A stretch of 64,000 nt of DNA from Thysanoteuthis rhombus. Taxonomy: Eukaryota; Mollusca; Cephalopoda; Oegopsida; Thysanoteuthidae. A program made the translations under genes and the position numbers. The notes below the pieces were generated by a model. It saw only the letters and a list, made by a program, of their open reading frames with translations. It searched no databases and was not told where the DNA came from. The DNA lies in contig OY735216.1 in the NCBI GenBank assembly GCA_963457665.1, positions 40,676,294 through 40,740,293 on the forward strand, read 5' to 3'. Within the stretch, counting starts at the first letter, position 1. Each line of letters opens with the position of its first letter. Below, in pieces: positions 1 through 64,000 of this stretch.

Positions 1-305
1 AAGGGGTGACCAATGAATAAGTCATCTATCTCGCCTTTTGTTTGGCAGTGATAACTAAAAATTCAGATTTTTCGGTAATCAAGGATGAATAAGGCTAGGC
101 ACAAACTTACATTGTGGGTTGGAATACTCACTAAAAACTCACTTGAAGGGGAATTCTCAAAAAGCAAAAAGAAAACGTGTTTCCAAACATTATAGAGAGT
201 AAATGTTTAAATCTTCAGTCTTCTAGCTCCGTTAGTGCGTCTTGTGTGGGCGGCACATAAAAATATACATATCCAACCAGCCAGCTACAATAGTTTAAAA
301 ACTGA
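1..305 (-). repeat. Repeat A copy 1 (partial)
   Basis: This is a reverse-strand copy of a dispersed element seen 14 times here. Read on the minus strand, it carries the recurring landmarks of the family: a start near a phrase equivalent to AACTGTCAACAAAAACTG, a middle with GGTTTTTAGTGGG, and a 3' part with GATCACCCC and GCCAAAAG. The copy is cut by the window edge, so its 3' end is missing. No coding potential is visible. Element class is unknown; a non-autonomous transposon is inferred from copy number and scatter on both strands. Confidence 0.6.
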
Positions 306-692
306 TGGAACTTTTGTGGAAAGTTTTGATTTACGGTTCCCCAATGCAAATTCCTCTTGTTTTGCTATGCATTAATTCAGGCTAAAAACCATTTCAAGAT
401 TTGACATTCCGGTGTCACAATAAAGGGCATCACTTTCTCCTGAGAGTATAACAGGTTTTCTGTTTAGTCAGTAAGTACAGCACGATTAGGAAAAAAATTC
501 AGAAAATGTTATGTCTCTCTTCCTAAGTACCTGACATGCCACAAATTTTATTATTACTGTCATAGAAGATACAGTTTCCTTTCTCTGATACAAACAAAAT
601 CCAAAGTGCGAAGATTTCAGAGAACATTGAGATAGTACCTTTCGCTTTGACTTAAGAATAAATGGATTGTAAAAATATGTATAATTTTGTAA
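306..692. other. Unassigned AT-rich stretch
   Basis: No gene, RNA or repeat family is recognised here. A short open frame on the minus strand (69 codons) has no recognisable motif and is probably chance. Confidence 0.5.
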
Positions 693-895
693 CATTTTAT
701 TTATTTATCAGAATGAAATGAGTCCATGTGTGTATATGTATGATGAATATTCGGTGATATCTAAAACTTCTCAGTTTCTCTCAGTCTGTGAGACAACCCG
801 GTGGCTTTTAGTCGGACGTGAGTTCAAATCACAGTATGGGAATGTTAGTTTCACTTATCTGTTTATTATTTTGGTGTGGATTGGTTTTGTTATTC
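693..895 (+). repeat. SINE-S copy 1 (tRNA-derived)
   Basis: A recurring block begins with TTATTTATCAGAATGAAATGAG and runs into a tRNA-like head with a degenerate A box (CTCAGTCTGTGAGAC) and a B-box-like GAGTTCAAATCAC, followed by GGGAATGTTAG. The same order recurs near 15.0, 18.7, 57.8 and 61.5 kb on this strand and near 12.2, 19.7 and 48.6 kb on the other. RNA polymerase III box spacing supports a tRNA-derived SINE; the parent tRNA cannot be assigned. Confidence 0.6.
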
Positions 896-994
896 TTGTT
901 GATGGTACAATAAGAAAACTAAATAAACTCCAAACTTTGTCCTTGCTGTTTCAGAACCATTTTTATCAAACTCCAGGTCATTCTTCCATACATT

Positions 995-998
<4 letters not shown>

Positions 999-1072
<74 letters not shown>
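999..1072. repeat. (TA)n microsatellite
   Basis: An uninterrupted run of about 37 AT dinucleotides. Open frames across it encode only alternating Ile-Tyr and are not genes. Confidence 0.95.
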
Positions 1073-1392
<320 letters not shown>

Positions 1393-2419
1393 TAGTTTGG
1401 AAAAATGGTAAATTTGAATTAAACTTAATATAGTGATCTTATACTTGTTAAGGCATGTTTTTTCTGTATCCATTCAAGCTGCTCTATTTCACTGAAGATC
1501 TTTTATAACGTTTGGCTCCAGAAATCATCTACGACACCTGGTTTTAGTCACAGACATCAAAAACTGTACCTTGTCTATAACTTTGAGAAAAGTCATTAAC
1601 ATACCAACTTTTGTTTGGAAAAACTAATCTCTTTTTTTCAGTGAAGTTATTACATTTAGAATAAGTTTTTGTTTATCTTAGAAAAAGTGATTACATTTTG
1701 GGGCAGACCCAGGAATTCTGCACATTCACCCCCTCCCCCTTCATTGTAATTATACGTACACTACACAATATCTCCAAAAGTCCTCAATGATTTTTAATTA
1801 AATTTTATTGAAGGCTAAATGAATGGGATGGGGAAAAAATGAACAAAAATGGGGAGGGTAGATGAGTTGTTCCTTATTTCATGTATAATTGGAAGACAAT
1901 CAAAAAGATGTTTGTTCCAAGACCCTTCGCTCTTCAACACCTCTCTGAAAGCAAGAGCCAAATATGATGAAGAGAATTGTTGAACAAACCTAATATGTGA
2001 ATATATCTGAGGGTTTGGGGGCATTGATATCAAAATATTCGATTCAATTTGCATTATTCAAACTTCTGAAGCGTATGGAAATATCCCAATCTTAATATTT
2101 TATAGATGTTTTTCCCGCAAAGCAAAGAATCTCAGAGCATGTAAGACGTTCTTGCTATTACAAATTCAAAGCACCTAGTACAATTATGAATTTAATATAC
2201 TATAATGATAAGACACACGAATAAATTCATTCAAATAATTTAAAATGCTTCGACCTAAATTGATAGACAAGCTGTCCTTGTAAGGGAGACACGAAATGTG
2301 ATTCAGCAAGGAAAATTTGATGACTCAGGTCGTTCTCTCTGAATATGGATATTGAATATCTTAATAATAAAAGTCGGACGGGTATTTTGTACTCAGTCAT
2401 TTCTTTCTAAATGAATTAG
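1393..2419. other. Unassigned AT-rich stretch
   Basis: No coding region or named repeat is recognised. A short C-rich run (CCCCCTCCCCC) lies near 1729-1739. The minus-strand frame at 1815-2054 shows no motif. Confidence 0.5.
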
Positions 2420-2860
2420 GAGGATAGGTCTGTTTAGTCACTCAAAAGAAATCGTCTCTTGGTCAATGTCTTCTGTCAGCATGTCGTATTGATTGTGATC
2501 TATTTAAAAATTGGAAAAGGGGGTGATTAATGAATAGGTGACTTCTATCACATTTTGTTAGACATTGATCACTAAAACAGTCTGAATTTTCAAAACGTAC
2601 TAACGATGCTGGGCACAAAGTAGGGATCAATTTAGCAGAAAACATACATTGCAGATTGAACCCCCACTAAAAACCCATTCATGGAGAAACAAAAATTAAT
2701 GCTTTCTCTTGAAATAAAAAGGAGTGAATGTTGAAATTTTCAACCTATTTTGTTCTATTAGTGGGGCCTGTAGGCATGAAACATGGATTTCCAGCCAGCG
2801 AACACCACTTAAAGTGAGAAGAAACCTATGTTGACAATTTTGGTTGCCAGTTTCTAATAT
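2420..2860 (-). repeat. Repeat A copy 2
   Basis: A near-full copy of repeat A on the minus strand. Reading in the repeat's own direction it starts near 2860 with AACTGGCAACC and CAACATAGGTTTCTTC, passes the GGTTTTTAGTGGGGG landmark near 2670 and ends near 2420 with the GAGTGACTAAACAGACCT tail. The frame covering 2696-3073 is a shadow of this repeat plus flank, not a gene. Confidence 0.65.
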
Positions 2861-4559
2861 TGCACCCACGCATTTATGTGCGCTGTGGAAGTTTCTTGCA
2901 ATTGAACGAGTAAGAATTTTCGGGGAGCAAACTCCGATGTCTTGAGTCATAACCAGAATGCTACAATAATTTTTTACTCTGAGTGTACTTATTTTGGCCT
3001 TGTTCCAGTTCAATATAATTTTAGTGCATATCTTCTCACCGACGGGTCTATTAACTAAACAGCTCGCCAACAATGTACTTGATAATTGAACGAGGCATTC
3101 TTTAATTCATTCTGTCATTAGTTAGCAGTATGATCTATTTCGGGGTATCTTTTATTGCTCTGAACCATTTCAGACACCATTACTGCATAGAATTGTTTAC
3201 TTAGACAAACCTGTCACTCAGGAGATGTATTTGCGTGATGAATAATCTTAGCAAGTGGAATTTTTCTACTGGTGAGAAGCAGAACATTGGCCTTTGTGTC
3301 TCTGATTATTACTAGAATTACTTGAAATAGTTTTATTCTCCGGTCAAACTTAATTGTAATAAATACCAACCGGAATACAGCAATTATTATTCATTAACAA
3401 ATGCTCTAAACATTGACAGGGAATTATAATTTGAGAAAATTGAATATTTCATATGATGCTGGTATGGAAAGAGGTCTTTATAAAATGTTTCTATTTTGAT
3501 CTTGTTACCACATCATAAGGGAATGCCTTTTCAGTATAAAAGAATGGAGATTTATTCAATGTATTTTTTCCCGGTGGAGAAAAAAGCACCGGGGATTAAA
3601 ATTCGATATGGATGTCTATCATCATAGTTGTCTCCTTTTTCCCATTTGGATAACTTTTTTATTTCTAGATATATTTCAATCAAATTTTGTACGTTGGCTG
3701 GTGAAGAGATTCTACCTGCGGGGAGTAATGGCCGACCCGATTGTTTGTATACTCTCTATAAGTACGAAAAATTTGGAGTTAATGGTCCTAATAAGCAACT
3801 AATTGTCACTCACTCTCTCTATTTCAACCCTGTCAGAGACATTTAAAATTTTTTTTTAAAGTATATATTTGTATTTCCTGGCATATGAAAAAATTATATT
3901 TACAGATTCGTTTACGAATTTTTGGCTTTGAACTTCCTGCTCTTATTTCAAAGAAGAGTATCCACAGGGGATCATTATCTCACGACTACCTATTAATAAT
4001 GATTATGTTAATTTAAACTATCAGTTATAGTGGAATCCACAGTAATTGAAATGAACTCAGCTTCCAGACAAAGGGATATTTCGGCCATGAATCACTCAAA
4101 CAGAAAAATGAATGTCACAAGTTACTCGATGGAAATAAATTCGATCAAGTTCATTAGAGCTTATAACCTCTTTCAACGAAGTTGAAGAGTTATAAGTATT
4201 TCTCAAGGCATCGTGTATTTCTTAAATCATAATACCAATGCAAACATATGTTTGGACAAATAAATTTGTATACATATAAAATGCAGATTGCTCATCATAT
4301 ATCCATAAAAAATGAGGCAGTGCCATTAGATAACCATCCTATCCTATTCCGCCTTCTCTTTCTCAATCACCTATCTATAGAAGTTCTAATTTCTTATTAT
4401 TGTTCACTTACAGTTATTTGATCGGTGGATGTTAATTAAAAGAATCACCAAAGAGAAGATTATTTTTCGAGTAGAATTCTTTCTTTTTCTTACCGGAAAT
4501 ATCAGAATGATTTTTTTTAGATAGCTAAATCAATTTGGTCTAATGACATCTAACAACAA
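2861..4559. other. Unassigned AT-rich stretch
   Basis: About 1.7 kb with no recognisable gene, RNA or repeat family. Two overlapping plus-strand frames near 3608-3846 are short, lack motifs and have AT-driven codon use. Confidence 0.5.
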
Positions 4560-4654
4560 TTGAAGAAATATCTGTCTGCCTATCTATCTGTCTGTCTACA
4601 TGGCGATTACGGATATTTCAGTCAGCACACAAGGCAGTGCGGTGTCGAGTTGAA

Positions 4655-4672
4655 GTTGGGGGGGGGGGGGTC
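4655..4672. repeat. Poly-G run
   Basis: A run of about 13 consecutive G residues inside a G-rich stretch, unusual in this AT-rich window; it may form a G-quadruplex-like structure. Confidence 0.7.
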
Positions 4673-4746
4673 AGTAAGATATATCAAAAGGGAAAATTTA
4701 CAGATTAGCGATCTTTTATCAAAAACTATAAATATAAGTTTAGATA

Positions 4747-4952
<206 letters not shown>

Positions 4953-5034
4953 GAATTGATAATAGATGAGTTAGATTCAGATATAAAATATTCAAATTGG
5001 CAACACATACTCTTTATTGCAGGTGAAAATGTCT

Positions 5035-5305
5035 TTGACCTTTTATTCTCCCCGAATAAGTTTTTAGTGGGTGGACTTGAAGTTACCATGCTAGTTTCTG
5101 CTAAGTTTGTTCGTTAGTTTTTTTCCGTCACTTGTTTGTTTCTTTTAATTCAGACATTTTTTCGTGATCATCGCCCAACAAAAGGCGAGAGAAGTAATTC
5201 ATTCATCGATCAAAAGTTTTTTCCCTTTTTTTTTTAATTCCCCATGCTGCCAAAAAACGTTGGTCACATGACAGTTTTCTTGAGTGACTAACCTGACCTG
5301 TGTTT
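5035..5305 (+). repeat. Repeat A copy 3 (3' two thirds)
   Basis: Plus-strand copy starting at the TTTTTAGTGGG landmark near 5060 and containing the GATCATCGCCCAACAAAAGG, ATTCATTCATCGATCA and CATGCTGCC landmarks before ending in GAGTGACTAACCTGACCTG. Part of the segment between the last two landmarks is replaced by T-rich sequence. Confidence 0.6.
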
Positions 5306-5597
5306 AAATATTTAATTCCTACATCGACGCCGACGATTTTTGAAAACAGAGCGTTTAAAAATGGCTTAATCGTGTAGCCACTGGCGCATATGGGCTTCTT
5401 ATAGTTAAGGGATTTAAATTTGTCAGAAATATGACGACACTGGAGCTTAATCGTTGTGGCTTGATTATTTTTCGAACTGTTAAGATTTCGGATTAAACAT
5501 TTACGGGAGAGATTATTTATAACCATGCGCTAGCCGTAAACATCGTGAACAAACACATGATCTTGAAAATATGAAGAATTAAATGTAAGGTAATATC

Positions 5598-5870
5598 AGA
5601 AACCCTCAACAAAAACTGTTAACATGGGTTTCTTCAGTTTTTAAATGGGTCTAGCTGTCCAGATATGCGTGTATAACGTGTATAGGCTGAACCACTGGAG
5701 CTAGGAGATTTTTTTAAAAATTCAGACATTATAAGTGATTACCCCCCCCCCTGCCAAAAAAAGAAGAGATAAATAACTCCTTGGTCACCCCTTTATACAA
5801 TGTTTTAATTGATCATTCCAAACGCAGCATACTGCCAAAAGAAATTGGTCCGATATGAAAAGGTTGATGG
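5598..5870 (+). repeat. Repeat A copy 4 (internally deleted)
   Basis: The copy opens with CTCAACAAAAACTGTTAACATGGG and TTTCTTCAG, keeps the CTGGAGCTAGGAGA region, then jumps to the ATTGATCATTCC and ACTGCCAAAAG landmarks. The GGTTTTTAGTGGG middle is missing, and a C run of ten lies at the join. Confidence 0.55.
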
Positions 5871-5929
5871 TGAAGCCATATCATCAAATGTATTAAAAAA
5901 GAAATCTACATTATTTATAAATTAGCATT

Positions 5930-6290
5930 TATTTCCTAGAAATTTTATTTTTGTCAAAACTTTGCAAGCCTTTAGCTATACACGTAGCACAAGACTGTCA
6001 GGGTTTTAACAAAAACAAAAATCTGCTGACATCGGAAATGATCCCAATCAAAGCAAAAACTATAATCTACAATGCGTACGTTATTTCAGTTGTGGTCTAT
6101 GGCTCACTATGCTAACCATGGAGTGAAAAATCAATAAAATGTTTACAACTCTTCCAGAACTACAACATGACAATAAACCAAACAAAGTACTCGTGGACAA
6201 ATCTAAAATCGATGACAATTATCTCTAGAACAAGAACGCCCGAATTGAAAAAAAAAAGTGGAGAGATTCATATACAGCAATATTGGTGAA
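5930..6290 (+). pseudogene. Decayed non-LTR retrotransposon fragment (RT C-terminal region)
   Basis: One plus-strand frame near 6045-6240 reads IPIKAKTIIYNAYVISVVVYGS followed by a stop, then PWSEKSIKCLQLFQNYN. This is the pattern that follows the reverse transcriptase domain in many animal LINEs (K-x-x-x-Y-x-A-x-V-x-x-x-x-YG-x-E-x-W, then LE-x-F-x). The Glu-Thr-Trp part is damaged and stops interrupt the frame. It differs from the RTE family elsewhere in this window, so it is probably a second LINE family; the exact clade cannot be given. Confidence 0.45.
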
Positions 6291-6299
6291 CATTCCTAG

Positions 6300-6806
6300 C
6301 CTGGCATGTCGAAATTTTAACTTTTCAAATAATCCTCGTACTTTATTATTTATAAAACCAGGATAACAAAATGAAATTATGACTATTGCAAAGATATTTT
6401 TAAGTCTATCACGTACCAGCTAAAAACTTGCATCGCTATTTTACAAGATGTTTCTAAAGTCTCTTTACATCTTAGACGCTCTATGAATGCAATCACAATG
6501 TATTATGAAAATTCATTGCATATTGAGATTCAAGTGATATCATGGAGTTTATCTTCGATTAAATGGGTAGTAAACCTTGAATGGATTGGAACTTCCCTGC
6601 TTTCATGATGAGGGCTGCACGTTGTCAGCTCCCTTTTTACCTAAGGTGGAAGTTCATTATACTTCCTTGGGATTTAATTCGTTGTCACAGTAGCATCTAC
6701 TTTTAAGTTTGAAACTGGTTGTAAATATAAGATATTCTATTATCAGTGTGTTGGTATCGATAATGGTTATTCTGACAATATGAGAGCGGAATAACAATAT
6801 CAGAAA
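6300..6806. other. Unassigned AT-rich stretch
   Basis: No coding region or repeat family is recognised. Confidence 0.5.
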
Positions 6807-6943
6807 GCCTGCTGTGCGAATGATTTCTTTCATTTCGACGTTTCGCCAAACACGGCTTTGTTAAGGAAACAAGAAAAAGAGTTTCTTGACTAAACTGAGT
6901 TGGACAAAACGTTGAAATAAAATAATTCATTTGTATAGCAGGC
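6807..6943. repeat. 137-bp imperfect palindrome (hairpin element)
   Basis: The left arm begins GCCTGCTGTGCGAATGA and the right arm is its approximate reverse complement, ending TAGCAGGC. Pairing extends inward through CATTTCGACGTTTCGCC against GGACAAAACGTTGAAAT to a small centre near 6875, roughly 70 percent complementary by eye. It resembles the larger palindrome at 58.13-58.40 kb in carrying ACGTTTCG in the arm. A fold-back MITE is inferred. Confidence 0.6.
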
Positions 6944-7982
6944 CTCGTGGTGTTGTCACTTCACTCTCAAAACATTCCAGGAAAGCGTTATCATACTAAT
7001 TGCAATAATATGAGGATGCTAGCTGTAAATCCATTATATTTTGTGCATTGATAGTAGTTACCAGGACAACAGATATTTTAAATGAAATTGTATTCATAGA
7101 CTACAATTACCTATGTTTTTCTTTCGTTATTCCAGAAGTTACTGGTGATTTCCAGTTTATTTGATGGGTACCATGGCAACAGTCATGGAAAAATTGCTGA
7201 CACATCTAACCGGAATATATTAGACTCTAAATTGTTTGATATACCCTAGAGTATCATTACCCACCAATAAGCCTTGGTTTGGACTTGTCTGTTAAAGGAA
7301 TTCTACTTCCACTATGATTTACCAGAGAAAATTGTATCCATGACAGTAGACGAATGTTTTTGCATTCAAACAACGGGAAAATGGTTGAGAATTCAAGTTT
7401 ACTATGAAATGGTATGCCGCATTAATTTATATCAATAATATTTTGTGGGGAGAATAAAAATCAGAGATTCATTGTGGTCAGAAAATTATGATCATTTAAA
7501 GATATAACAGGGACAATGAATAGACGTGTAATGCCCTTATGTGCAAATGATAGGAAAATGTCGTTTTTGAAACCCTATTACATTTAGAAGATAAGCTGTT
7601 ACGAATGTCAACTACTGCGTGTCTTTTTTATGACACATTATACAACAATATAAAAGCTGTGTATGAAATTTAGTATGTTTAATCGTATAGTTGTATGGTT
7701 GTATGCCCTGTCCGATTCCTGTTATAACCTCAAAGTTATATTAGATCTGTCAATGTGAAATTGATTGACATAGCTAATAAAAACAATTAAATGGTTGTAA
7801 TGAAACCAGGCTGTTGTGACATAACAGTTAAATAACATCGAAAGAAGAGAAAAACAGTGTGTGGATAACTGGAGGAAATGTTTTATGTTGGGTTGAGACT
7901 CTAAACAATAATTGAAAATAGAACACTTGATTTGTTGAAAATCAAATTCCTAATGATTTAGGTTTATGTTCCTTTTTCTGTC

Positions 7983-7984
<2 letters not shown>
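6944..7984. other. Unassigned AT-rich stretch
   Basis: About 1 kb with no recognisable gene or repeat family. Confidence 0.5.
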
Positions 7985-8017
<33 letters not shown>

Positions 8018-8395
8018 GTCTTTAGCGTCCGGCGTTGGACATAAACCTTCCCCAGGATTTGCCATACTTCCCTATCATGGGCGTCACGGAGCCAGTACTT
8101 CCTAATCTTGTCTAGCTCGTCTCTCCTTCTAACATTTTGCCGGCCTCGGTTGCGCATGTGGTCTCGGGGGTTTCCTGTTGTGAGTCGTGATGTCCATCAA
8201 TTGTCTGCCATTCTTGCAACATGGCCAGCCCACTGCCATTTGAGATTTTTTAATGGATTCTATGATGTCTCTAACTCTTGTCTTTCCTCGGATATACTGT
8301 GCAGTCTTGTGGTCTCTCCATGCGAAGCCCAGCATTATTCTTTCATTTGCACCTTGCATGGTTCTCAATTTACGGGTTAATAATCCCTCATTTTT
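7985..8395 (-). pseudogene. RTE-type LINE 3' end, 5'-truncated
   Basis: Minus-strand copy. The 3' tail is a (GAT)n run seen here as (ATC)n at 7985-8018. The preceding sequence encodes, with frame breaks, the C-terminal region after the reverse transcriptase: LRTMQGANERIMLGFAWRD, then HKTAQYIRGKTRVRDIIESI. After that the frame shifts. This basic, Trp-rich region follows the RT domain in RTE-clade elements, and the short-unit microsatellite tail in place of poly-A is also typical of that clade. The copy is dead. Confidence 0.75.
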
Positions 8396-8469
8396 TGACA
8401 GGTATATATTAGTACACCAATGTAACGCAACTGCAGCAAACAATATCCATCTCATGGATTCAACCATGA

Positions 8470-8472
<3 letters not shown>

Positions 8473-8541
<69 letters not shown>
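8473..8541. repeat. (TA)n microsatellite
   Basis: About 35 uninterrupted TA units just upstream (in the RTE sense) of the truncated RTE copy. Confidence 0.95.
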
Positions 8542-8547
<6 letters not shown>

Positions 8548-8647
8548 AAAGTGCAGCTCCAGCTGAAGACTTATACGAAACTGCTTGAGGCTTATCAAGA
8601 ATCATTATACCCAAAAACCAGATCTAAGATTACGGGATTCATCCACC

Positions 8648-8655
<8 letters not shown>

Positions 8656-8709
<54 letters not shown>
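8656..8709. repeat. Compound (TA)n(TG)n microsatellite
   Basis: A TA run passing directly into about 15 GT units, the usual compound form in this window. Confidence 0.9.
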
Positions 8710-8712
<3 letters not shown>

Positions 8713-8734
8713 TTTTGAGTAATCAGTAAAATTA

Positions 8735-9085
8735 GAAACCATCAACCCAGACGGTCAAAGTTTTCACATACGCAAATGGAGCTAGAGGACTGAGAATTCC
8801 AGCATTTACTCCTTTTTATGACTACAACAAACTTTCTGCTTTGTAACATCCCACCACCCAATCCACAAAAACAGGGTTTTCACGCAGGGAGTTCAATTTA
8901 CTGCGTAAATTCGTCCTTAATTTGTGCCCGGTTACGTTCACTCTTGTTTTCCAAAAATTGTCACTCATTCATCGATCACCCCTTTCCTCAATATTTCAGA
9001 TGATCACCCCCAACACGACACGCTGCCAAAGACATTGGTCACATGGCAGTTTCTAATAAGTGGTTAATATCTTATCTGGAGCAAA
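8735..9085 (+). repeat. Repeat A copy 5
   Basis: Plus-strand copy with GAAACCATCAACCCAGACGG, the GAGCTAGAGGACTGAGAATT region, GGTTTTCACGCAGGGAGTTC in place of the usual TTTTTAGTGGG, then ATTCATCGATCACCCC, CACGCTGCCAAAGACATTGG and CACATGGCAGTTTCTAATAA. All family landmarks are in the expected order. Confidence 0.65.
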
Positions 9086-9594
9086 GTTCACTTTTTAAGA
9101 TTCTTCTAAATTAATGTACATGATTATCGCAAATTCTTTTGATAAAAACCATAGTCTGTCACCGGATGGCGACTATAAAGTATGTAGAGAGGATCGAACT
9201 CACATGCTATAATACCAGTCTTTCATGCTTAACACCAATAGGTGTTGCTTTTTGTTTTTTGAATCTATATGTCAGTCAGGAATTTACATTCAAAAGGTTT
9301 TTCGGACGATTGAATTCTTTCTTGCTGTTTGTGTTGTGGCTTACAATTTTGGGTTTGGGTGATGTCTTCTCCTTTCCTTCTTTAGCGTTGCTGCCTTTGG
9401 AGAAAAGTTGTTTATCCTTCATGAATATATGGTAGTACACTTGAAGCAGGCCGTAAAATGTTAACAACACAAAAACAAGTCCCAAAAACTCTCTGAATGT
9501 TAATGACCCTTCTAAAAACTATAGACAGGAACTTACTCCTCTTGCAGCTCGTAACGCCCGCAATACATTTTTTGAAAATGAAAAATACATAAGC

Positions 9595-9785
9595 AAATCA
9601 AAAACTTCGGTATGCAAATCGAAGATACTACCAGCAAATCAAAAACTTCTGCAAGAAAGTTAAAAACCAAGGTGAGCAATATAAAGCATGCACAATGTAA
9701 GCTGAGAACTGTAGCGAGCAAATTAGGAAATACTACGAGCAAATTGAAAGATACAGCGGGCAAATTAAAAACAACGGCTAGAACA
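9595..9785 (+). repeat. 21-bp minisatellite, locus 1
   Basis: Tandem units of about 21 bp beginning GCAAAT, clearest at the end: GCAAATTAGGAAATACTACGA, GCAAATTGAAAGATACAGCGG and GCAAATTAAAAACAACGGCT. Because 21 is a multiple of three, the array is open on both strands and gives 7-residue repeats: S-K-L-K-x-T-A on plus and a hydrophobic Leu/Val/Phe repeat on minus. No start context or domain suggests a real protein. Related units occur at 10.16-10.22 and 15.83-15.91 kb. Confidence 0.65.
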
Positions 9786-10154
9786 CTGATTCAATGGACA
9801 TGGATTATTGAATAATTACAGTTATTGCTTCGATCACAGCAAAGGTTATTTTTTTCAAATTGAAACCAGAAGCTAACACTCATGATTTTAAAGTGCACCC
9901 CCAACCCCAGACTGAAAATGTAACTCTTGCCTTGGGATGGGGGTGGAACAAATTTAACATATCAATTAGTATTAGCACTTCTTCAGAGAATGCTGCAAAA
10001 ATCAACTTGACCGATCTGGAGCCCAAATAAAAGATGTACGTCTACGGGGTTAGAGATAGGAATAAGGTTTTCGTTTACGTGACGGAGATTTTTCTGAGAA
10101 GGGTCTTACTTTGAAATAATGGGCTTTAGCATCAGGTCAGGACTAATTTGCATG
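9786..10154. other. Unassigned stretch between minisatellite blocks
   Basis: Contains CACCCCCAACCCCAG near 9896 and GATGGGGGTGG near 9936. A similar arrangement (minisatellite followed by ACCAGAAACTAGTATCC and CCCCCAAC) is seen after the array at 15.8 kb, so this may be the body of one element that carries the minisatellite. Confidence 0.35.
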
Positions 10155-10225
10155 CCGTAAATTTTGTTGTATTTTCTTTAATTTCTTTAATTTGCTTGCT
10201 GTAATTTTTAATTTGCCCAGGAAAA
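10155..10225 (-). repeat. 21-bp minisatellite, locus 2
   Basis: On the minus strand this reads GGGCAAATTAAAAATTACAG, GCAAGCAAATTAAAG and further degenerate units of the same family as the plus-strand arrays at 9.6 and 15.8 kb. Confidence 0.5.
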
Positions 10226-11064
10226 GTATAGAATAAAAAAATGTATTACAATAATGATTCTTCCGAGACACACTCACATTTATTGTTGGGCAAAAAATGA
10301 TAATCTTTCCGCACGCGCATTCAAAATATATATAAACTAAGTTACATGCTTAGGTATGGGTAGAATAGCAGGAAAGACTGGGTTCTCTAGCATCGTGGAG
10401 GCGACCAGTCTAGGAGAAGGACAACTCTGAATTCAAACTAGCCCACCAGAGAATAGTGCCAACAGTTGAGCTCAATCTGACACTTCCTTACCAGAAATGG
10501 GAAAGGCCTTGCCTTGGCTATGGATTTGAAATGGCTACTGCTGCAGTTGATGATGAGGAGAAGCTGGATATGTTTAGCAATAGTATCATCTATCCGAGAT
10601 AACTTACTTGAACTTCGTGAAATTGAAGCTATTTTTGCTTATGCATACAACCTACAAGGATATATCTCAAGATGTAAAATCCACGATGCTCTATGGTACC
10701 GTTATCATAGAGGTGTCGAGAAAATCAATAGTAATTGAAACCAATAGGATTTTTTTCAATATCTTTTTAACGAGGCTTATACATTTATTCAGAACTTAAT
10801 CAAGCCTGTCACGTATCACCTATCAGGTTATCCAGATATGTTCATATCTTTTTAATTACTCTTTTCGGTTCATATCTTTTTAATTACCCCGGTCGGTTCA
10901 ATTCTACCACTCCTGCCAAAAAATACGGAATCAACAAACTCAGAGGATTTTCATCCTGTTTTCATGTCTTCTCTGGTCATTTCAAACCAATTCCTGGATT
11001 GACTCCAGTTTTTGTGTATGAGGAATTATACGTGATTGAATATATCGCTTAGATCCAAACTTAC
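10226..11064. other. Unassigned AT-rich stretch
   Basis: No gene or named repeat is seen. The two overlapping short plus-strand frames at 10514-10799 carry no motif. Confidence 0.45.
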
Positions 11065-11215
11065 TGACTGTCCAGTTCTGCGTAGGGCAGAGATAAGATG
11101 CCAGCCTGAAGCGAAGGTTTCGATCCTACTGAATGGGATAATGGATAGTCTATAGCCACTCTAAAGAGTTGTAATATAACGAAACAGCTGTCTGTGGATG
11201 ACACAATTACTTAGT
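11065..11215 (-). repeat. Repeat E copy 1, beside TA array
   Basis: On the minus strand: GTGTCATCCACAGACAGCTG, TTTCGTTATATTACAACTC, GGCTATAGACTATCCATTA, GGATCGAAACCTTCGCTTC and ACGCAGAACTGGACAG. The same order occurs at 13.23-13.39 and 17.77-17.91 kb. GGATCGAAACC resembles a polymerase III B box, so a SINE origin is possible. The copy lies directly against a 184-bp TA array. Confidence 0.6.
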
Positions 11216-11217
11216 TA

Positions 11218-11403
<186 letters not shown>

Positions 11404-11635
11404 TAAACAACTGATGATCCCAACTGGGAAAATCATACATAGTACCATAATATCAAATTCTGTGAAAAGCATAAAAAACACTGAAGAAAATTATATTAAT
11501 TACATATACAGATATTTGGAAATAAGAGACTGAAATGAAAAGTATATTTCAAATAAGTTTATATATATATTATAGACGGAATTGCAATATTTCAACAAAA
11601 ATATAGCAATTCCAACTATAACTTTTTTTTCAATT

Positions 11636-11860
11636 AAAAACAGTCGACCAAAACTGTCACCATCAATATACGTTTCTTCAGTTTTTAAGTTGGTCTGGTT
11701 TTCTGTCTGTGTGCATGTATGAATTTGAATATCAACTATTACTCCTTAGTATGTCTTAAAATAAACTTGACTGGGGGTCGATTTATGTTCATGTTCATTA
11801 AGTTCATGCTAAATTAGTTCCCTAGTTTGTACCTGGTAGTGTCCATGCTTTTTTCCCCGA
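11636..11860 (+). repeat. Repeat A copy 6 (5' half)
   Basis: Starts with AAACAGTCGACCAAAACTGTC and CGTTTCTTCAGTTTTTAAG, passes CTGTCTGTGTGCATGTATG, then GGGGGTCGATTTATG and TTCATGCTAAATTAGTTCCC, ending near the GTGTCCATGC landmark. The 3' half of the family is absent. Confidence 0.55.
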
Positions 11861-12104
11861 TCGAATGGCCAACGAAAGCTGTGTAATTACTGAAATTTTC
11901 CAATGGTTCAGGGCATATCCCTATTTATGGAAAGTATAAGAAATAAATGTTGTCAGAGTTTAGTTCAGCTTGCGAAAATAGTTCATGATATGACAATTAT
12001 ATTAATAATTTACTTTCTCATCAACTCTGTCGTACGAATAATTTTATTTGTTTCAGATAGAATGGATTATTTAATGGGGCAAATTTTAATTTGAAATCGT
12101 CGAA

Positions 12105-12310
12105 CTCCAGTCCAAGTTGGAATTGACTTTCTTTTCCCACTGGAACGATAAGAAGAACAAGAACAATGCTCACCAAATTTAGGGGAGTAAACTCTTCACG
12201 TTTTGTCTATCATTTTAAACCAACTCGATAGATAAAATTAATTTACCCTACCGTGACTACCGGCTCTCTTACCAGCTGAGCTGAACTGAAAGAAATCATA
12301 CATCTATGGA
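12105..12310 (-). repeat. SINE-S copy 2
   Basis: Minus-strand copy. In its own sense it has the tRNA-like head (TCAGCTCAGCTGGTAAGAGAG then CCGGTAGTCACGG), followed by CCTAAATTTGGTGAGCATTG and TTCTTGTTCTTCTTATCG, and a tail with GTCAATTCCAACTTGGAC. The A box matches the tRNA consensus well; the B box is weak. Confidence 0.6.
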
Positions 12311-12664
12311 ATTATTAATTATACATGCAAAATAATAAGTAGTCGTAATCATCTTAAGTCGGAATTGAATTAAAAGCCAAGTAGCCAGGCTAGTTATTTT
12401 TCTCATGTTAGACAATAGAACCATTCCCTAATAAAACTATACGTTCTATGATTGAAAAAAAGTCGTTTTCCTACAGAATAATCATCTTTGTCACTATACA
12501 GATATTTGCTGTCGGTTTTCCATTCCCGAATCATAAATACATACTATATGTAATGCTCTGTTAGCTGACTTGACTGCCGCCAGTAGATACGGGTGTACAG
12601 TTACGTTTCTGGCGGCAATCAGATTCTGACCATTGATTTTAGATCATTCTCCGGAAATCAGCAG

Positions 12665-12731
12665 TGAACACACGCATATGCGCGCGCACATACACACACG
12701 CATACACACACGCACACACACACACACATAT

Positions 12732-12794
<63 letters not shown>

Positions 12795-12830
12795 TGTCTC
12801 TAAGTCTATGTATATATATATATATATATA
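12665..12830. repeat. Compound (CA)n(TA)n microsatellite
   Basis: A (CA)n-like tract with CG-containing variants near 12665-12735 passes into (TA)n to 12792; after an 18-bp unique gap a further (TA)n runs at 12809-12830. Confidence 0.9.
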
Positions 12831-12898
12831 TGTTATAAAGATAAGGATTCGACGTGTAATAATGTTTATACTGTTCAACTTGTTTTAAAAAGAATGCT

Positions 12899-12980
<82 letters not shown>

Positions 12981-12985
12981 GTGTG
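12899..12985. repeat. (TA)n microsatellite with GTAT interruptions
   Basis: About 85 bp of TA broken by two GTATAT variants and ending in GTGTGTGT. It abuts the left arm of the inverted duplication described next. Confidence 0.95.
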
Positions 12986-12986
12986 T

Positions 12987-13085
12987 GTTTCAAGAGTATA
13001 ATAGAGTTATTGGCCTTTTAGACTAATCGTCTTTGTTATTAACATATAAACCGAGTGATGGGTAAAAATGAAATGCAATTCTGTA
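12987..13085 (+). repeat. Left arm of inverted duplication
   Basis: GTTTCAAGAGTATAATAGAG through AACATATAAACCGAGTGATG and GGTAAAAATGAAATGCAATT is the approximate reverse complement of 13718-13825. Arms are about 100 bp with high identity by eye. Both translate on the same arm strand to [10 protein letters not shown]-x-TKTISL, which reflects their common origin and is not evidence for a gene. Confidence 0.65.
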
Positions 13086-13229
13086 AACTGATATATATAA
13101 TTGATAACTTTATCGTATGAGTCACTACATCTTGACCTGATGTTTCGATGCTTTGTAATCTTTTCTAGTGAAAAAATCCAAATTATATGAACCTTGTTCA
13201 AAAATGGTTGCTGCCAATGTATTCATATA

Positions 13230-13390
13230 TAATAATTGAGTCATCCACAGACAGCTGTTTGGTTGTATAGCTACTCTTCAGAGTGACTATAGACTATCCA
13301 TTATACCATCCTGTACCACGAGGTTGGATTGAAACCTTCGCTTCAGGCCCAGAGGCTGACATTCTTTCTAAGCAGAACTGGACAGGTAGT
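13230..13390 (+). repeat. Repeat E copy 2
   Basis: GAGTCATCCACAGACAGCTG, TATAGCTACTCTTCAGAGTG, CTATAGACTATCCATTATAC, GGTTGGATTGAAACCTTCGC and AGCAGAACTGGACAGG in the same order as at 11.1 and 17.8 kb. A short TATATAATAAT precedes it and a (TA)n(GA)n tract follows, so it again sits in dinucleotide repeats. Confidence 0.6.
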
Positions 13391-13448
13391 AATATATATA
13401 TAGAGAGAGAGAGCAACAGAGACAGAGAGAGGGACAGAGAAAGATAGA
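13391..13448. repeat. (TA)n(GA)n tract
   Basis: Short TA run passing into GAGAGAGAG and imperfect purine repeats (ACAGAGA units) to 13448. Confidence 0.8.
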
Positions 13449-13490
13449 TGACGGCTTCCGTTCAGTCTATACAGACAATCAAAGGTCTTT

Positions 13491-13706
<216 letters not shown>

Positions 13707-13717
13707 CAAACCTCAGG

Positions 13718-13825
13718 TTACGGAATTTCTTTTCATTTTTACCCATCACTCGGTTTATATGTTAGTAACAAAGACAATTAGTCTAGAATGCAAATAACTC
13801 TATTATTCTCTTGAAACAACTCATA
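13718..13825 (-). repeat. Right arm of inverted duplication
   Basis: Approximate reverse complement of 12987-13085. In the arm's sense it ends in GGTTTGTT and then the TA array. The about 630 bp between the arms hold a SINE-like tail (TGACCTGATGTTTCGATGC near 13135), repeat E copy 2 and the TA array. Confidence 0.65.
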
Positions 13826-14869
13826 AAGATACTAATTAGAAGTATCCGTTGCTAAAATACGTCTATTAGAATATGCTTGCATCTTAGAAGAGTGGTGCGA
13901 GTTTACACAATAAATCATCCTAGATCTTGCTTTACTTTGCTCAAAGATCAGAGTCCGCATTTACCAGCTTGACAACCGGTAAAAAATGAAGAATCTTGGG
14001 CATTATCCCTCGCTACGTGTAGTATAGCCAGGAATGTAAGTTTAATCAAGTATGTTGGTAAATGTCAAACACTACATACCAGGCTTTTCACACTCATCTT
14101 TAACGCTTTTAAGAGCGATGTTTATCAGATTTAGAATATAAGAATAACATATAAGATTTCAGGCACAAAGATAACTGAAACCTCATTTTTTTCTACCTCT
14201 ACCAACTAATTTGGAAGAGGCAAAGATGTATTCATTAGGTTCTGTCTGATTGTCCACATGATATCTTCAAAAGTTCTTAATAGATTTGAATTAAACATTG
14301 CGGAAGTGGGGTACCATGGGCTGCGGAAAAAGTGATAGAATTGGGGGGGAGCAGGTAATTAAATTTGTTTACAATTTAAAGATATATTCATTATTCGGCA
14401 GGAAGTGGGGTTAAACAAACATTTGATGAAAAGTTTAATTTTGAATTTCAAGCGAAGTAATTCAATATTTATACAATTGAAGTTCTCTCCTTTTTTATAT
14501 CCTTTTCATTCGGTTTCTTGCTACCACGTTGGCAGAGGTATACGCTCTCTGAGTACTTTTATGTAGTTTCCGATGTGATTCATTCTGAATTAGACTTCCA
14601 ACTGTCCTGTAATTGTTTCTTGATAAGGCATCCATCATAAGATTTATTTGTCACAATTGTATCGTACAATATGATTTCGATTACCGAATTCCATTAGTAT
14701 TTTCAGGAAGTCTTTTGCGTGCAGAACTTGAAATACCAATGAAAATATTAGGAGTTAATTTGTGGTAAGATTTTAGTGAGTATATTATCAATATCACGTC
14801 ATGATGTTTTAACAATGGGTAACCTCATACTGAAATAGTTGCAAGACAAAATCAGGGACAATACATTTT
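13826..14869. other. Unassigned AT-rich stretch
   Basis: About 1 kb with no recognisable gene or repeat family; a G-rich run (GGGGGGGAGCAGG) is at about 14343. Confidence 0.45.
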
Positions 14870-15290
14870 GTAACACACCTAGTTGCTGCAAGGATGAAAA
14901 ACTCGACTCCTACTTCTATTCCATTGAAGATGATTATCGCAACTTTTGTATTGTATACATATATGATGAATAAATTCGTAGATACCTGAGACTTGTCGGT
15001 TTGGCTCAATCAGTAAGAGAACTGACTATCTATAAGTTGATTGTGATTTCAAATAACGCAAGGGAAATGTTTATTTTATAAGTGCGTTTATCTATTGGAA
15101 TGAAATAAGCCCTGGTGGATACGTGATTTTTTGTCATTTTAGCTCAGTTGGTATGAGTGCCACCAACCAATGATTTGGTCGAGATTTGAAGTCTCAGAAG
15201 AGGAATGTTAATTTCATCGATCGGTTTGGTTTAACGTGGAGAGACAAACAAACAATAAAGTGTTCCAATGTTTGACAAAAGCAAGTTCAT
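14870..15290 (+). repeat. SINE-S copy 3 with two tRNA-like heads
   Basis: The copy starts with GTTGCTGCAAGGATG and the ATTCCATTGAAGATGATTAT block, a short TA-rich spot (TTGTATACATATATG), then the first tRNA-like head near 15000-15055 (TTTGGCTCAATCAGTAAGAG; GTGATTTCAAATAAC). After TCTATTGGAATGAAATAAGC it has a second head near 15137-15195 (TTTTAGCTCAGTTGGTATGA; GAGATTTGAAGTCTC). The second A box is nearly perfect. Two heads in tandem suggest a dimeric tRNA-derived SINE. Confidence 0.6.
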
Positions 15291-15819
15291 ACTTAGGAGA
15301 ATGTTGGTGGCCAATCGTTTAAGATCGCAGAAAATGAACTAGGCGAGCCGAGTTCAAACTGAGACTGGAATCGGCACTAATGCCTTTGGGGAAAGGCATT
15401 AATCTGACTCCTCTCTCCAGTATCGCTATGGATAAAATAGCGCATGCTCAAGTGAGGTACTTTCCGCCTTCAGGACAATTTTCTCATTTCGAAAATACCT
15501 CGGAAATACTTCAGAAATTTGAAAAACATGAAGTCTAGGCAAGGATTGTTGTTGCTGTGAGTAGCATAAGGTCACATACTGAGAGAGTTGAAGTCTCTCT
15601 AAAATAAATGTATGGAGAAGCAATAGATTGGGAAATTACAATTATCTGGAGCCGAATTTAAAGTATATTATCTTGCCGATTTCAGCCCTAACTTCGAAGT
15701 TATCTTAGTGTACTTTCCATTAACTTTTGTTCATGAAAAATTAGTTTTGAATCCACTCAATGTTCTCTATTTTTCCTGGACGAATTTATTGCTAATGCAA
15801 GCAAAATAAAAAAATGAAC

Positions 15820-15912
15820 TGAATGAGTGAAAGTATACGCCATGCAAATATTAAAATACGGTGCGCAAATTGAAAAATGTTGCAGGCAAATTAAAAATAC
15901 CAGTGAACATGA
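15820..15912 (+). repeat. 21-bp minisatellite, locus 3
   Basis: Units ATGCAAATATTAAAATACGG, GCAAATTGAAAAATGTTGCA and GCAAATTAAAAATACCAGTG share the GCAAATTAAAAATAC core with the arrays at 9.6 and 10.2 kb. The 100-codon plus-strand frame starting at 15827 reads through it but shows no domain. Confidence 0.6.
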
Positions 15913-16459
15913 TCTATTAGGGTTAGTCATTGCGTATAATATGCAATTTTTGTTACAGTTGCTGCAAATGGTATTTTTAAGCAAAATTAGTTCAAACTTG
16001 TCACCAGAAACTAGTATCCATCATTTTATATCACGGACCCCCAACAAAAAAGAATCCAAATGCATTTTTTCTTCTTGTCGAAAAAAATATCGAAAAAGTT
16101 GGGTCTATATCGGAAATCGCTTCAATTAAAATGAAAACCTTACACCTAACTCGAACCCTTACCGATTGGAGTAAAGAAAGCCAATAAAATAAACTTTGCA
16201 TATCAATTTGGTTTTGGGAAATTTTGGATTGATGGGTACTAATGGAAAAACCAAAATGCTATTTAATTTTTTTACAGTATTAGCCTCGTCTACGGGCTAA
16301 GCTTCAAAAGTCTGACATCTTATTGGAACGAAAGGCTTACCATCATTTCTTTCAACCTTTGAAGAGTAAAAAAAAGTTTTCCTCTGTCTGTGACCCATTT
16401 GCTTTGTTTGTTTTGTTTTTTTTTTCTTCTTTTTTTTCACTTTCACTAGACTTTTCAAT

Positions 16460-16562
16460 TTAAAATCTCTCCCAAGAGTATTCGTGTAGAATTTGGTTTG
16501 GCTGTGTCCATGTTTAGATGGTTTCTATAACGAAACGAAAACAAACAAACACACAGATGGTT
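16460..16562 (+). repeat. Repeat F copy 1
   Basis: TAGAATTTGGTTTGGCTGTG, TCCATGTTTAGATGGTTTCT then ATAACGAAACG and an ACAAACAAAC run. The same order recurs at 17.16 kb on plus and 17.45 kb on minus, so it is a short dispersed repeat, probably the end of a longer element. Confidence 0.55.
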
Positions 16563-17159
16563 TGATCATTGATTGGAATCGAATCACTTAATTATTTTCA
16601 CAGTAATTTAAGTAATTTGCGAGTGTCTAATGTAGAAACGGCCTCCACGCATCAAAGACGAAAGATACTCCCGTAAATTGCTCCCTTGACATTCATAAAG
16701 CTAACATAGTTTGTCATCGCCGGCAAAAACTATTTATTTATTTACCCTCAATGGATGATCCATTTTGTACAGTGTTTTGATCAAGTAACAAAAGTTGTTC
16801 GCACAACATAATAACAATTTGTAAAAAGCATTTTAAGAAATTAGATAGCGTCATGATAATTTTTTTTTATATCAACTTTCCAATGTAGTGTTCAACAGGA
16901 GGTGGGTAGTGCCAGGCAATGAGTTATTTCCAGGTTTTATCCTTTATGTTATGTTGGTTCGTTCACTACCATTGGGGTGGAATTCTCTGCAAGAAATCGC
17001 TCATTATCATTCAAGTAAATTCATTTGGCGCGAATATGAACACGAAAAAATTAAGGAAAACAGCCATCCTGAAATTCCTGGAAGGATTATATTTAAGCAT
17101 ATACAATAAAGAGATGTGTTCGTATATATAAGTATTCTTTGAAAAATCATCTCGAAACT

Positions 17160-17292
17160 TCTACTCTAGAACCTCCCCCTAGGTCAAATGAGTATGCATG
17201 CCAAATTTAGTTGGGCTACGTCCATGTTTAGGTGGTTTCTATAATATGACAGACAAACAGACGGTTTGTCACATCTCACTTGTATATACAGA
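17160..17292 (+). repeat. Repeat F copy 2
   Basis: CCAAATTTAGTTGGGCTACG, TCCATGTTTAGGTGGTTTCT, ATAATATGACAGACAAACAG, ACGGTTTGTCACATCTCAC and a short TATATA tail. Confidence 0.6.
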
Positions 17293-17439
17293 TTACCGAT
17301 TCAAATTATAATATAATCAATAATGATAATAGTAAAAATAATAATGATGATGATGATGATAATAATGATGATATATTCCAAAAATTGTTTTTGCTTTTTA
17401 ACCCTTACTAAGGTCCCACACTTGTGCGCTACAAACATC

Positions 17440-17620
17440 GCACAATATAATCAATGTATGTATGCATAAGTGAGACTTGTCACACTGCCTGTCTTTTTGT
17501 CTGTCTGTTATGCAATAGAAACCACTTAAACATGGGTGCAGTTCGACCAAATTAAGCATGCATACCCAACGGACCAAGGGAAGGTCTTGAAGTAAAAATT
17601 TTGTAGAAAAAACATTTCAA
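17440..17620 (-). repeat. Repeat F copy 3
   Basis: On the minus strand: AATTTGGTCGAACTGCACCC, ATGTTTAAGTGGTTTCTATT, ACAGACAGACAAAAAGACAG and TGACAAGTCTCACTTATGCA, colinear with the plus-strand copy 200 bp upstream. The two lie as an inverted pair separated by AATAATGATGATG simple sequence. Confidence 0.6.
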
Positions 17621-17707
17621 AGGGTTTTCGATTTGGCTCTATTTACTATGTAGCTATGATGCTCCAACGGACCCTTACTTTCTATCAGCTTACATATATA
17701 CAAATCT

Positions 17708-17708
17708 A

Positions 17709-17768
<60 letters not shown>
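17708..17768. repeat. (TA)n microsatellite
   Basis: About 30 TA units ending in ACGTATAATG at the border of repeat E copy 3. Confidence 0.95.
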
Positions 17769-17769
<1 letters not shown>

Positions 17770-17902
17770 GTATAATGATTGTGTCATTCACAGCTGTTTC
17801 GTTGTATCACGACTCTTCAGTGTGGTTATAGACTATCCAGTCTTCCGCTAGGTAGGGTCGAACCAAGATGCAGATGCTCTCTCCCTGCCCCACGCAGAAC
17901 TG

Positions 17903-17906
<4 letters not shown>
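17769..17906 (+). repeat. Repeat E copy 3, between two TA arrays
   Basis: TGTGTCATTCACAGCTGTTT, CGACTCTTCAGTGTGG, TATAGACTATCCAGTC, GGGTCGAACCAAG and CCACGCAGAACTGGAC. It is framed exactly by TA arrays on both sides. It either inserts in TA arrays or carries TA ends that expand. Confidence 0.65.

Positions 17907-17976
<70 letters not shown>
17907..17976. repeat. (TA)n microsatellite
   Basis: About 35 TA units, immediately after repeat E copy 3. Confidence 0.95.
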
Positions 17977-17978
<2 letters not shown>

Positions 17979-18045
17979 TTCGAAGGGTCAAAAGTGAAAG
18001 GAAACTTTTCCTTCTTCGAGGTGTCAAAAGTGAAGGGAAACAGTC
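17977..18045 (+). repeat. Two-unit short tandem repeat
   Basis: CTTCGAAGGGTCAAAAGTGAA and CTTCGAGGTGTCAAAAGTGAA are about 36 bp apart. The TCAAAAGTGA core also occurs, inverted, in the minisatellite at 23.3-23.5 kb. Confidence 0.5.
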
Positions 18046-18554
18046 TGAAAGTTTCAGTCCTTTTTATATTAACTCCTAATTTAACACAACGTGAACAGAT
18101 ACTTCGGCTATTATCATATATGCAAGCATATCCCAAAGTTGGCTTAGCCCAACAAATATCTACCGATACATTAAGAACAAAAATGATATCATGTCTGCTG
18201 CAGGAACAAATTGATATTTAAAACCAGATAAAGGCTTGCTCACATAAACTGCAGCAAATTTTTGACTGCTTTTACGAAAAATTAGGACTTTCTCTCCACT
18301 CTACTGAACGGTCTACGTAGATATAGTGATAGGGCTCCATTGTTAGATGATTGACAGGAAAGCTCAGAGCCAAAATATTTCTTACGAAAGTCTCCGAGGA
18401 TTTGCTATGATGATTCGATTCGTGTGAGATTTGAATTAGGTTATAAACTTGATAGACAACCTCAGAAAAGTTATAAATGTGTAAAATCCATTGGCAATTT
18501 TAGGAGAAGGAAGAGGTTAAAAGGCGACCCAGATGCAAAGATATAAAAGCGTTG

Positions 18555-18740
18555 AAAAATATCAAAAAGCATCAATCTGGCTCCTGCAGATTCTAACTCA
18601 ACTACAATGTCTATTCCAACTAAAGATGAATACTGGAACTATTGTATCGTTATAATATACAAAAAAAATTTTTTTATCATAAATGTGTTTATTTATTAGT
18701 GAAATGAGTCCTGGTGTATTTCTAGCATAAATTTTCGTAG
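18555..18740 (+). repeat. SINE-S copy 4 (partial)
   Basis: CTGGCTCCTGCAGATTC, ACTCAACTACAATGTCTATT, CCAACTAAAGATGAATACTG, a short TA-rich spot, then GTGTTTATTTATTAGTGAAA and TGAGTCCTGGTG. The tRNA-like heads are missing: the copy is cut by the RTE insertion that starts at 18747. Confidence 0.5.
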
Positions 18741-18746
18741 ACGGGT

Positions 18747-19157
18747 CATCATCATCATCAGTCTTTTAACGTCCGTCGTTGGACATAGACCTTACCCAGA
18801 ATTCCCTATCATGGGCATCGCGGAGCCAGTCTTTCCTGAATCTGTCAAGTTCATCTCTCCATCTTCTGTTCTGTCAGACTCAGCTTCTTATGTGATCTCT
18901 GGGGATCCATTTTGAAAGACGTGATGTCCATCGGTTGTCTTTCATTCTTACAACATGGTCTGCACATTGCCATTTGAGTTTTTTAATATTTTCTATGATG
19001 TCACGGACACCTGTTTTCTTCCTTATATACTGTGCTGTCTTGTGATTTCTCCATGTAAGGTTGAGCATGATTCTCTCATGTGCTCGTAGCATACTTCTCA
19101 GTTTGCAGGCCTATCTCTTGCTTAAGTTCCATGTTTCAGCTCCATAAGTGACTATCG
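18747..19157 (-). pseudogene. RTE-type LINE 3' end, 5'-truncated
   Basis: Minus-strand copy with a short (GAT)n tail at 18747-18760. The minus frame at 18880-19092 keeps LRAHERIMLNLTWRN, HKTAQYIRKKTGVRDII and ENIKKLKWQCADHVVRMKDN, the conserved post-RT region of the family. Stops and indels remove any function. It interrupts a SINE-S copy. Confidence 0.75.
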
Positions 19158-19322
19158 GGCACTGGTTGTGATTTCGAATCCCTGTAGTGTATAGTTGTAT
19201 CCCTTAAATCATACTAAGATTGTTCTTGTTCTAGTTGTTACGTCAGGAAAACAAATTAACCATCAGGACTTTCTGTGTGTGAGGCAAAGGTGCTAACCAT
19301 TACACTATCCGAGCGGACAAAA
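19158..19322 (-). repeat. SINE-V head (tRNA-Val-like)
   Basis: On the minus strand near 19320-19270: GTCCGCTCGGATAGTGTAAT, GGTTAGCACCTTTGCCTCAC, ACACAGAAAGTCC. The anticodon-loop position reads CTCACAC (CAC, valine). The same head occurs on plus at 27.0 kb. The B box is lost here. It is a SINE relic, not a functional tRNA gene. Confidence 0.55.
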
Positions 19323-19479
19323 AAAAAAGATAAAGCCAGCATTAAGATGAATTTAGAAATAACATAGACAAATTTAGATCTCGGCTAGGATCGAAAATTA
19401 ATTAACAGAGCAAAGTTTCTCAGGACTGATAAGCTTGTAAATTTGTGAAAATCCAGTCTAAATCAGGAGTTGACTTTTT

Positions 19480-19960
19480 TCTTCCCCTGTAACAAGAACA
19501 ACAAGAACGACTAAGACAAGCCTTGTCAAATTTAGAGGAGCAAAAATTGAGATTCCCACACCGTGATTTGGAATCAATGGCAACTGATCGGTAGTCGTTT
19601 CCAACTAAGATAAATCGACACGTCTCACATACTAACCGAAATTTTTCTTACAGCATACGTATGGGCTCATTTCACGCTAATAAGTAAATACATCTATAAA
19701 ATTTACATTTTCCGATTGTGATAGACCGAGCGAGTGGTATCCGGCTCTCTTACCGACTGAATTAAACTGACATGTATCACATGTCTGCGAAATTCATCTT
19801 ACAGATACGTAAGGGCTTATTTTAATCTTTATTAGATTAATACATTTATACTGAAAGAAGAATATCTTTTAATAATTTCGTACAATAGAAAGGTTGCAGA
19901 AGTCATATTCAGAGAAGCAGAAGTGGAGTTCGGTTCTGCAGCAGCTAGACTTATTCTATT
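19480..19960 (-). repeat. SINE-S copy 5 with two tRNA-like heads
   Basis: Minus-strand dimeric copy. In its own sense it begins near 19960 with GCTGCAGAACCGAACTCC, has the first head near 19770-19720 (AGTTTAATTCAGTCGGTAAG, AGAGCCGGATACC), a linker with ATTAGCGTGAAATGAGCCC, the second head near 19620-19560 (TTAGTTGGAAACGACTACCG; GATTCCAAATCACGG), then TTGTTGTTCTTGTTACAGGG. The order matches the plus copy at 14.87 kb. Confidence 0.6.
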
Positions 19961-20214
19961 GAGTTCCATGTACATTTTTATCATTTGAATTGATGTACAT
20001 TTTTATCTCAAATATGTATTTTTGACGTCAATTGTACATGGAGATGTTTACAGAGGCATTTTATTGAATAAATAAATCATGATAAGCCCGATTCCAGATC
20101 CATTATTATTACAAATTTGTTTCGAATTACTGTACACAAATAGAGTGTCGGTGATTATTTCCGTTTTATTTGTGAGGATGTTTGGAACATTATTGAATCG
20201 AATTAAGCATCTCG

Positions 20215-20305
20215 AATTCAGAAATATCTAATCTCCAAGGCTTCATCTAACGAATAAATAATGTCCGTTGTCTTGGATTAGTCGACAATAGATGTAGACC
20301 ACAGG
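20215..20305 (+). repeat. Direct duplication, unit 1
   Basis: About 90 bp (AAATATCTAATCTCCAAGGC, TTCATCTAACGAATAAATAA, TGTCCGTTGTCTTGGATTAG) repeated 300 bp downstream. Confidence 0.65.
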
Positions 20306-20517
20306 ACATTCATTCTAGTGCTACCAATAATCCATTATGGATTGGACTGACTTTCAATTAGTTAATGCCCCGAAGGATACAATGAAGTTTACCTACTTAT
20401 CATATCTCACACTCTGCTTTCAGTCTTTCCGTGTATGTATGCCTGCATGCGTGTTCTTACATGTCGTTTATACTCATGTAAAAGTTTTTTAGACTATTCT
20501 TTAGGTTAAAATCAGTA

Positions 20518-20610
20518 TCTCAAATTTTGAATAACAAATCTCTTGGGCTTTCATCTAACGAATAAATAATGTTCGTTGTCTTGGATTAGTGAACAATAAA
20601 TGCAAACTTG
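20518..20610 (+). repeat. Direct duplication, unit 2
   Basis: Second copy of the 90-bp unit: TCTCTTGGGCTTTCATCTAA, CGAATAAATAATGTTCGTTG, TCTTGGATTAG. High identity to unit 1 by eye. Confidence 0.65.
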
Positions 20611-20771
20611 ACTGGGTAAAGTGATAATATTACATCGACACTACTTTCGGGGGGCTGAGATTCGCACTACAATTCTAAAATTCTGTATCAATAAGCAGAA
20701 GCCCTAATCGTTTCTAAATTGACAAAAGACAATGAAAAACAATGAATTACAGTAGTAAAACAACCACTGGA

Positions 20772-21195
20772 TCCTACCGGCGGTCACCTATGGAAATGGA
20801 ACATGGAACCTAACCAAAAGATTGACCCTCAAACTGAGAGCCATTCAATATGCACATAAGAGAATCATTCTCAACCTCACATGACGAGATCATGAGACAA
20901 CGCAGTATATCAGAGAAAAGTCTGGGAAATTATAGAAACTGTTGGAAAACCAAAGTAGCAAGTGGCTGGACGTGTAGCAAGAATGGCAGATAACCGCTGG
21001 ACATCACGACTCACAACATGGATTCCCAGAGATTAAGTGCGAAGCTGTGGCCTGGCCAACAGAAAATGAGATGGCATGACAAGCTAGATGGATTTAAAAA
21101 GTACTGGCTTCGCGATATCCATGATAGAGAGGTCTGGCAAATCTTTCGGAAAGTCTAAAAATGGGGGCTAACAGACTGATGATGATGATGATGAA
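20772..21195 (+). pseudogene. RTE-type LINE 3' end, 5'-truncated
   Basis: Plus-strand copy beginning at GGCGGTCACCTATGGAAATG (the VTYGxETWN region) and ending in (GAT)n at 21177-21195. Recognisable pieces in shifting frames include the NRWTSRLTTWIPRD region near 20991-21035 and the KYWLRD region near 21098-21120. Several indels and stops make it inactive. It lies head-to-tail with the next RTE copy. Confidence 0.75.
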
Positions 21196-21329
21196 AGAGC
21201 GATGTTTCTACGCATCAGAAAACACGTTCTACGAACAGAAAAAGCTGCGTAGCTCTTATCAATTTTATGAATATTCGTGCCAACTTCTAGCATTTCCCTT
21301 CTCTTTTCGTCTCTTTTTCAATGCAAACC

Positions 21330-22110
21330 GACTAAAAGAGAAAGTAGCAGAATATAGAATGCCACTTGCTTTAGCATTTGCCGACTTTGAAAAGGCCTTT
21401 GATAGAGTGAAAATCTCCAAAGCCATTGACGCAAAAGTGCAACAAGGAGTAGACCTCATACATGTCAGAGAACTGCAACATACCTACCGACACAGCAGTT
21501 CCTTCATCAGGCTACATAGAGACTCTGAGCCCTTTTCAAATAGAAGAAAAAGTGAGACAAGGTAATACCAGCTCACACAAACGCTTCACAGCCTGCATTG
21601 AGATGATCTTCCAAAACCTAGAATGGGAACACAAAGGAATCAGAAAAGACGGCAAATACCTAAATGACCTCGGATTTGCTTTTGACATTGTCTGCTTTGC
21701 TAAAGACCTTCACGATCACCAAATGTTGCTAAGCTAACCAAATGAAATAAGCAAGAAAGTTGGCCTCCACGTGAATCTCAGCAAAACAAATGTTATTTAC
21801 TGAAAATATGTTGAGGACAAAGACACAACTATCAGAGCTCGTTAAAATAGACCATTACATCTACCTTGGACAGAGAGTTTCCATAGAGTTCTTAAAAGAA
21901 AAGGTAATGAAGCGAAAAATCACACAAGACTGCACAGTGTATTAGAGAAAATACAGGATCTGGGACATCATAGAAACTGTTAGAAAACTCAAATGGCAAT
22001 GGGCTAGACCTATTGCAAAAACGTCAGACAACCGCTAGACCCTTCTGGAGAGGTCTGGCAAATCATTGGGGGTGGTATATGGACAACGACGCACACTAAA
22101 AGGATGATGA

Positions 22111-22144
<34 letters not shown>

Positions 22145-22150
22145 GGTGGT
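21330..22150 (+). pseudogene. RTE-type LINE with partial reverse transcriptase, internally deleted
   Basis: The most informative LINE copy. A frame from about 21340 reads EYRMPLALAFADFEKAFDRV then KISKAIDAKVQQGVDLIHVR, matching RT motif A (FADFEKAFD with catalytic Asp). A +1 shift near 21490 gives the next block, with EEKVRQGN (motif B) and LGFAFDIVCFAKD, where the usual F/YADD catalytic box is changed to FAFD. KKVGLHVNLSKT follows. Past 21900 the sequence jumps to the IETVRKLKWQWA region and the QRRTLK end, so part of the 3' ORF is deleted. The tail is (GAT)n followed by (GGT)n at 22104-22150. Confidence 0.8.
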
Positions 22151-23319
22151 GGTGGTATTTTAAGCTACTGGTATTATTTCTGATAAAAAAATTATCAGAC
22201 ATTAACTGTCATACTGTCTCTTTGATATCTGTAGCTGTGAGAAATCACTAACGGCCGCATGCTCAGTGGAATCCTAAAGGAATCAAAATTCTATGACATT
22301 GTGAGACAAGAGCCAAGCATTAACGGAAAAAATCATTAATATTATATCAAAAAACTTTCGACTAAATGAAACTGATATCAACAACATCGTTAATGCATTC
22401 AGCTTGCAATCCATGGTTATTGACGTGAACTACCGATAAATACATATCGGCCTTGCTTATAAACGAAATGATGGTGAGATATATTGACCGTATCATGATA
22501 TAATCTTGAATTTCGGCCTCACTCTCCATTCCAAAATACACAGCCAAACGAGCTTTTCCACAAAACTGACACTCATTATCAATCTCCTCTTACTGACCTT
22601 TCTTTTCTCAGACAGGTATGATTCTTACAGACACAGGCACGAACACTCACTGAAACTTCCTCTCACCGACCCTTCTAATTTCAGACCAAACCAGACTCTC
22701 GTCCAGACAGGTACAAACTTCCCCTTACTTCTAACAAACAATCCAAAACACAGAAATATCCTTCTTTCACTTCTCAAATCTCAAACATGTAAACAGAATA
22801 TAGTTTTCTCTACGTTGCTGCAAGTTCTCTGAAAAAGATGGCTGACAACACTCAAAATGCACCAGAATAAGCCTGCATGAAAATACAATTTTTCGATATG
22901 TAATACCTGCTATATATATGTATACATAAATCATTAATGATGATTTACAATACTTCATCTACTGCCTTAATCACATACATTTGTTCACAGTAAAATGGAT
23001 AGGAAATATGTCTGAAATACCATTAGACAAACACGGTCTTTCTTCTTATAAATGACACAAAGATTATCACGATGCATTTATGATTTCATTTTATTATCTT
23101 TTTAAGTTCTACTTATACCGTACGACGTATTTTGTGTTGCTTTTCGCGATACGCCAAAGAACTCAAAAAAAGTATTCCCATTAAATTATTCAAGACTGAA
23201 CCGCGAATTTTCGGAACCATATATATGGTGATTCGAACCTAAGGTAAATAATATTTTATTGTGATGCACTCATACCCGAATATGCACTGGCTTACGAAAA
23301 CGTTTCCCATTCACGTCCG
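22151..23319. other. Unassigned stretch
   Basis: No recognised gene. A C-rich segment at 22550-22740 holds an imperfect repeat (ACTGACCTTTC...CAGACAGGTA and ACCGACCCTTC...CAGACAGGTA about 90 bp apart), and the 108-codon frame across it has no motif. Confidence 0.4.
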
Positions 23320-23324
23320 ATCCA

Positions 23325-23640
23325 TAAAAAAATTCCTCTCACTTTTGACCCCCAGAATTTCCCATCACGTTCACCTCTAAAAAGAGGGCAGGAATTCCTT
23401 TCCACTTTTGAGCCATGAAAAGTGAAAGAAAATTCCTCCTAACTTTTGACCCCATGAGAGAGAAAAAAAGTTCTTTTTACTTTTAGCCCCAACTTATTGA
23501 AAAAAAAATTGTGATCAGAATATAAAGCCTGGTAGAAGAAGCAACTTTTTAGAAATTGTAATCGGGATATGAGGACAGGTAAAAAAAAGTATTTCCGGGA
23601 AGTGGTATCGGATATTAGACCAGGTAAAAAAAAATGCAAT
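23325..23640. repeat. Two adjacent degenerate minisatellites
   Basis: 23325-23490 holds spaced copies of TTCCTCTCACTTTTGACCCC (variants near 23330, 23393, 23430 and 23470). 23510-23640 holds about 65-bp units containing GATAT-GAC-CAGGTAAAAAAAA (near 23565-23590 and 23612-23635). The minus-strand frame at 23439-23639 with repeated FFLPxLIS is a translation of the second array. Confidence 0.5.
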
Positions 23641-24074
23641 CAGAATGAACCTTCTTTTAGATATCGTAGATGTCTCAGAATTCTTGGCATCACAAAGAGA
23701 TAGACTAGTAACAAATGGGATAGAATATAGAAAAATGATGAATGATTGTAGTCCATGATCGTTGTTTTCTTTCCATCGTTTATATTACTGGTGTTTTTCT
23801 ATTTTTTGATTTTGGTTTTTTGTAGTTTTCTTCCAACATTAGGCTTTGCTTTTCTGTTTTCAAATATTTACATTAATCTGTACGTTTCCTGATTTCCACA
23901 GGATTGTGACAGAATAATGTGTTTATAAGGCATGACTGATGAGTTATTCTAGAGGAGCCGTAATTTCGCAAACTTTTAATTGTAAAACAAATACTGTTTT
24001 TTTATCCTCACATTGATTAAATTAGCTTTTAATCAAAATAAAACCAATTAGGCAATGTCAACGTTTCGACGTAC

Positions 24075-24210
<136 letters not shown>

Positions 24211-24237
24211 CCGAAGAATTTGTATATCTCAAAAAAC

Positions 24238-24640
24238 GAGTCTGGTTAGTCATTCAATAGAAATGCACATGACCAAAGTCGTTTGTCAACATGCAGTGTT
24301 TGCAGTGATCAATCGTAAAGATTGTAAAAAGGGTTGATCAAAGATTACGTTCCTTCTCTCACCTCTTGTTGGACATAGAATAAGGGATCGGTTTAGCGTG
24401 TACTAATATTGTAAATTGGATCCCCCACTAGAAACCTATCTTGATGAAAGGTATCCCCCTCCTGGAAAAAAATGTCTTTTTCTTAGAAATGATGAGTAAT
24501 TTTTTAGATTGTCAACTCTTTACTTTCGTTGGTGCGTCCCGCACGCTTCATAGATAGATAAATACATAGCCAGCCAGACCAACTTGAATATTGAAGAAAC
24601 CTGTTAACAATTTTGGGTGATGGTTTCCAATGAATCTTGT
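24238..24640 (-). repeat. Repeat A copy 7
   Basis: Minus-strand copy. It starts (in plus coordinates) with GAGTCTGGTTAGTCATTCAA, the reverse of the family 3' tail, then GTTTGTCAACATGCAGTGTT, GGTTGATCAAAGATTACG, CTCACCTCTTGTTGGAC and ATCCCCCACTAGAAACC, ending near ACCTGTTAACAATTTTGGG at 24600-24620. Nearly full length. Confidence 0.65.
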
Positions 24641-25138
24641 AACTGGCTCTCTGCTGTTATCTGAACAAAAGAAAAAGTGGTTATTAAAGGAATTGTATGC
24701 ACGTTTAACACTGTTCCTCGTGATCTGGCATGGCTTCAGAAATGTTTCAATACACTTTCTTTCGTGCAACAGCTGTTAACTTGAATATGCATACATGAGT
24801 TGGGGAAATATTTCCCAATCGTCGAGTATCAAAGATGTGCAATGAAGATGTAATGAGACTGGATAGGCAAAGGCATTAAGTGAATGTTGCAATGAGGAAG
24901 GTAAAATTGTTGTTTATTTTTCCATTCTGACAATTGCAAACCAATAACATTTTTTTTAAATCATTCAAATATCTATCCAAACAATAGCATACATTATGAC
25001 TAAAATAGTATCATCAACCACTTTTTATGAATAGAATAGATATTACTGAAATTAATTCAGGTGTTTTAATATTTGTGTACGTGCTATACTCTTGAGTGTA
25101 TAAATCAACTTATTTCTGTGACACTTAGTATTATACAG

Positions 25139-25311
25139 ATGTCACTGTTGTTACTTAATGACTGTACTGGACCGCTGCCAAGCAACTTGAATAAGAAATA
25201 CCCTTCAGTACATCGAGTCTTTCAAATTACAATTGCCGGAGAGGCAGTGCAAGCTTCTCAAATAACAACAGCTGGAAAATATCACTATGAAGTGATCTAT
25301 AAACGGACGTT
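25139..25311 (+). other. Weak candidate exon
   Basis: After a plausible acceptor (TAGTATTATACAG) a frame stays open through SNLNKKYPSVHRVFQ and ITIAGEAVQASQITTAGKYH with non-repetitive residues and codon use less AT-skewed than the flanks. The open frame continues to 25429 but becomes a T-rich Phe/Ile run. No clear donor closes the segment and no protein family is recognised. Confidence 0.15.
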
Positions 25312-25552
25312 CAGGTTGTTGAAAACAAATCATGATTTTGTTCTTAAACGATTTACACAGAGGTTGGTTTATGTCATTGATCTGTTTTTTATTATCATTT
25401 TTTTCTTCTTTATTCCAATGCTGTTTTGATGTATTCTTCATTAAGAAATATCGTCGATTTTTTTTGCTTGTGTTTCTCCATATTAAATGGATTTCCATTA
25501 TTCTGAGGGTTTTTTTCAGGGTGGTATATTTTGCATTGGATTGAAACAAAAC

Positions 25553-25705
25553 TTGGTTTGATGCCCCAAAAAGTTCTGTTTATCATGCTCTTAAGATTTA
25601 TAACGTAACCAATGGCTATTTAGATACGCCCGATTCTGGACAACCTAAAAAGACCACCGAACAAATAGACTGATAAATTCCAGGCATGTAGTGTGAAAAA
25701 GAAAA
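25553..25705 (+). pseudogene. Possible Tc1/mariner DNA-binding domain relic
   Basis: One frame reads APKSSVYHALKIYN, then TNGYLDTPDSGQPKKTTEQI and a stop. This resembles the helix-turn-helix followed by the short linker (SGRP-like) found at the N-terminus of Tc1/mariner transposases. No DDE catalytic motif could be followed in the next 350 bp, so this is a fragment at best. A clearer relic lies at 30.6-31.2 kb on the other strand. Confidence 0.3.
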
Positions 25706-26074
25706 ATCACAGACGTCGATATACTTAAACAATGGATTTGAAATAGTTGTGAGAAGCATGAAACAAAAAAAAGTCACCTAAAAAATGCCAAACATTCTGC
25801 GTAAAGCATAGAAGAGTATGCACCGAAACCTTCAAAGAGCTTGGGATACGCTTGGGGCTTGGGGCTTGGTGCAATGATCCAAGGTGATATGCAGCAACGA
25901 ATCGGATTTGGCCAGCAAACATGAATGATCTCTACAATTATATTGAGCAATACAGGGAAAATCCCATTTAGAGTAGTAAGGGATCTGATTGCATTGATGC
26001 ACCGGAGATGTGATGCTGAATTTTTTACCCTACTACCCTACTAGATATTTAAGTTTCAAACAATAAATTAGTCG

Positions 26075-26485
26075 ACATAGGTTTCTACAGGTCTTAACAG
26101 AGTTTGTCTGGCTCGTAGGCTATGAATTTATCACGCATATAGTCCATTCCAGTGGGACTACAGGGCTGAAAATTTAAACATTCTCTCCTTATTATGTTGA
26201 AATTGAACGATTTTTCTTGTTTTTTACTCCCTTATAGGCTTTTAGTGAGGGAGATCAATTTACAACGTAAGTACATGCTAAGTTGGTCTTTTAGTTTGTG
26301 TTTGGCAATGATCACAGTTGCTTTTTTCTAGAGATCACCGCCCAGCAAAAGGTGAAAGAAGAGATTTATTCCTTGATCACCTCTTTTTCCAATGTTTTAA
26401 ATGATCACCTCAACAAGGTAGCCAAAAGACGTTGGTCATATGACTTTTTCCATAAAGTGACCAACCAGACCTGTTCTGTTATTTA
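26075..26485 (+). repeat. Repeat A copy 8 (inverted pair, left member)
   Basis: Plus-strand, almost complete: GTTTCTACAGGTCTTAAC, CAGGGCTGAAAATTTAAACA, GGCTTTTAGTGAGGGAGATC, GATCACCGCCCAGCAAAAGG, AATGTTTTAAATGATCACCT, GACGTTGGTCATATGAC, GTGACCAACCAGACCTG. It faces copy 9 tail to tail across about 60 bp. Confidence 0.7.
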
Positions 26486-26544
26486 TCCATTTCATTTGTT
26501 CTTGTATTCTTATCTATTTTTGATGAAATGAATTAAAATGACAT

Positions 26545-26800
26545 ATCTAGTTTGTCACTCAATAGAAATGCTGATAAATAAAGTTTTTTGGAAACATGCT
26601 GTGTTGGGGGTGATAAATTACAAAACTGGAAAAGATGTAATCAACGAATAAATTACTTCTCTCGCCTTTTGGGGGCAGTAATCACTAAAAAGTCTAAATT
26701 TTCAGAAAATATGAAAACCTGAATGCCGTCAGACGTAAATCAAGGCACCAATTTAGCATGAACTTTCATAGCAAATTGTCTCTTGACCGTATCTATTGAG
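26545..26800 (-). repeat. Repeat A copy 9 (inverted pair, right member)
   Basis: Reverse-strand partial copy: AGTTTGTCACTCAATAGAAA, GGAAACATGCTGTGTTGGGG, GTGATAAATTACAAAACTGG, CTCTCGCCTTTTGGGGGCAG, ATTTAGCATGAACTTTCAT. Together with copy 8 it can form a hairpin with arms of about 250 bp. Confidence 0.7.
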
Positions 26801-26997
26801 TGATAACCTTGACCTGTCTTAATTATATTTTATCGAAAATATCGTCAATGCCCCATTCGTTATTCTGGTATTAGCTTATTTTAGCAACTGGAGAACGCAG
26901 TAGTGCCGCTTCATTTCGGAACATGAGTATATTGGTTCAAGAATTATTTCATATCATTCAATTTTTATATGGTCGAAACCATACAAATCTTCTTCTT

Positions 26998-27260
26998 TTT
27001 GTCCACTCAGATAGTGTAATGGTTAGTATATCTGCCTCACACACAGGTCGTGGGCTCGATTCCCGGTATGAATTAAGAGTGTGGTAAACTCTTCTTTTGG
27101 AAAAAAATTCCCTGTGTACTCATTAGCAAATTGAGGGCACTCTAAGCCGTGTGATCAGGGTGGGAGTATCTCTTCAGTGGGTTTGTTCCTGACCAAAGGA
27201 TTGGTCTTGACCAGATTTAAGAGTCTTCAAGGATCTCCAGGGCTTTGTCAGCGGCTGCTA
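26998..27260 (+). repeat. SINE-V copy (tRNA-Val-like head and body)
   Basis: The head at 27003-27068 has an A box (GATAGTGTAATGGTTAGTAT), an anticodon loop CTCACAC flanked by a short stem (TCTGC against ACAGG, one mismatch) and a perfect B box (GGGCTCGATTCCCGG). The anticodon would be CAC (Val). There is no matching acceptor stem. The body follows with GTGTGGTAAACTC, GAGGGCACTCTAAGCCGTGT and GGATCTCCAGGGCTTTG. A second body without head is at 31.94 kb and an inverted head at 19.3 kb. Confidence 0.65.
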
Positions 27261-27896
27261 TACTCCACTGGGTGTTGACATGGAGCTTTAGTTTTTTATT
27301 TAACTTTCCTCTTTTAATTGACGTACATTTTAACGTGATTACTATTTGGTTTTTAATTGCCATCCCTTCCCTGCTTATTGTCTCTAAAAATTCTAACATC
27401 AACCCGCTCTCATTAGGATTCATTTTCGAGAGTCCGTCTCCGATTTCTCCTCCCTAATTGTTGGCGTTAAGGTGAGAGGAATATAATTTCAAAGTTGTCG
27501 AAATTTCCCAATCAAAAGACTACTATAAACAATTCAGAAGAGAGAACTCCGTTTGACTTGCTGTGTTCATAAACACTATTGGCTTAACCAAGTTTAATTG
27601 TATTCACTAATTTAAGCGATATCTAAATGTTATACCCTCAAAACAGCTTAATTTTTCTCCGATAACAAAGAAAAATCCTTGTTCCATTTAGTACTGTGAG
27701 TTTTTACTTCTCATGTGCCCAGCTGACCTTCACTAAAAATCTTTTTCTTCCTTGCTTTATTCAGTACCTATGAAATTGTGTCGGTGGCCATAGTTTCCAA
27801 CACTCTGGTTTATCCCCACCTCCACAGCTCTTTTAATTGTTACTGATTTTCCAACCCCAGGGCAATCAAGCACCTAAGAGTAATGTATGCACAGTT

Positions 27897-28180
27897 CATC
27901 AGCATCTTTAGCCTTCTTGCTTCCACTTTTGGACAAAGACTTTCGTCAGACCTCTCAATCATGGACGTAGCGGAGCTAATATTTTCTCATCTTGTCTAAT
28001 TTGTCACGCCATCTCATATTCTGCCTGTCACAGTTTTCCATAGGATCTCTGAGGATCATCTTTGTGAGTTGTGATGTCCATCGATTGTTTGACATTCTTG
28101 CAACATGACCAGCCCATTGCCATTTGAGCGTTCTGAGGATTCTATGATATATGTGATTCCTGTTTTTTTTTCTGCTGCTG
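27897..28180 (-). pseudogene. RTE-type LINE 3' end, 5'-truncated
   Basis: Minus-strand copy with a very short tail (CATCAGCATC near 27897). The DNA matches the other RTE copies (TTTGGACAAAGACTTTCGTC; GATGTCCATCGATTGTTTGA; CATGACCAGCCCATTGCCAT) but frames are broken throughout. It stops near a T run at 28167. Confidence 0.65.
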
Positions 28181-28209
28181 TTGCAGTCACTGGTGATGAT
28201 ATGTAATTT

Positions 28210-28415
28210 TTTGGTGAAGAAATAAGGTTAAGTTTGATTTATGGGAAGGTTAAACATACTACAGAGCTTACCTACTGAACGCCTCATTCCAGTTTGAAAT
28301 CTCAACAAATCCATCACAAGTACTTAATGTACAGTAAGTAAAAATTACCGGTGTTTTAATTCTGACACAAAATCAGGTTACATTTGATTTATGGGTAGGT
28401 TAAAACACTACTGCC
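28210..28415 (+). repeat. Two-unit direct repeat
   Basis: AAGGTTAAGTTTGATTTATG at 28225 and CAGGTTACATTTGATTTATG at 28374, each followed by GG-AGGTTAAA-C-CTAC. The units are about 150 bp apart. Confidence 0.55.
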
Positions 28416-28759
28416 ACGAACACCACTCAACATGTGATAAAAACAATATTTTGGCTGAGGGGCGTATTTTTATAGCCACGTTAGCGAACGCCAGCGAAAG
28501 CCTGTCTCAACTCTTACTTTCAGCGGTGATTTTGAAATAATAAATGCATTATTTGTTTATTTTTAAATAGATTTATGCGAAACTTACATCTACAGTATGT
28601 GTAAATAGACAACATCCATGTTTCTACTCTGCCTTGGCTCGTATACAATTTGTCTCCGGGCATGATTCACTAAGATTTGAAATTCAAATGATTTTATCTT
28701 CTTATTCATCTGGCATATCCTGGGCGATCCGATCATGCTTCCTCATTGATAATCCACCT

Positions 28760-29460
28760 CGTTTCATCATCAACATCATTGATCTTTTATTGTCCTAAAC
28801 CTGTCCAGTTCGTCTCTTCATCTAATATTCTGCCAGCCTCGGTTCTGCATTCAATCTCTGGGGATCCATGTTTTGAGTCGTGATGTCCATCAGTTGTCTG
28901 CCATTCGTGCAACATGATCAGCCTATTGTCACTTGAGTTTCCCAGTAGTTTTTATGATGTCTCGGTCTCCTGTCTCCTCTCAAATATACTGCGCTGCCTT
29001 ATGATCTCTCCATGTGAGGTTGATCATGACTCTCTCATGTGTACACTGCAGGGTTCTTAGTTTACGGGTCAGTCTCTTGATTAGATTCCATATTTCAGCT
29101 CCTTAGGTGACAATCCGGGGGGTGCATGGGTTATGCATGTCTTTTTTTAGGACTAATGGGATTATTTTTCGTTCTTGGAGGTTGAGCGAGCCATTTCTGA
29201 GTGATTTTGCGCTTGATTTCTTCTTTTTTTGAGGATTCCATGGTAGATGTATACTTTCTCCAGCTTTGTGTTTTCGATTTTGATCTTTGTTAATTTATTA
29301 TCAACTTGTTTGTTGTACATGATACATGTCTTGTTGAGGTTAATATGAAGGCCAACTTTCTTACGTTCTTCGTCAAGTTCGTCTAGCATTAGATTGAGGT
29401 CTTGCTGTGCCACGACAATCTTTAACCGCATTTTATTCTGCCAAAATTTCGGCCACATAC
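28760..29460 (-). pseudogene. RTE-type LINE, long truncated copy
   Basis: Minus-strand copy of about 700 bp. Its 5' part (29458-29162) keeps an open frame with QQDLNLMLDELDEERKKVGL then HINLNKTCIMYNKQVDNKLT and KIKIENTKLEKVYIYHG, the region just after the RT catalytic box in RTE elements. The 3' part to 28760 is the post-RT C-terminal region with many frame breaks, ending in an imperfect CATCATCAACATCATTG tail. The RT catalytic residues themselves lie upstream of the truncation. Confidence 0.75.
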
Positions 29461-29626
29461 ATCATGATTCGATCCCAACATTATCACAATTCTTTTTTAT
29501 TACCGATTTTTTTTCTCTAATTTTATCTTCCAGTGCACGCCATCTTGCTGCTTAATGACAGAGATTTTGCTTTCTCTTCTATGCTGTCGTCTGATCGCTT
29601 TCTTGTTGAAACCACGCTCTTATCAT

Positions 29627-29662
29627 CACCATCATCATCATCATCATCATGATCATCATCAC
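29627..29662. repeat. (ATC)n microsatellite
   Basis: About ten ATC units with one GATC change. It has the form of an RTE tail, but no RTE body adjoins it on its downstream side that I can recognise. Confidence 0.75.
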
Positions 29663-29849
29663 CAGGACTAGGACAATGTCGATCAGAAATAGAATTTTAT
29701 TAAAATAAAAACAAGTGTCTGCCTGCTGTTAACTTCAGGGAATTATTTGATAACATATTTCACAGCGAACAGAGTTGATATTTCTTTTTCACCCAACTAT
29801 AAAATTAGCTTCACCCAACAATTACCCTTTTTGACCCACTGTGTCTTCT

Positions 29850-29852
29850 TTC

Positions 29853-29919
<67 letters not shown>

Positions 29920-29999
29920 TGTGTGTGTGTGTGTAATAATCATACAGACATTTGTGTACTGATAATATAATCCACTGAATTCTCTGTTCTATATATATG

Positions 30000-30032
<33 letters not shown>

Positions 30033-30135
30033 AATAATCATACAGACATTTGTGTACTGATTATATGATTCACTGAATTCTCTGTTCTATATATATATAT
30101 ATGTGTGTGTGTTTGTGTGTTTAATAGTTATACAG
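29850..30135 (+). repeat. Tandem repeat of about 90-98 bp with embedded microsatellites
   Basis: Unit: TAATAATCATACAGACATTT, GTGTACTGAT-ATAT-AT-CACTG, AATTCTCTGTTCTATATATA, then (TG)n. Units start at 29934 and 30032; a third, degenerate start (TAATAGTTATACAGACGTTT) is at 30122. A (TA)n(TG)n tract precedes unit 1, so the whole may have grown by slippage or unequal exchange around the compound microsatellite. Confidence 0.75.
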
Positions 30136-30599
30136 ACGTTTATGTAAGACATATACCTTGCTCAGCACTAAAGTTACAGGGTAGCAAATCGAGCGGCTCT
30201 TGGTAAGGCTTACAAATAAAGAACTGAACGTAAAGTGCAGCACAAACATAAAACACCAGTGAATGTTTTTAGTTCATAAGCAAAAATTTCTAATCTCTTT
30301 AAAAAATCACACGCTCATATGTCTTGATCATAGGTTATACACATAATTGTCTCAACAAAATTGTTTTGAAGGAAGGTTAGAATTATTCAGATTAATGGTA
30401 TCGATCGGGTAATTAACTAGTTTCATAAAATTTGAATTCATAGCTAGTTTCTTTGTTTTGCTTCGAATTTGATCTGATTTTTTGTTGAACAATTTCATTG
30501 TAATATTTTGTTACATTATCATAACCGTTGATTACTTGAAAAATCCTATCTGACATGTTTTGAACCAAATAATCGAGTGATTCAGCAGACACCTTAACC

Positions 30600-31200
30600 T
30601 AAGCTGCTAAGATAGCAGTTCTAAGTGCCGGCGCCGAGCTGATGGCAGTCAGACTAAAACGTTTAAGCCTTGCTCTTGAAAATATCGTACCATGACTCTT
30701 CCAGCATCAACAGTTCTATTATCTTGCTGTAATAAGAAATGTTGGCCACCGGTGCGAACGCTTTCAGCAATTGAATTTTCATTTCTTAGCATATCCACTT
30801 AACCTGATGTATTTAGCCGTCTGTCAACGAGCCATCTTTGAGCTATATCCCACAGAATCCAGACCATGATGCCGCCATCTCAACTAGCATGATTTGAGAA
30901 GGTTTTCTCCGGTAATCATGAGTCATTCCACTCATACTGGAGGTCATCTTGGCCATCAAAGTTGTATTTCTAGTCTATGAAGGCAATCCTTTGCCATTAT
31001 TCATCCCATTCCTGATTATATGTACATTGTTTGTGGATCATTTTAAGAGCTGGGCGTGGCAACTTTTCTTTTGCATAAATCCTGACTTTGATCGTTTCTC
31101 TGATGTTTTTTTTGTGAACTTGAATCCTTGTTTTTGTCTTCAAACGAGCAATGGACTGATTGGGTATTTGATGTAGCGCTCTACTAACAGCCCTCTTATC
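30600..31200 (-). pseudogene. Tc1/mariner (Tc3-like) transposase relic
   Basis: Tc1/mariner transposases cut and paste DNA with a DDE/DDD catalytic core. On the minus strand the pieces appear in the right order. Near 31190-31060 there is IPNQSIARLKTKTRIQVHKK. Near 30990-30925 there is WQRIAFID then KYNFDGQDDLQYEWND, the equivalent of the family F-x-DE-x-x-F-x-LDGPDG-x-x-YWHD block with the first catalytic Asp kept and the Glu lost. Near 30880-30810 there is GGIMVWILWDIA (family GGGSVMVWG). Near 30750-30690 there is HFLLQQDN with the second catalytic Asp, then FQEQGLNVLV. The expected WPSRSPDLNPIE block is degraded to LPSARRRHLE, so the third acidic residue context is damaged. In-frame stops and frame changes show it is dead. 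Terminal inverted repeats were not found. Confidence 0.7.
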
Positions 31201-31590
31201 AGGAGTTTTGGGGTGTAATATCTACTTGTTGGCTCCATAACTTTCCGTATAATACTTATTCTCTTTATGGCTATCTTATTTCAATTAACTCGTTCAGTTA
31301 TCGCACGTTGTGATTTCACCTGATATTAAAGTTCAACAATCTCACCACATTCGAAAAGTCTCTTTTCCATATTATGTAGACTTGAAAACGTTTCTATTAA
31401 CGACAGAAACAAATAGACTCAATTTTGAACCCTTCATACTAAGTAAATTATTATTGAGTTTAAAATTTTCTCGCAAGGAAAATATTTAACTCCATTGAAA
31501 TTACCCTTATCATTACCATTGCTAGACTCTTCACCCTTGGATATGAAATTATTCAACATTTCCACCTGAGTTTAAAGATTTGTGGAGCCC

Positions 31591-31705
<115 letters not shown>

Positions 31706-31924
31706 TGGGTTGATCTTTCTGTGGCATGAACTTTCACAAACATTAACACGAAAAAATACGTACATTTTGCATTTGGCGGTTCATTGTTCTGAAGATATGA
31801 AGGTTTCATAAACAAGAGAAGTTCCTAGTTTAGAGACTTGAATAATAATTGTGCAGGATCTTCATGCATAATGCACGTAGGTGTATCAAAGTCTAAAACC
31901 TATATGTTTTGATGTTTATAATCA

Positions 31925-32110
31925 AACTTTTCCATTTAAATTGAGTACACTCTAAGCTGTGTGATTAGGGTGATGGTTGCCCTTCGGTGGACTGGCATTC
32001 TCCCAAAATTATGGTTATAAAAGCTTGTAGGTATGAAGTTCTGATCACGAACAGATTTCAAATTTTCAAGGATCATCAAGGTGACACATGCAACAGAAAC
32101 TCGGGGCTTC
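31925..32110 (+). repeat. SINE-V body without head
   Basis: AGTACACTCTAAGCTGTGTG, ATTAGGGTGATGGTTGCCC, TTCGGTGGACTGGCATTCTC and TTTCAAGGATCATCAAGG are colinear with the SINE-V copy at 27.13-27.25 kb (GCACTCTAAGCCGTGTGATC and onward). The tRNA-like head is missing. Confidence 0.55.
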
Positions 32111-32392
32111 GACACCTGTCATCATTTTTCCTTTAGGAGTTGTCTCTTAAGAAACAGACACTCTTCACCCTTACCATTTAAGGATTTTAATGAAATTTCA
32201 CAATAGGTAATATGTGTAACCACTGGATATTTATCCCAAACAGTTTGAACCATATAAGAGACGTGTTTATTGATTATCAAAACACCATTATTATTTCATT
32301 TTAGCACAATTAAAGATAAAAAGATTATGACAAGGATTTTGAAACTTCTTTTTCTCAATATCAAAGAAATTCGATAATATTTTGAGGAATCT

Positions 32393-32617
32393 TTGAAAAA
32401 AAGATTCACTGTGAGTTCATCTTTAGCATATTTAAGTTATGATTTATCAAATAAAGATGAAAGGTCACCAAATAAAACTACATTTCGCTTCTATTTGCGA
32501 CTTACTGAATTAGAACAAAATATTCTTTTTGCAAAAATTGAACACATTTCATTTCAGGAAATTTTAATCCCCAAAACAATATCGAAAATTAAACAGCATT
32601 TTACTGAGATTTTATGA
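32393..32617 (+). other. Unassigned open frame
   Basis: A 75-codon ATG frame in very AT-rich DNA with no recognisable motif. Its end is followed within 60-100 bp by AATAAATACAATACAATACA (32696-32715), a short repeated tail of the kind left by retroposed elements. It could be a decayed element; a gene is unlikely. Confidence 0.2.
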
Positions 32618-33437
32618 ATAGCGGGTTAGTAAGTGAAAGAAAATATATTTTCGCTAATTTTTACAAGGAAACTGTGTAACAAATTGATCGTTGTAATAAA
32701 TACAATACAATACACTGTCAGATTAGATTTGACCAAGGTTTTTGATCTGGTCTTTTTGACCATATCTATGCCTTGAACATTTAATATACTTTGTGGTCAG
32801 GGGTGATCGTGGTAATGCACTTGCATGGGTGGAATCTCCTGCTAGCCCAAATTCTGATAAAGTCCTTGGAGATTAGGGTGTACTGGAAGTGCTTTCTAAG
32901 ACTTTTATTGAATCCGAGGGTATGTTTTCTGTTTGAATACATGACCTCAAGCGATGCCTTTTCTTTCCATAACAAAGGCACTGTTTACGTTATATAATCT
33001 GTGGGTGTAACATGTCTCTTCTGTCCTTCTTGTACATCATACTTGGTAATTTTAGTTTTGCAAGCCTCTCTTCATAAGAATAAGCATGCATTCCTGGTAC
33101 TATCTTTCTGTCTCTCCTCAAAAACTTCTCGATGATAATAATTTCAATAATTAGTTAAATTTCTGTAGATTTTCAATATGTTGGTGTGATAGATGCTAAA
33201 ATACTTTATCTATTGATTTGTCATGGTAATTTTTTCATTCACAAATATTCTCCTTGTACATTGGACTCACATAATCTTAAAATCAGGTACTTAGATTCTT
33301 TTTTCCTATGATAATATAAAGTCTATAAATGTCAAGTTGGGGATTCATGCGATTCAAAATTATTTTTTCGTGTCAATTTTGCGAAATCCGTGTGGTGGTG
33401 GGGATGTTTGTTTTGTTTGTTGTTTTGTTTTGTTATG

Positions 33438-33491
<54 letters not shown>
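33438..33491. repeat. (TG)n microsatellite
   Basis: About 26 TG units, with TTTTGTT-rich sequence upstream. Confidence 0.95.
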
Positions 33492-33494
<3 letters not shown>

Positions 33495-33745
33495 TGTCTT
33501 CCAGTATCCTAAACATTATTGCCATTAGATACTTTCAAGACGTAAGGTATAAAGTGTTGTGGATAATTCTGTTTATATCTGAATCTATGTATGTATGAAT
33601 GTCTATGACTGCCTTTAAAGTTAAAATTTCTTTTGACACTTACTGAAATGGTTCAGAGCGGTTCTTTTTAGTCAGTTTCACCATAATCGATAAGTTTACA
33701 AGCATTTTGCATTATGTTCTGTTAAATATTTCTGTACGTATAAGT

Positions 33746-34146
33746 CATCATCATCAGTCTTTTAACGTCAGTCGTTGGACATAGACCTTCCCCAGGATCT
33801 GCCACATTTCTCTATCATGGGCGTCGCGGATCCAGTATTTTCTAAATTTGTCTAGTTCGCCACTCTCTCTTGTATTCTGTCGGCCTCAGTTTCGCATGTG
33901 ATCTCCGGGGATCCATGTTGTGAGTCACGATGCCCATTGGTTGTCTGTCATTCTTGCAACATGACCTGCCCATTGCCATTTAAGTTTTCTAATAGATTCT
34001 ATAGTGTCTCTGACTCCCATTTTCTTTCTGATATACTGTGCTGTCTTGTGATCTCTCTATGTAAGGTTGAGCATGATTCTCTCATGCGCGCATTGCATAT
34101 TTCTCAGTTTGATGGTCTGTCTCTTGGTTAGGTTCCATGTTTCAGT
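33746..34146 (-). pseudogene. RTE-type LINE 3' end, 5'-truncated
   Basis: Minus-strand copy with a short (GAT)n tail (CATCATCATCAG at 33746). It matches other copies at the DNA level (GTTGGACATAGACCTTCCCC; GATCTGCCACATTTCTCTAT; CATGACCTGCCCATTGCCAT) and ends near CTTGGTTAGGTTCCATGTTT. Frames are broken. Confidence 0.75.
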
Positions 34147-34619
34147 CATTTTTCTGATGCGGAAGCCAAAATAGCGATGGAAAAAAGAAGAGTTGCTTCA
34201 TTTTCTACTTATATTGTATCATATTTAGTTTCAAAGGTATCTCTGCCACTGTAGAAGTGGCTCGGTCGGTCGGTCACCGAATTGCTTCTCGGATGTTTTG
34301 AGTCAGATTTACTAGAAACTTGATAGAAACTAGTTTCTTGATAAGAAGCTTACCACCTTAAAGAATCTTCCACTCGGAGTCACGTGATCCGTCAATCTTG
34401 GTGTTCATACTTTATATTTTAAAATTCATTTTCTCAGCTGCTCAAAATCAGTTTTACTTAAATACTAAGAAGAAAGGAATACGTGTCAAAGAATTAATAA
34501 TAATCGTTGTTTACTCAGGTAAATTATTCACTTGTATATATGTATAAAATTTGTGTATATATATATGTATGTGTGTGCATTAACAAATTTTACGAAAATA
34601 GGTAGAGAGAGAGAGAGAT

Positions 34620-34958
34620 TATTATTATCATTATTATTTGCAATCTCACACCAGTTGCCTGGTGCTAACTGCTGGAGTTTGAGTGACAGCAAGTCTCCTC
34701 AAGTCTCCAGCCCTCCTCTCCTAGTACTCATAGGTCGCATTAATACTGCGATTTACAGTTTCACACCGGTTGCCCAGTGGTTATCGCTGAAGGCTGAGTG
34801 ACAATGAGTTTCCTCAGGTCTTCAGCCAACGTCTCCTTTCTCCTTCGCCCATCATGTCAGTGCTACAATTTGAATTTCCGCTTTCATTTCCCTTCCTCTG
34901 CTTGGTCACTATTGACAGTTAGCGTTGCAGTCCCTACATTTCTAGCACCTTCCTCAGT
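34620..34958 (-). pseudogene. R4/Dong-like LINE 3' fragment, unit 3 of array
   Basis: Minus-strand fragment. It contains two versions of a motif reading (plus strand) CACACCAGTTGCC-GGTG, GAGTGACAGCAAGTCTCCTC, also found in the two fragments to its right. Its 3' end meets a (TTA)n-like tract at 34620-34637 and its 5' end meets the (TTA)n array at 34960. This is the shortest unit, holding only the last codons (EDLRKLIVTQPSAITTGQPV) and the 3' UTR. Confidence 0.55.
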
Positions 34959-34959
34959 A

Positions 34960-34967
34960 TATTATTA

Positions 34968-35035
<68 letters not shown>
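34960..35035. repeat. (TTA)n microsatellite
   Basis: About 23 TTA units exactly between two R4/Dong-like fragments. On the minus strand it is (TAA)n, the target sequence known for Dong elements. Confidence 0.95.
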
Positions 35036-36080
35036 TTCTGGAATCCCACACCAGTAGCCTGATGGTTACTGCTGGAGATTGAGTGACAGCTAATCTCCTC
35101 AAGTCCCCAGCCCTCCTTTCCTCATTCTCATAGACCACCAGTAATTGTGTGGTTTACAGTTTCACACCAGTTGCCCGGTGGTTATCACCGAAGGCTGAGT
35201 GACAGTAAGTCTTCTCAGGTCTTCAACCCTCATCTCATCCCTTGCTCGCCAATCACATGGGTCGCATCTCCGCTTCCATTTTACTTCCTCCTCTGTTAGG
35301 CCACTGCTAACATCTAGTGTCATAGACCTTATATTTCTTGTACTTTCCTTCAGTGTCTTTGGGACAGCTCCTAGTGCGCCTATTATTACTGATAGAACCC
35401 TGACTTTCATATTCTACATCTTCCTCAGTTCTCCTGCCATATCTTGGTATTTTTCCAGTTTTTCACTCTCCCTCCTTTTTTTCTCTGTGGTCTGCACACA
35501 CAGCCACGTCTATTATTTTGCAGGTTTTCCTCTTCCTGTCCACGATTACCAGGTCTGATCTTCTTGCCAGGATGAGGTGGTCTGTTTGGCTATCAAAGTC
35601 CTAAAGTAATTTGTGGTTTCCATTTTCCAGGGCTGTCTCCGGTTTGTGCTGATACCACCTATCCCCATGGTTAAATTTCATTCGTATACTCTGTTCCCAG
35701 TGTATTACTGTTGCTACTCTATTGTGCCTGTGTTTATACTCCTTTTGGGCTCGTGGACTACATTCACTAGTTATATAGTTTAAGGCCTCATGACTTTCAC
35801 CGCACAGGCGGCACTTGCTGTTTGTGTCGATTTTTGTTTTGATATAGTTTGTCCTGATGCATGTGTTTTGTGCTGCTATGATGAGCGATTCCGTTTCTCT
35901 CTTCAGGTTTTCTTTACGTAGCCATGTCCATGATCTCCCGTCTACCACATCATCTATCTATCTTTTAAATTCTCCGTATGATTTTTTTTCTTTTCCCATT
36001 TTTCTTTCCTTGTTTGCTGTGCTGTTCCATTGTTTTCTACTTTTTGGTTGTTCGTTCCGCTGCTTCGGGCACTCTTTATG
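35036..36080 (-). pseudogene. R4/Dong-like LINE C-terminal region, unit 2 of array
   Basis: The longest unit. The minus frame at 35948-35601 keeps WTWLRKENLKRETESLIIAA, then KCRLCGESHEALNYITSECS, a C-x2-C...H...C zinc knuckle of the type just before the restriction-enzyme-like endonuclease in R2/R4/Dong elements, and KEYKHRHNRVATVIHW. Past 35600 a frame change leads to the ARRSDLVIVD region (the endonuclease PD...D core, here S-D in place of P-D), then KLEKYQDMA. The ORF ends near 35200 in the VIIGALGAVPKTLKE region. It runs 5' truncated to about 36080 and its 3' end stops at (TTA)n. Inactive. Confidence 0.65.
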
Positions 36081-36576
36081 ATGGCTTCACAGTTAGTTTG
36101 CACGCAGTCACTTGGTGATTATCGGTGGAGATTGAGTGACAGCAAGTCTCCTCAAATCTGCAGCCCTCCCCTCCACAATTTCATAGTCATCAGCAGTACT
36201 GTGATTTACAGTTTCACACCAGTTGCCCGGTGGTTATCACTGAAGGCTGAGTGACAGTAAGTCTCCTCTTCTCAACTCATCTCTCCCTCACCTATCATAG
36301 CAGTGCTGTGGATCATACATCCACCACTATTAGGGCATGTCTTTTTCTTTCTCTTCTGTTCGGTCACTGCTAACAGCTTGGGTCGTATATTTCATATTTC
36401 TGGCACTTTCCTCGATATTCGTGCAGTTCTAAGCAGTGCAGTGGTCTGCACAGTCTCAAACCTCCTTTTATCCCTAGTTCCTCCAATCTCACTTTCGGTG
36501 TCTTGGGTACGGTTCTGAGTGCACCTATTATTACTGGTACTACCCAGACTTTCATGTTCCACATCTTCTTTTCCTT
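36081..36576 (-). pseudogene. R4/Dong-like LINE 3' fragment, unit 1 of array
   Basis: Starts on the minus strand directly after the (TAA)n tract at 36578-36640 with KKMWNMKVWVVPVIIGALRT, the same C-terminal motif as unit 2, so the copy is truncated just upstream of its stop. The 3' UTR repeats (CACACCAGTTGCCCGGTGG; GAGTGACAGTAAGTCTCCTC) follow. It joins unit 2 near 36081-36110 without an intervening TTA run. Confidence 0.6.
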
Positions 36577-36577
36577 T

Positions 36578-36578
36578 C

Positions 36579-36640
<62 letters not shown>
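36578..36640. repeat. (TTA)n microsatellite
   Basis: About 21 TTA units bordering unit 1 of the LINE array at the 5' truncation point. The Asn-run frame on the minus strand comes from this tract. Confidence 0.95.
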
Positions 36641-36641
<1 letters not shown>

Positions 36642-36746
36642 ATTTGACTTATATGATTTTCTAAGTTTCTCACTCGAATTCTCCTGTGGGCAAATGAGTT
36701 CATAATCCGAAATGTCCTTGTGTTTATAGTCTCATCCGCTCTAAGG

Positions 36747-36749
<3 letters not shown>

Positions 36750-36789
<40 letters not shown>
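36750..36789. repeat. (TA)n microsatellite
   Basis: About 20 TA units, directly upstream of the next retroelement relic. Confidence 0.95.
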
Positions 36790-36792
<3 letters not shown>

Positions 36793-37290
36793 CAGCACCT
36801 AAAGTTCCCTGAAACCATCATGGTCAGTACACTCCCCCAAAACATGATTCTGATGTCGCAGGCGACCAAGCATGTAGTTCTATTCGAGCTCAATCCTCTG
36901 AGAAGATTGTAAAGAGGAGGCCCAAGGAAGAAAAGAGCCAAGAGTGAGGAACTGGTGGCTGCGTATCGGAGAAAGAGGCGGTTGGTCTGTTAGGAGCCCA
37001 TTGAAGTGGTCGGCAGAGACCTCACAGGCCAATCTCTCCACCGGGTCCCCAGACTCTCTGAAATGTGTGGGCTGTAGGCAAGAAAAGCCACCAGGAACAG
37101 CCTGCTGAACTCCCTGATGGCTTTGACTTTGGATGAGATGTGGAACGAATGGCGTAATACGCTACCTGGACATAAGTCCGGCTAGATCAACATCGATCGG
37201 GTCGTTCAGCCGAGGATGTATAGTGATTGAGACCCGGAACACTTGAAGACCTCGAGTGTCCAAATCACACTATGCGGTGTGTTGAAATCA
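36790..37290 (+). pseudogene. Decayed retroelement polyprotein fragment
   Basis: A markedly less AT-rich segment. In one frame, with one stop and one small indel, it reads AKSEELVAAYRRK, then EPIEVVGRDLTGQSLHRVPR, LSEMCGL, ARKATRNSLLNSLMALTLDE and MWNEWRNTLPGHKSG. The first block (a Lys/Arg-Glu-rich helix, then EPIEVGCRGFAG-like sequence) is a recurrent C-terminal piece of retroelement ORFs in marine invertebrates. The exact class is not certain. It begins right after a TA array. Confidence 0.45.
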
Positions 37291-37486
37291 TATATTCATT
37301 TTTTGATGATTAAATCATCCTATTTTTAATTTATCTTAAGTCTTGACTTTAGTTATTTTAATGGGTAATCAAAGAAAGTTTCAGCAGGTTTTATGACGTA
37401 ATCTATGACATAATTGTTCTGTTGGAAGTGGAAGTTGAATGATATGCGTAAGCGGAAACAGAGAATACATTTGCATACATCTTAAA

Positions 37487-37490
<4 letters not shown>

Positions 37491-37520
<30 letters not shown>
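37491..37520. repeat. (TA)n microsatellite
   Basis: About 15 TA units. Confidence 0.9.
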
Positions 37521-37524
<4 letters not shown>

Positions 37525-37655
37525 TTATGCTCGGGTCAAAGCTAGTAACCCAGAGATGTAAAATAATACATTGCTGTTAGACTAAATCGTAGAAAGAGAG
37601 ATAACGACATCAACCCAAATCATCGTAATGCATCACTTCTAACAAATTTCTTTTT

Positions 37656-37658
<3 letters not shown>

Positions 37659-37713
<55 letters not shown>

Positions 37714-37727
37714 CCACACACACACAA
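37659..37727. repeat. (CT)n(CA)n microsatellite
   Basis: About 25 CT units followed by CCCCCACACACACACA. Confidence 0.95.
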
Positions 37728-38217
37728 TTCTTCTTTTTGTTTCATCTTTTTGTTTCGTTACGTTTTCCTGGTATTTATCACATTCCTTTGTCTGAACTTA
37801 ACGCTATGCGTAATATGTGGTAGAAGTTTTTCCCAATTTTCGTCTTTCACTTTTGGCTGTTGAAAGTTTTTATTTTTTTATCATTTCTCGTCGACAGTTG
37901 TGTTCGTTTGCAGCTCTCTCTCTGGATTGGATCAGAAAGCACTGCCATAAATATTTATCATTTTTATCTCAGTTTCCTATCTAAAGTTATTTTTTTGTAT
38001 TCATCCATTCTTGCTAGCGAGCCCTGTGCAAAGGAAAAAATGCTGATTCGCTGCTCACTGGTAGAATTTCTGTTTTTCATTTGTTATGTCATTAAATGTA
38101 TACGTTTGTAAGTAAGTGATGGCATGGCTGAAACCATTATCAACTTCTGTCTGTCATCGAAAGGAGCCGCTTGGCTTGCCGGAGAAAAAATAGACAATTA
38201 GCTCAAACAAACAATCA

Positions 38218-38400
38218 CACGAGTGCGTAAATGACAAATATATGCGCACGTACGCACGTTCATATCTGCGTTTATATTTACAGTACACATACATACAACA
38301 TATAGAAAACATACACATATTTTACAAACGCATGCTCACATAGATTTAAACGCAAGTGCGTAGGCACATATACACAGAGAAGCATACACACAAGTATGTA
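38218..38400. repeat. CA/TA-rich cryptic simple sequence
   Basis: Loose ACACATAC, ACGCACG and CATACATAC motifs over about 180 bp with no clean unit. Confidence 0.5.
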
Positions 38401-38699
38401 AAAAAAAATGTATCTAAACGTTTTTCATCTGAAATGAGAGGGTTGAAATATCCAGTCAGGCACTTATGGTTGATGATTGGTTTAGAGATAGGGAACTCTT
38501 CCCACCTTAAATATTAGCTGAACGATTCTTTTAGCGCCATACTATTCTCTTCTGAGCAAAATATATTCATCTATATACGACTATAAATTGCGTTTTATTA
38601 TACAGAAACTTTTATGAAATGAATTCTCCGTCGTTACACGGTTAATGAATCACTCGCACTAGATAGTGTAATTTGAATGAACAATTAGATAAAGTGAGG

Positions 38700-38790
38700 C
38701 TGCTGCGAGGATTGAACCTGTCAGCGTTAGGGTAGCCTCTTCAGCGTAATGGTTTTCTTACCATTGAGCTAAATAGCCACCGTGAATGCA
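38700..38790 (-). repeat. tRNA-derived SINE head
   Basis: On the minus strand: GGTGGCTATTTAGCTCAATG, GTAAGAAAACCATTACGCTG, then GACAGGTTCAATCCTCGCAG. The A box (TAGCTCAATGG) and B box (GGTTCAATCC) are both good and about 40 nt apart, longer than in a normal tRNA. The head is related to the one at 42.97 kb (GTTTAGCTCAATGGTGAGAG). A SINE relic is more likely than a tRNA gene, since no acceptor stem closes. Confidence 0.55.
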
Positions 38791-39689
38791 AAAGCCAAAA
38801 TACCTGTTTTCATACCAAATTCTCATCTCATTAATTCTCGGTCTTTTCGTTTCTTCCAACGTGACAATTATATATTGAGAAATGATACTTGATTTTTTGG
38901 ACCTGAATTGAATTCTGTAAATACCAGAATAAATAGTAATCTGAGGATTCGATATCTTGCAAATACGGTGTATGCATGAAAAACTTCCAGCCAAGTTGTA
39001 ACAAGTTTTGCTTGGTCATCAAAGAAAGATGTGGTCCAGTGTTATTCAGTGGAAATATTACGATCTTTCTCTAAACCACAGTTGAACGATTTCGTCGATT
39101 GTTGCCTTCATTCGGTCTTCTTAGTGGCAATGCTTGTTCGAATCAATCCCTATGTTTTCACAAAGAGGACACTCAGTAGAGGGTTCCCTTTCATTCCTAC
39201 CACATGCTCAACATGATTTTCTTTGGATAAAAACTGTCCCTTCTATGGTAAGTGATGATTCATTTTGCTTATACCACGAATTCATGCGTTTGAGGTTGAT
39301 GTAAAATATCTTTGTACCATTTCCTGTCATAATTTGCTTAAAAATAGAATTGCAGTAGTCCAGTTGGGTTTTTTTGAGCTTATATGAAGCTACTCCTCAA
39401 AGTGACTAATATAACGAAGCTAGCGAAAATGATCTCATATATTTGGCTTGAATATTGTCAGTGTGTTGGATATAACCTATGTCGTATGACATTGATTTTT
39501 GTCAATTAATATCGTCATTAGATACGGGTGATTTTATCAATGGCGCGTAAAATCATTTCAGACACTGCTTTGTAACTTGTCACATCCCACTCCAATCTAT
39601 TACTTGGAATTGTGCATTAAAATACCATTTCGGTTAACGGACTGGATCAAAGACCAAAACAAAAAAAATATGTAAAAAAATGTATTCAT

Positions 39690-40435
39690 CCTTTGCTTCT
39701 TTTAAAAATCAGCACCATTTTTCTCGAAACCTGGATTGAAGCCCACACACCCTGGCCCAAGTACCATGCATTTACCACCTCTCTTTGCTTGGACTCAGGG
39801 CACCAGACACTTGGTTAAAGAGAAGGAAAGAGAAATGGATAAGAAAATTCCTGGCTCGAAAGAGTTGTTTGGCTCTTGGGGCGAACGGGCGTTATAAGTC
39901 TGCCTCCAAGCAACCCTAAATTCATTTTAAATCGGGCTTTGTCTCCTTACCTTTCACCTGTCACATGCACGATTTTGCTGCAATAACACGCCCTCCCTCT
40001 GACAGGATTCCGGTGTATGGATGGGATGTCTACACAAAAGGTTACTTACACGTTTACACAACGCGACTAATCGAAGAGAAGCCATGCCACCTCCTGTGCA
40101 GCTACGAGAAGACAATTGCTTGGCAGTTCACGCACGGTGGCTGGTTCGGATAGGTCAGCCCTGCCTTTCATTTGCCGATACGAGACCACGTATTCTAAAC
40201 TCTTGGCTATTTACCTATTTCTATAATGCTTTTCCTTTTGCCGTTTGGAGTTCACAAGTGCTCTCTTCATTTATGTCCATATTTTCTTACTTCCTTCTAT
40301 GATTCTCTCCACCTCATCGGCTCTGCATTACCCGGTTTTCACCAACGACAACTCCCCGTCATACCCGACCTGGAAGCACTGGGTAGGCCCCGATCTGACT
40401 TGATTGCATAAATTCCTAGACAGAGGTGTTGGATT
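39690..40435 (+). other. Less AT-rich segment of unknown nature
   Basis: About 750 bp with clearly more G+C than its surroundings, with CTTGGGGCGAACGGGCGTTA near 39877 and CCGGTGTATGGATGGG near 40010. A short plus frame (39965-40153) includes DRIPVYGWDVYTKGYLHVYT and CSYEKTIAWQFTHGGWFG; other frames are short and broken, and no family is recognised. A decayed transposable element or SINE cluster is more likely than an exon, because composition is even over the whole block and no clear splice sites frame it. Confidence 0.3.
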
Positions 40436-40448
40436 GAATTTAAAATAC

Positions 40449-40930
40449 TGATAATCATCATCATCAACAACAACAACAACAACAACAACAGCCTTTTAAC
40501 GCTCGTCTTTGTTGGACATACACCTTCCCCAAGATAGCTCTATCACGGACATTGCAGCGCCAATATGTCTAGAACCTCTCGAATTCGTAACTCTATCTTT
40601 TTTTCTGTCGGCGATGATTTTGCATATGATCTCTGGGGATGCATGTTGCGAGTCGTGATGTCCAGCGGCTGACTGTCATTCTTGCAACGTGGCCAATACA
40701 TTGCCATCTGAGTTCCCTAATGGATTCTATCATGCCTCTGACTCCTGTTTTTTTTCTCTAATATACTGTGCATCTGACACAAAGCACGATTCCTTTTTTC
40801 GCACCTAGCATGGTTTTTAGCTTGAGAGCTAATCTCTTGGCGAGGTTCCAGGTTTCAGCTCCATAGGTGACTATCAGAAAGATGATTTGTGGAACCTTCT
40901 TTTCAGGACTAATGGTATAAACTAGTAAAA
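40449..40930 (-). pseudogene. RTE-type LINE 3' end, 5'-truncated, with mixed tail
   Basis: Minus-strand copy. The tail is (GTT)n on the minus strand (CAACAACAAC at 40466-40490) followed by GATGATGATGA, instead of the pure (GAT)n of the other copies. The body matches the family (GGGATGCATGTTGCGAGTCG; GATGTCCAGCGGCTGACTGT; AGGTTCCAGGTTTCAGCTCC) and reaches the TATGGAGCTGAAACCTGGAA region on minus. Confidence 0.7.
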
Positions 40931-42589
40931 TCTCCTGTAACTATATCATGACTCATAGAGAGCTTCTGATCTTCCTCACACTTCATATATTGACCTAATT
41001 TCTTCGCTTTATACGTATTTTGGAATTCTGAAAACGGAAAAGACTAAGGTATTTACTCAGTATTGAACAGCAGTAGCCACTGAAAGTTCTCTTTTCACAT
41101 AAGTGAATGTTCATGTGTTTTTGCACTCTTGGCCATACCGTTTTATCAACAGACTTGAAAATTGGCATCAGTTCTCCACTAGACCCATTCTAAAAAAAAT
41201 ATTTTATTTTCGTAAAAAAAGTATTTTGACTTTTTTTGTTCCCTGACTGGTTTATTGATAATACCTAAATTCTCCAGAATTCAGATAATTCTATGTGTTT
41301 TGGGTTTGTTTTGTTTTTTACTTTATATCAGCCATTTTCCGGTTAAATGCTAGTGATGTCATAAAAAGAATTTGTTCCGACCATATTCATCGTTTTTTTT
41401 TTTTAAATCTATATAATCTAAATGGGAACCTTCATTACTTCTCTCAATCTATTCCCGTTCAACTTCTATTTCCTTCAAATGATTATTTTTCTTTTAGACT
41501 AGAAGATCTTTCTTCTATCGGTGTGTAAACATTTTTTCAGTCACCTATCAACATTTACCTACTGTTTACTGCGTAAAATGAAATGCTTTACATAACAAAT
41601 CATTCCTTCCGTTCTTTTGCCTATCAGGTGTAGCTAAGCACTAAAATACCCCTTCACACTCATACTCGTATGTACAAATGCATACACATATACATATGTA
41701 TACCAAAACCTCGGCTCTCCGCGTTCAACTTGGCGTTTAAATGACTTGTTATCCTCAGTCTGTCTGTCTGACTCAATCGTAAGTTTGAGGCCTCTAACCC
41801 TTCGCTACTTAATCTGAAGTTTTGAAACACCGCCGACGATCTCGATTAAGACCTGTAACCTTAACCTACCAGCTCACTTTTTTTCTCGTTGGTTGCCAAT
41901 TCGAGTTCTTTTTTATGTTAGCTCTCCTCTAAGGCGGCGATTGCCTTTTAATGTTCCTTCTACCTTTGCACCCACAACAAATGGATTTTCATTGAAATCC
42001 TTGTGTTTCACAATATTGGGGAGAGTCTCAATCGACTATTTCTCCAAAAGTGGATGGGTACAGCCACTGTTTTTCAATAGTGCAATCCACTAGTGTTATC
42101 TTCTTACGAGAAAAAATTTTGACAGAAGATTGTATTAACAATACCCCATGCAACGTGTAAATTAATATAAAAGAGGGACCGACCGACTCTAAATTTGAGG
42201 AACATAGAATGGACATATTTGAAGCGAAAATTGAAAAATCTGATTCGGCAGATTATATTTGGCAAGCAAGTGGCGTATAATACACTCTCTGGGATGAAAT
42301 CTAAATTATGTATCCAGAACGTCCCTGGAGAGTTAGAACATTGAATGAATCGGCACTCATCAACTTGTCAGCTAGATGCATAATTCAAACCAATTTGTGG
42401 CGTGTCTTTTGTTTCTCAACAAAGACCCAGCATGGAATTCCTTATTTCACAAAAAATGAATTAGGAACATCTCTCACAAGTGTCAAATATGGAATAATAT
42501 GTGTGGCATTCATTACTGGGAATGGCATAAACTATATTGCAAATGTTTCTGTTTTTAATATTGTTCTTGTTTGCACTACAAGAGAAGAG

Positions 42590-42672
42590 TCCCTCTTTTC
42601 TCACACAGATAATACATATGAAGAAGGCCGTTGAAAGGATCAGCCAAAACGTTGTGGGAACAAAATAACTCA
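42590..42672 (+). repeat. SINE/MITE tail motif
   Basis: GAAGAAGGCCGTTGAAAGGA and CAGCCAAAACGTTGTGGG. The same two-part motif, GA-GAAGGC then CGAAACGTTG, occurs at 48.17-48.21 and 53.43-53.48 kb. It covers the last third of the 108-codon frame that starts at 42308, which is therefore not a gene. Confidence 0.5.
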
Positions 42673-42964
42673 AAGAATGAATTCAATAATGATTTCGTTT
42701 CAATATCGTCAAATAAAGTTTTTAAAAATTCAATTCCGGACGGTGTCCTTTAACTCAGACACGATGATATTTATGATAAGTTATTACTTAAAGAGAAATT
42801 ATTTCTCTATTCAGACTATTACAACCAACTTCACATTATTCCAAACAGCACGAAACGTGCTTTGATTTTATATATCATCACGAGATGGATATATAATCCG
42901 AAGGAATAGTCATGAATGCGTTATGATGTTTAAAACTCCATTTGAAATAACCTTCGCCTTGCTT

Positions 42965-43050
42965 CCGGGCAGTTTAGCTCAATGGTGAGAGCGATGCAAC
43001 GTTAAAGCTGTTACCTAGTGGGTCGCATGTTCGAATCTTGCAGCACACCC
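42965..43050 (+). repeat. tRNA-derived SINE head
   Basis: CCGGGCAGTTTAGCTCAATG, GTGAGAGCGATGCAACG, then GGGTCGCATGTTCGAATCTT, GCAGCACACCCG. Perfect A box and a good B box (TGTTCGAATCT). The spacing between boxes is longer than in a true tRNA and the ends do not form a 7-bp acceptor stem, so it is scored as a SINE head. Confidence 0.6.
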
Positions 43051-43201
43051 GTTTCCTTAATTATTTCAAACAATATAATGCAATCATAAATATCATAGTC
43101 TAGTAAAAAGAATTTAAAAAACAAAAAAAAAACTTACATCTATGAAAATAATTCTCTTTAAAGTTGCATATTCATGTATATAAGTTTATGCTGAATAAAG
43201 T

Positions 43202-43399
43202 ATGGGATTCGTTAAATTGAACAGATCATTGCATCGTTGTCGAAAGGAAGATACAAATAAAGTTTCTCACAGGAGAAAAGATCAGCTTCTGGCTTTTATA
43301 AAAAGATCTTTAGATAATCGCTTATCTAGAGTAAATGCAGAGAGACTACAAGTAGAAATTCGAAATGAAACATGTAAACACAGTGCTATTAAACACAGC
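43202..43399 (+). other. Candidate first exon (66 codons)
   Basis: An ATG frame reads MGFVKLNRSLHRCRKEDTNK, then VSHRRKDQLLAFIKRSLDNR and LSRVNAERLQVEIRNETCKH, and meets a consensus splice donor AGC|GTAAGTAT at 43400 in phase 0. The peptide is basic, mixed in composition and probably helical, unlike the repeat-derived frames. No family is recognised. The next candidate exon on this strand (45356) also begins in phase 0. The frame continues only 12 codons past the donor before a stop. Confidence 0.25.
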
Positions 43400-44043
43400 G
43401 TAAGTATGGATAACACTGCTGAGGGGGTGAAATGATGATTCTAGCTTGTATATATTCAACTAAATATTCAACTTCCTCAAGTAAACAGGAAAAAAACGGG
43501 CGACTTTTGATAGCATTTTGGCAACATTTATTTCTGTAACAAAAGTATTTGATTTAAAAAAAAAAAAAAGAATACTGTAAAGCTATCAAGAGATTAACAA
43601 AAACGAATCTCTGAAAATGGACACCGACTAGTTTTCTCGAGACTTCCTACATTTTCGTTTGTATCAAGGAAGTGTATTCGTGCTCCCCATTGGTTACAGA
43701 CCAGAACTCAATGCTTACAATACCAGATGTCCGATAAATGTTTTAGCTTATCAAATTACTAGCGCTTTTTTCTTATGTCCTCTTTTTTTTTTTTTTTGTT
43801 TCGAGAATAATAATTTTCGCTCGTTCTATCTATCATTTCCTGTTTATGATCGCTATCAAATTTGGTCTTAACAGAAGACTTTTTGGGATTCATAGAATTT
43901 TCGACTTGCCTCGCTGTTATTAGAATCATATTGAGGATGTTATTTCGTCATCATGGTCACCATCATAATTACCGTTATTATTATCATTGCTGTGTTCGTT
44001 TCTTTGTTTCTCCATATCTCATTCACAATTTTGTTCTGCATGC

Positions 44044-44045
<2 letters not shown>

Positions 44046-44125
<80 letters not shown>
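44046..44125. repeat. (TAG)n(TTA)n microsatellite
   Basis: GTAGTAGTAG for about 37 bp, then (TTA)n for about 40 bp, one trinucleotide array changing unit midway. Confidence 0.95.
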
Positions 44126-44207
44126 CAGTAGTAGAAATAGTAGTATCTCAAATACCAACGTCATCGTTGCATTACTTTTACGTAATCTTAAAAAATAAAA
44201 CTATTTT

Positions 44208-44242
44208 GAATAATAATAATAATAATGATAATAATAATAATG

Positions 44243-44300
<58 letters not shown>

Positions 44301-44325
44301 CAACAACAACAACAACAACAACAGC
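44208..44325. repeat. (AAT)n(AAC)n microsatellite
   Basis: AAT units with several GAT changes at 44208-44299, then ACAACAACAAC to 44322. Poly-Asn frames across it are artefacts. Confidence 0.95.
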
Positions 44326-44687
44326 ATTTATTATAGCATCCATACTCTCTGATTGATTTTATATCATAATACCATTATTAGTTTATATTTTATGAATTTC
44401 ATCACAGTTATCATCGTATCATTTATTTTTCTATAGTTTAATTATTAGTAGTGGTTGTATTGCACAATAATAGGGTGCCATTAAACTAAACAAAAGCTGC
44501 GAATATTATATGAAATCCAATTCGGATATCTTTTTGCATCGGGTATCGATTTTACCAAGGCCAGAACTTGCCGCTTGAGTTTTAAAGAAATTGCCTTTCG
44601 TTCACGAATAGATAATTATTGATTCATTTTTATTGATTTCTCATAGACAAAGAAAAGGCTGAATGAGTCAAAAATGGACCCGCGATC

Positions 44688-44760
44688 GAAATCCAATGTT
44701 TGTTTCTTTTTTGTTTTGTTTTGTTTTTGTTTTTTTGTTTTTGCTTTTTTTTTTTTTTTC
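44688..44760. repeat. T-rich (TTTTG)n tract
   Basis: TTTTGTTTTGTTTTGTTTTTG followed by a long T run; resembles a reverse-complemented poly-A tail with CAAAA units. Confidence 0.7.
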
Positions 44761-45062
44761 ATTACCCACAATGTTTGTACATACAGTACAATTTTGTGGT
44801 GCAGTCGTCGGATAAATATTTACGATCTGGATTGAATCTTAACTTCAGTGTAACGGGGATTTGAGTTGGGTTTTTTTTTATCTTGCTAACTATTTAGATT
44901 AAAATCGGATTTGAGACCGAGAATTAAATTCTTCTCTATCTCTTCGAAATAGTAATATCACATGAAAAACTCAAGTTGACAAGATGTTTATACATGATAA
45001 GGTTTGTTTTCCCTGATGATAGAAGTTACTCCAGCCTGCACCCGAGCACGCTTATATATACA

Positions 45063-45094
<32 letters not shown>

Positions 45095-45150
45095 GCTTAA
45101 AGTCCACTACTGGACAAAGGACTTTCCCTTCTCCTTCCATTTCGACTGCG
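45063..45150 (-). repeat. (ATC)n with an unrelated or diverged LINE tail
   Basis: An ATC run at 45063-45092 is followed by CCGCTTAAAGTCCACTACTG and GACAAAGGACTTTCCCTTCT. The layout (microsatellite tail, then 'GTCC...GGACA-AG-C-TT') mirrors the RTE 3' end, but the sequence differs and the match ends within about 60 bp. Possibly a second RTE subfamily. Confidence 0.4.
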
Positions 45151-45355
45151 ATCGCACCGACCTTTGCTAGGTCTCAACGACAAACCTTTCTATTTCATCC
45201 TTCTATCTTGAGTATTGTCTTTTCTCACTAAGTTCACTGTTCCAATTTAACCATTATCTCGATCTATTTGCAATTTCTTCTCGCAAATTTTCCAGTCCGT
45301 CTCCATTTTTATCGTTTAATAAATCATTTTTTCCCTCATTCCCTTTTTTTTAAAG

Positions 45356-45454
45356 TTTGCTTTACATAATATAAAGTCTGTACGTAAGCGAATGTGTAAA
45401 ATCAATCCTGTTCTTGGAGAAAAACCAAAGCGTTTACGAGTTAAAACGTCCGCG
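45356..45454 (+). other. Candidate internal exon (33 codons)
   Basis: A 99-bp open segment encodes FALHNIKSVRKRMCKINP then VLGEKPKRLRVKTSA. It is preceded by a strong pyrimidine tract and acceptor (CCCTCATTCCCTTTTTTTTAAAG) and followed by a near-perfect donor (CGCG|GTAAGTATTCTC). Both ends are phase 0 and no stop occurs in that frame. Composition shifts from AT-rich flank to mixed codons (CCA AAG CGT; ACG TCC GCG). No protein family is recognised; the lysine/arginine-rich peptide could be a linker or nuclear-localisation-like segment. Chance cannot be excluded for such a short segment. Confidence 0.35.
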
Positions 45455-45609
45455 GTAAGTATTCTCTTCTAATTCTAACCTGAACGATTATCGATGTGTT
45501 TATACTAACTACCATTACTGGAATTTTTTACCGATTGTAACCCTCGCACGCAATTTCGTTATGTTTAGACGAAAGGTATCTGACACTAATTTACTTATAC
45601 AAAATGCAG

Positions 45610-45855
45610 CGGAAGTTTCCACGATTTATCATAGAAAACGATTTTAACAGAATTGACCACGGTCTTCGTTTTTTTTTGCATTTCAAATATATCCAGTCGA
45701 CTGACTGTAACCACCGGTCAGCAGCAGTCAATCAGTATTTTAAATCACCCTCTTTTCCCCGTGGAGTTGAGAAGGTGACCATGAGCAAATACTATCCAGC
45801 CAAGGGCTTTAACCACACACATCCTCTCAGTTGGACCTCCCGCAGGGACTTATAG
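45610..45855 (+). other. Candidate terminal exon or decayed ORF
   Basis: After ACTTATACAAAATGCAG, an acceptor-like site, a frame of 81 codons runs to TAG at 45853. It includes RKFPRFIIENDFNRIDHGLR, HFKYIQSTDCNHRSAAVNQY and KYYPAKGFNHTHPLSWTSRR. Codon use is less AT-skewed than nearby frames and there is no simple sequence apart from a short Phe run. If the site at 45609 is used, the phase (0) matches the donor at 45454. No family is recognised, and a transposon-derived frame is an equally good reading. Confidence 0.25.
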
Positions 45856-46128
45856 AAAACCGATCGATTTCAGCTGGTTCAGCATTCGTGGCTTGGTTCA
45901 TCGAATAAATGTAAAATCTAATAATGTTCGGTTATTCAATAACCGTGATACGATTTTGGATAAAGGATTTTTGATTAACACTTTGACCTCATCGTGTTGA
46001 TTTATAGATTTCTTTCGTATCTCGAGAAACCCAACAAATAATATGTGCTTTCAACTAGTTTTGTTGCAGAAAAAAGATATCTTTGACATGATCAAACCAG
46101 CATTGTGGTTGTAAATTCTTCTCTGGCT

Positions 46129-46312
46129 CTAGCCGAGGGTGTTCGTATCCAGATTTTGATCTTTTTCTGTTGCAGTTATATCTAAAGCAGTGAATCTAAT
46201 GTGTTTGAACAGTTTGTTTTTTAGCTTCGTTTGCGTCTGATTATGCGTACTTCTATGAAACATTTTAAAGCATTGCGAGGGTTCTTTGGGGAATTTTGGA
46301 TTACCTTTATTG
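46129..46312 (-). pseudogene. Minus-strand open frame, part 2, interrupted by RTE
   Basis: On the minus strand below the RTE insertion a frame reads NPKFPKEPSQCFKMFHRSTH then NQTQTKLKNKLFKHIRFTAL and DITATEKDQNLDTNTLG before a stop. It may continue the frame that ends against the other side of the RTE copy (47135-46823). Neither piece is recognised. Confidence 0.2.
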
Positions 46313-46759
46313 CTTAGTATTGAAGAAGGGTGCATAACCAAGGCATCCTCCCAATAGTCACTTATGGAGCCGAAACATGGAACCTGACCAAGAGACAGAT
46401 CTACAAATTGAGAACCATGCAACGCGCACATGAGAAAATTATGCTAGGTGTCACATGGAGAGACCACAAGACAGCACAGTACATCTGGGGAAAAGACAAG
46501 AGTCAGGGACATCGTAGAATCCGTTAAAAAACTCAAATGGCTGTGGGCTGGCCATGTTGCAAGAATGGCAGACAACCGATGGACATCGCGACTCACGACA
46601 TGGATCCTCCGAGATCACATGCGGAACAAAGGCTGGCAGAATATTAGATGGAGGGACGAGCTAGACTAATTCAGAAAGTACTGGCTCCGCGACGCCTGCG
46701 ATAGAGAAATGTGGCGAATCCTGGGGGGGGTGTATGTCCAACGACGGACGTTGAAAGAC

Positions 46760-46822
<63 letters not shown>
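46313..46822 (+). pseudogene. RTE-type LINE 3' end, best preserved
   Basis: Plus-strand copy of about 510 bp with a long (GAT)n tail (46758-46822). It is the clearest version of the family. VTYGAETWNLTKRQIYKLRT, MQRAHEKIMLGVTWRDHKTA and QYIWGK lie in one frame; a single 1-bp shift then gives VRDIVESVKKLKWLWAGHVA, RMADNRWTSRLTTWILRDHM and RNKGWQNIRWRDELD. YWLRDACDREMWRILGG and VQRRTLKD follow. The good preservation and long pure tail suggest a relatively recent insertion. Confidence 0.85.
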
Positions 46823-46824
<2 letters not shown>

Positions 46825-47135
46825 GGGTATGGGAGAAAAACAATGGAAACGATTTTCGTGTCATTATGCTCTATGAATAACAACTTATCCATTGCGCTGC
46901 TAAAGCCACCCGCAACATTAACAAAGTTAGGGGCTAGTTTGTGTTTCAGAACGGGCTGTGCATCGTTGATTCTCAGAATTCTAGTTTTGCAAGTCGTCAC
47001 TCGACAATGAAGAATGGGTGGTAGCCGTGGAGGCTCATCCAGAAACAAATACAGCAGGTGTCTACAAATGTAGTCCAGGTCGAAAGTGCCTTCCGGTAGT
47101 TTGTAGACTCCTTGATCACGATGGAATATATCCAC
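46823..47135 (-). pseudogene. Minus-strand open frame, part 1, of unknown origin
   Basis: About 104 codons without a stop: MDIFHRDQGVYKLPEGTFDL, DYICRHLLYLFLDEPPRLPP, HCRVTTCKTRILRINDAQPV, KHKLAPNFVNVAGGFSSAMD, KLLFIEHNDTKIVSIVFLPY, then the (GAT)n tail of the RTE copy read as poly-Ile. The residue mix and codon use look coding and it is by far the longest non-repetitive frame of the window. I do not recognise the family. The RTE insertion at 46313-46822 appears to cut it; a decayed transposon ORF or an exon of an inactivated gene are both possible. The plus strand is also partly open here (47018-47260). Confidence 0.35.
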
Positions 47136-47258
47136 TGCCCGATTATTACCAATACAGCATCTATTTAGTGGTGCTTATTTCGGTTGATAAATTTCTGTTT
47201 CAGTCGGGTTATGACCTTTTAAATGTTGTGATTCAAAATGAACCTTTGTTTTGTTCTA

Positions 47259-47261
<3 letters not shown>

Positions 47262-47314
<53 letters not shown>

Positions 47315-47344
47315 GAGAGAGAGAGGGGGAGAGAGAGAGAGAGA
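47262..47344. repeat. Compound (TA)n(GA)n microsatellite
   Basis: About 25 TA units then GAGAGAGAG with a GGGG interruption. Confidence 0.95.
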
Positions 47345-47515
47345 TTCCTGGGGAAAGGGGAAAACATTTGGCTCTAGTCCATATATCTGACTGATAGGTA
47401 ATTGGGCGGGTTGGAATATTTAACACGTAATGCCAAGTAACAAATGTCTGAAGTATATTGATGGAATAGTCCGTATACGTGTTATTACCGGCTAGAATGT
47501 TATTTGGTTTCGTTT

Positions 47516-47520
<5 letters not shown>

Positions 47521-47567
<47 letters not shown>
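47521..47567. repeat. (TA)n(TG)n microsatellite
   Basis: About 20 TA units followed by GTGTGTG. Confidence 0.95.
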
Positions 47568-48164
47568 GCTATGATATTGAAGGAAGCGAATCGATGTAAG
47601 ATGTGAATGATCATAGTGATTTTAAAACAATTTGTGAAATTCTTCGGTTGAATGTGCTGGTAGAAAATCAACTAGGAGAAGTTTCTCTCGGTGACTAGTA
47701 TTCTTGAAGATGATATCATAATTTAGTTCGCATGCTGTCCGAGATTAAAACCGACACAACGGATTCAACATTGACAACAGATGCGACAAGTCGGGTCCGT
47801 TAATATACGTATTGATCCATCGTCAAATACATTTTGTTTATATACGTAGATATTTAAAGCTTTGTGAAACATGGAAAACAACCGAAAGAAATTATTTAAA
47901 TTACATTTACAGATTCTAGGGAATAATTGATGGGAATGACATACATTTTTAGAAAATATTTCTTTTTTTTATTTTCATATATATATATACTATTGGTCTA
48001 TTCGCATAAACACTTAGGGATATGTTGGCATGAGTGAAAGACTAATCAAATAGATATAATATTTTACATTAATATACACTGATAACACTTGATATATTTG
48101 TCATTTTCTTCTGTTCCACTTTATGGAAATAAAATGACTCTCTCTTTACGAACTATACATTTGA

Positions 48165-48215
48165 AGAAGGCTATAGAATGGATCAACCGGAATGTTGCAG
48201 TAAGAAAAAAAGAAA
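48165..48215 (+). repeat. SINE/MITE tail motif
   Basis: GAAGAAGGCTATAGAATGGA, then TCAACCGGAATGTTGCAG; same motif as at 42.6 and 53.4 kb. Confidence 0.45.
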
Positions 48216-48369
48216 CATGAATAATGAGTGCCATGTTCTGAATAGTCCGCGAACTGAATATATTTACTTTTTGTAGATATGCATTCCTGTACAGATAATT
48301 CAGCCATTCATCATTGCTGTAAACTTAAGTGAATCATTATCAAAGTCAAATTCCTGAGATGACTCTGTT

Positions 48370-48945
<576 letters not shown>

Positions 48946-49499
48946 TGATTATCGAGCTTAAAGAATTTAATTGTTTAAAAGATAACGAGAAAACAAGATA
49001 ACATTGAAAATATATTATTTTACCGAAAACATTTCAATTTTTTTCAGTACATTTCGTGGATATGAATGCCAACAGATTTCTATTCAAGCCTTCGATTAAC
49101 AGAACACACTTCCAAACAGCTAGAATAAATCGTTAAGAGTTCGTTATCTTTCTGAATAATTTAAAAATAAAGACGTACAAATATATCTTCGTATTCCAGA
49201 AGATTGAATCCTAGATCTGATTTTTCAGTGCGTTCGAAGACACAGTCAATTGTTTTATTTCTCTTTGCTTGTTAATTTATTTTGCTTAGCTTGAAACTAT
49301 AGAATTCTATGTGATTTTCTTCCAAAACCCAACGCAATATTCATCATTTTCGAGCAAAAACAATTTTCATGTAAATCAATTTTTCCCACAATGAAAGAAA
49401 AGACAGTAAATCTCAAGTATTCTTATCAATAAAAAAATATGGTTGGTTTTACGCTGATACAGTAATTTTAATGAATCCACCATTTTCGTTTTCATTTAT

Positions 49500-50045
49500 A
49501 TAACCGTTGATCAAAACTGGCTACAAAACTGTCAATATCGGGCCGGCTGACTTGCTGACTGGCTATGTATGTATGAATGAATGTATGTATGTATGTATGT
49601 ATGTATGTATGTATGTATGTATGTATGTATGGTGTATGTATATATGTATTTATGATGTATGTATGTATGTATGTATGCATGTATGTATGCATATATGTAT
49701 GTATGCATGTATGTATCGTGCGTACAGACCGCAGTAATGGAGTTAGAGGGCTGAAAATTTTCTCCTTCTTATGTCTAGAACAAAAACTCTCCCTTACAAA
49801 TAGGTTTTTAGTGGGCTAATTCATTCTGTAAGTGAATTCATGCTAAATCGGTCTGTAGTTTGGGCCTGGCAGTGTTCACGCTCGAGAAATCAGACATTTT
49901 TAGGGATCACTGCCCAACAAAAAGTGAAGGAAGTGACTCATTCGTTGATCACTCCTTTTCCCAATTTTTGGATTGATCACTCCCAACATGGCGTTGGACA
50001 CGTGATGGTTTCTATTTGGGTGACCTATATTATAATGGTATGTAT
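49500..50045 (+). repeat. Repeat A copy 10 with expanded ATGT tract
   Basis: Plus-strand, near complete. It opens with TAACCGTTGATCAAAACTGG and CAAAACTGTCAATATCGGG, then the (ATGT)n tract, GGAGTTAGAGGGCTGAAAAT, GGTTTTTAGTGGGCTAATTC, GGATCACTGCCCAACAAAAA, CGTTGATCACTCC and CAACATGGCG, ending in GGTGACCTATATTATAATGG. Where other copies carry a few TATG units (for example at 50354), this copy has about 150 bp of them. Confidence 0.7.
49566..49718. repeat. (ATGT)n tetranucleotide microsatellite
   Basis: About 150 bp of ATGT units with scattered GCAT, TTTATGATG and GTGTATG changes, within repeat A copy 10. Confidence 0.95.
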
Positions 50046-50294
50046 GTCCGTTCACCAAAAATAAAATACATTAGTCAAGTTCTTGCGTGCAGAGAAACGT
50101 CTGTGTTCGACGGAGATATTCTTGTTTTGTTCTAATTCCATGAAATAAATTTGCTGTCAACAATGACGTTCGTGTTTGCATCAAAGTATAATTAGATCGA
50201 TGTAGCACAGTTTGCATTGTCAGGCACTTCACCATTAAGTGGAAAAAATATATAACCAGGTGAAATTTCTTCAGTATTTGAATTTTTGAACCCT

Positions 50295-50700
50295 TCAACT
50301 AAAACTGTCAACATAGGTTTCTTCAGTCTTTAAGGAGGTCTGTTTTTCTGACTATGTATGTATCATGCGTACAGGTCACAACAAACATTTAACATTTACC
50401 CATGCCTAGAAAAACCGTTTTTTGTTCTTTTTTTTTTAAATCCTTCCATAAGATGTTTTTAGGGGGGTCAGTTTGTAATATAACTCTATACTAAATTGAT
50501 TGCTGCATTCTCGCTTGTTCTTTTTTTGAAAAAAAATCAGACTTTTTCGGTAATCACTGTCCAACAGAAGGCATGAGAAATAACTTATTCTTTGATCTCT
50601 CTTTTTTCCAATTTTTTACTTGATCACCCTCGATACGGTATGCTGCCAATAGATGTTTGTCACTTGACAGTTCCTATTAAGTGACTAATCAGACCTGCTA
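50295..50700 (+). repeat. Repeat A copy 11
   Basis: Plus-strand: CAACTAAAACTGTCAACATA, GGTTTCTTCAGTCTTTAAGG, TATGTATGTATCATGCGTAC, TTTTTAGGGGGGTCAGTTTG, ATCACTGTCCAACAGAAGGC, GATCACCCTCGATACGGTAT, GCTGCCAATAGATG, TTAAGTGACTAATCAGACCTG. All landmarks are in order. It lies 250 bp after copy 10 in the same orientation. Confidence 0.7.
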
Positions 50701-50974
50701 TAATTCTGATTCAGATTTTGTTTTTCTATTGAATATATGAAATTTTAAATTTCTATTGCAATATTTGATAATCAAGTGTATTTGGAAATGAAAATATGAA
50801 CACGGGCGTTTTTGTTTCTAAAATCTCCTCGAAAATATTTTTGTACTAAGTTGGCACAAGTGGTCGTATTTCTTTTTTCTTTATATATAACTGCCACAGG
50901 ATGAATTGGTGCAGATGCAGAAGATACGTAAAAATATCAGTAAGCACTTAATTCGTTTCGTATCATCTGATGAT

Positions 50975-51395
50975 TCATTATCACCATCATCAGCTTTTTG
51001 GCGTCCGTCGTTGGACATGGACCTTCTCATCAGACCTTTCTATCATGGGCATCACGGAGCCAGTATTTCCTGAATTTATCTACCTCGTCACGCTATCTTA
51101 CAATCTTTCGGCCACAATTTCGCATATGATCTCTGGGATCCACGTTGTGAGTCGTGATGTCCAACGGTTGTCTGACATTTTTTAAACATGTCCAGCCTAT
51201 TGCCATTTGAGTTTTCAAACAGTTTCTATGATATCTCTGTGGGGTTTTCTCTAATATACTATATACTGAGCTCTCTTGTGATATCTCCATGTGGGGTTGA
51301 GCATGATTCTCCCATGTGCACGTTGCATGGTTCTGAGTTTTAGGATTATCCTATTGGTTAGGTTTCATGTTCCATCTCCATAGGTGACTAGTTTT
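50975..51395 (-). pseudogene. RTE-type LINE 3' end, 5'-truncated
   Basis: Minus-strand copy with a short tail (CATTATCACCATCATCAG). Body: TGGCGTCCGTCGTTGGACAT, GATCTCTGGGATCCACGTTG, GATGTCCAACGGTTGTCTGA, CATGTGGGGTTGAGCATGAT. A 17-bp duplication-like ATATACTATATAC lies near 51255. Frames are broken. Confidence 0.75.
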
Positions 51396-52100
51396 CCCTA
51401 GTAATTAAAGCTCTGCCCACAAAAAAATATGGAATAATCAATTTAAGAAACTAATCTATCTTAATTATTAATAGGGAAATGAGGAATTCATTATCGTTAA
51501 CTCTAACATCTTGAGGAACGTTATCATCAAAACAGAATCACAGTTGTGAGAATGCTATTTTGTAGTTAATGGGGACCGCACAGCTACAAGATCTCTAGCT
51601 ATCTGTAATCTTTGCAGCTATGTTTATCATGTTTGGTGACTTCAGAAAACAATTTTTATTAATTTTCATGGTAATTTGGGGGCATTTTCAAGTGATAATA
51701 TACAGGACTTTGTTAAAAGATAGGGTTTAAATTTTGAATATAGAACTCACTCGTATATAGATTACTCATGTTAGAGAGAATCTTTTGAAAGAGAAAAAGA
51801 GAGGATTACATTTTTTAATTTTTGAACAAGAAAGTATTTTAAGAATGTTTTGTCAATACATTTGCCTATAAAATGGCGTTTTTATACATTATACTAAAGA
51901 ATTGTATTATTTATCGTTTTCATACAATATATACATTATATATCCATATGATATAAATTTTTTTTTTTGATAAAAATATCACCGCTGTCGGTGCCTGTCG
52001 GTATCTTACTGCATACCATGCCGTACATATAAACGGCGCTAGGCATATTTCTCAAGTACCTAATGAATATGTATAATGTCTTAGGAAATCAATTATCCTA
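51396..52100. other. Unassigned AT-rich stretch
   Basis: No gene or repeat family is recognised. Confidence 0.45.
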
Positions 52101-52102
52101 TA

Positions 52103-52450
52103 AGATGCTATAAAGAAAATGTCCAAATTTGACCAAATTATGTTTGAGTCCCTTCTATTATTCAATTAGATGCTATAAAGAAACACAAAATGTCCAAATT
52201 TGACCAAATTATGTGTGTGTCCCTTCCATTATTCAATTAGATGCTATAAAGAAACACAAAATGTCCAAATTTGACCAAATTATGTTTGAGTCCCTTCTAT
52301 TATTCAATTAGATGCTATAAAGAAACACAAAACGTCCAAATTTGACCAAATTATGTGTGTCTCCCTTCCATTATTCAATAAGGTGCAATAAAGAAACACC
52401 AAATGTCCAAATTTGACCGAATTATGTGTGAGTTCCTTCCTTTATATAAA
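52103..52450 (+). repeat. 71-bp tandem repeat, ~5 units, alternating types
   Basis: Units start at about 52103, 52168, 52239, 52310 and 52381; the first is 65 bp and the others 71 bp. Core: AGATGCTATAAAGAAACACA, AAATGTCCAAATTTGACCAA, ATTATGT, TCCCTTC-ATTATTCAATT. Units 1 and 3 carry TTTGAGTCCCTTCTATT and units 2 and 4 carry GTGTG/C-TCCCTTCCATT, giving an ABAB order; unit 5 is degenerate. Identity between like units is very high. Confidence 0.85.
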
Positions 52451-53249
52451 TAAAAATCGCACAGGATTGCTCAGATTTTGTGTTAAGCACTATTTTCATC
52501 ACGTCAAAGGCATGAAACCACCCTCCTTCCATGCAAAAATTTTTCATGTATTTTCATTTTCATTTTTCTAATTTTTTATGGTATAATGAAGAATTCTTGA
52601 ATGAAAATTTTTCAACTTTTTTTTTTAAGATCATTTTCTAATGAATCAATGTAAAGATGAATGACATTCCTATACTTTATGTACGGATGCAGGTTTACAA
52701 GATGATAATGGTGGTTATGTTGCTTTTGTCTGTATTTGCTACTTTTTAATCTTCCTCTAGAGCTATGTGTGAGTATGATAATTTCAAATTCTGAGTAGCT
52801 GACATTCACCTTTTAAAATCATTCGATTAAATGTCACCCAGGGGGGTCAATCGATTCTAATCTCAGTCAATTTGTTTAAAACTAATCCCCTGCAAATTGT
52901 TTATGCAGACTTTCTCGTTTCTCTTGTCCGGACGTCAAAAATTGCTCGAGATTTCGCAACCCGTCTAGCGAATAAAACACTAATTGAATCTGGCATTTTT
53001 TTTAGCTATTTCTGTCTCAGTACATTGTCCCTCAGATTCTCTCTCTGATTCTGATCATTACGTTCTTCATTTGAGATCAGTGTATCGATATTTAACTCAT
53101 TTAACTTTTTCTATATTTTCTCTTGCTTTGTTTTTGATTGCTCTGCTAACACAATTGGGGAGTGTTTCTCTGAATTTTTGAGATGAGGTATCATTATTAT
53201 CTTTATTATTGTTCGGACTATCCTCATCTTGGTTGTTTTCCATACATGG

Positions 53250-53490
53250 ATACATGGCGTAGTGGTTAGAGAATCAGACAGAATTACTGCAAGGTTCTAG
53301 GTTCAATCCCAATATGAGACAATGATAATTCGAAAATACTACTACTGCTAAGAGGGGAGTGCGGTCTATATACCCCCGTCGGTTAAATAAAGTTTCGGTT
53401 TGTTACTTCCCCACACCTACCAGATGATACCTGATGAAGGCCGTAGAGTACAACAGCTGAAACGTTGTATTGAAAGCAACCAAGATGGTC
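53250..53490 (+). repeat. tRNA-derived SINE with head and tail
   Basis: The head at about 53263-53320 has GGCGTAGTGGTTAGAGAATC (A box) and AGGTTCTAGGTTCAATCCCA (B box), with box spacing close to that of a tRNA. The body continues through GGGGAGTGCGGTCTATATAC and the tail has CTGATGAAGGCCGTAGAGTA, then GCTGAAACGTTGTATTG at 53425-53480. This links the widely seen GATGAAGG...GAAACGTT tail to a tRNA-like head in one element. Confidence 0.6.
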
Positions 53491-53581
53491 CAAACAATAA
53501 TAGAGATAATAATTGGGGAGGTATACATATTTCATCATGTCTTTCTGTGTCTATACACATGATATCTCTAACACAGCTCTA

Positions 53582-54409
53582 AGAATTTCGGTGAAATTTT
53601 GTCGAAGGATGAGCAAAAGGGAGAAGTGATTGAAATCGAGAGCATTTTTTTCTTGATTGAGAGATATTTTTTTCGTTTCTTGATTTTTTTTAATCACACG
53701 TTTACGTATACTCTCATACGCTCGTCTAGAAAATACCTCAAAACGTTCTCTATGAATGAAATTTAATGGAAGGGCAGATAATAAACTATGGAGGAAGAGA
53801 TCTTTTTCTTGTAGTCATATTTCCAAACTATTAAATATCACAATGATTTTATGGCTATCCACACAATATTTACAAAGTTCTAAATGAGTTTCAATGAAAG
53901 TTTGTGAACAATGGACCTTTGTAGAAGTAATTAAATTTGGGGGCGGATCAATTCACAATCACTTTCCCTGACAATCGTGTTGACAGAGATATGTGCTCTC
54001 TGAGCGCATTCTAGTTTATTTGTTTGTTTTTTTAATATATTTTTATTGTTAAAACCATCGATTGATCATCTGAATTATCCTCGAATGCTTATCTATATAA
54101 GATGCTAAAGATTCTTTCAAGAACTTCCCCACTTCAACTGAATGCAAGAATAAGCTGGAATCTTTTTGGTCGAATGTCATGTTAACTTCAGTTGGTATCT
54201 GAGGAAATTCTGCAAGGAAATTCCAGAATTTAAGAATAAGATACACTATAAATCATGTATTTTTTATCATGCAAAGAAGGAAATCAAATCATCTACACTT
54301 TCAAATGGTATTCGTTACATCTCGAATTGATATACACTTTCAGATACATAATATCTTTGCGAAAAATACTATTCTTTAAACCTTCCCCTATATCTTTCTC
54401 TGTTCATTT
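53582..54409. other. Unassigned AT-rich stretch
   Basis: No gene or repeat family is recognised; the minus frame at 54049-54246 lacks motifs. Confidence 0.45.
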
Positions 54410-54800
54410 CTATTAGAAACTGTCAACAAAAACTGTCGCCAAAACGGTCAATATGGGTTTTTTTCTAGTCTTGCTGTCTGGCTGGATATATATGTATCAT
54501 ACACTAGCCAAAACAATAGAGCTAGAGGGCTGAAATATTTCTCCTTGATATGTCTAGAAATATCTTTCCCCCCTGAATAGAAATTTTTAGGAGGGGCTAT
54601 TTCCTAATATAATGTACGTTTAGGCTAAATCGTTCCTTTAGTTTGTGTCTTGTAGCATTCAAGCTTGTTCCAGGAACATCCACATATTTTTGATGATCAC
54701 CTCTCAACAAGAGGTGCGAGACGTAACATTGATCGCCCCTTTTCCCAATTCTTCCATTGTTCACCCCCAACGCAGCACGTTGCCAAAAGATATGCCTTTG
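54410..54800 (+). repeat. Repeat A copy 12
   Basis: Plus-strand: AGAAACTGTCAACAAAAACT, AATATGGGTTTTTTTCTAG, GGATATATATGTATCATACA, GAGCTAGAGGGCTGAAATAT, TTTTTAGGAGGGGCTATTTC, GATGATCACCTCTCAACAAG, TTGTTCACCCCCAACGCAGC, ACGTTGCCAAAAGATATGCC. Complete except for the final tail. Confidence 0.7.
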
Positions 54801-55019
54801 ATTTTGTCCTGTGATAACGGCAAAGCCGGTTTGGCTATCACACGTTTCAAAGAAAACCTGCGCAGGCTAGCGCACAACCTAGGGCAAACTGGCATAAGAT
54901 CAGAGCAAAATGAGAAATCCACATCCATGGTCTCTTATAACGAATAGAAATTAATATAAGTTTTGCTTTATAGCTTCAATGTAAATTGAAGTCCCTCTTA
55001 TGGGAACTCAAAATATTTC

Positions 55020-56020
55020 CTTTCTAAAACCTACTCCAATCCAGTTCCAAGCAAAATGACTCTTAATCATTATACGTTGACCGAAAAACAACCTTCGTGC
55101 ATTGACCTAATTTTCAAAAGGTTTGAATGTTTGATAAATGGAAAATTTGAGATTCAAAGAGAAAAAAATTAGTACACTATATAATAAAGACACACCTAAA
55201 ATTACGTTAACACTGAAAGAAAAAAAAATCTGCCTGAGTTTCGACTGGTTCTGCCAATTCTATTTTCCAAGCTTTACCTACTTGGCTACCTACCTAGCCG
55301 TCATGACTTTGAAACTGTAAATTACAGCAAAAAATTAAAAATTCATAAAATGCAAGTACGCTTTTGTTTCCTGCAAGCGCTAACGCAGATCCCATAGAAA
55401 CAACTGAGCTTGTTCTTGTAAAATACAACCTTCAAATGTGTGCCACAAGCAAATTGTGATCGGCTGATTTCGGATATGCCTAATTTCTGAGATTACTGTC
55501 TAATTTTTTTTAAGCATTGATTCCCTCACATGTTGGTACGTTAAAATAAATAATGAAAAATAACCTTCCAGATGATGCTGCTTCAAAATATGCGTAGACT
55601 TTGCTTTCATTGATGTAGTTCAAATAGTTTTAGGAGAAATTTTAGAAGAAATATTTTTCAACAGATTCGTTTTCTCTGTGCGAAAGCAGATCCCACGGAA
55701 ATCGACGAACTTGTTTTTGTTTTTTTTGTGAAATTCTACCTTAAAGGATTTCCTGTAGACAAATTGTTAGCTGCTGATTTTGATATGCCTTAGATATAGG
55801 TCCAGATTAGCCTCATAACTACATAGTAAATAGAGCCTCCTCTAAAAAATTATTCAATCAAAACTGACAAAATTTTCTTGAGGTTTGAAGGCCTTGAAAG
55901 CATACAAAATTGAAGGAAAAAGAGCCTCATCTTCCAGGCTTTGAATTTGGTCCGCCAATACTCTTTTCTGAGGCACTAACCACTCGACTATTTAACCACT
56001 ATGACTTTAGGGTTAAAAAT
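55020..56020 (+). repeat. Diverged direct duplication (~550-700 bp)
   Basis: Several segments recur in the same order. GCTAACGCAGATCCCATAGA at 55378 corresponds to GTGCGAAAGCAGATCCCACG at 55678. GATCGGCTGATTTCGGATAT at 55457 corresponds to TTAGCTGCTGATTTTGATAT at 55766. GCTACCTACCTAGCCGTCAT at 55283 corresponds to GACTATTTAACCACTATGAC at 55985. Spacing between matches varies, so indels are large. A further copy of the start (CCAGTTCCAAGCAAAATGAC at 55037) is at 58497. Confidence 0.45.
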
Positions 56021-56510
56021 TACTAATTGAATAGAATTTTTCTATAAAGCATTGCCACCAACCCTTCACATTCGAGCTTTGCACAAATAAATGATGAAAA
56101 CAACACCTTGGATAGTGCTAATTTGATGAATCTAACTTGAAAAGTTTTTGAGAAAATCCTGCATGAAAAAAAAAATCACGAAATTAAGATATTTTCGGAC
56201 AAATCCCAAAGAAATTGACGATTCTTTTTTGGCAAAGTTTGAATTTAGCTGGGTGCTATAAGTAATCTGGAACCCGTTGATATCGGATTCTGATCTGTGA
56301 TGTGTAGTTCTCAACACTTTATGGTAAAAACACAAACATACGTCAGTTCTTTATGATATAGATATCGTAACGTTCTCAATTTTCGTGAGAGGACATACAG
56401 GTTATAGTCAGCATTCTAAAAAACTTGATTTTTCGGCTTGCTTCGGGTTTGATTTAATCCCCAATAGAGATTTCCATGGGGCCCATAGGTTGTAGCGTAA
56501 CCTTTGATAG

Positions 56511-56779
56511 CATCATAAATGTTATCTGGAGACGAAGTCTTACAAATACTGTAACAATGAACAAGTGAACCAAAGTATCGATTTCACATGTCAAGTTTCG
56601 AAATATTTTTACTGTTGGGGTAAGACTGACGGTAACCTGTTATGCACTTTGTGCTCTGGAATTTTACATTCCCTGTATCATGAGATTCGTGGATGTTTTG
56701 TGAAAAGCCTCACGCAAGCCGGTGTGACGCCCGGAATGATTATAGCAATATCATTTGCAATACGTATTCCTGGAACTCT
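56511..56779 (+). other. Cys-rich open frame, candidate exon
   Basis: An open frame of about 90 codons between stops has eight cysteines: HHKCYLETKSYKYCNNE, then SIDFTCQVSKYFYCWGKTDG, NLLCTLCSGILHSLYHEIRG, CFVKSLTQAGVTPGMIIAIS and FAIRIPGTL. Codon use is mixed and clearly less AT-rich than the flanks. CTCT|GTAAAA after codon Thr-Leu could be a donor. The C-x2-C, then GC about 17 residues later, then a hydrophobic stretch recalls the end of a tetraspanin large loop and its last membrane segment, but the CCG signature is absent. A secreted Cys-rich domain is an equal reading. No good acceptor was identified. Confidence 0.25.
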
Positions 56780-57204
56780 GTAAAATTGATATATATATAC
56801 GCTGATATTTTATTTGTGCCCTGAAAGATAAAATAGATTTGTTGGATATGACTGCTCGCAAATGTTTCTCTGCAAGAACAGAAAAAATAACGCGAATTAA
56901 CAGATGTTTGTTGACAAGAATTTTTTTTTTTTCTCTCTCAACCAGGAAAAATCGTATTTATCGTCTTTTTTTGTAAGAAAAAGCTACGGGTCTATCTTCT
57001 CTTCTTTCTCTCCTTTTTTTTACAAGCAAATACTTTGGTTATTTCCATATCTTTACACGCGAACACCATGAAAAGTATGTGCGCTTTTCTATCTAGAAAT
57101 TTCGGAGACATTAACTCTACTCGCTCCTGATGTTTCATCAATACTCTTTATCGGCGAAAACTTTCCTTTGAGTCTAATCTTACATGGCTCTGGCTTTATT
57201 CCAT

Positions 57205-57270
57205 TAGCTTGATCACGTGACCAATAAAGACCTACCCTCTTATATATCAGAGACCGCTCTGTTCTTTTAT
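57205..57270 (+). promoter_or_regulatory. Promoter-like motif cluster
   Basis: TTGATCACGTGACCAATAAAG holds an E-box (CACGTG) inside the palindrome GATCACGTGA-C, overlapping a CCAAT box. About 20 bp on lies CTCTTATATATCAGAG, a TATA-box match, and the initiator-like TCTGTTC follows about 25-30 bp later. Order and spacing fit a polymerase II core promoter on the plus strand. The downstream frame from 57383 (MFRGSYIRRNHKDVSKVWS) is short and unrecognised, so the target is unknown. A chance cluster or a transposon promoter is possible. Confidence 0.3.
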
Positions 57271-57382
57271 TTGCAAAAAAAAAAACTATTTTCTACAAAC
57301 ACTATGCAACGTTCCGCTTCTTGAACAATTTAAAGTGAGATATCACAACGTTCTAAGTTTGCTAAAATCAAAAACAGTCAAA

Positions 57383-57631
57383 ATGTTCCGTGGCAGTTAC
57401 ATTCGACGAAACCACAAAGACGTTTCAAAAGTATGGAGTATCAAGCTCAACGCCAAATGGCCTATAATATCATTGTGCTATTCGGCGAAATATCATGAAT
57501 GTCCCTATAAAATGAATAGAAAACAAGGAAATAATCTTTCAGACATTATTTTAGCCACACAGTACACTGGTTCAGCAGGGAATATATTTTTTTGTTGTTT
57601 TTTTTTTCTTCTTTCAAGCTTACTCTACTAA
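57383..57631 (+). other. Unassigned open frame downstream of promoter-like cluster
   Basis: ATG frame: MFRGSYIRRNHKDVSKVWSI, KLNAKWPIISLCYSAKYHEC, PYKMNRKQGNNLSDIILATQ, YTGSAGNIFF, then a T-run Phe stretch to the stop. Codon use is mixed up to about 57580. No domain is recognised. It lies about 110 bp after the TATA-like element, which is the only context arguing for a gene. Confidence 0.2.
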
Positions 57632-57659
57632 ATTTGTTGCTCATAACTTAGTTCCCTGA

Positions 57660-58050
57660 CAGTAATAGTAGATTGGCCGCTGCAGGGTCTGACTCCACAT
57701 CAACATCTTTCCCGACTGGATTACTGCTACTTTCGTATTGTATATATATAGTAAATAATAATTATAGAAATATATATTTTTTGTATGCATGTACTTATTT
57801 ATCAGAATGAAATAAGCCCATGAGTGTCTGTATAATGAATGTTCGTTAATATCTGAATGTAAAATAGTCTTACAATATAGGTTTATGTCAACAAAGTCGG
57901 TCATGAGTTCATGATCACAGTGGAAGAAAGTGGATTTTACATATTGGTTTACATCCTTAATTTTGTTGAGGATTGTTCTTGTGGCGATAGGAAAATAGAG
58001 TCAACGTCAGTTTTAGAGTTCGACAAAAGATCTGGTTTGTACATACATTA
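57660..58050 (+). repeat. SINE-S copy 7
   Basis: GCCGCTGCAGGGTCTGACTC, CGTATTGTATATATATAG, TTATCAGAATGAAATAAGCC, GAATGTTCGTTAATATCTGA, GGTCATGAGTTCATGATCAC, GAGGATTGTTCTTGTGGCGA, AGTCAACGTCAG. This copy has one, diverged, head. Confidence 0.55.
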
Positions 58051-58132
58051 AGAGACAGGGATACATATCTCTATGACATTAGTAGGTAAAAGTGAATTTA
58101 TGGACTATTATAGACAATTTTTTTTTCTCATA

Positions 58133-58395
58133 GATATGGTCGGATTTTTTTTCATATCTAAACGTTAATTCATTCACAACGTTTCGACTATGTACCCTCT
58201 ATCTTTCCTCAGATGTACATGTGGAACTACTTCCTAGAACGCATGCTCGTATCGGACCGGTCACGTTACGAGGATATGTTCTAGAAAGTGATGCCATATT
58301 CTGGGGCCAAGAACACCCGAGAAAGATCGGAGGGTACATGGCCAAAACGTTGTGAATGAATAAACATGTAGATAGAAAAATAGTCCGACCATATC
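58133..58395. repeat. 263-bp palindromic element
   Basis: Nearly the whole segment is self-complementary. The outer arm (GATATGGTCGGATTTTTTTT and ATTCATTCACAACGTTTCGA, CTATGTACCCTC) pairs with GAGGGTACATGGCC, AAAACGTTGTGAATGAATAA and TAGTCCGACCATATC. The inner arm ACTTCCTAGAACGCATGCTC pairs with GAGGATATGTTCTAGAAAGT. The centre is the perfect palindrome GACCGGTC near 58255-58262. Mismatches are few and mostly transitions. A fold-back MITE or a head-to-head dimer of a ~130-bp unit is inferred. Confidence 0.75.
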
Positions 58396-58484
58396 ATTAC
58401 ACAATGATTAATACAGCCTGTCTAATAAAATTCAGACAAGAATTATTTTTCTATTTCTACTTGGGATTTAAATCGCAGCTAAAA

Positions 58485-58560
58485 CGTTTCTAATCCAGTT
58501 GCAAGCAAAGTGACTCTTAATCATTATACACTGACCGAAAAACAACCTACGTGCAACGAT
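58485..58560 (+). repeat. Copy of the 55-kb repeat start
   Basis: TCCAGTTGCAAGCAAAGTGA, CTCTTAATCATTATACACTG and ACCGAAAAACAACCTACGTG match 55033-55105 with only a handful of changes. Confidence 0.65.
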
Positions 58561-58670
58561 AGTGAAAGCCAAGAGATTAACAGTCAGCTTAGACTTGGCA
58601 AAATATAAGCTCTTGCATACATTACGTAGAATAGGCGATATTGCCTGATTGACGAAGTCTTAATTTTCTT

Positions 58671-58890
58671 ACAAAAAAATAATCAAATACGTAAATTTAA
58701 TTTGATCAAAGGTTCATTTAATCAAAACCCAGATATAAACTACCCTTTTACAATCGAAAAATCATGCAATCAAAGAGAAATCGTTTTTTGTTTGTTTTTT
58801 TTACAAAAAAATAAGTGGATACGTAGTTTTAATTTGATCAAAGGTTTATTTGATCAAAACAAGGATAAAACAACAATCTTTTACGCTCCA
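58671..58890 (+). repeat. 131-bp tandem duplication
   Basis: TACAAAAAAATAATCAAATACGTA at about 58671 and TACAAAAAAATAAGTGGATACGTA at about 58802 each lead into TTTAATTTGATCAAAGGTT and ATTT-ATCAAAAC. Two units, about 131 bp apart. The 66-codon frame 58702-58902 reads through both and is not a gene. Confidence 0.7.
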
Positions 58891-59099
58891 AATTATATTT
58901 AATCAAAATTTTATCTATGAAAAATTAGTAAATTTTGCCGATTAGGCTATTTCACCGATTCGGCACAACACATATATGGTATTTGAGAGGAAAGATCTAC
59001 TAACCAGACTCTGCGGTATCCCAGCTAAATGGATTCTTGGAAGGAAGTTCAGGCATAATAAAATTAAAGCAAGCTCACTCTTGCTTGTGAACATTATTG

Positions 59100-59600
59100 A
59101 TTTTAGAAACTGTCCACCATAACTGCCAACATATGTTTCCCTCAGTTTTCAAGCTGGTCTGGCTCAGGGTTGCCAATATAGATATGCTTTTCCAATTTTT
59201 CAATACTGGAAGTCACTTGAAAAAATTGAAAGAAACTCTCAATAAGCAACACTGGACGTTAAACCATAGAGAAAATTTTTGCCCAACACTGGAAAAACAC
59301 TTTTCATCTAAATTGGCAATCCTGGCCCAGCTGGCTGCGTGTGTATGAGGGATAAAAATTCAAACATTCGCTCTTTATTATGTCAAGGAAAAACTCTTTG
59401 TTTTGTTTTGTTTTTAATCCCCCCAAGCTGTGAGTTCTATTTGCTATGTAGGTTTATGCTAAAAAAAGGTAAATGAAGTAACATTCATTGATAACCCCGT
59501 CTTGCATTTTTTGATTGATCACCCTCTAACACGGTATGCTGCCAGAAGACATTGGTCGCATGAAGGTTTCTATTGAGTGACTCACCAGACCTGTTTTTTC
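59100..59600 (+). repeat. Repeat A copy 13 with internal insertion
   Basis: Plus-strand: GAAACTGTCCACCATAACTG, CCAACATATGTTTCCCTCAG, TTTTCAAGCTGGTCTGGCT, then about 160 bp not found in other copies (59165-59325), CAGCTGGCTGCGTGTGTATG, AATTCAAACATTCGCTC, TTGATTGATCACCCTCTAAC, ATGCTGCCAGAAGACATTGG and TCGCATGAAGGTTTCTATTG. The 83-codon frame at 59097-59348 is a product of the repeat plus insert. Confidence 0.65.
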
Positions 59601-59791
59601 TTTCTCTCTATTTATAACCCTTTTTTTCTATTGCTGAAACCTCCTGTCTGCTCACGTGTGCATTAGGCTACATGCTCATTTGAAGTCGGTCGAGAAATTA
59701 TGGCAGATGGACAGAAAATGCTGATATGCATGGCTTTCCCCCAAAACATTTCAACAGCGATAAAATTATCCACTTGCAATCACGAACATAA

Positions 59792-59795
<4 letters not shown>

Positions 59796-59868
<73 letters not shown>
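59796..59868. repeat. Compound (CA)n(TA)n(GA)n microsatellite
   Basis: CA units to 59836, short TA to 59851, GA to 59868; same order as at 24.1 kb. Confidence 0.95.
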
Positions 59869-60029
59869 TATGGTTTGGGTATGTGCATTGTGCAAAAATG
59901 TACACACAATCTATATAGTTGATCTGAAATTCAAAATAATTGAGAAGTTTCCGTACACAGAAAGTTTTTTTCTCATTTGTTGATTGACCTCTCAAAAATG
60001 TCATCCGGTATTTATACTCTCTGGTTTGA

Positions 60030-60340
60030 GAAAACGTCAGCCAAAACTGTCAACATAGATTTCGTCAGTTCATTAACTGACTGGCAGGTTATACATGTAT
60101 CATATGTGCAGTCTCACCAATGGAGCTTGAAGGCTAAAAAAATGAACATTCACTCCTTATTACGTCCCCTAGTTTGTGACCGGCTGCGATCATGCTTGTT
60201 TTCCTAAACAAAAGACGACAGGTGTAATTCATTCGTTGATCACCTTTTTTTTTTTCCAAATTTTGATTGATCATAACCAACACAACATGCTGCCAAAAGA
60301 CCTTGGTCACGTTATGGTGTCCATTGAGTGTTCTTTTTTT
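60030..60340 (+). repeat. Repeat A copy 14
   Basis: Plus-strand: GTCAGCCAAAACTGTCAACA, TAGATTTCGTCAGTTCATTA, CAATGGAGCTTGAAGGCTAA, GACGACAGGTGTAATTCATT, CGTTGATCACC, TTTTGATTGATCATAACC, ACATGCTGCCAAAAGACCTT, GGTGTCCATTGAGTG. The middle AGTGGG region is deleted. Confidence 0.65.
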
Positions 60341-60449
60341 CTCTCTTATTCGCCCCAAAATCTTCTTGAATACTTCGTTACACGGGACCATACTTTTACT
60401 ATTATTTGATTTACCCAATTTTCAAGAACAAGAAAAATCCTGATGGTGC

Positions 60450-60825
60450 AAAAAAATGAAGGGTTTACAACGAATGCATCCTTCCGGTAGTCACCTATGG
60501 AGCTGTAACATGGATGCTGAGCCAACTGAAAATCATACAAAATGTACAAGAAAGAATCATGCTCACCGTATCAAGGAAAGATCACAAGACGGCACAGTCT
60601 ATTAGAGGAAGAACAGGAATCAGGCATATCAAAGGATTCATAAGAAAACTTAAATGGCAATGGGCTGACCATGTTGCAAAAATGGCGGACAACCGAGGCT
60701 AACATAATATGGGATGGTGTTACGAACTAGATAAGTTTGGAAAGTACCGGCTCAGTGACGCCCACGATAGAGAGGTCTAGCAAATATCGAGGAAAGTTCA
60801 TATCCAACGACAGACACAAAAAGGA

Positions 60826-60857
<32 letters not shown>

Positions 60858-60870
60858 ATGATGATGATGA
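60450..60870 (+). pseudogene. RTE-type LINE 3' end, 5'-truncated
   Basis: Plus-strand copy ending in (GAT)n(GGT)n(GAT)n at 60823-60870. A frame holds LKIIQNVQERIMLTVSRKDH, KTAQSIRGRTGIRHIKGFIR and KLKWQWADHVAKMADNRG, the conserved post-RT block, before a stop. The (GGT)n insert in the tail is shared with the copy ending at 22150. The 3' end lies about 110 bp after repeat A copy 14. Confidence 0.8.
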
Positions 60871-61344
60871 TTTACTCCTCGAATCACTGGAAACAATTTT
60901 GCGGGGCTCTGGTTAACAGACAAGGTCTGTAGAATCTTAGAAATATAAATGAACTTTATTATAGACTTTATATCACTAAGGTAGAATGGAAAACAATCAG
61001 TATGCTCACTTGAAAATTTCAGAGAAATACATTTTTACGCTGATCCGTAATAGCCTGGGATTATTCAATTGAAATACAGAAAAGAAGAAATCTTAGTATG
61101 TAAATAGTATGAACAAACAGTGTTGGGTCTTTAAGAATTCAGAAGGAAATTGATATTGTTACAGTTCTTTTTAAAACTTGCGATGTGGTGTTAGGTGTGT
61201 GTTGCAAAATCTTGTGCGTATTTGACAAGAATAGAATGTATCCAAGTGTTTGAGCCCCGTTAGCGAGCAATTGGTGCAATTGGCCTTCTCATTTTACCTA
61301 TAGTATCGTCATTTGATCGCATTTCCTTTTAGATAAAAATAAAC

Positions 61345-61665
61345 TATTACAAGACTGGTTGCAGCCGGGTCAAACTCCACTTGAACTTCTATTCCAACGG
61401 AAGATGATTACTGCAACGTTTGCATTGTACGTATAATAAATAAGATATGAAAATACATATTTTGGGTAAAAATTTACTTATTCATAAGTATTATTTGTTC
61501 GATAAATTAGGCAAGGATGAGAGACTTGTCAGTTTGCATCAGTCAGTAAGACACCGGTATCACAATTTGTTGGTCGTGATTTCAAATCCTCCTCTAAGTA
61601 TGGTGAGGATTGTTCTTATGGAGGTTTAAAAATGAAGTCAGTGCCAGCTTAGGTTTGATCAATTT
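61345..61665 (+). repeat. SINE-S copy 8
   Basis: GGTTGCAGCCGGGTCAAACT, CCACTTGAACTTCTATTCCA, ACGGAAGATGATTACTGCAA, a short TA spot, the head near 61525-61590 (CAGTTTGCATCAGTCAGTAA; GGTCGTGATTTCAAATCC), then GGTGAGGATTGTTCTTATGG and AAGTCAGTGCCAGCTTAGG. A compact full-length single-head form of the family. Confidence 0.65.
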
Positions 61666-62117
61666 ACCAAATGTCATAGGTTTCGCTGTGTATTAAAAAA
61701 AGCTCTTCTTGTTGAAGTTGATTCACTGTACTTACTTGTATTTCCGTACTTTTTGATTTCAGTTATTATTGAAGATTTTATGTTGCACTCGTTTTCTGTT
61801 CTCGACTCGACACCCAATATATGCGTCCATTTTATAAGTAACAAATCACAGAACATAGATATAATCAGCGATGCTTAATGATCTACTGTATTTGGGAATT
61901 ACAGTTTTCACAAGGAGAACAAAAACAAACCGACGCCTAACATCGTTAACTCTGGATCGATTCTTATCAAGATCGATCACGTCCCAATCATGATTTATTG
62001 GGAATCTTTACACCAGACATTTTCAATGGGATTTAGTGGAACGTCTCGAGTCCAGAATCACCCGCACACAACATCGCAGCGTTCAAAGCTAAACTAGACA
62101 AAGACTAGAGTGATATA

Positions 62118-62435
62118 ATCATTTATCGTCCGTTGTTGGACATAGTCGTTCCCCGGGATTTGCCAGACCTCTCTATCATGGGAATCGCGGAGCCAATTCG
62201 TCATGAATAAGTCTAGTTCGTCTCGCCATCTTACATTCTACTAGGGATCCTCATTTTGAGTTGTGATGTCAAGCGGTCGTCTGCCATTCTAGCAACATGA
62301 CCAACCCATTACAATACGAGTTTTCTAATAGATTCTTTGATGTCTCAGACTCCGGTTTTTTCTCTAATACATTGTGCTCTCCATGTGAGGTTGAGCATGA
62401 TTGTTCCATGTGCTCGTTGCATGGATTTCAATAGA
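62118..62435 (-). pseudogene. RTE-type LINE 3' end, 5'-truncated
   Basis: Minus-strand copy with almost no (GAT)n tail (ATCATTTATCGTCC). Body: CGTTGTTGGACATAGTCGTT, ATCATGGGAATCGCGGAGCC, GTGATGTCAAGCGGTCGTCT, TGAGGTTGAGCATGATTG. The most decayed of the twelve copies. Confidence 0.65.
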
Positions 62436-62904
62436 AGTATGTATATAGCATCTGATTAAAGGATATTAATGGATCACAAAACCATCACCGGGCCCATATA
62501 ATTTTATTACAGCCACCATGTTTAACTGTCGGGGCTGTGTTCTTCATTATGCTTTCAACAAACATTACACACAGAATCGAGACCAAATTTGACATTAGTT
62601 TAATCAGATCATATAGATGAAATATTTTTTGCTCTTAGCTGAACTAAGACATGCCCGTTCGGGAGGGGCCTTCGGCATTAGGAAAATCTACAGGAGGTTT
62701 AAACTTGGCATAACAAGGGGTATTCTTTATTTAATTATGATGTTATTAATTGCAATAATCTAAACATCATCGTTATGAAATATCTTATCTAACAATAGAT
62801 TATTTTAATCTCGTTCTATTTAAATATTCGGAAGACAAAAGATTCTTTCTGTCTCTATTATATTCCAAAGCCACTTCAGAATAATCGCTTCAACGGCCAA
62901 ACAA

Positions 62905-63072
62905 ATATGTGTTCATTTCAGTGAAGACTTTATTGTAAATCAAGCTACCCAACATATCGAGAAAACCACAGACTCAAACGACATGACACAACGATTTTTG
63001 ATGCACAGATCAGTATATCTGGCGAATATCAACTTTGTACAATGGCCAGTCGCCGAGTTATCTCGGTGTATG
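62905..63072 (+). other. Weak candidate exon in a less AT-rich segment
   Basis: After CATTTCAG at 62921 a frame stays open for about 50 codons (EDFIVNQATQHIEKTTDSND, MTQRFLMHRSVYLANINFVQ, WPVAELSRCM) to a stop at 63073. A possible donor GTGTAT or GTAAAC lies at the end. The G+C content rises from about 62.9 to 63.4 kb. No family is recognised and a decayed transposon is possible. Confidence 0.2.
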
Positions 63073-64000
63073 TAAACACCCGGAAGCCTCTCGAATTATA
63101 GTCAGGATGTCCCTCAGCAAGGTTCAGCCGAAACATGACATGAGTTTTTCATCAAAAGTGGAACACTTCCAGATCTGCAGAACGTCAATTCCTGTTGTCT
63201 TGGAACATTGTTAAGTGTCTGGTGAGCTACAACCTTCCGTTCAAACCGCCTCTAAATTTTCAACCAATTTCTTCTAAATAATTATCGGCTGTTTTCCCAA
63301 ATTTCTGACAATTTTCCAGGCAAGTCGAGAGATTCTCCAAGGAGTCCCTGATCTCTGCGTGTTTACTGCAGCGCCATTCTTGAGCCAATCATGTCTACAT
63401 GGATATTGAATTTTCTAACGGATACTTTATAGCTTTTTCCTGCTGAATATTCTTAGGAAATCTTTTCTTTGGGGTGCTTTTTATACTTTTGGCATGATAT
63501 CAACGTTTTCCCTGTGATGGTTATGGTGGAAATGTGCTAATCTGAACGCATGTAGAATGTTTATGTAATTCTAAGAATCTTCTAGAAGGTTCAGAAATAG
63601 TCTTGTAGCGTAAAATAATCCACGAAAATTTTACAAATATTAGATATTAATACAAATATTAAATAGGCTCGAATGCTTATAAATAATACAATAAATATTT
63701 CATTTTTGTACTTCAAAATCTCTCAATACTCGTTTAAAATATTCTGGATAATTTGGAAGGTTATCTGGTATTACATTTAAGGTTGATCAAAAATTTGAAA
63801 TGCTCTAATTTTGAAATAAACTATATTTTTGGAGGGTACTGAATACTCAACTGGCTGACTTTATTGATTTTCAGTCAGAAATTATTGGCGATAAGTAAAT
63901 TACTAAGCCAGCAATTTTGGTTTTTGTTTTCATGGTGAACATATCAAACATTGTTGGCTGCATATATTGATTTAAAACGACGTTCCGAAATGATGAAAAT
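63073..64000. other. Unassigned stretch to window end
   Basis: The first 350 bp remain relatively rich in G+C with no recognised frame; the rest is AT-rich. No repeat family is recognised. Confidence 0.4.

Follow-up and report, generated by a model that had tools for sequence, protein, structure and literature searches.

The window, by which we mean the whole stretch of 64,000 nucleotides of the Thysanoteuthis rhombus genome analysed here, contains at positions 34620 to 36640 three minus-strand copies, dead and truncated at their 5' ends, that form a chain and belong to one R4/Dong-like non-LTR retrotransposon family with a restriction-like endonuclease. On the minus strand, the order from 5' to 3' is (TAA)20, copy C, copy B, (TAA)~25, copy A, its TAA tail and (CT)n. 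The first tract counts 20 units at 36579..36638 and flanks C on its 5' side. Copy C (36105..36578) retains the end of the open reading frame (VVPVIIGALRTVPKT...) and the 3' UTR, and lacks the last ~10 nt together with the tail. Copy B (35040..36104), the longest fragment, consists of a C-terminal part of the open reading frame followed by the 3' UTR; its tail of about 25 TAA units (34961..35037, 22 perfect units inside) is at the same time the 5' flank of copy A. The latter (34642..34960) comprises the last codons (RKVLEM and the stop) and the 3' UTR, and its TAA tail (34620..34641) is short and imperfect and gives way to (CT)n.

The end of the open reading frame and the 3' UTR are the parts that can be aligned across the three copies. 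Identity is 75.7% between A and B (346 aligned nt), 71.8% between B and C (319 nt) and 76.5% between A and C (213 nt), which bears out the proposal of the initial annotation that three R4/Dong-like LINE fragments of minus-strand orientation stand here: they are real, 5'-truncated and of one family. Over the 284 columns filled in all three, A and B differ by 25%, A and C by 28% and B and C by 21%. This divergence of 21-28%, together with starts that differ from copy to copy (reference positions 2732 in C, 2052 in B and 2886 in A), speaks against an origin of the chain by tandem duplication or by unequal crossing-over between copies. We regard such an origin as very improbable, even though junctions without TAA, such as the one between C and B and that at another locus, L027, could be products of recombination or deletion.

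Copy A starts within the TAA tract downstream of B, whereas C abuts B directly (36105/36104), with no TAA at the junction. In many other genomic matches, the start coincides with B's first base (query 537-538) or the end with C's last (536), so this junction is sharp. TAA is thus found at the 3' end of two of the three copies (A and B) and at the 5' start of two (A and C). The initial annotation had all three copies sharing a 3' end and anchored in (TAA)n, with (TTA)n runs at 34620-34637, 34960-35035 and 36578-36640. The copies do align at their 3' ends, apart from the missing terminus of C, and all three runs exist, the first being short and imperfect; the third, however, lies on the 5' side of C, and the anchoring holds for A and B but not for the C/B junction.

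The reading frame of B is broken by a TAG and by frameshifts, and about 80 nt at its end, kept in C, are absent from B. Of the R2/R4-type frame end recognized earlier, B has VIIGALGAVPKT and C VIIGALRTVPKT. The knuckle annotated as C-x2-C...H...C in the longest copy is a decayed CCHC motif, CRLCGESHEALNYITSEC (35760..35813, minus strand): three cysteines are in place, while a tyrosine occupies the histidine position and the histidine originally chosen lies elsewhere, judged by L020, a better preserved relative in the same genome. Likewise, the restriction-like endonuclease motif of B (35508..35558, minus strand) has decayed to SD-X14-D, compared with PD-X14-D in L020. An AlphaFold model of the C-terminal piece of B was discarded (mean pLDDT 34), and no relative came up in protein searches of viral contigs and phages.

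The 3' UTR of each copy contains two tandem subunits of 115 nt, spaced by 115-116 nt (minus strand; A 34634..34828, B 35034-35229, C 36087-36281), each of which is predicted to form two hairpins, one long and one short, the latter with a GCAA loop. Against shuffled sequences, the folding z-scores are -4.5 and -3.3 in A, -2.2 and -1.5 in B, and 0.2 and -0.6 in C. Across 15 chosen sequences, 95.2% of the cells pair, as opposed to at most 38.9% when slid, and covariation in these hairpins is not clearly above shuffles (3 double-changed pairs, 131/500; 2 pairs, 219/500). The predicted hairpins may be RNA signals for the reverse transcriptase.

Several other repeats occur in the window: a 98-bp minisatellite with TG and TA runs mixed with other sequence (29910-30146), a compound microsatellite of AGT, ATT, AAT and AAC units that includes long TAA-type tracts (44046-44323), a 71-bp tandem repeat of 4.6 copies with 91% matches (52116-52445) and an imperfect palindrome spanning roughly 263 bp, whose opposite-strand self match is 74% (58133-58395).

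Element type and clade

The reverse transcriptase is missing from the window copies themselves, and the R2 match of B's own piece is weak (E 0.093). L020 has an open frame of 969 aa, which extends upstream in a further copy, L059. This frame matches RVT_1 in Pfam (4.2e-28) and, below the Pfam cut-off, zf-RVT (8.8e-05); it contains a C-x2-C-x8-H-x4-C knuckle as well as PD-X14-D, and the best PDB matches over its reverse transcriptase are R2 proteins (2.1e-24). Elements of the R4/Dong clade are marked by a C-terminal CCHC knuckle and a restriction-like endonuclease with the motif PD-X12-14-D. L020, with a LINE-type reverse transcriptase in a long open reading frame, the knuckle and PD-X14-D, thus supports the R4/Dong-like type given by the initial annotation. 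The feature of the Dong branch, insertion into (TAA)n, is seen at 27/29 and 20/20 3' ends and 16/22 5' ends in the genome samples described below, and at 20/36 3' ends among mostly older copies.

Elements of the RTE clade encode an apurinic-type endonuclease at the N-terminus and lack a restriction-like endonuclease at the C-terminus. The family at the locus, hereafter the TAA family, possesses the C-terminal PD-X14-D, and no Pfam endonuclease match was obtained in L059:2305-3030 or L020:3-2909. At the N-terminus of R4/Dong proteins, the available part of PMC7998251 describes a divergent Myb/SANT-like domain and no zinc finger. By eye, L059:2305-3030 has a KRWTREENRLV stretch and no C2H2 pattern; Pfam and PDB searches of this region returned no Myb match. 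R4 and Dong are reported in the accessible text of PMC3774820 to carry an HDV-like self-cleaving ribozyme at their 5' ends; L059, a copy whose 5' end was not located, gave no ribozyme match. R2 targets the 28S rRNA gene, as stated in the portions at hand of PMC5035012 and PMC3774820, whereas the sampled copies of the TAA family end in TAA tracts, and within the window no Rfam family reached its gathering score; the family's likeness to R2 lies in the reverse transcriptase and not in the target. Judged by its sequence, the TAA family fits a LINE with a restriction-like endonuclease, and the architecture (the L020 reverse transcriptase, CCHC and PD-X14-D) combined with the TAA target would fit membership in R4/Dong.

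Flanks of genomic copies

We tabulated the flanks of family members in the window's own assembly (2.73 Gb, 514 contigs). First-look candidates numbered 19,261 for a 2-kb query, 3,657 for copy A and 1,701 for the 3' end of L020; the best 40 of each were scored, and the three resulting samples comprise 20, 29 and 20 of the 39 scored places besides the query's own. They are best-scoring hits and not random draws, and were chosen by similarity, not by flank. The first sample, B-like and mostly older, consists of 20 places plus the window, with 42 mapped copies, 36 of them with a complete 3' end. The second, A-like, has 29 places with 22 visible 5' ends, and the third is made up of the 3' flanks of 20 copies that are 99-100% identical to the 3' end of L020 and presumably young by virtue of this near-identity. 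An end was counted as TAA when at least three units fell within the 50 nt around it; TTA was scored likewise on the same strand. The chance level is low: at least three TAA units on the tested strand occur in 1.15% of random 50-mers from loci L009-L028 and the window stretch.

TAA was found at the 3' end of 27/29 A-like copies (the exceptions being L030 and L050), of 20/20 young copies and of 20/36 B-like copies, and TTA at none of these ends (0/29, 0/20 and 0/36). On the 5' side, TAA flanks 16 of the 22 visible A-like ends, six being without it, and 13/41 B-like copies; the corresponding counts for TTA are 0/22 and 2/41. TTA rather than TAA on the 5' side, contrary to the usual strand rule, is seen in L013 and in the plus-strand copy of L027. 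Copies ending in non-TAA sequence, which would contradict TAA targeting, are thus rare in the A-like and young samples, while the 16/36 3'-complete B-like copies with fewer than three units are evidence against it from a mostly older set.

A second LINE family in the window, which we take to be RTE-like from its WAGHVARM end, provides a control. It is represented by 12 3'-region fragments between 8006 and 62429 (e.g. 33745-34145, minus, and 46372-46771, plus), merged by hand from 14 hits; three of its open reading frames gave no Pfam support for the assignment. At least three GAT units are present at 8 of its 10 complete 3' ends, examined over 70 nt as compared with 50 nt for the TAA family, and at none of its 12 5' ends. 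Its neighbouring copies are separated by 625 bp or more, occur in both relative orientations and form no chains. The two families therefore differ as would be expected of a repeat that is a target and a repeat that is a tail.

This comparison bears on an account modelled on RTE elements: TAA would be nothing but a tail at the 3' end of the RNA, and each pair of neighbours would be a dimer that arose in one event when the reverse transcriptase jumped templates. Since TAA flanks 16 of the 22 visible A-like 5' ends, and GAT 0/12 in the control, a tail alone is an insufficient explanation. As to dimers, template jumps are known for the R2 reverse transcriptase, and some neighbours look as such an event would leave them: at L028, copies 97% and then 98% identical to L020 are separated by one TAA unit, and at L020 a minus-strand pair, 96% and 98% identical to the L020 copy, is almost joined. 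Other pairs, however, combine subfamilies or unequal branch lengths, for instance L018 (77% and 97% identity to L020), L053 (88% and 97%) and B/A in the window, and we consider this account unlikely as a whole.

Chains of same-strand copies

Neighbouring copies mostly face the same way. Adjacent pairs at most 250 bp apart are on the same strand in 17 cases and on opposite strands in two (L020 and L027) in the B-like sample and the window, and in 16 cases against none in the A-like sample, where 13/29 loci have such a same-strand neighbour. Among the young copies, 11/20 are followed by a same-strand copy in the next 500 nt, which in nine cases starts no more than 130 nt away; an opposite-strand copy follows none of the 20.

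At least three TAA units separate the same-strand neighbours in 12/16 A-like pairs and in 7/17 pairs of the B-like sample and window. Fewer units are found in the other four A-like pairs (one each of L036, L041, L050 and L054) and in the ten remaining pairs, i.e. L009, L010, L014, L017, the plus strand of L020, L021, L025, L027, one of L028 and C/B in the window. In two of these, L009 (gap -62) and L025 (gap -80), the pair is probably one copy split by mapping. At L070, TAA downstream of a young copy leads, from 31 nt past the 3' end of that copy, into 26 nt that match the element's 3' end, and another copy comes next; the short match is perhaps an extremely truncated insertion. All three samples thus bear out the idea of the initial annotation that insertion recurs in TAA tracts which earlier copies either produced or already had beside them.

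Relative age of chain members

We took the terminal branch in a tree of 70 3' UTRs as a proxy for the age of a copy, and as a proxy only. In the window, these branches measure 0.124 for C, 0.111 for B and 0.043 for A, so that C and B differ little, and along the chain at L028 they measure 0.158, 0.048, 0.022 and 0.011. Copy A groups with the A-like copies, and by branch length these are young. On these grounds A is probably the youngest of the three copies in the window and probably entered the TAA tail of B after B had inserted. We also considered that A might be the oldest, given its unique substitutions (41 in A, 20 in B and 30 in C of 284 columns), and rejected this because its branch is the shortest of the three in the tree; since it falls among the A-like copies, we read the excess as a subfamily difference. 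Likewise, we discarded the possibility that B, the TAA tract and A are mobilized together, as the matches of other loci to A are mostly their own 3' UTRs.

In pairs with a gap below 130 and both members in the tree, the shorter branch is downstream in 12, upstream in 3 and tied in 1 (sign test 0.035), a count in which several pairs stem from one chain, 15 further pairs are unscored and a reversed pair at L045 (gap 179) falls beyond the cut-off. The young sample, itself selected for young copies, often has the greater divergence in the downstream neighbour. In view of the dependence among pairs and the biased sampling, we claim no general direction from 5' to 3'.

Discussion

We propose that the chain arose from an R4/Dong-like element that inserts into (TAA)n and reuses the TAA tracts flanking older copies, a reading to which we assign a probability of roughly 0.8. 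The samples contain TAA on the sense strand at both flanks, chaining on the same strand and chain members with unequal branches; the reuse of TAA tracts by new copies is well supported, and we infer the order of individual insertions. The restriction-like endonuclease would probably nick the TTA strand, and the freed end would serve as the primer from which the element RNA, beginning at its 3' end, is reverse transcribed (target-primed reverse transcription); the RNA tail may pair with the target. Such an insertion would leave TAA downstream on the sense strand and often also upstream of the truncated 5' end. These flanking tracts would be fresh targets, which further copies would enter in the same direction, the target being strand-specific, and head-to-tail chains running one way would result.

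A stricter version of this proposal, in which each insertion lays down or lengthens the 3' TAA, so that the element creates its own target and much of the host's TAA microsatellite is its product, extended in one-way chains, is possible, with odds somewhat short of even. In 38 young copies, the median tract score is 31 on the 3' side and 16.5 on the 5' side, with the 3' tract longer in 26 and the 5' tract in 11, which hints that insertion adds repeat; the hint is weak, given microsatellite drift and imprecise BLAST ends. The competing view is that any long TAA microsatellite serves as a target and that chains form only because such tracts are few, the copies neither making nor lengthening them; this challenges the creation of targets and not the targeting of TAA. 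It agrees with the long tracts at 5' flanks as well and with TAA tracts in the window that have no detected copy of the family (44085-44123 and 44209-44287), the longer 3' tracts arguing weakly against it. We give it, too, slightly less than an even chance.

Targeting of (TAA)n by Dong is not new for molluscs: the accessible part of PMC7998251 names it as the target in Darwinula, an ostracod, and in the majority of insects, molluscs and cnidarians. The TAA family resembles Dong (Bombyx mori) and R4, as described there, in its reverse transcriptase, restriction-like endonuclease and (TAA)n target; copies chained in each other's TAA tracts go unmentioned in that part of the article. Nor do the matches listed, as open-access titles and the beginnings of abstracts, describe Dong/R4 copies that chain within TAA tracts of their own, and PMC4640811, in the portion seen, cites a 2004 screen of sequence-specific LINEs. 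In octopus genomes, Dong-R4 and RTE are both present, as they are in the window, according to the accessible passages of PMC13282606, PMC8967140 and PMC9115989. In the same set, 1,129 recently active Dong-R4 insertions are listed for Octopus vulgaris, while the Dong element of O. bimaculoides is without evidence of recent activity; neither target nor chaining is mentioned in these passages. RTE elements that seed microsatellites, as treated in the available text of PMC2887409, have in common with the TAA family a short tandem repeat at the 3' end of a LINE; the RTE-like family of the window differs from the TAA family in that its 12 copies have neither a repeat on the 5' side nor a head-to-tail arrangement in chains. 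One-way head-to-tail LINE arrays also exist in Drosophila, where HeT-A and TART form them at chromosome ends and not in TAA tracts.

If insertions do leave the next landing site behind, the element would be kept off genes without needing a fixed host target such as rDNA. Furthermore, chains of differently aged copies record insertion events, and both the reuse of targets and the creation of repeats can be tested from genome sequence.
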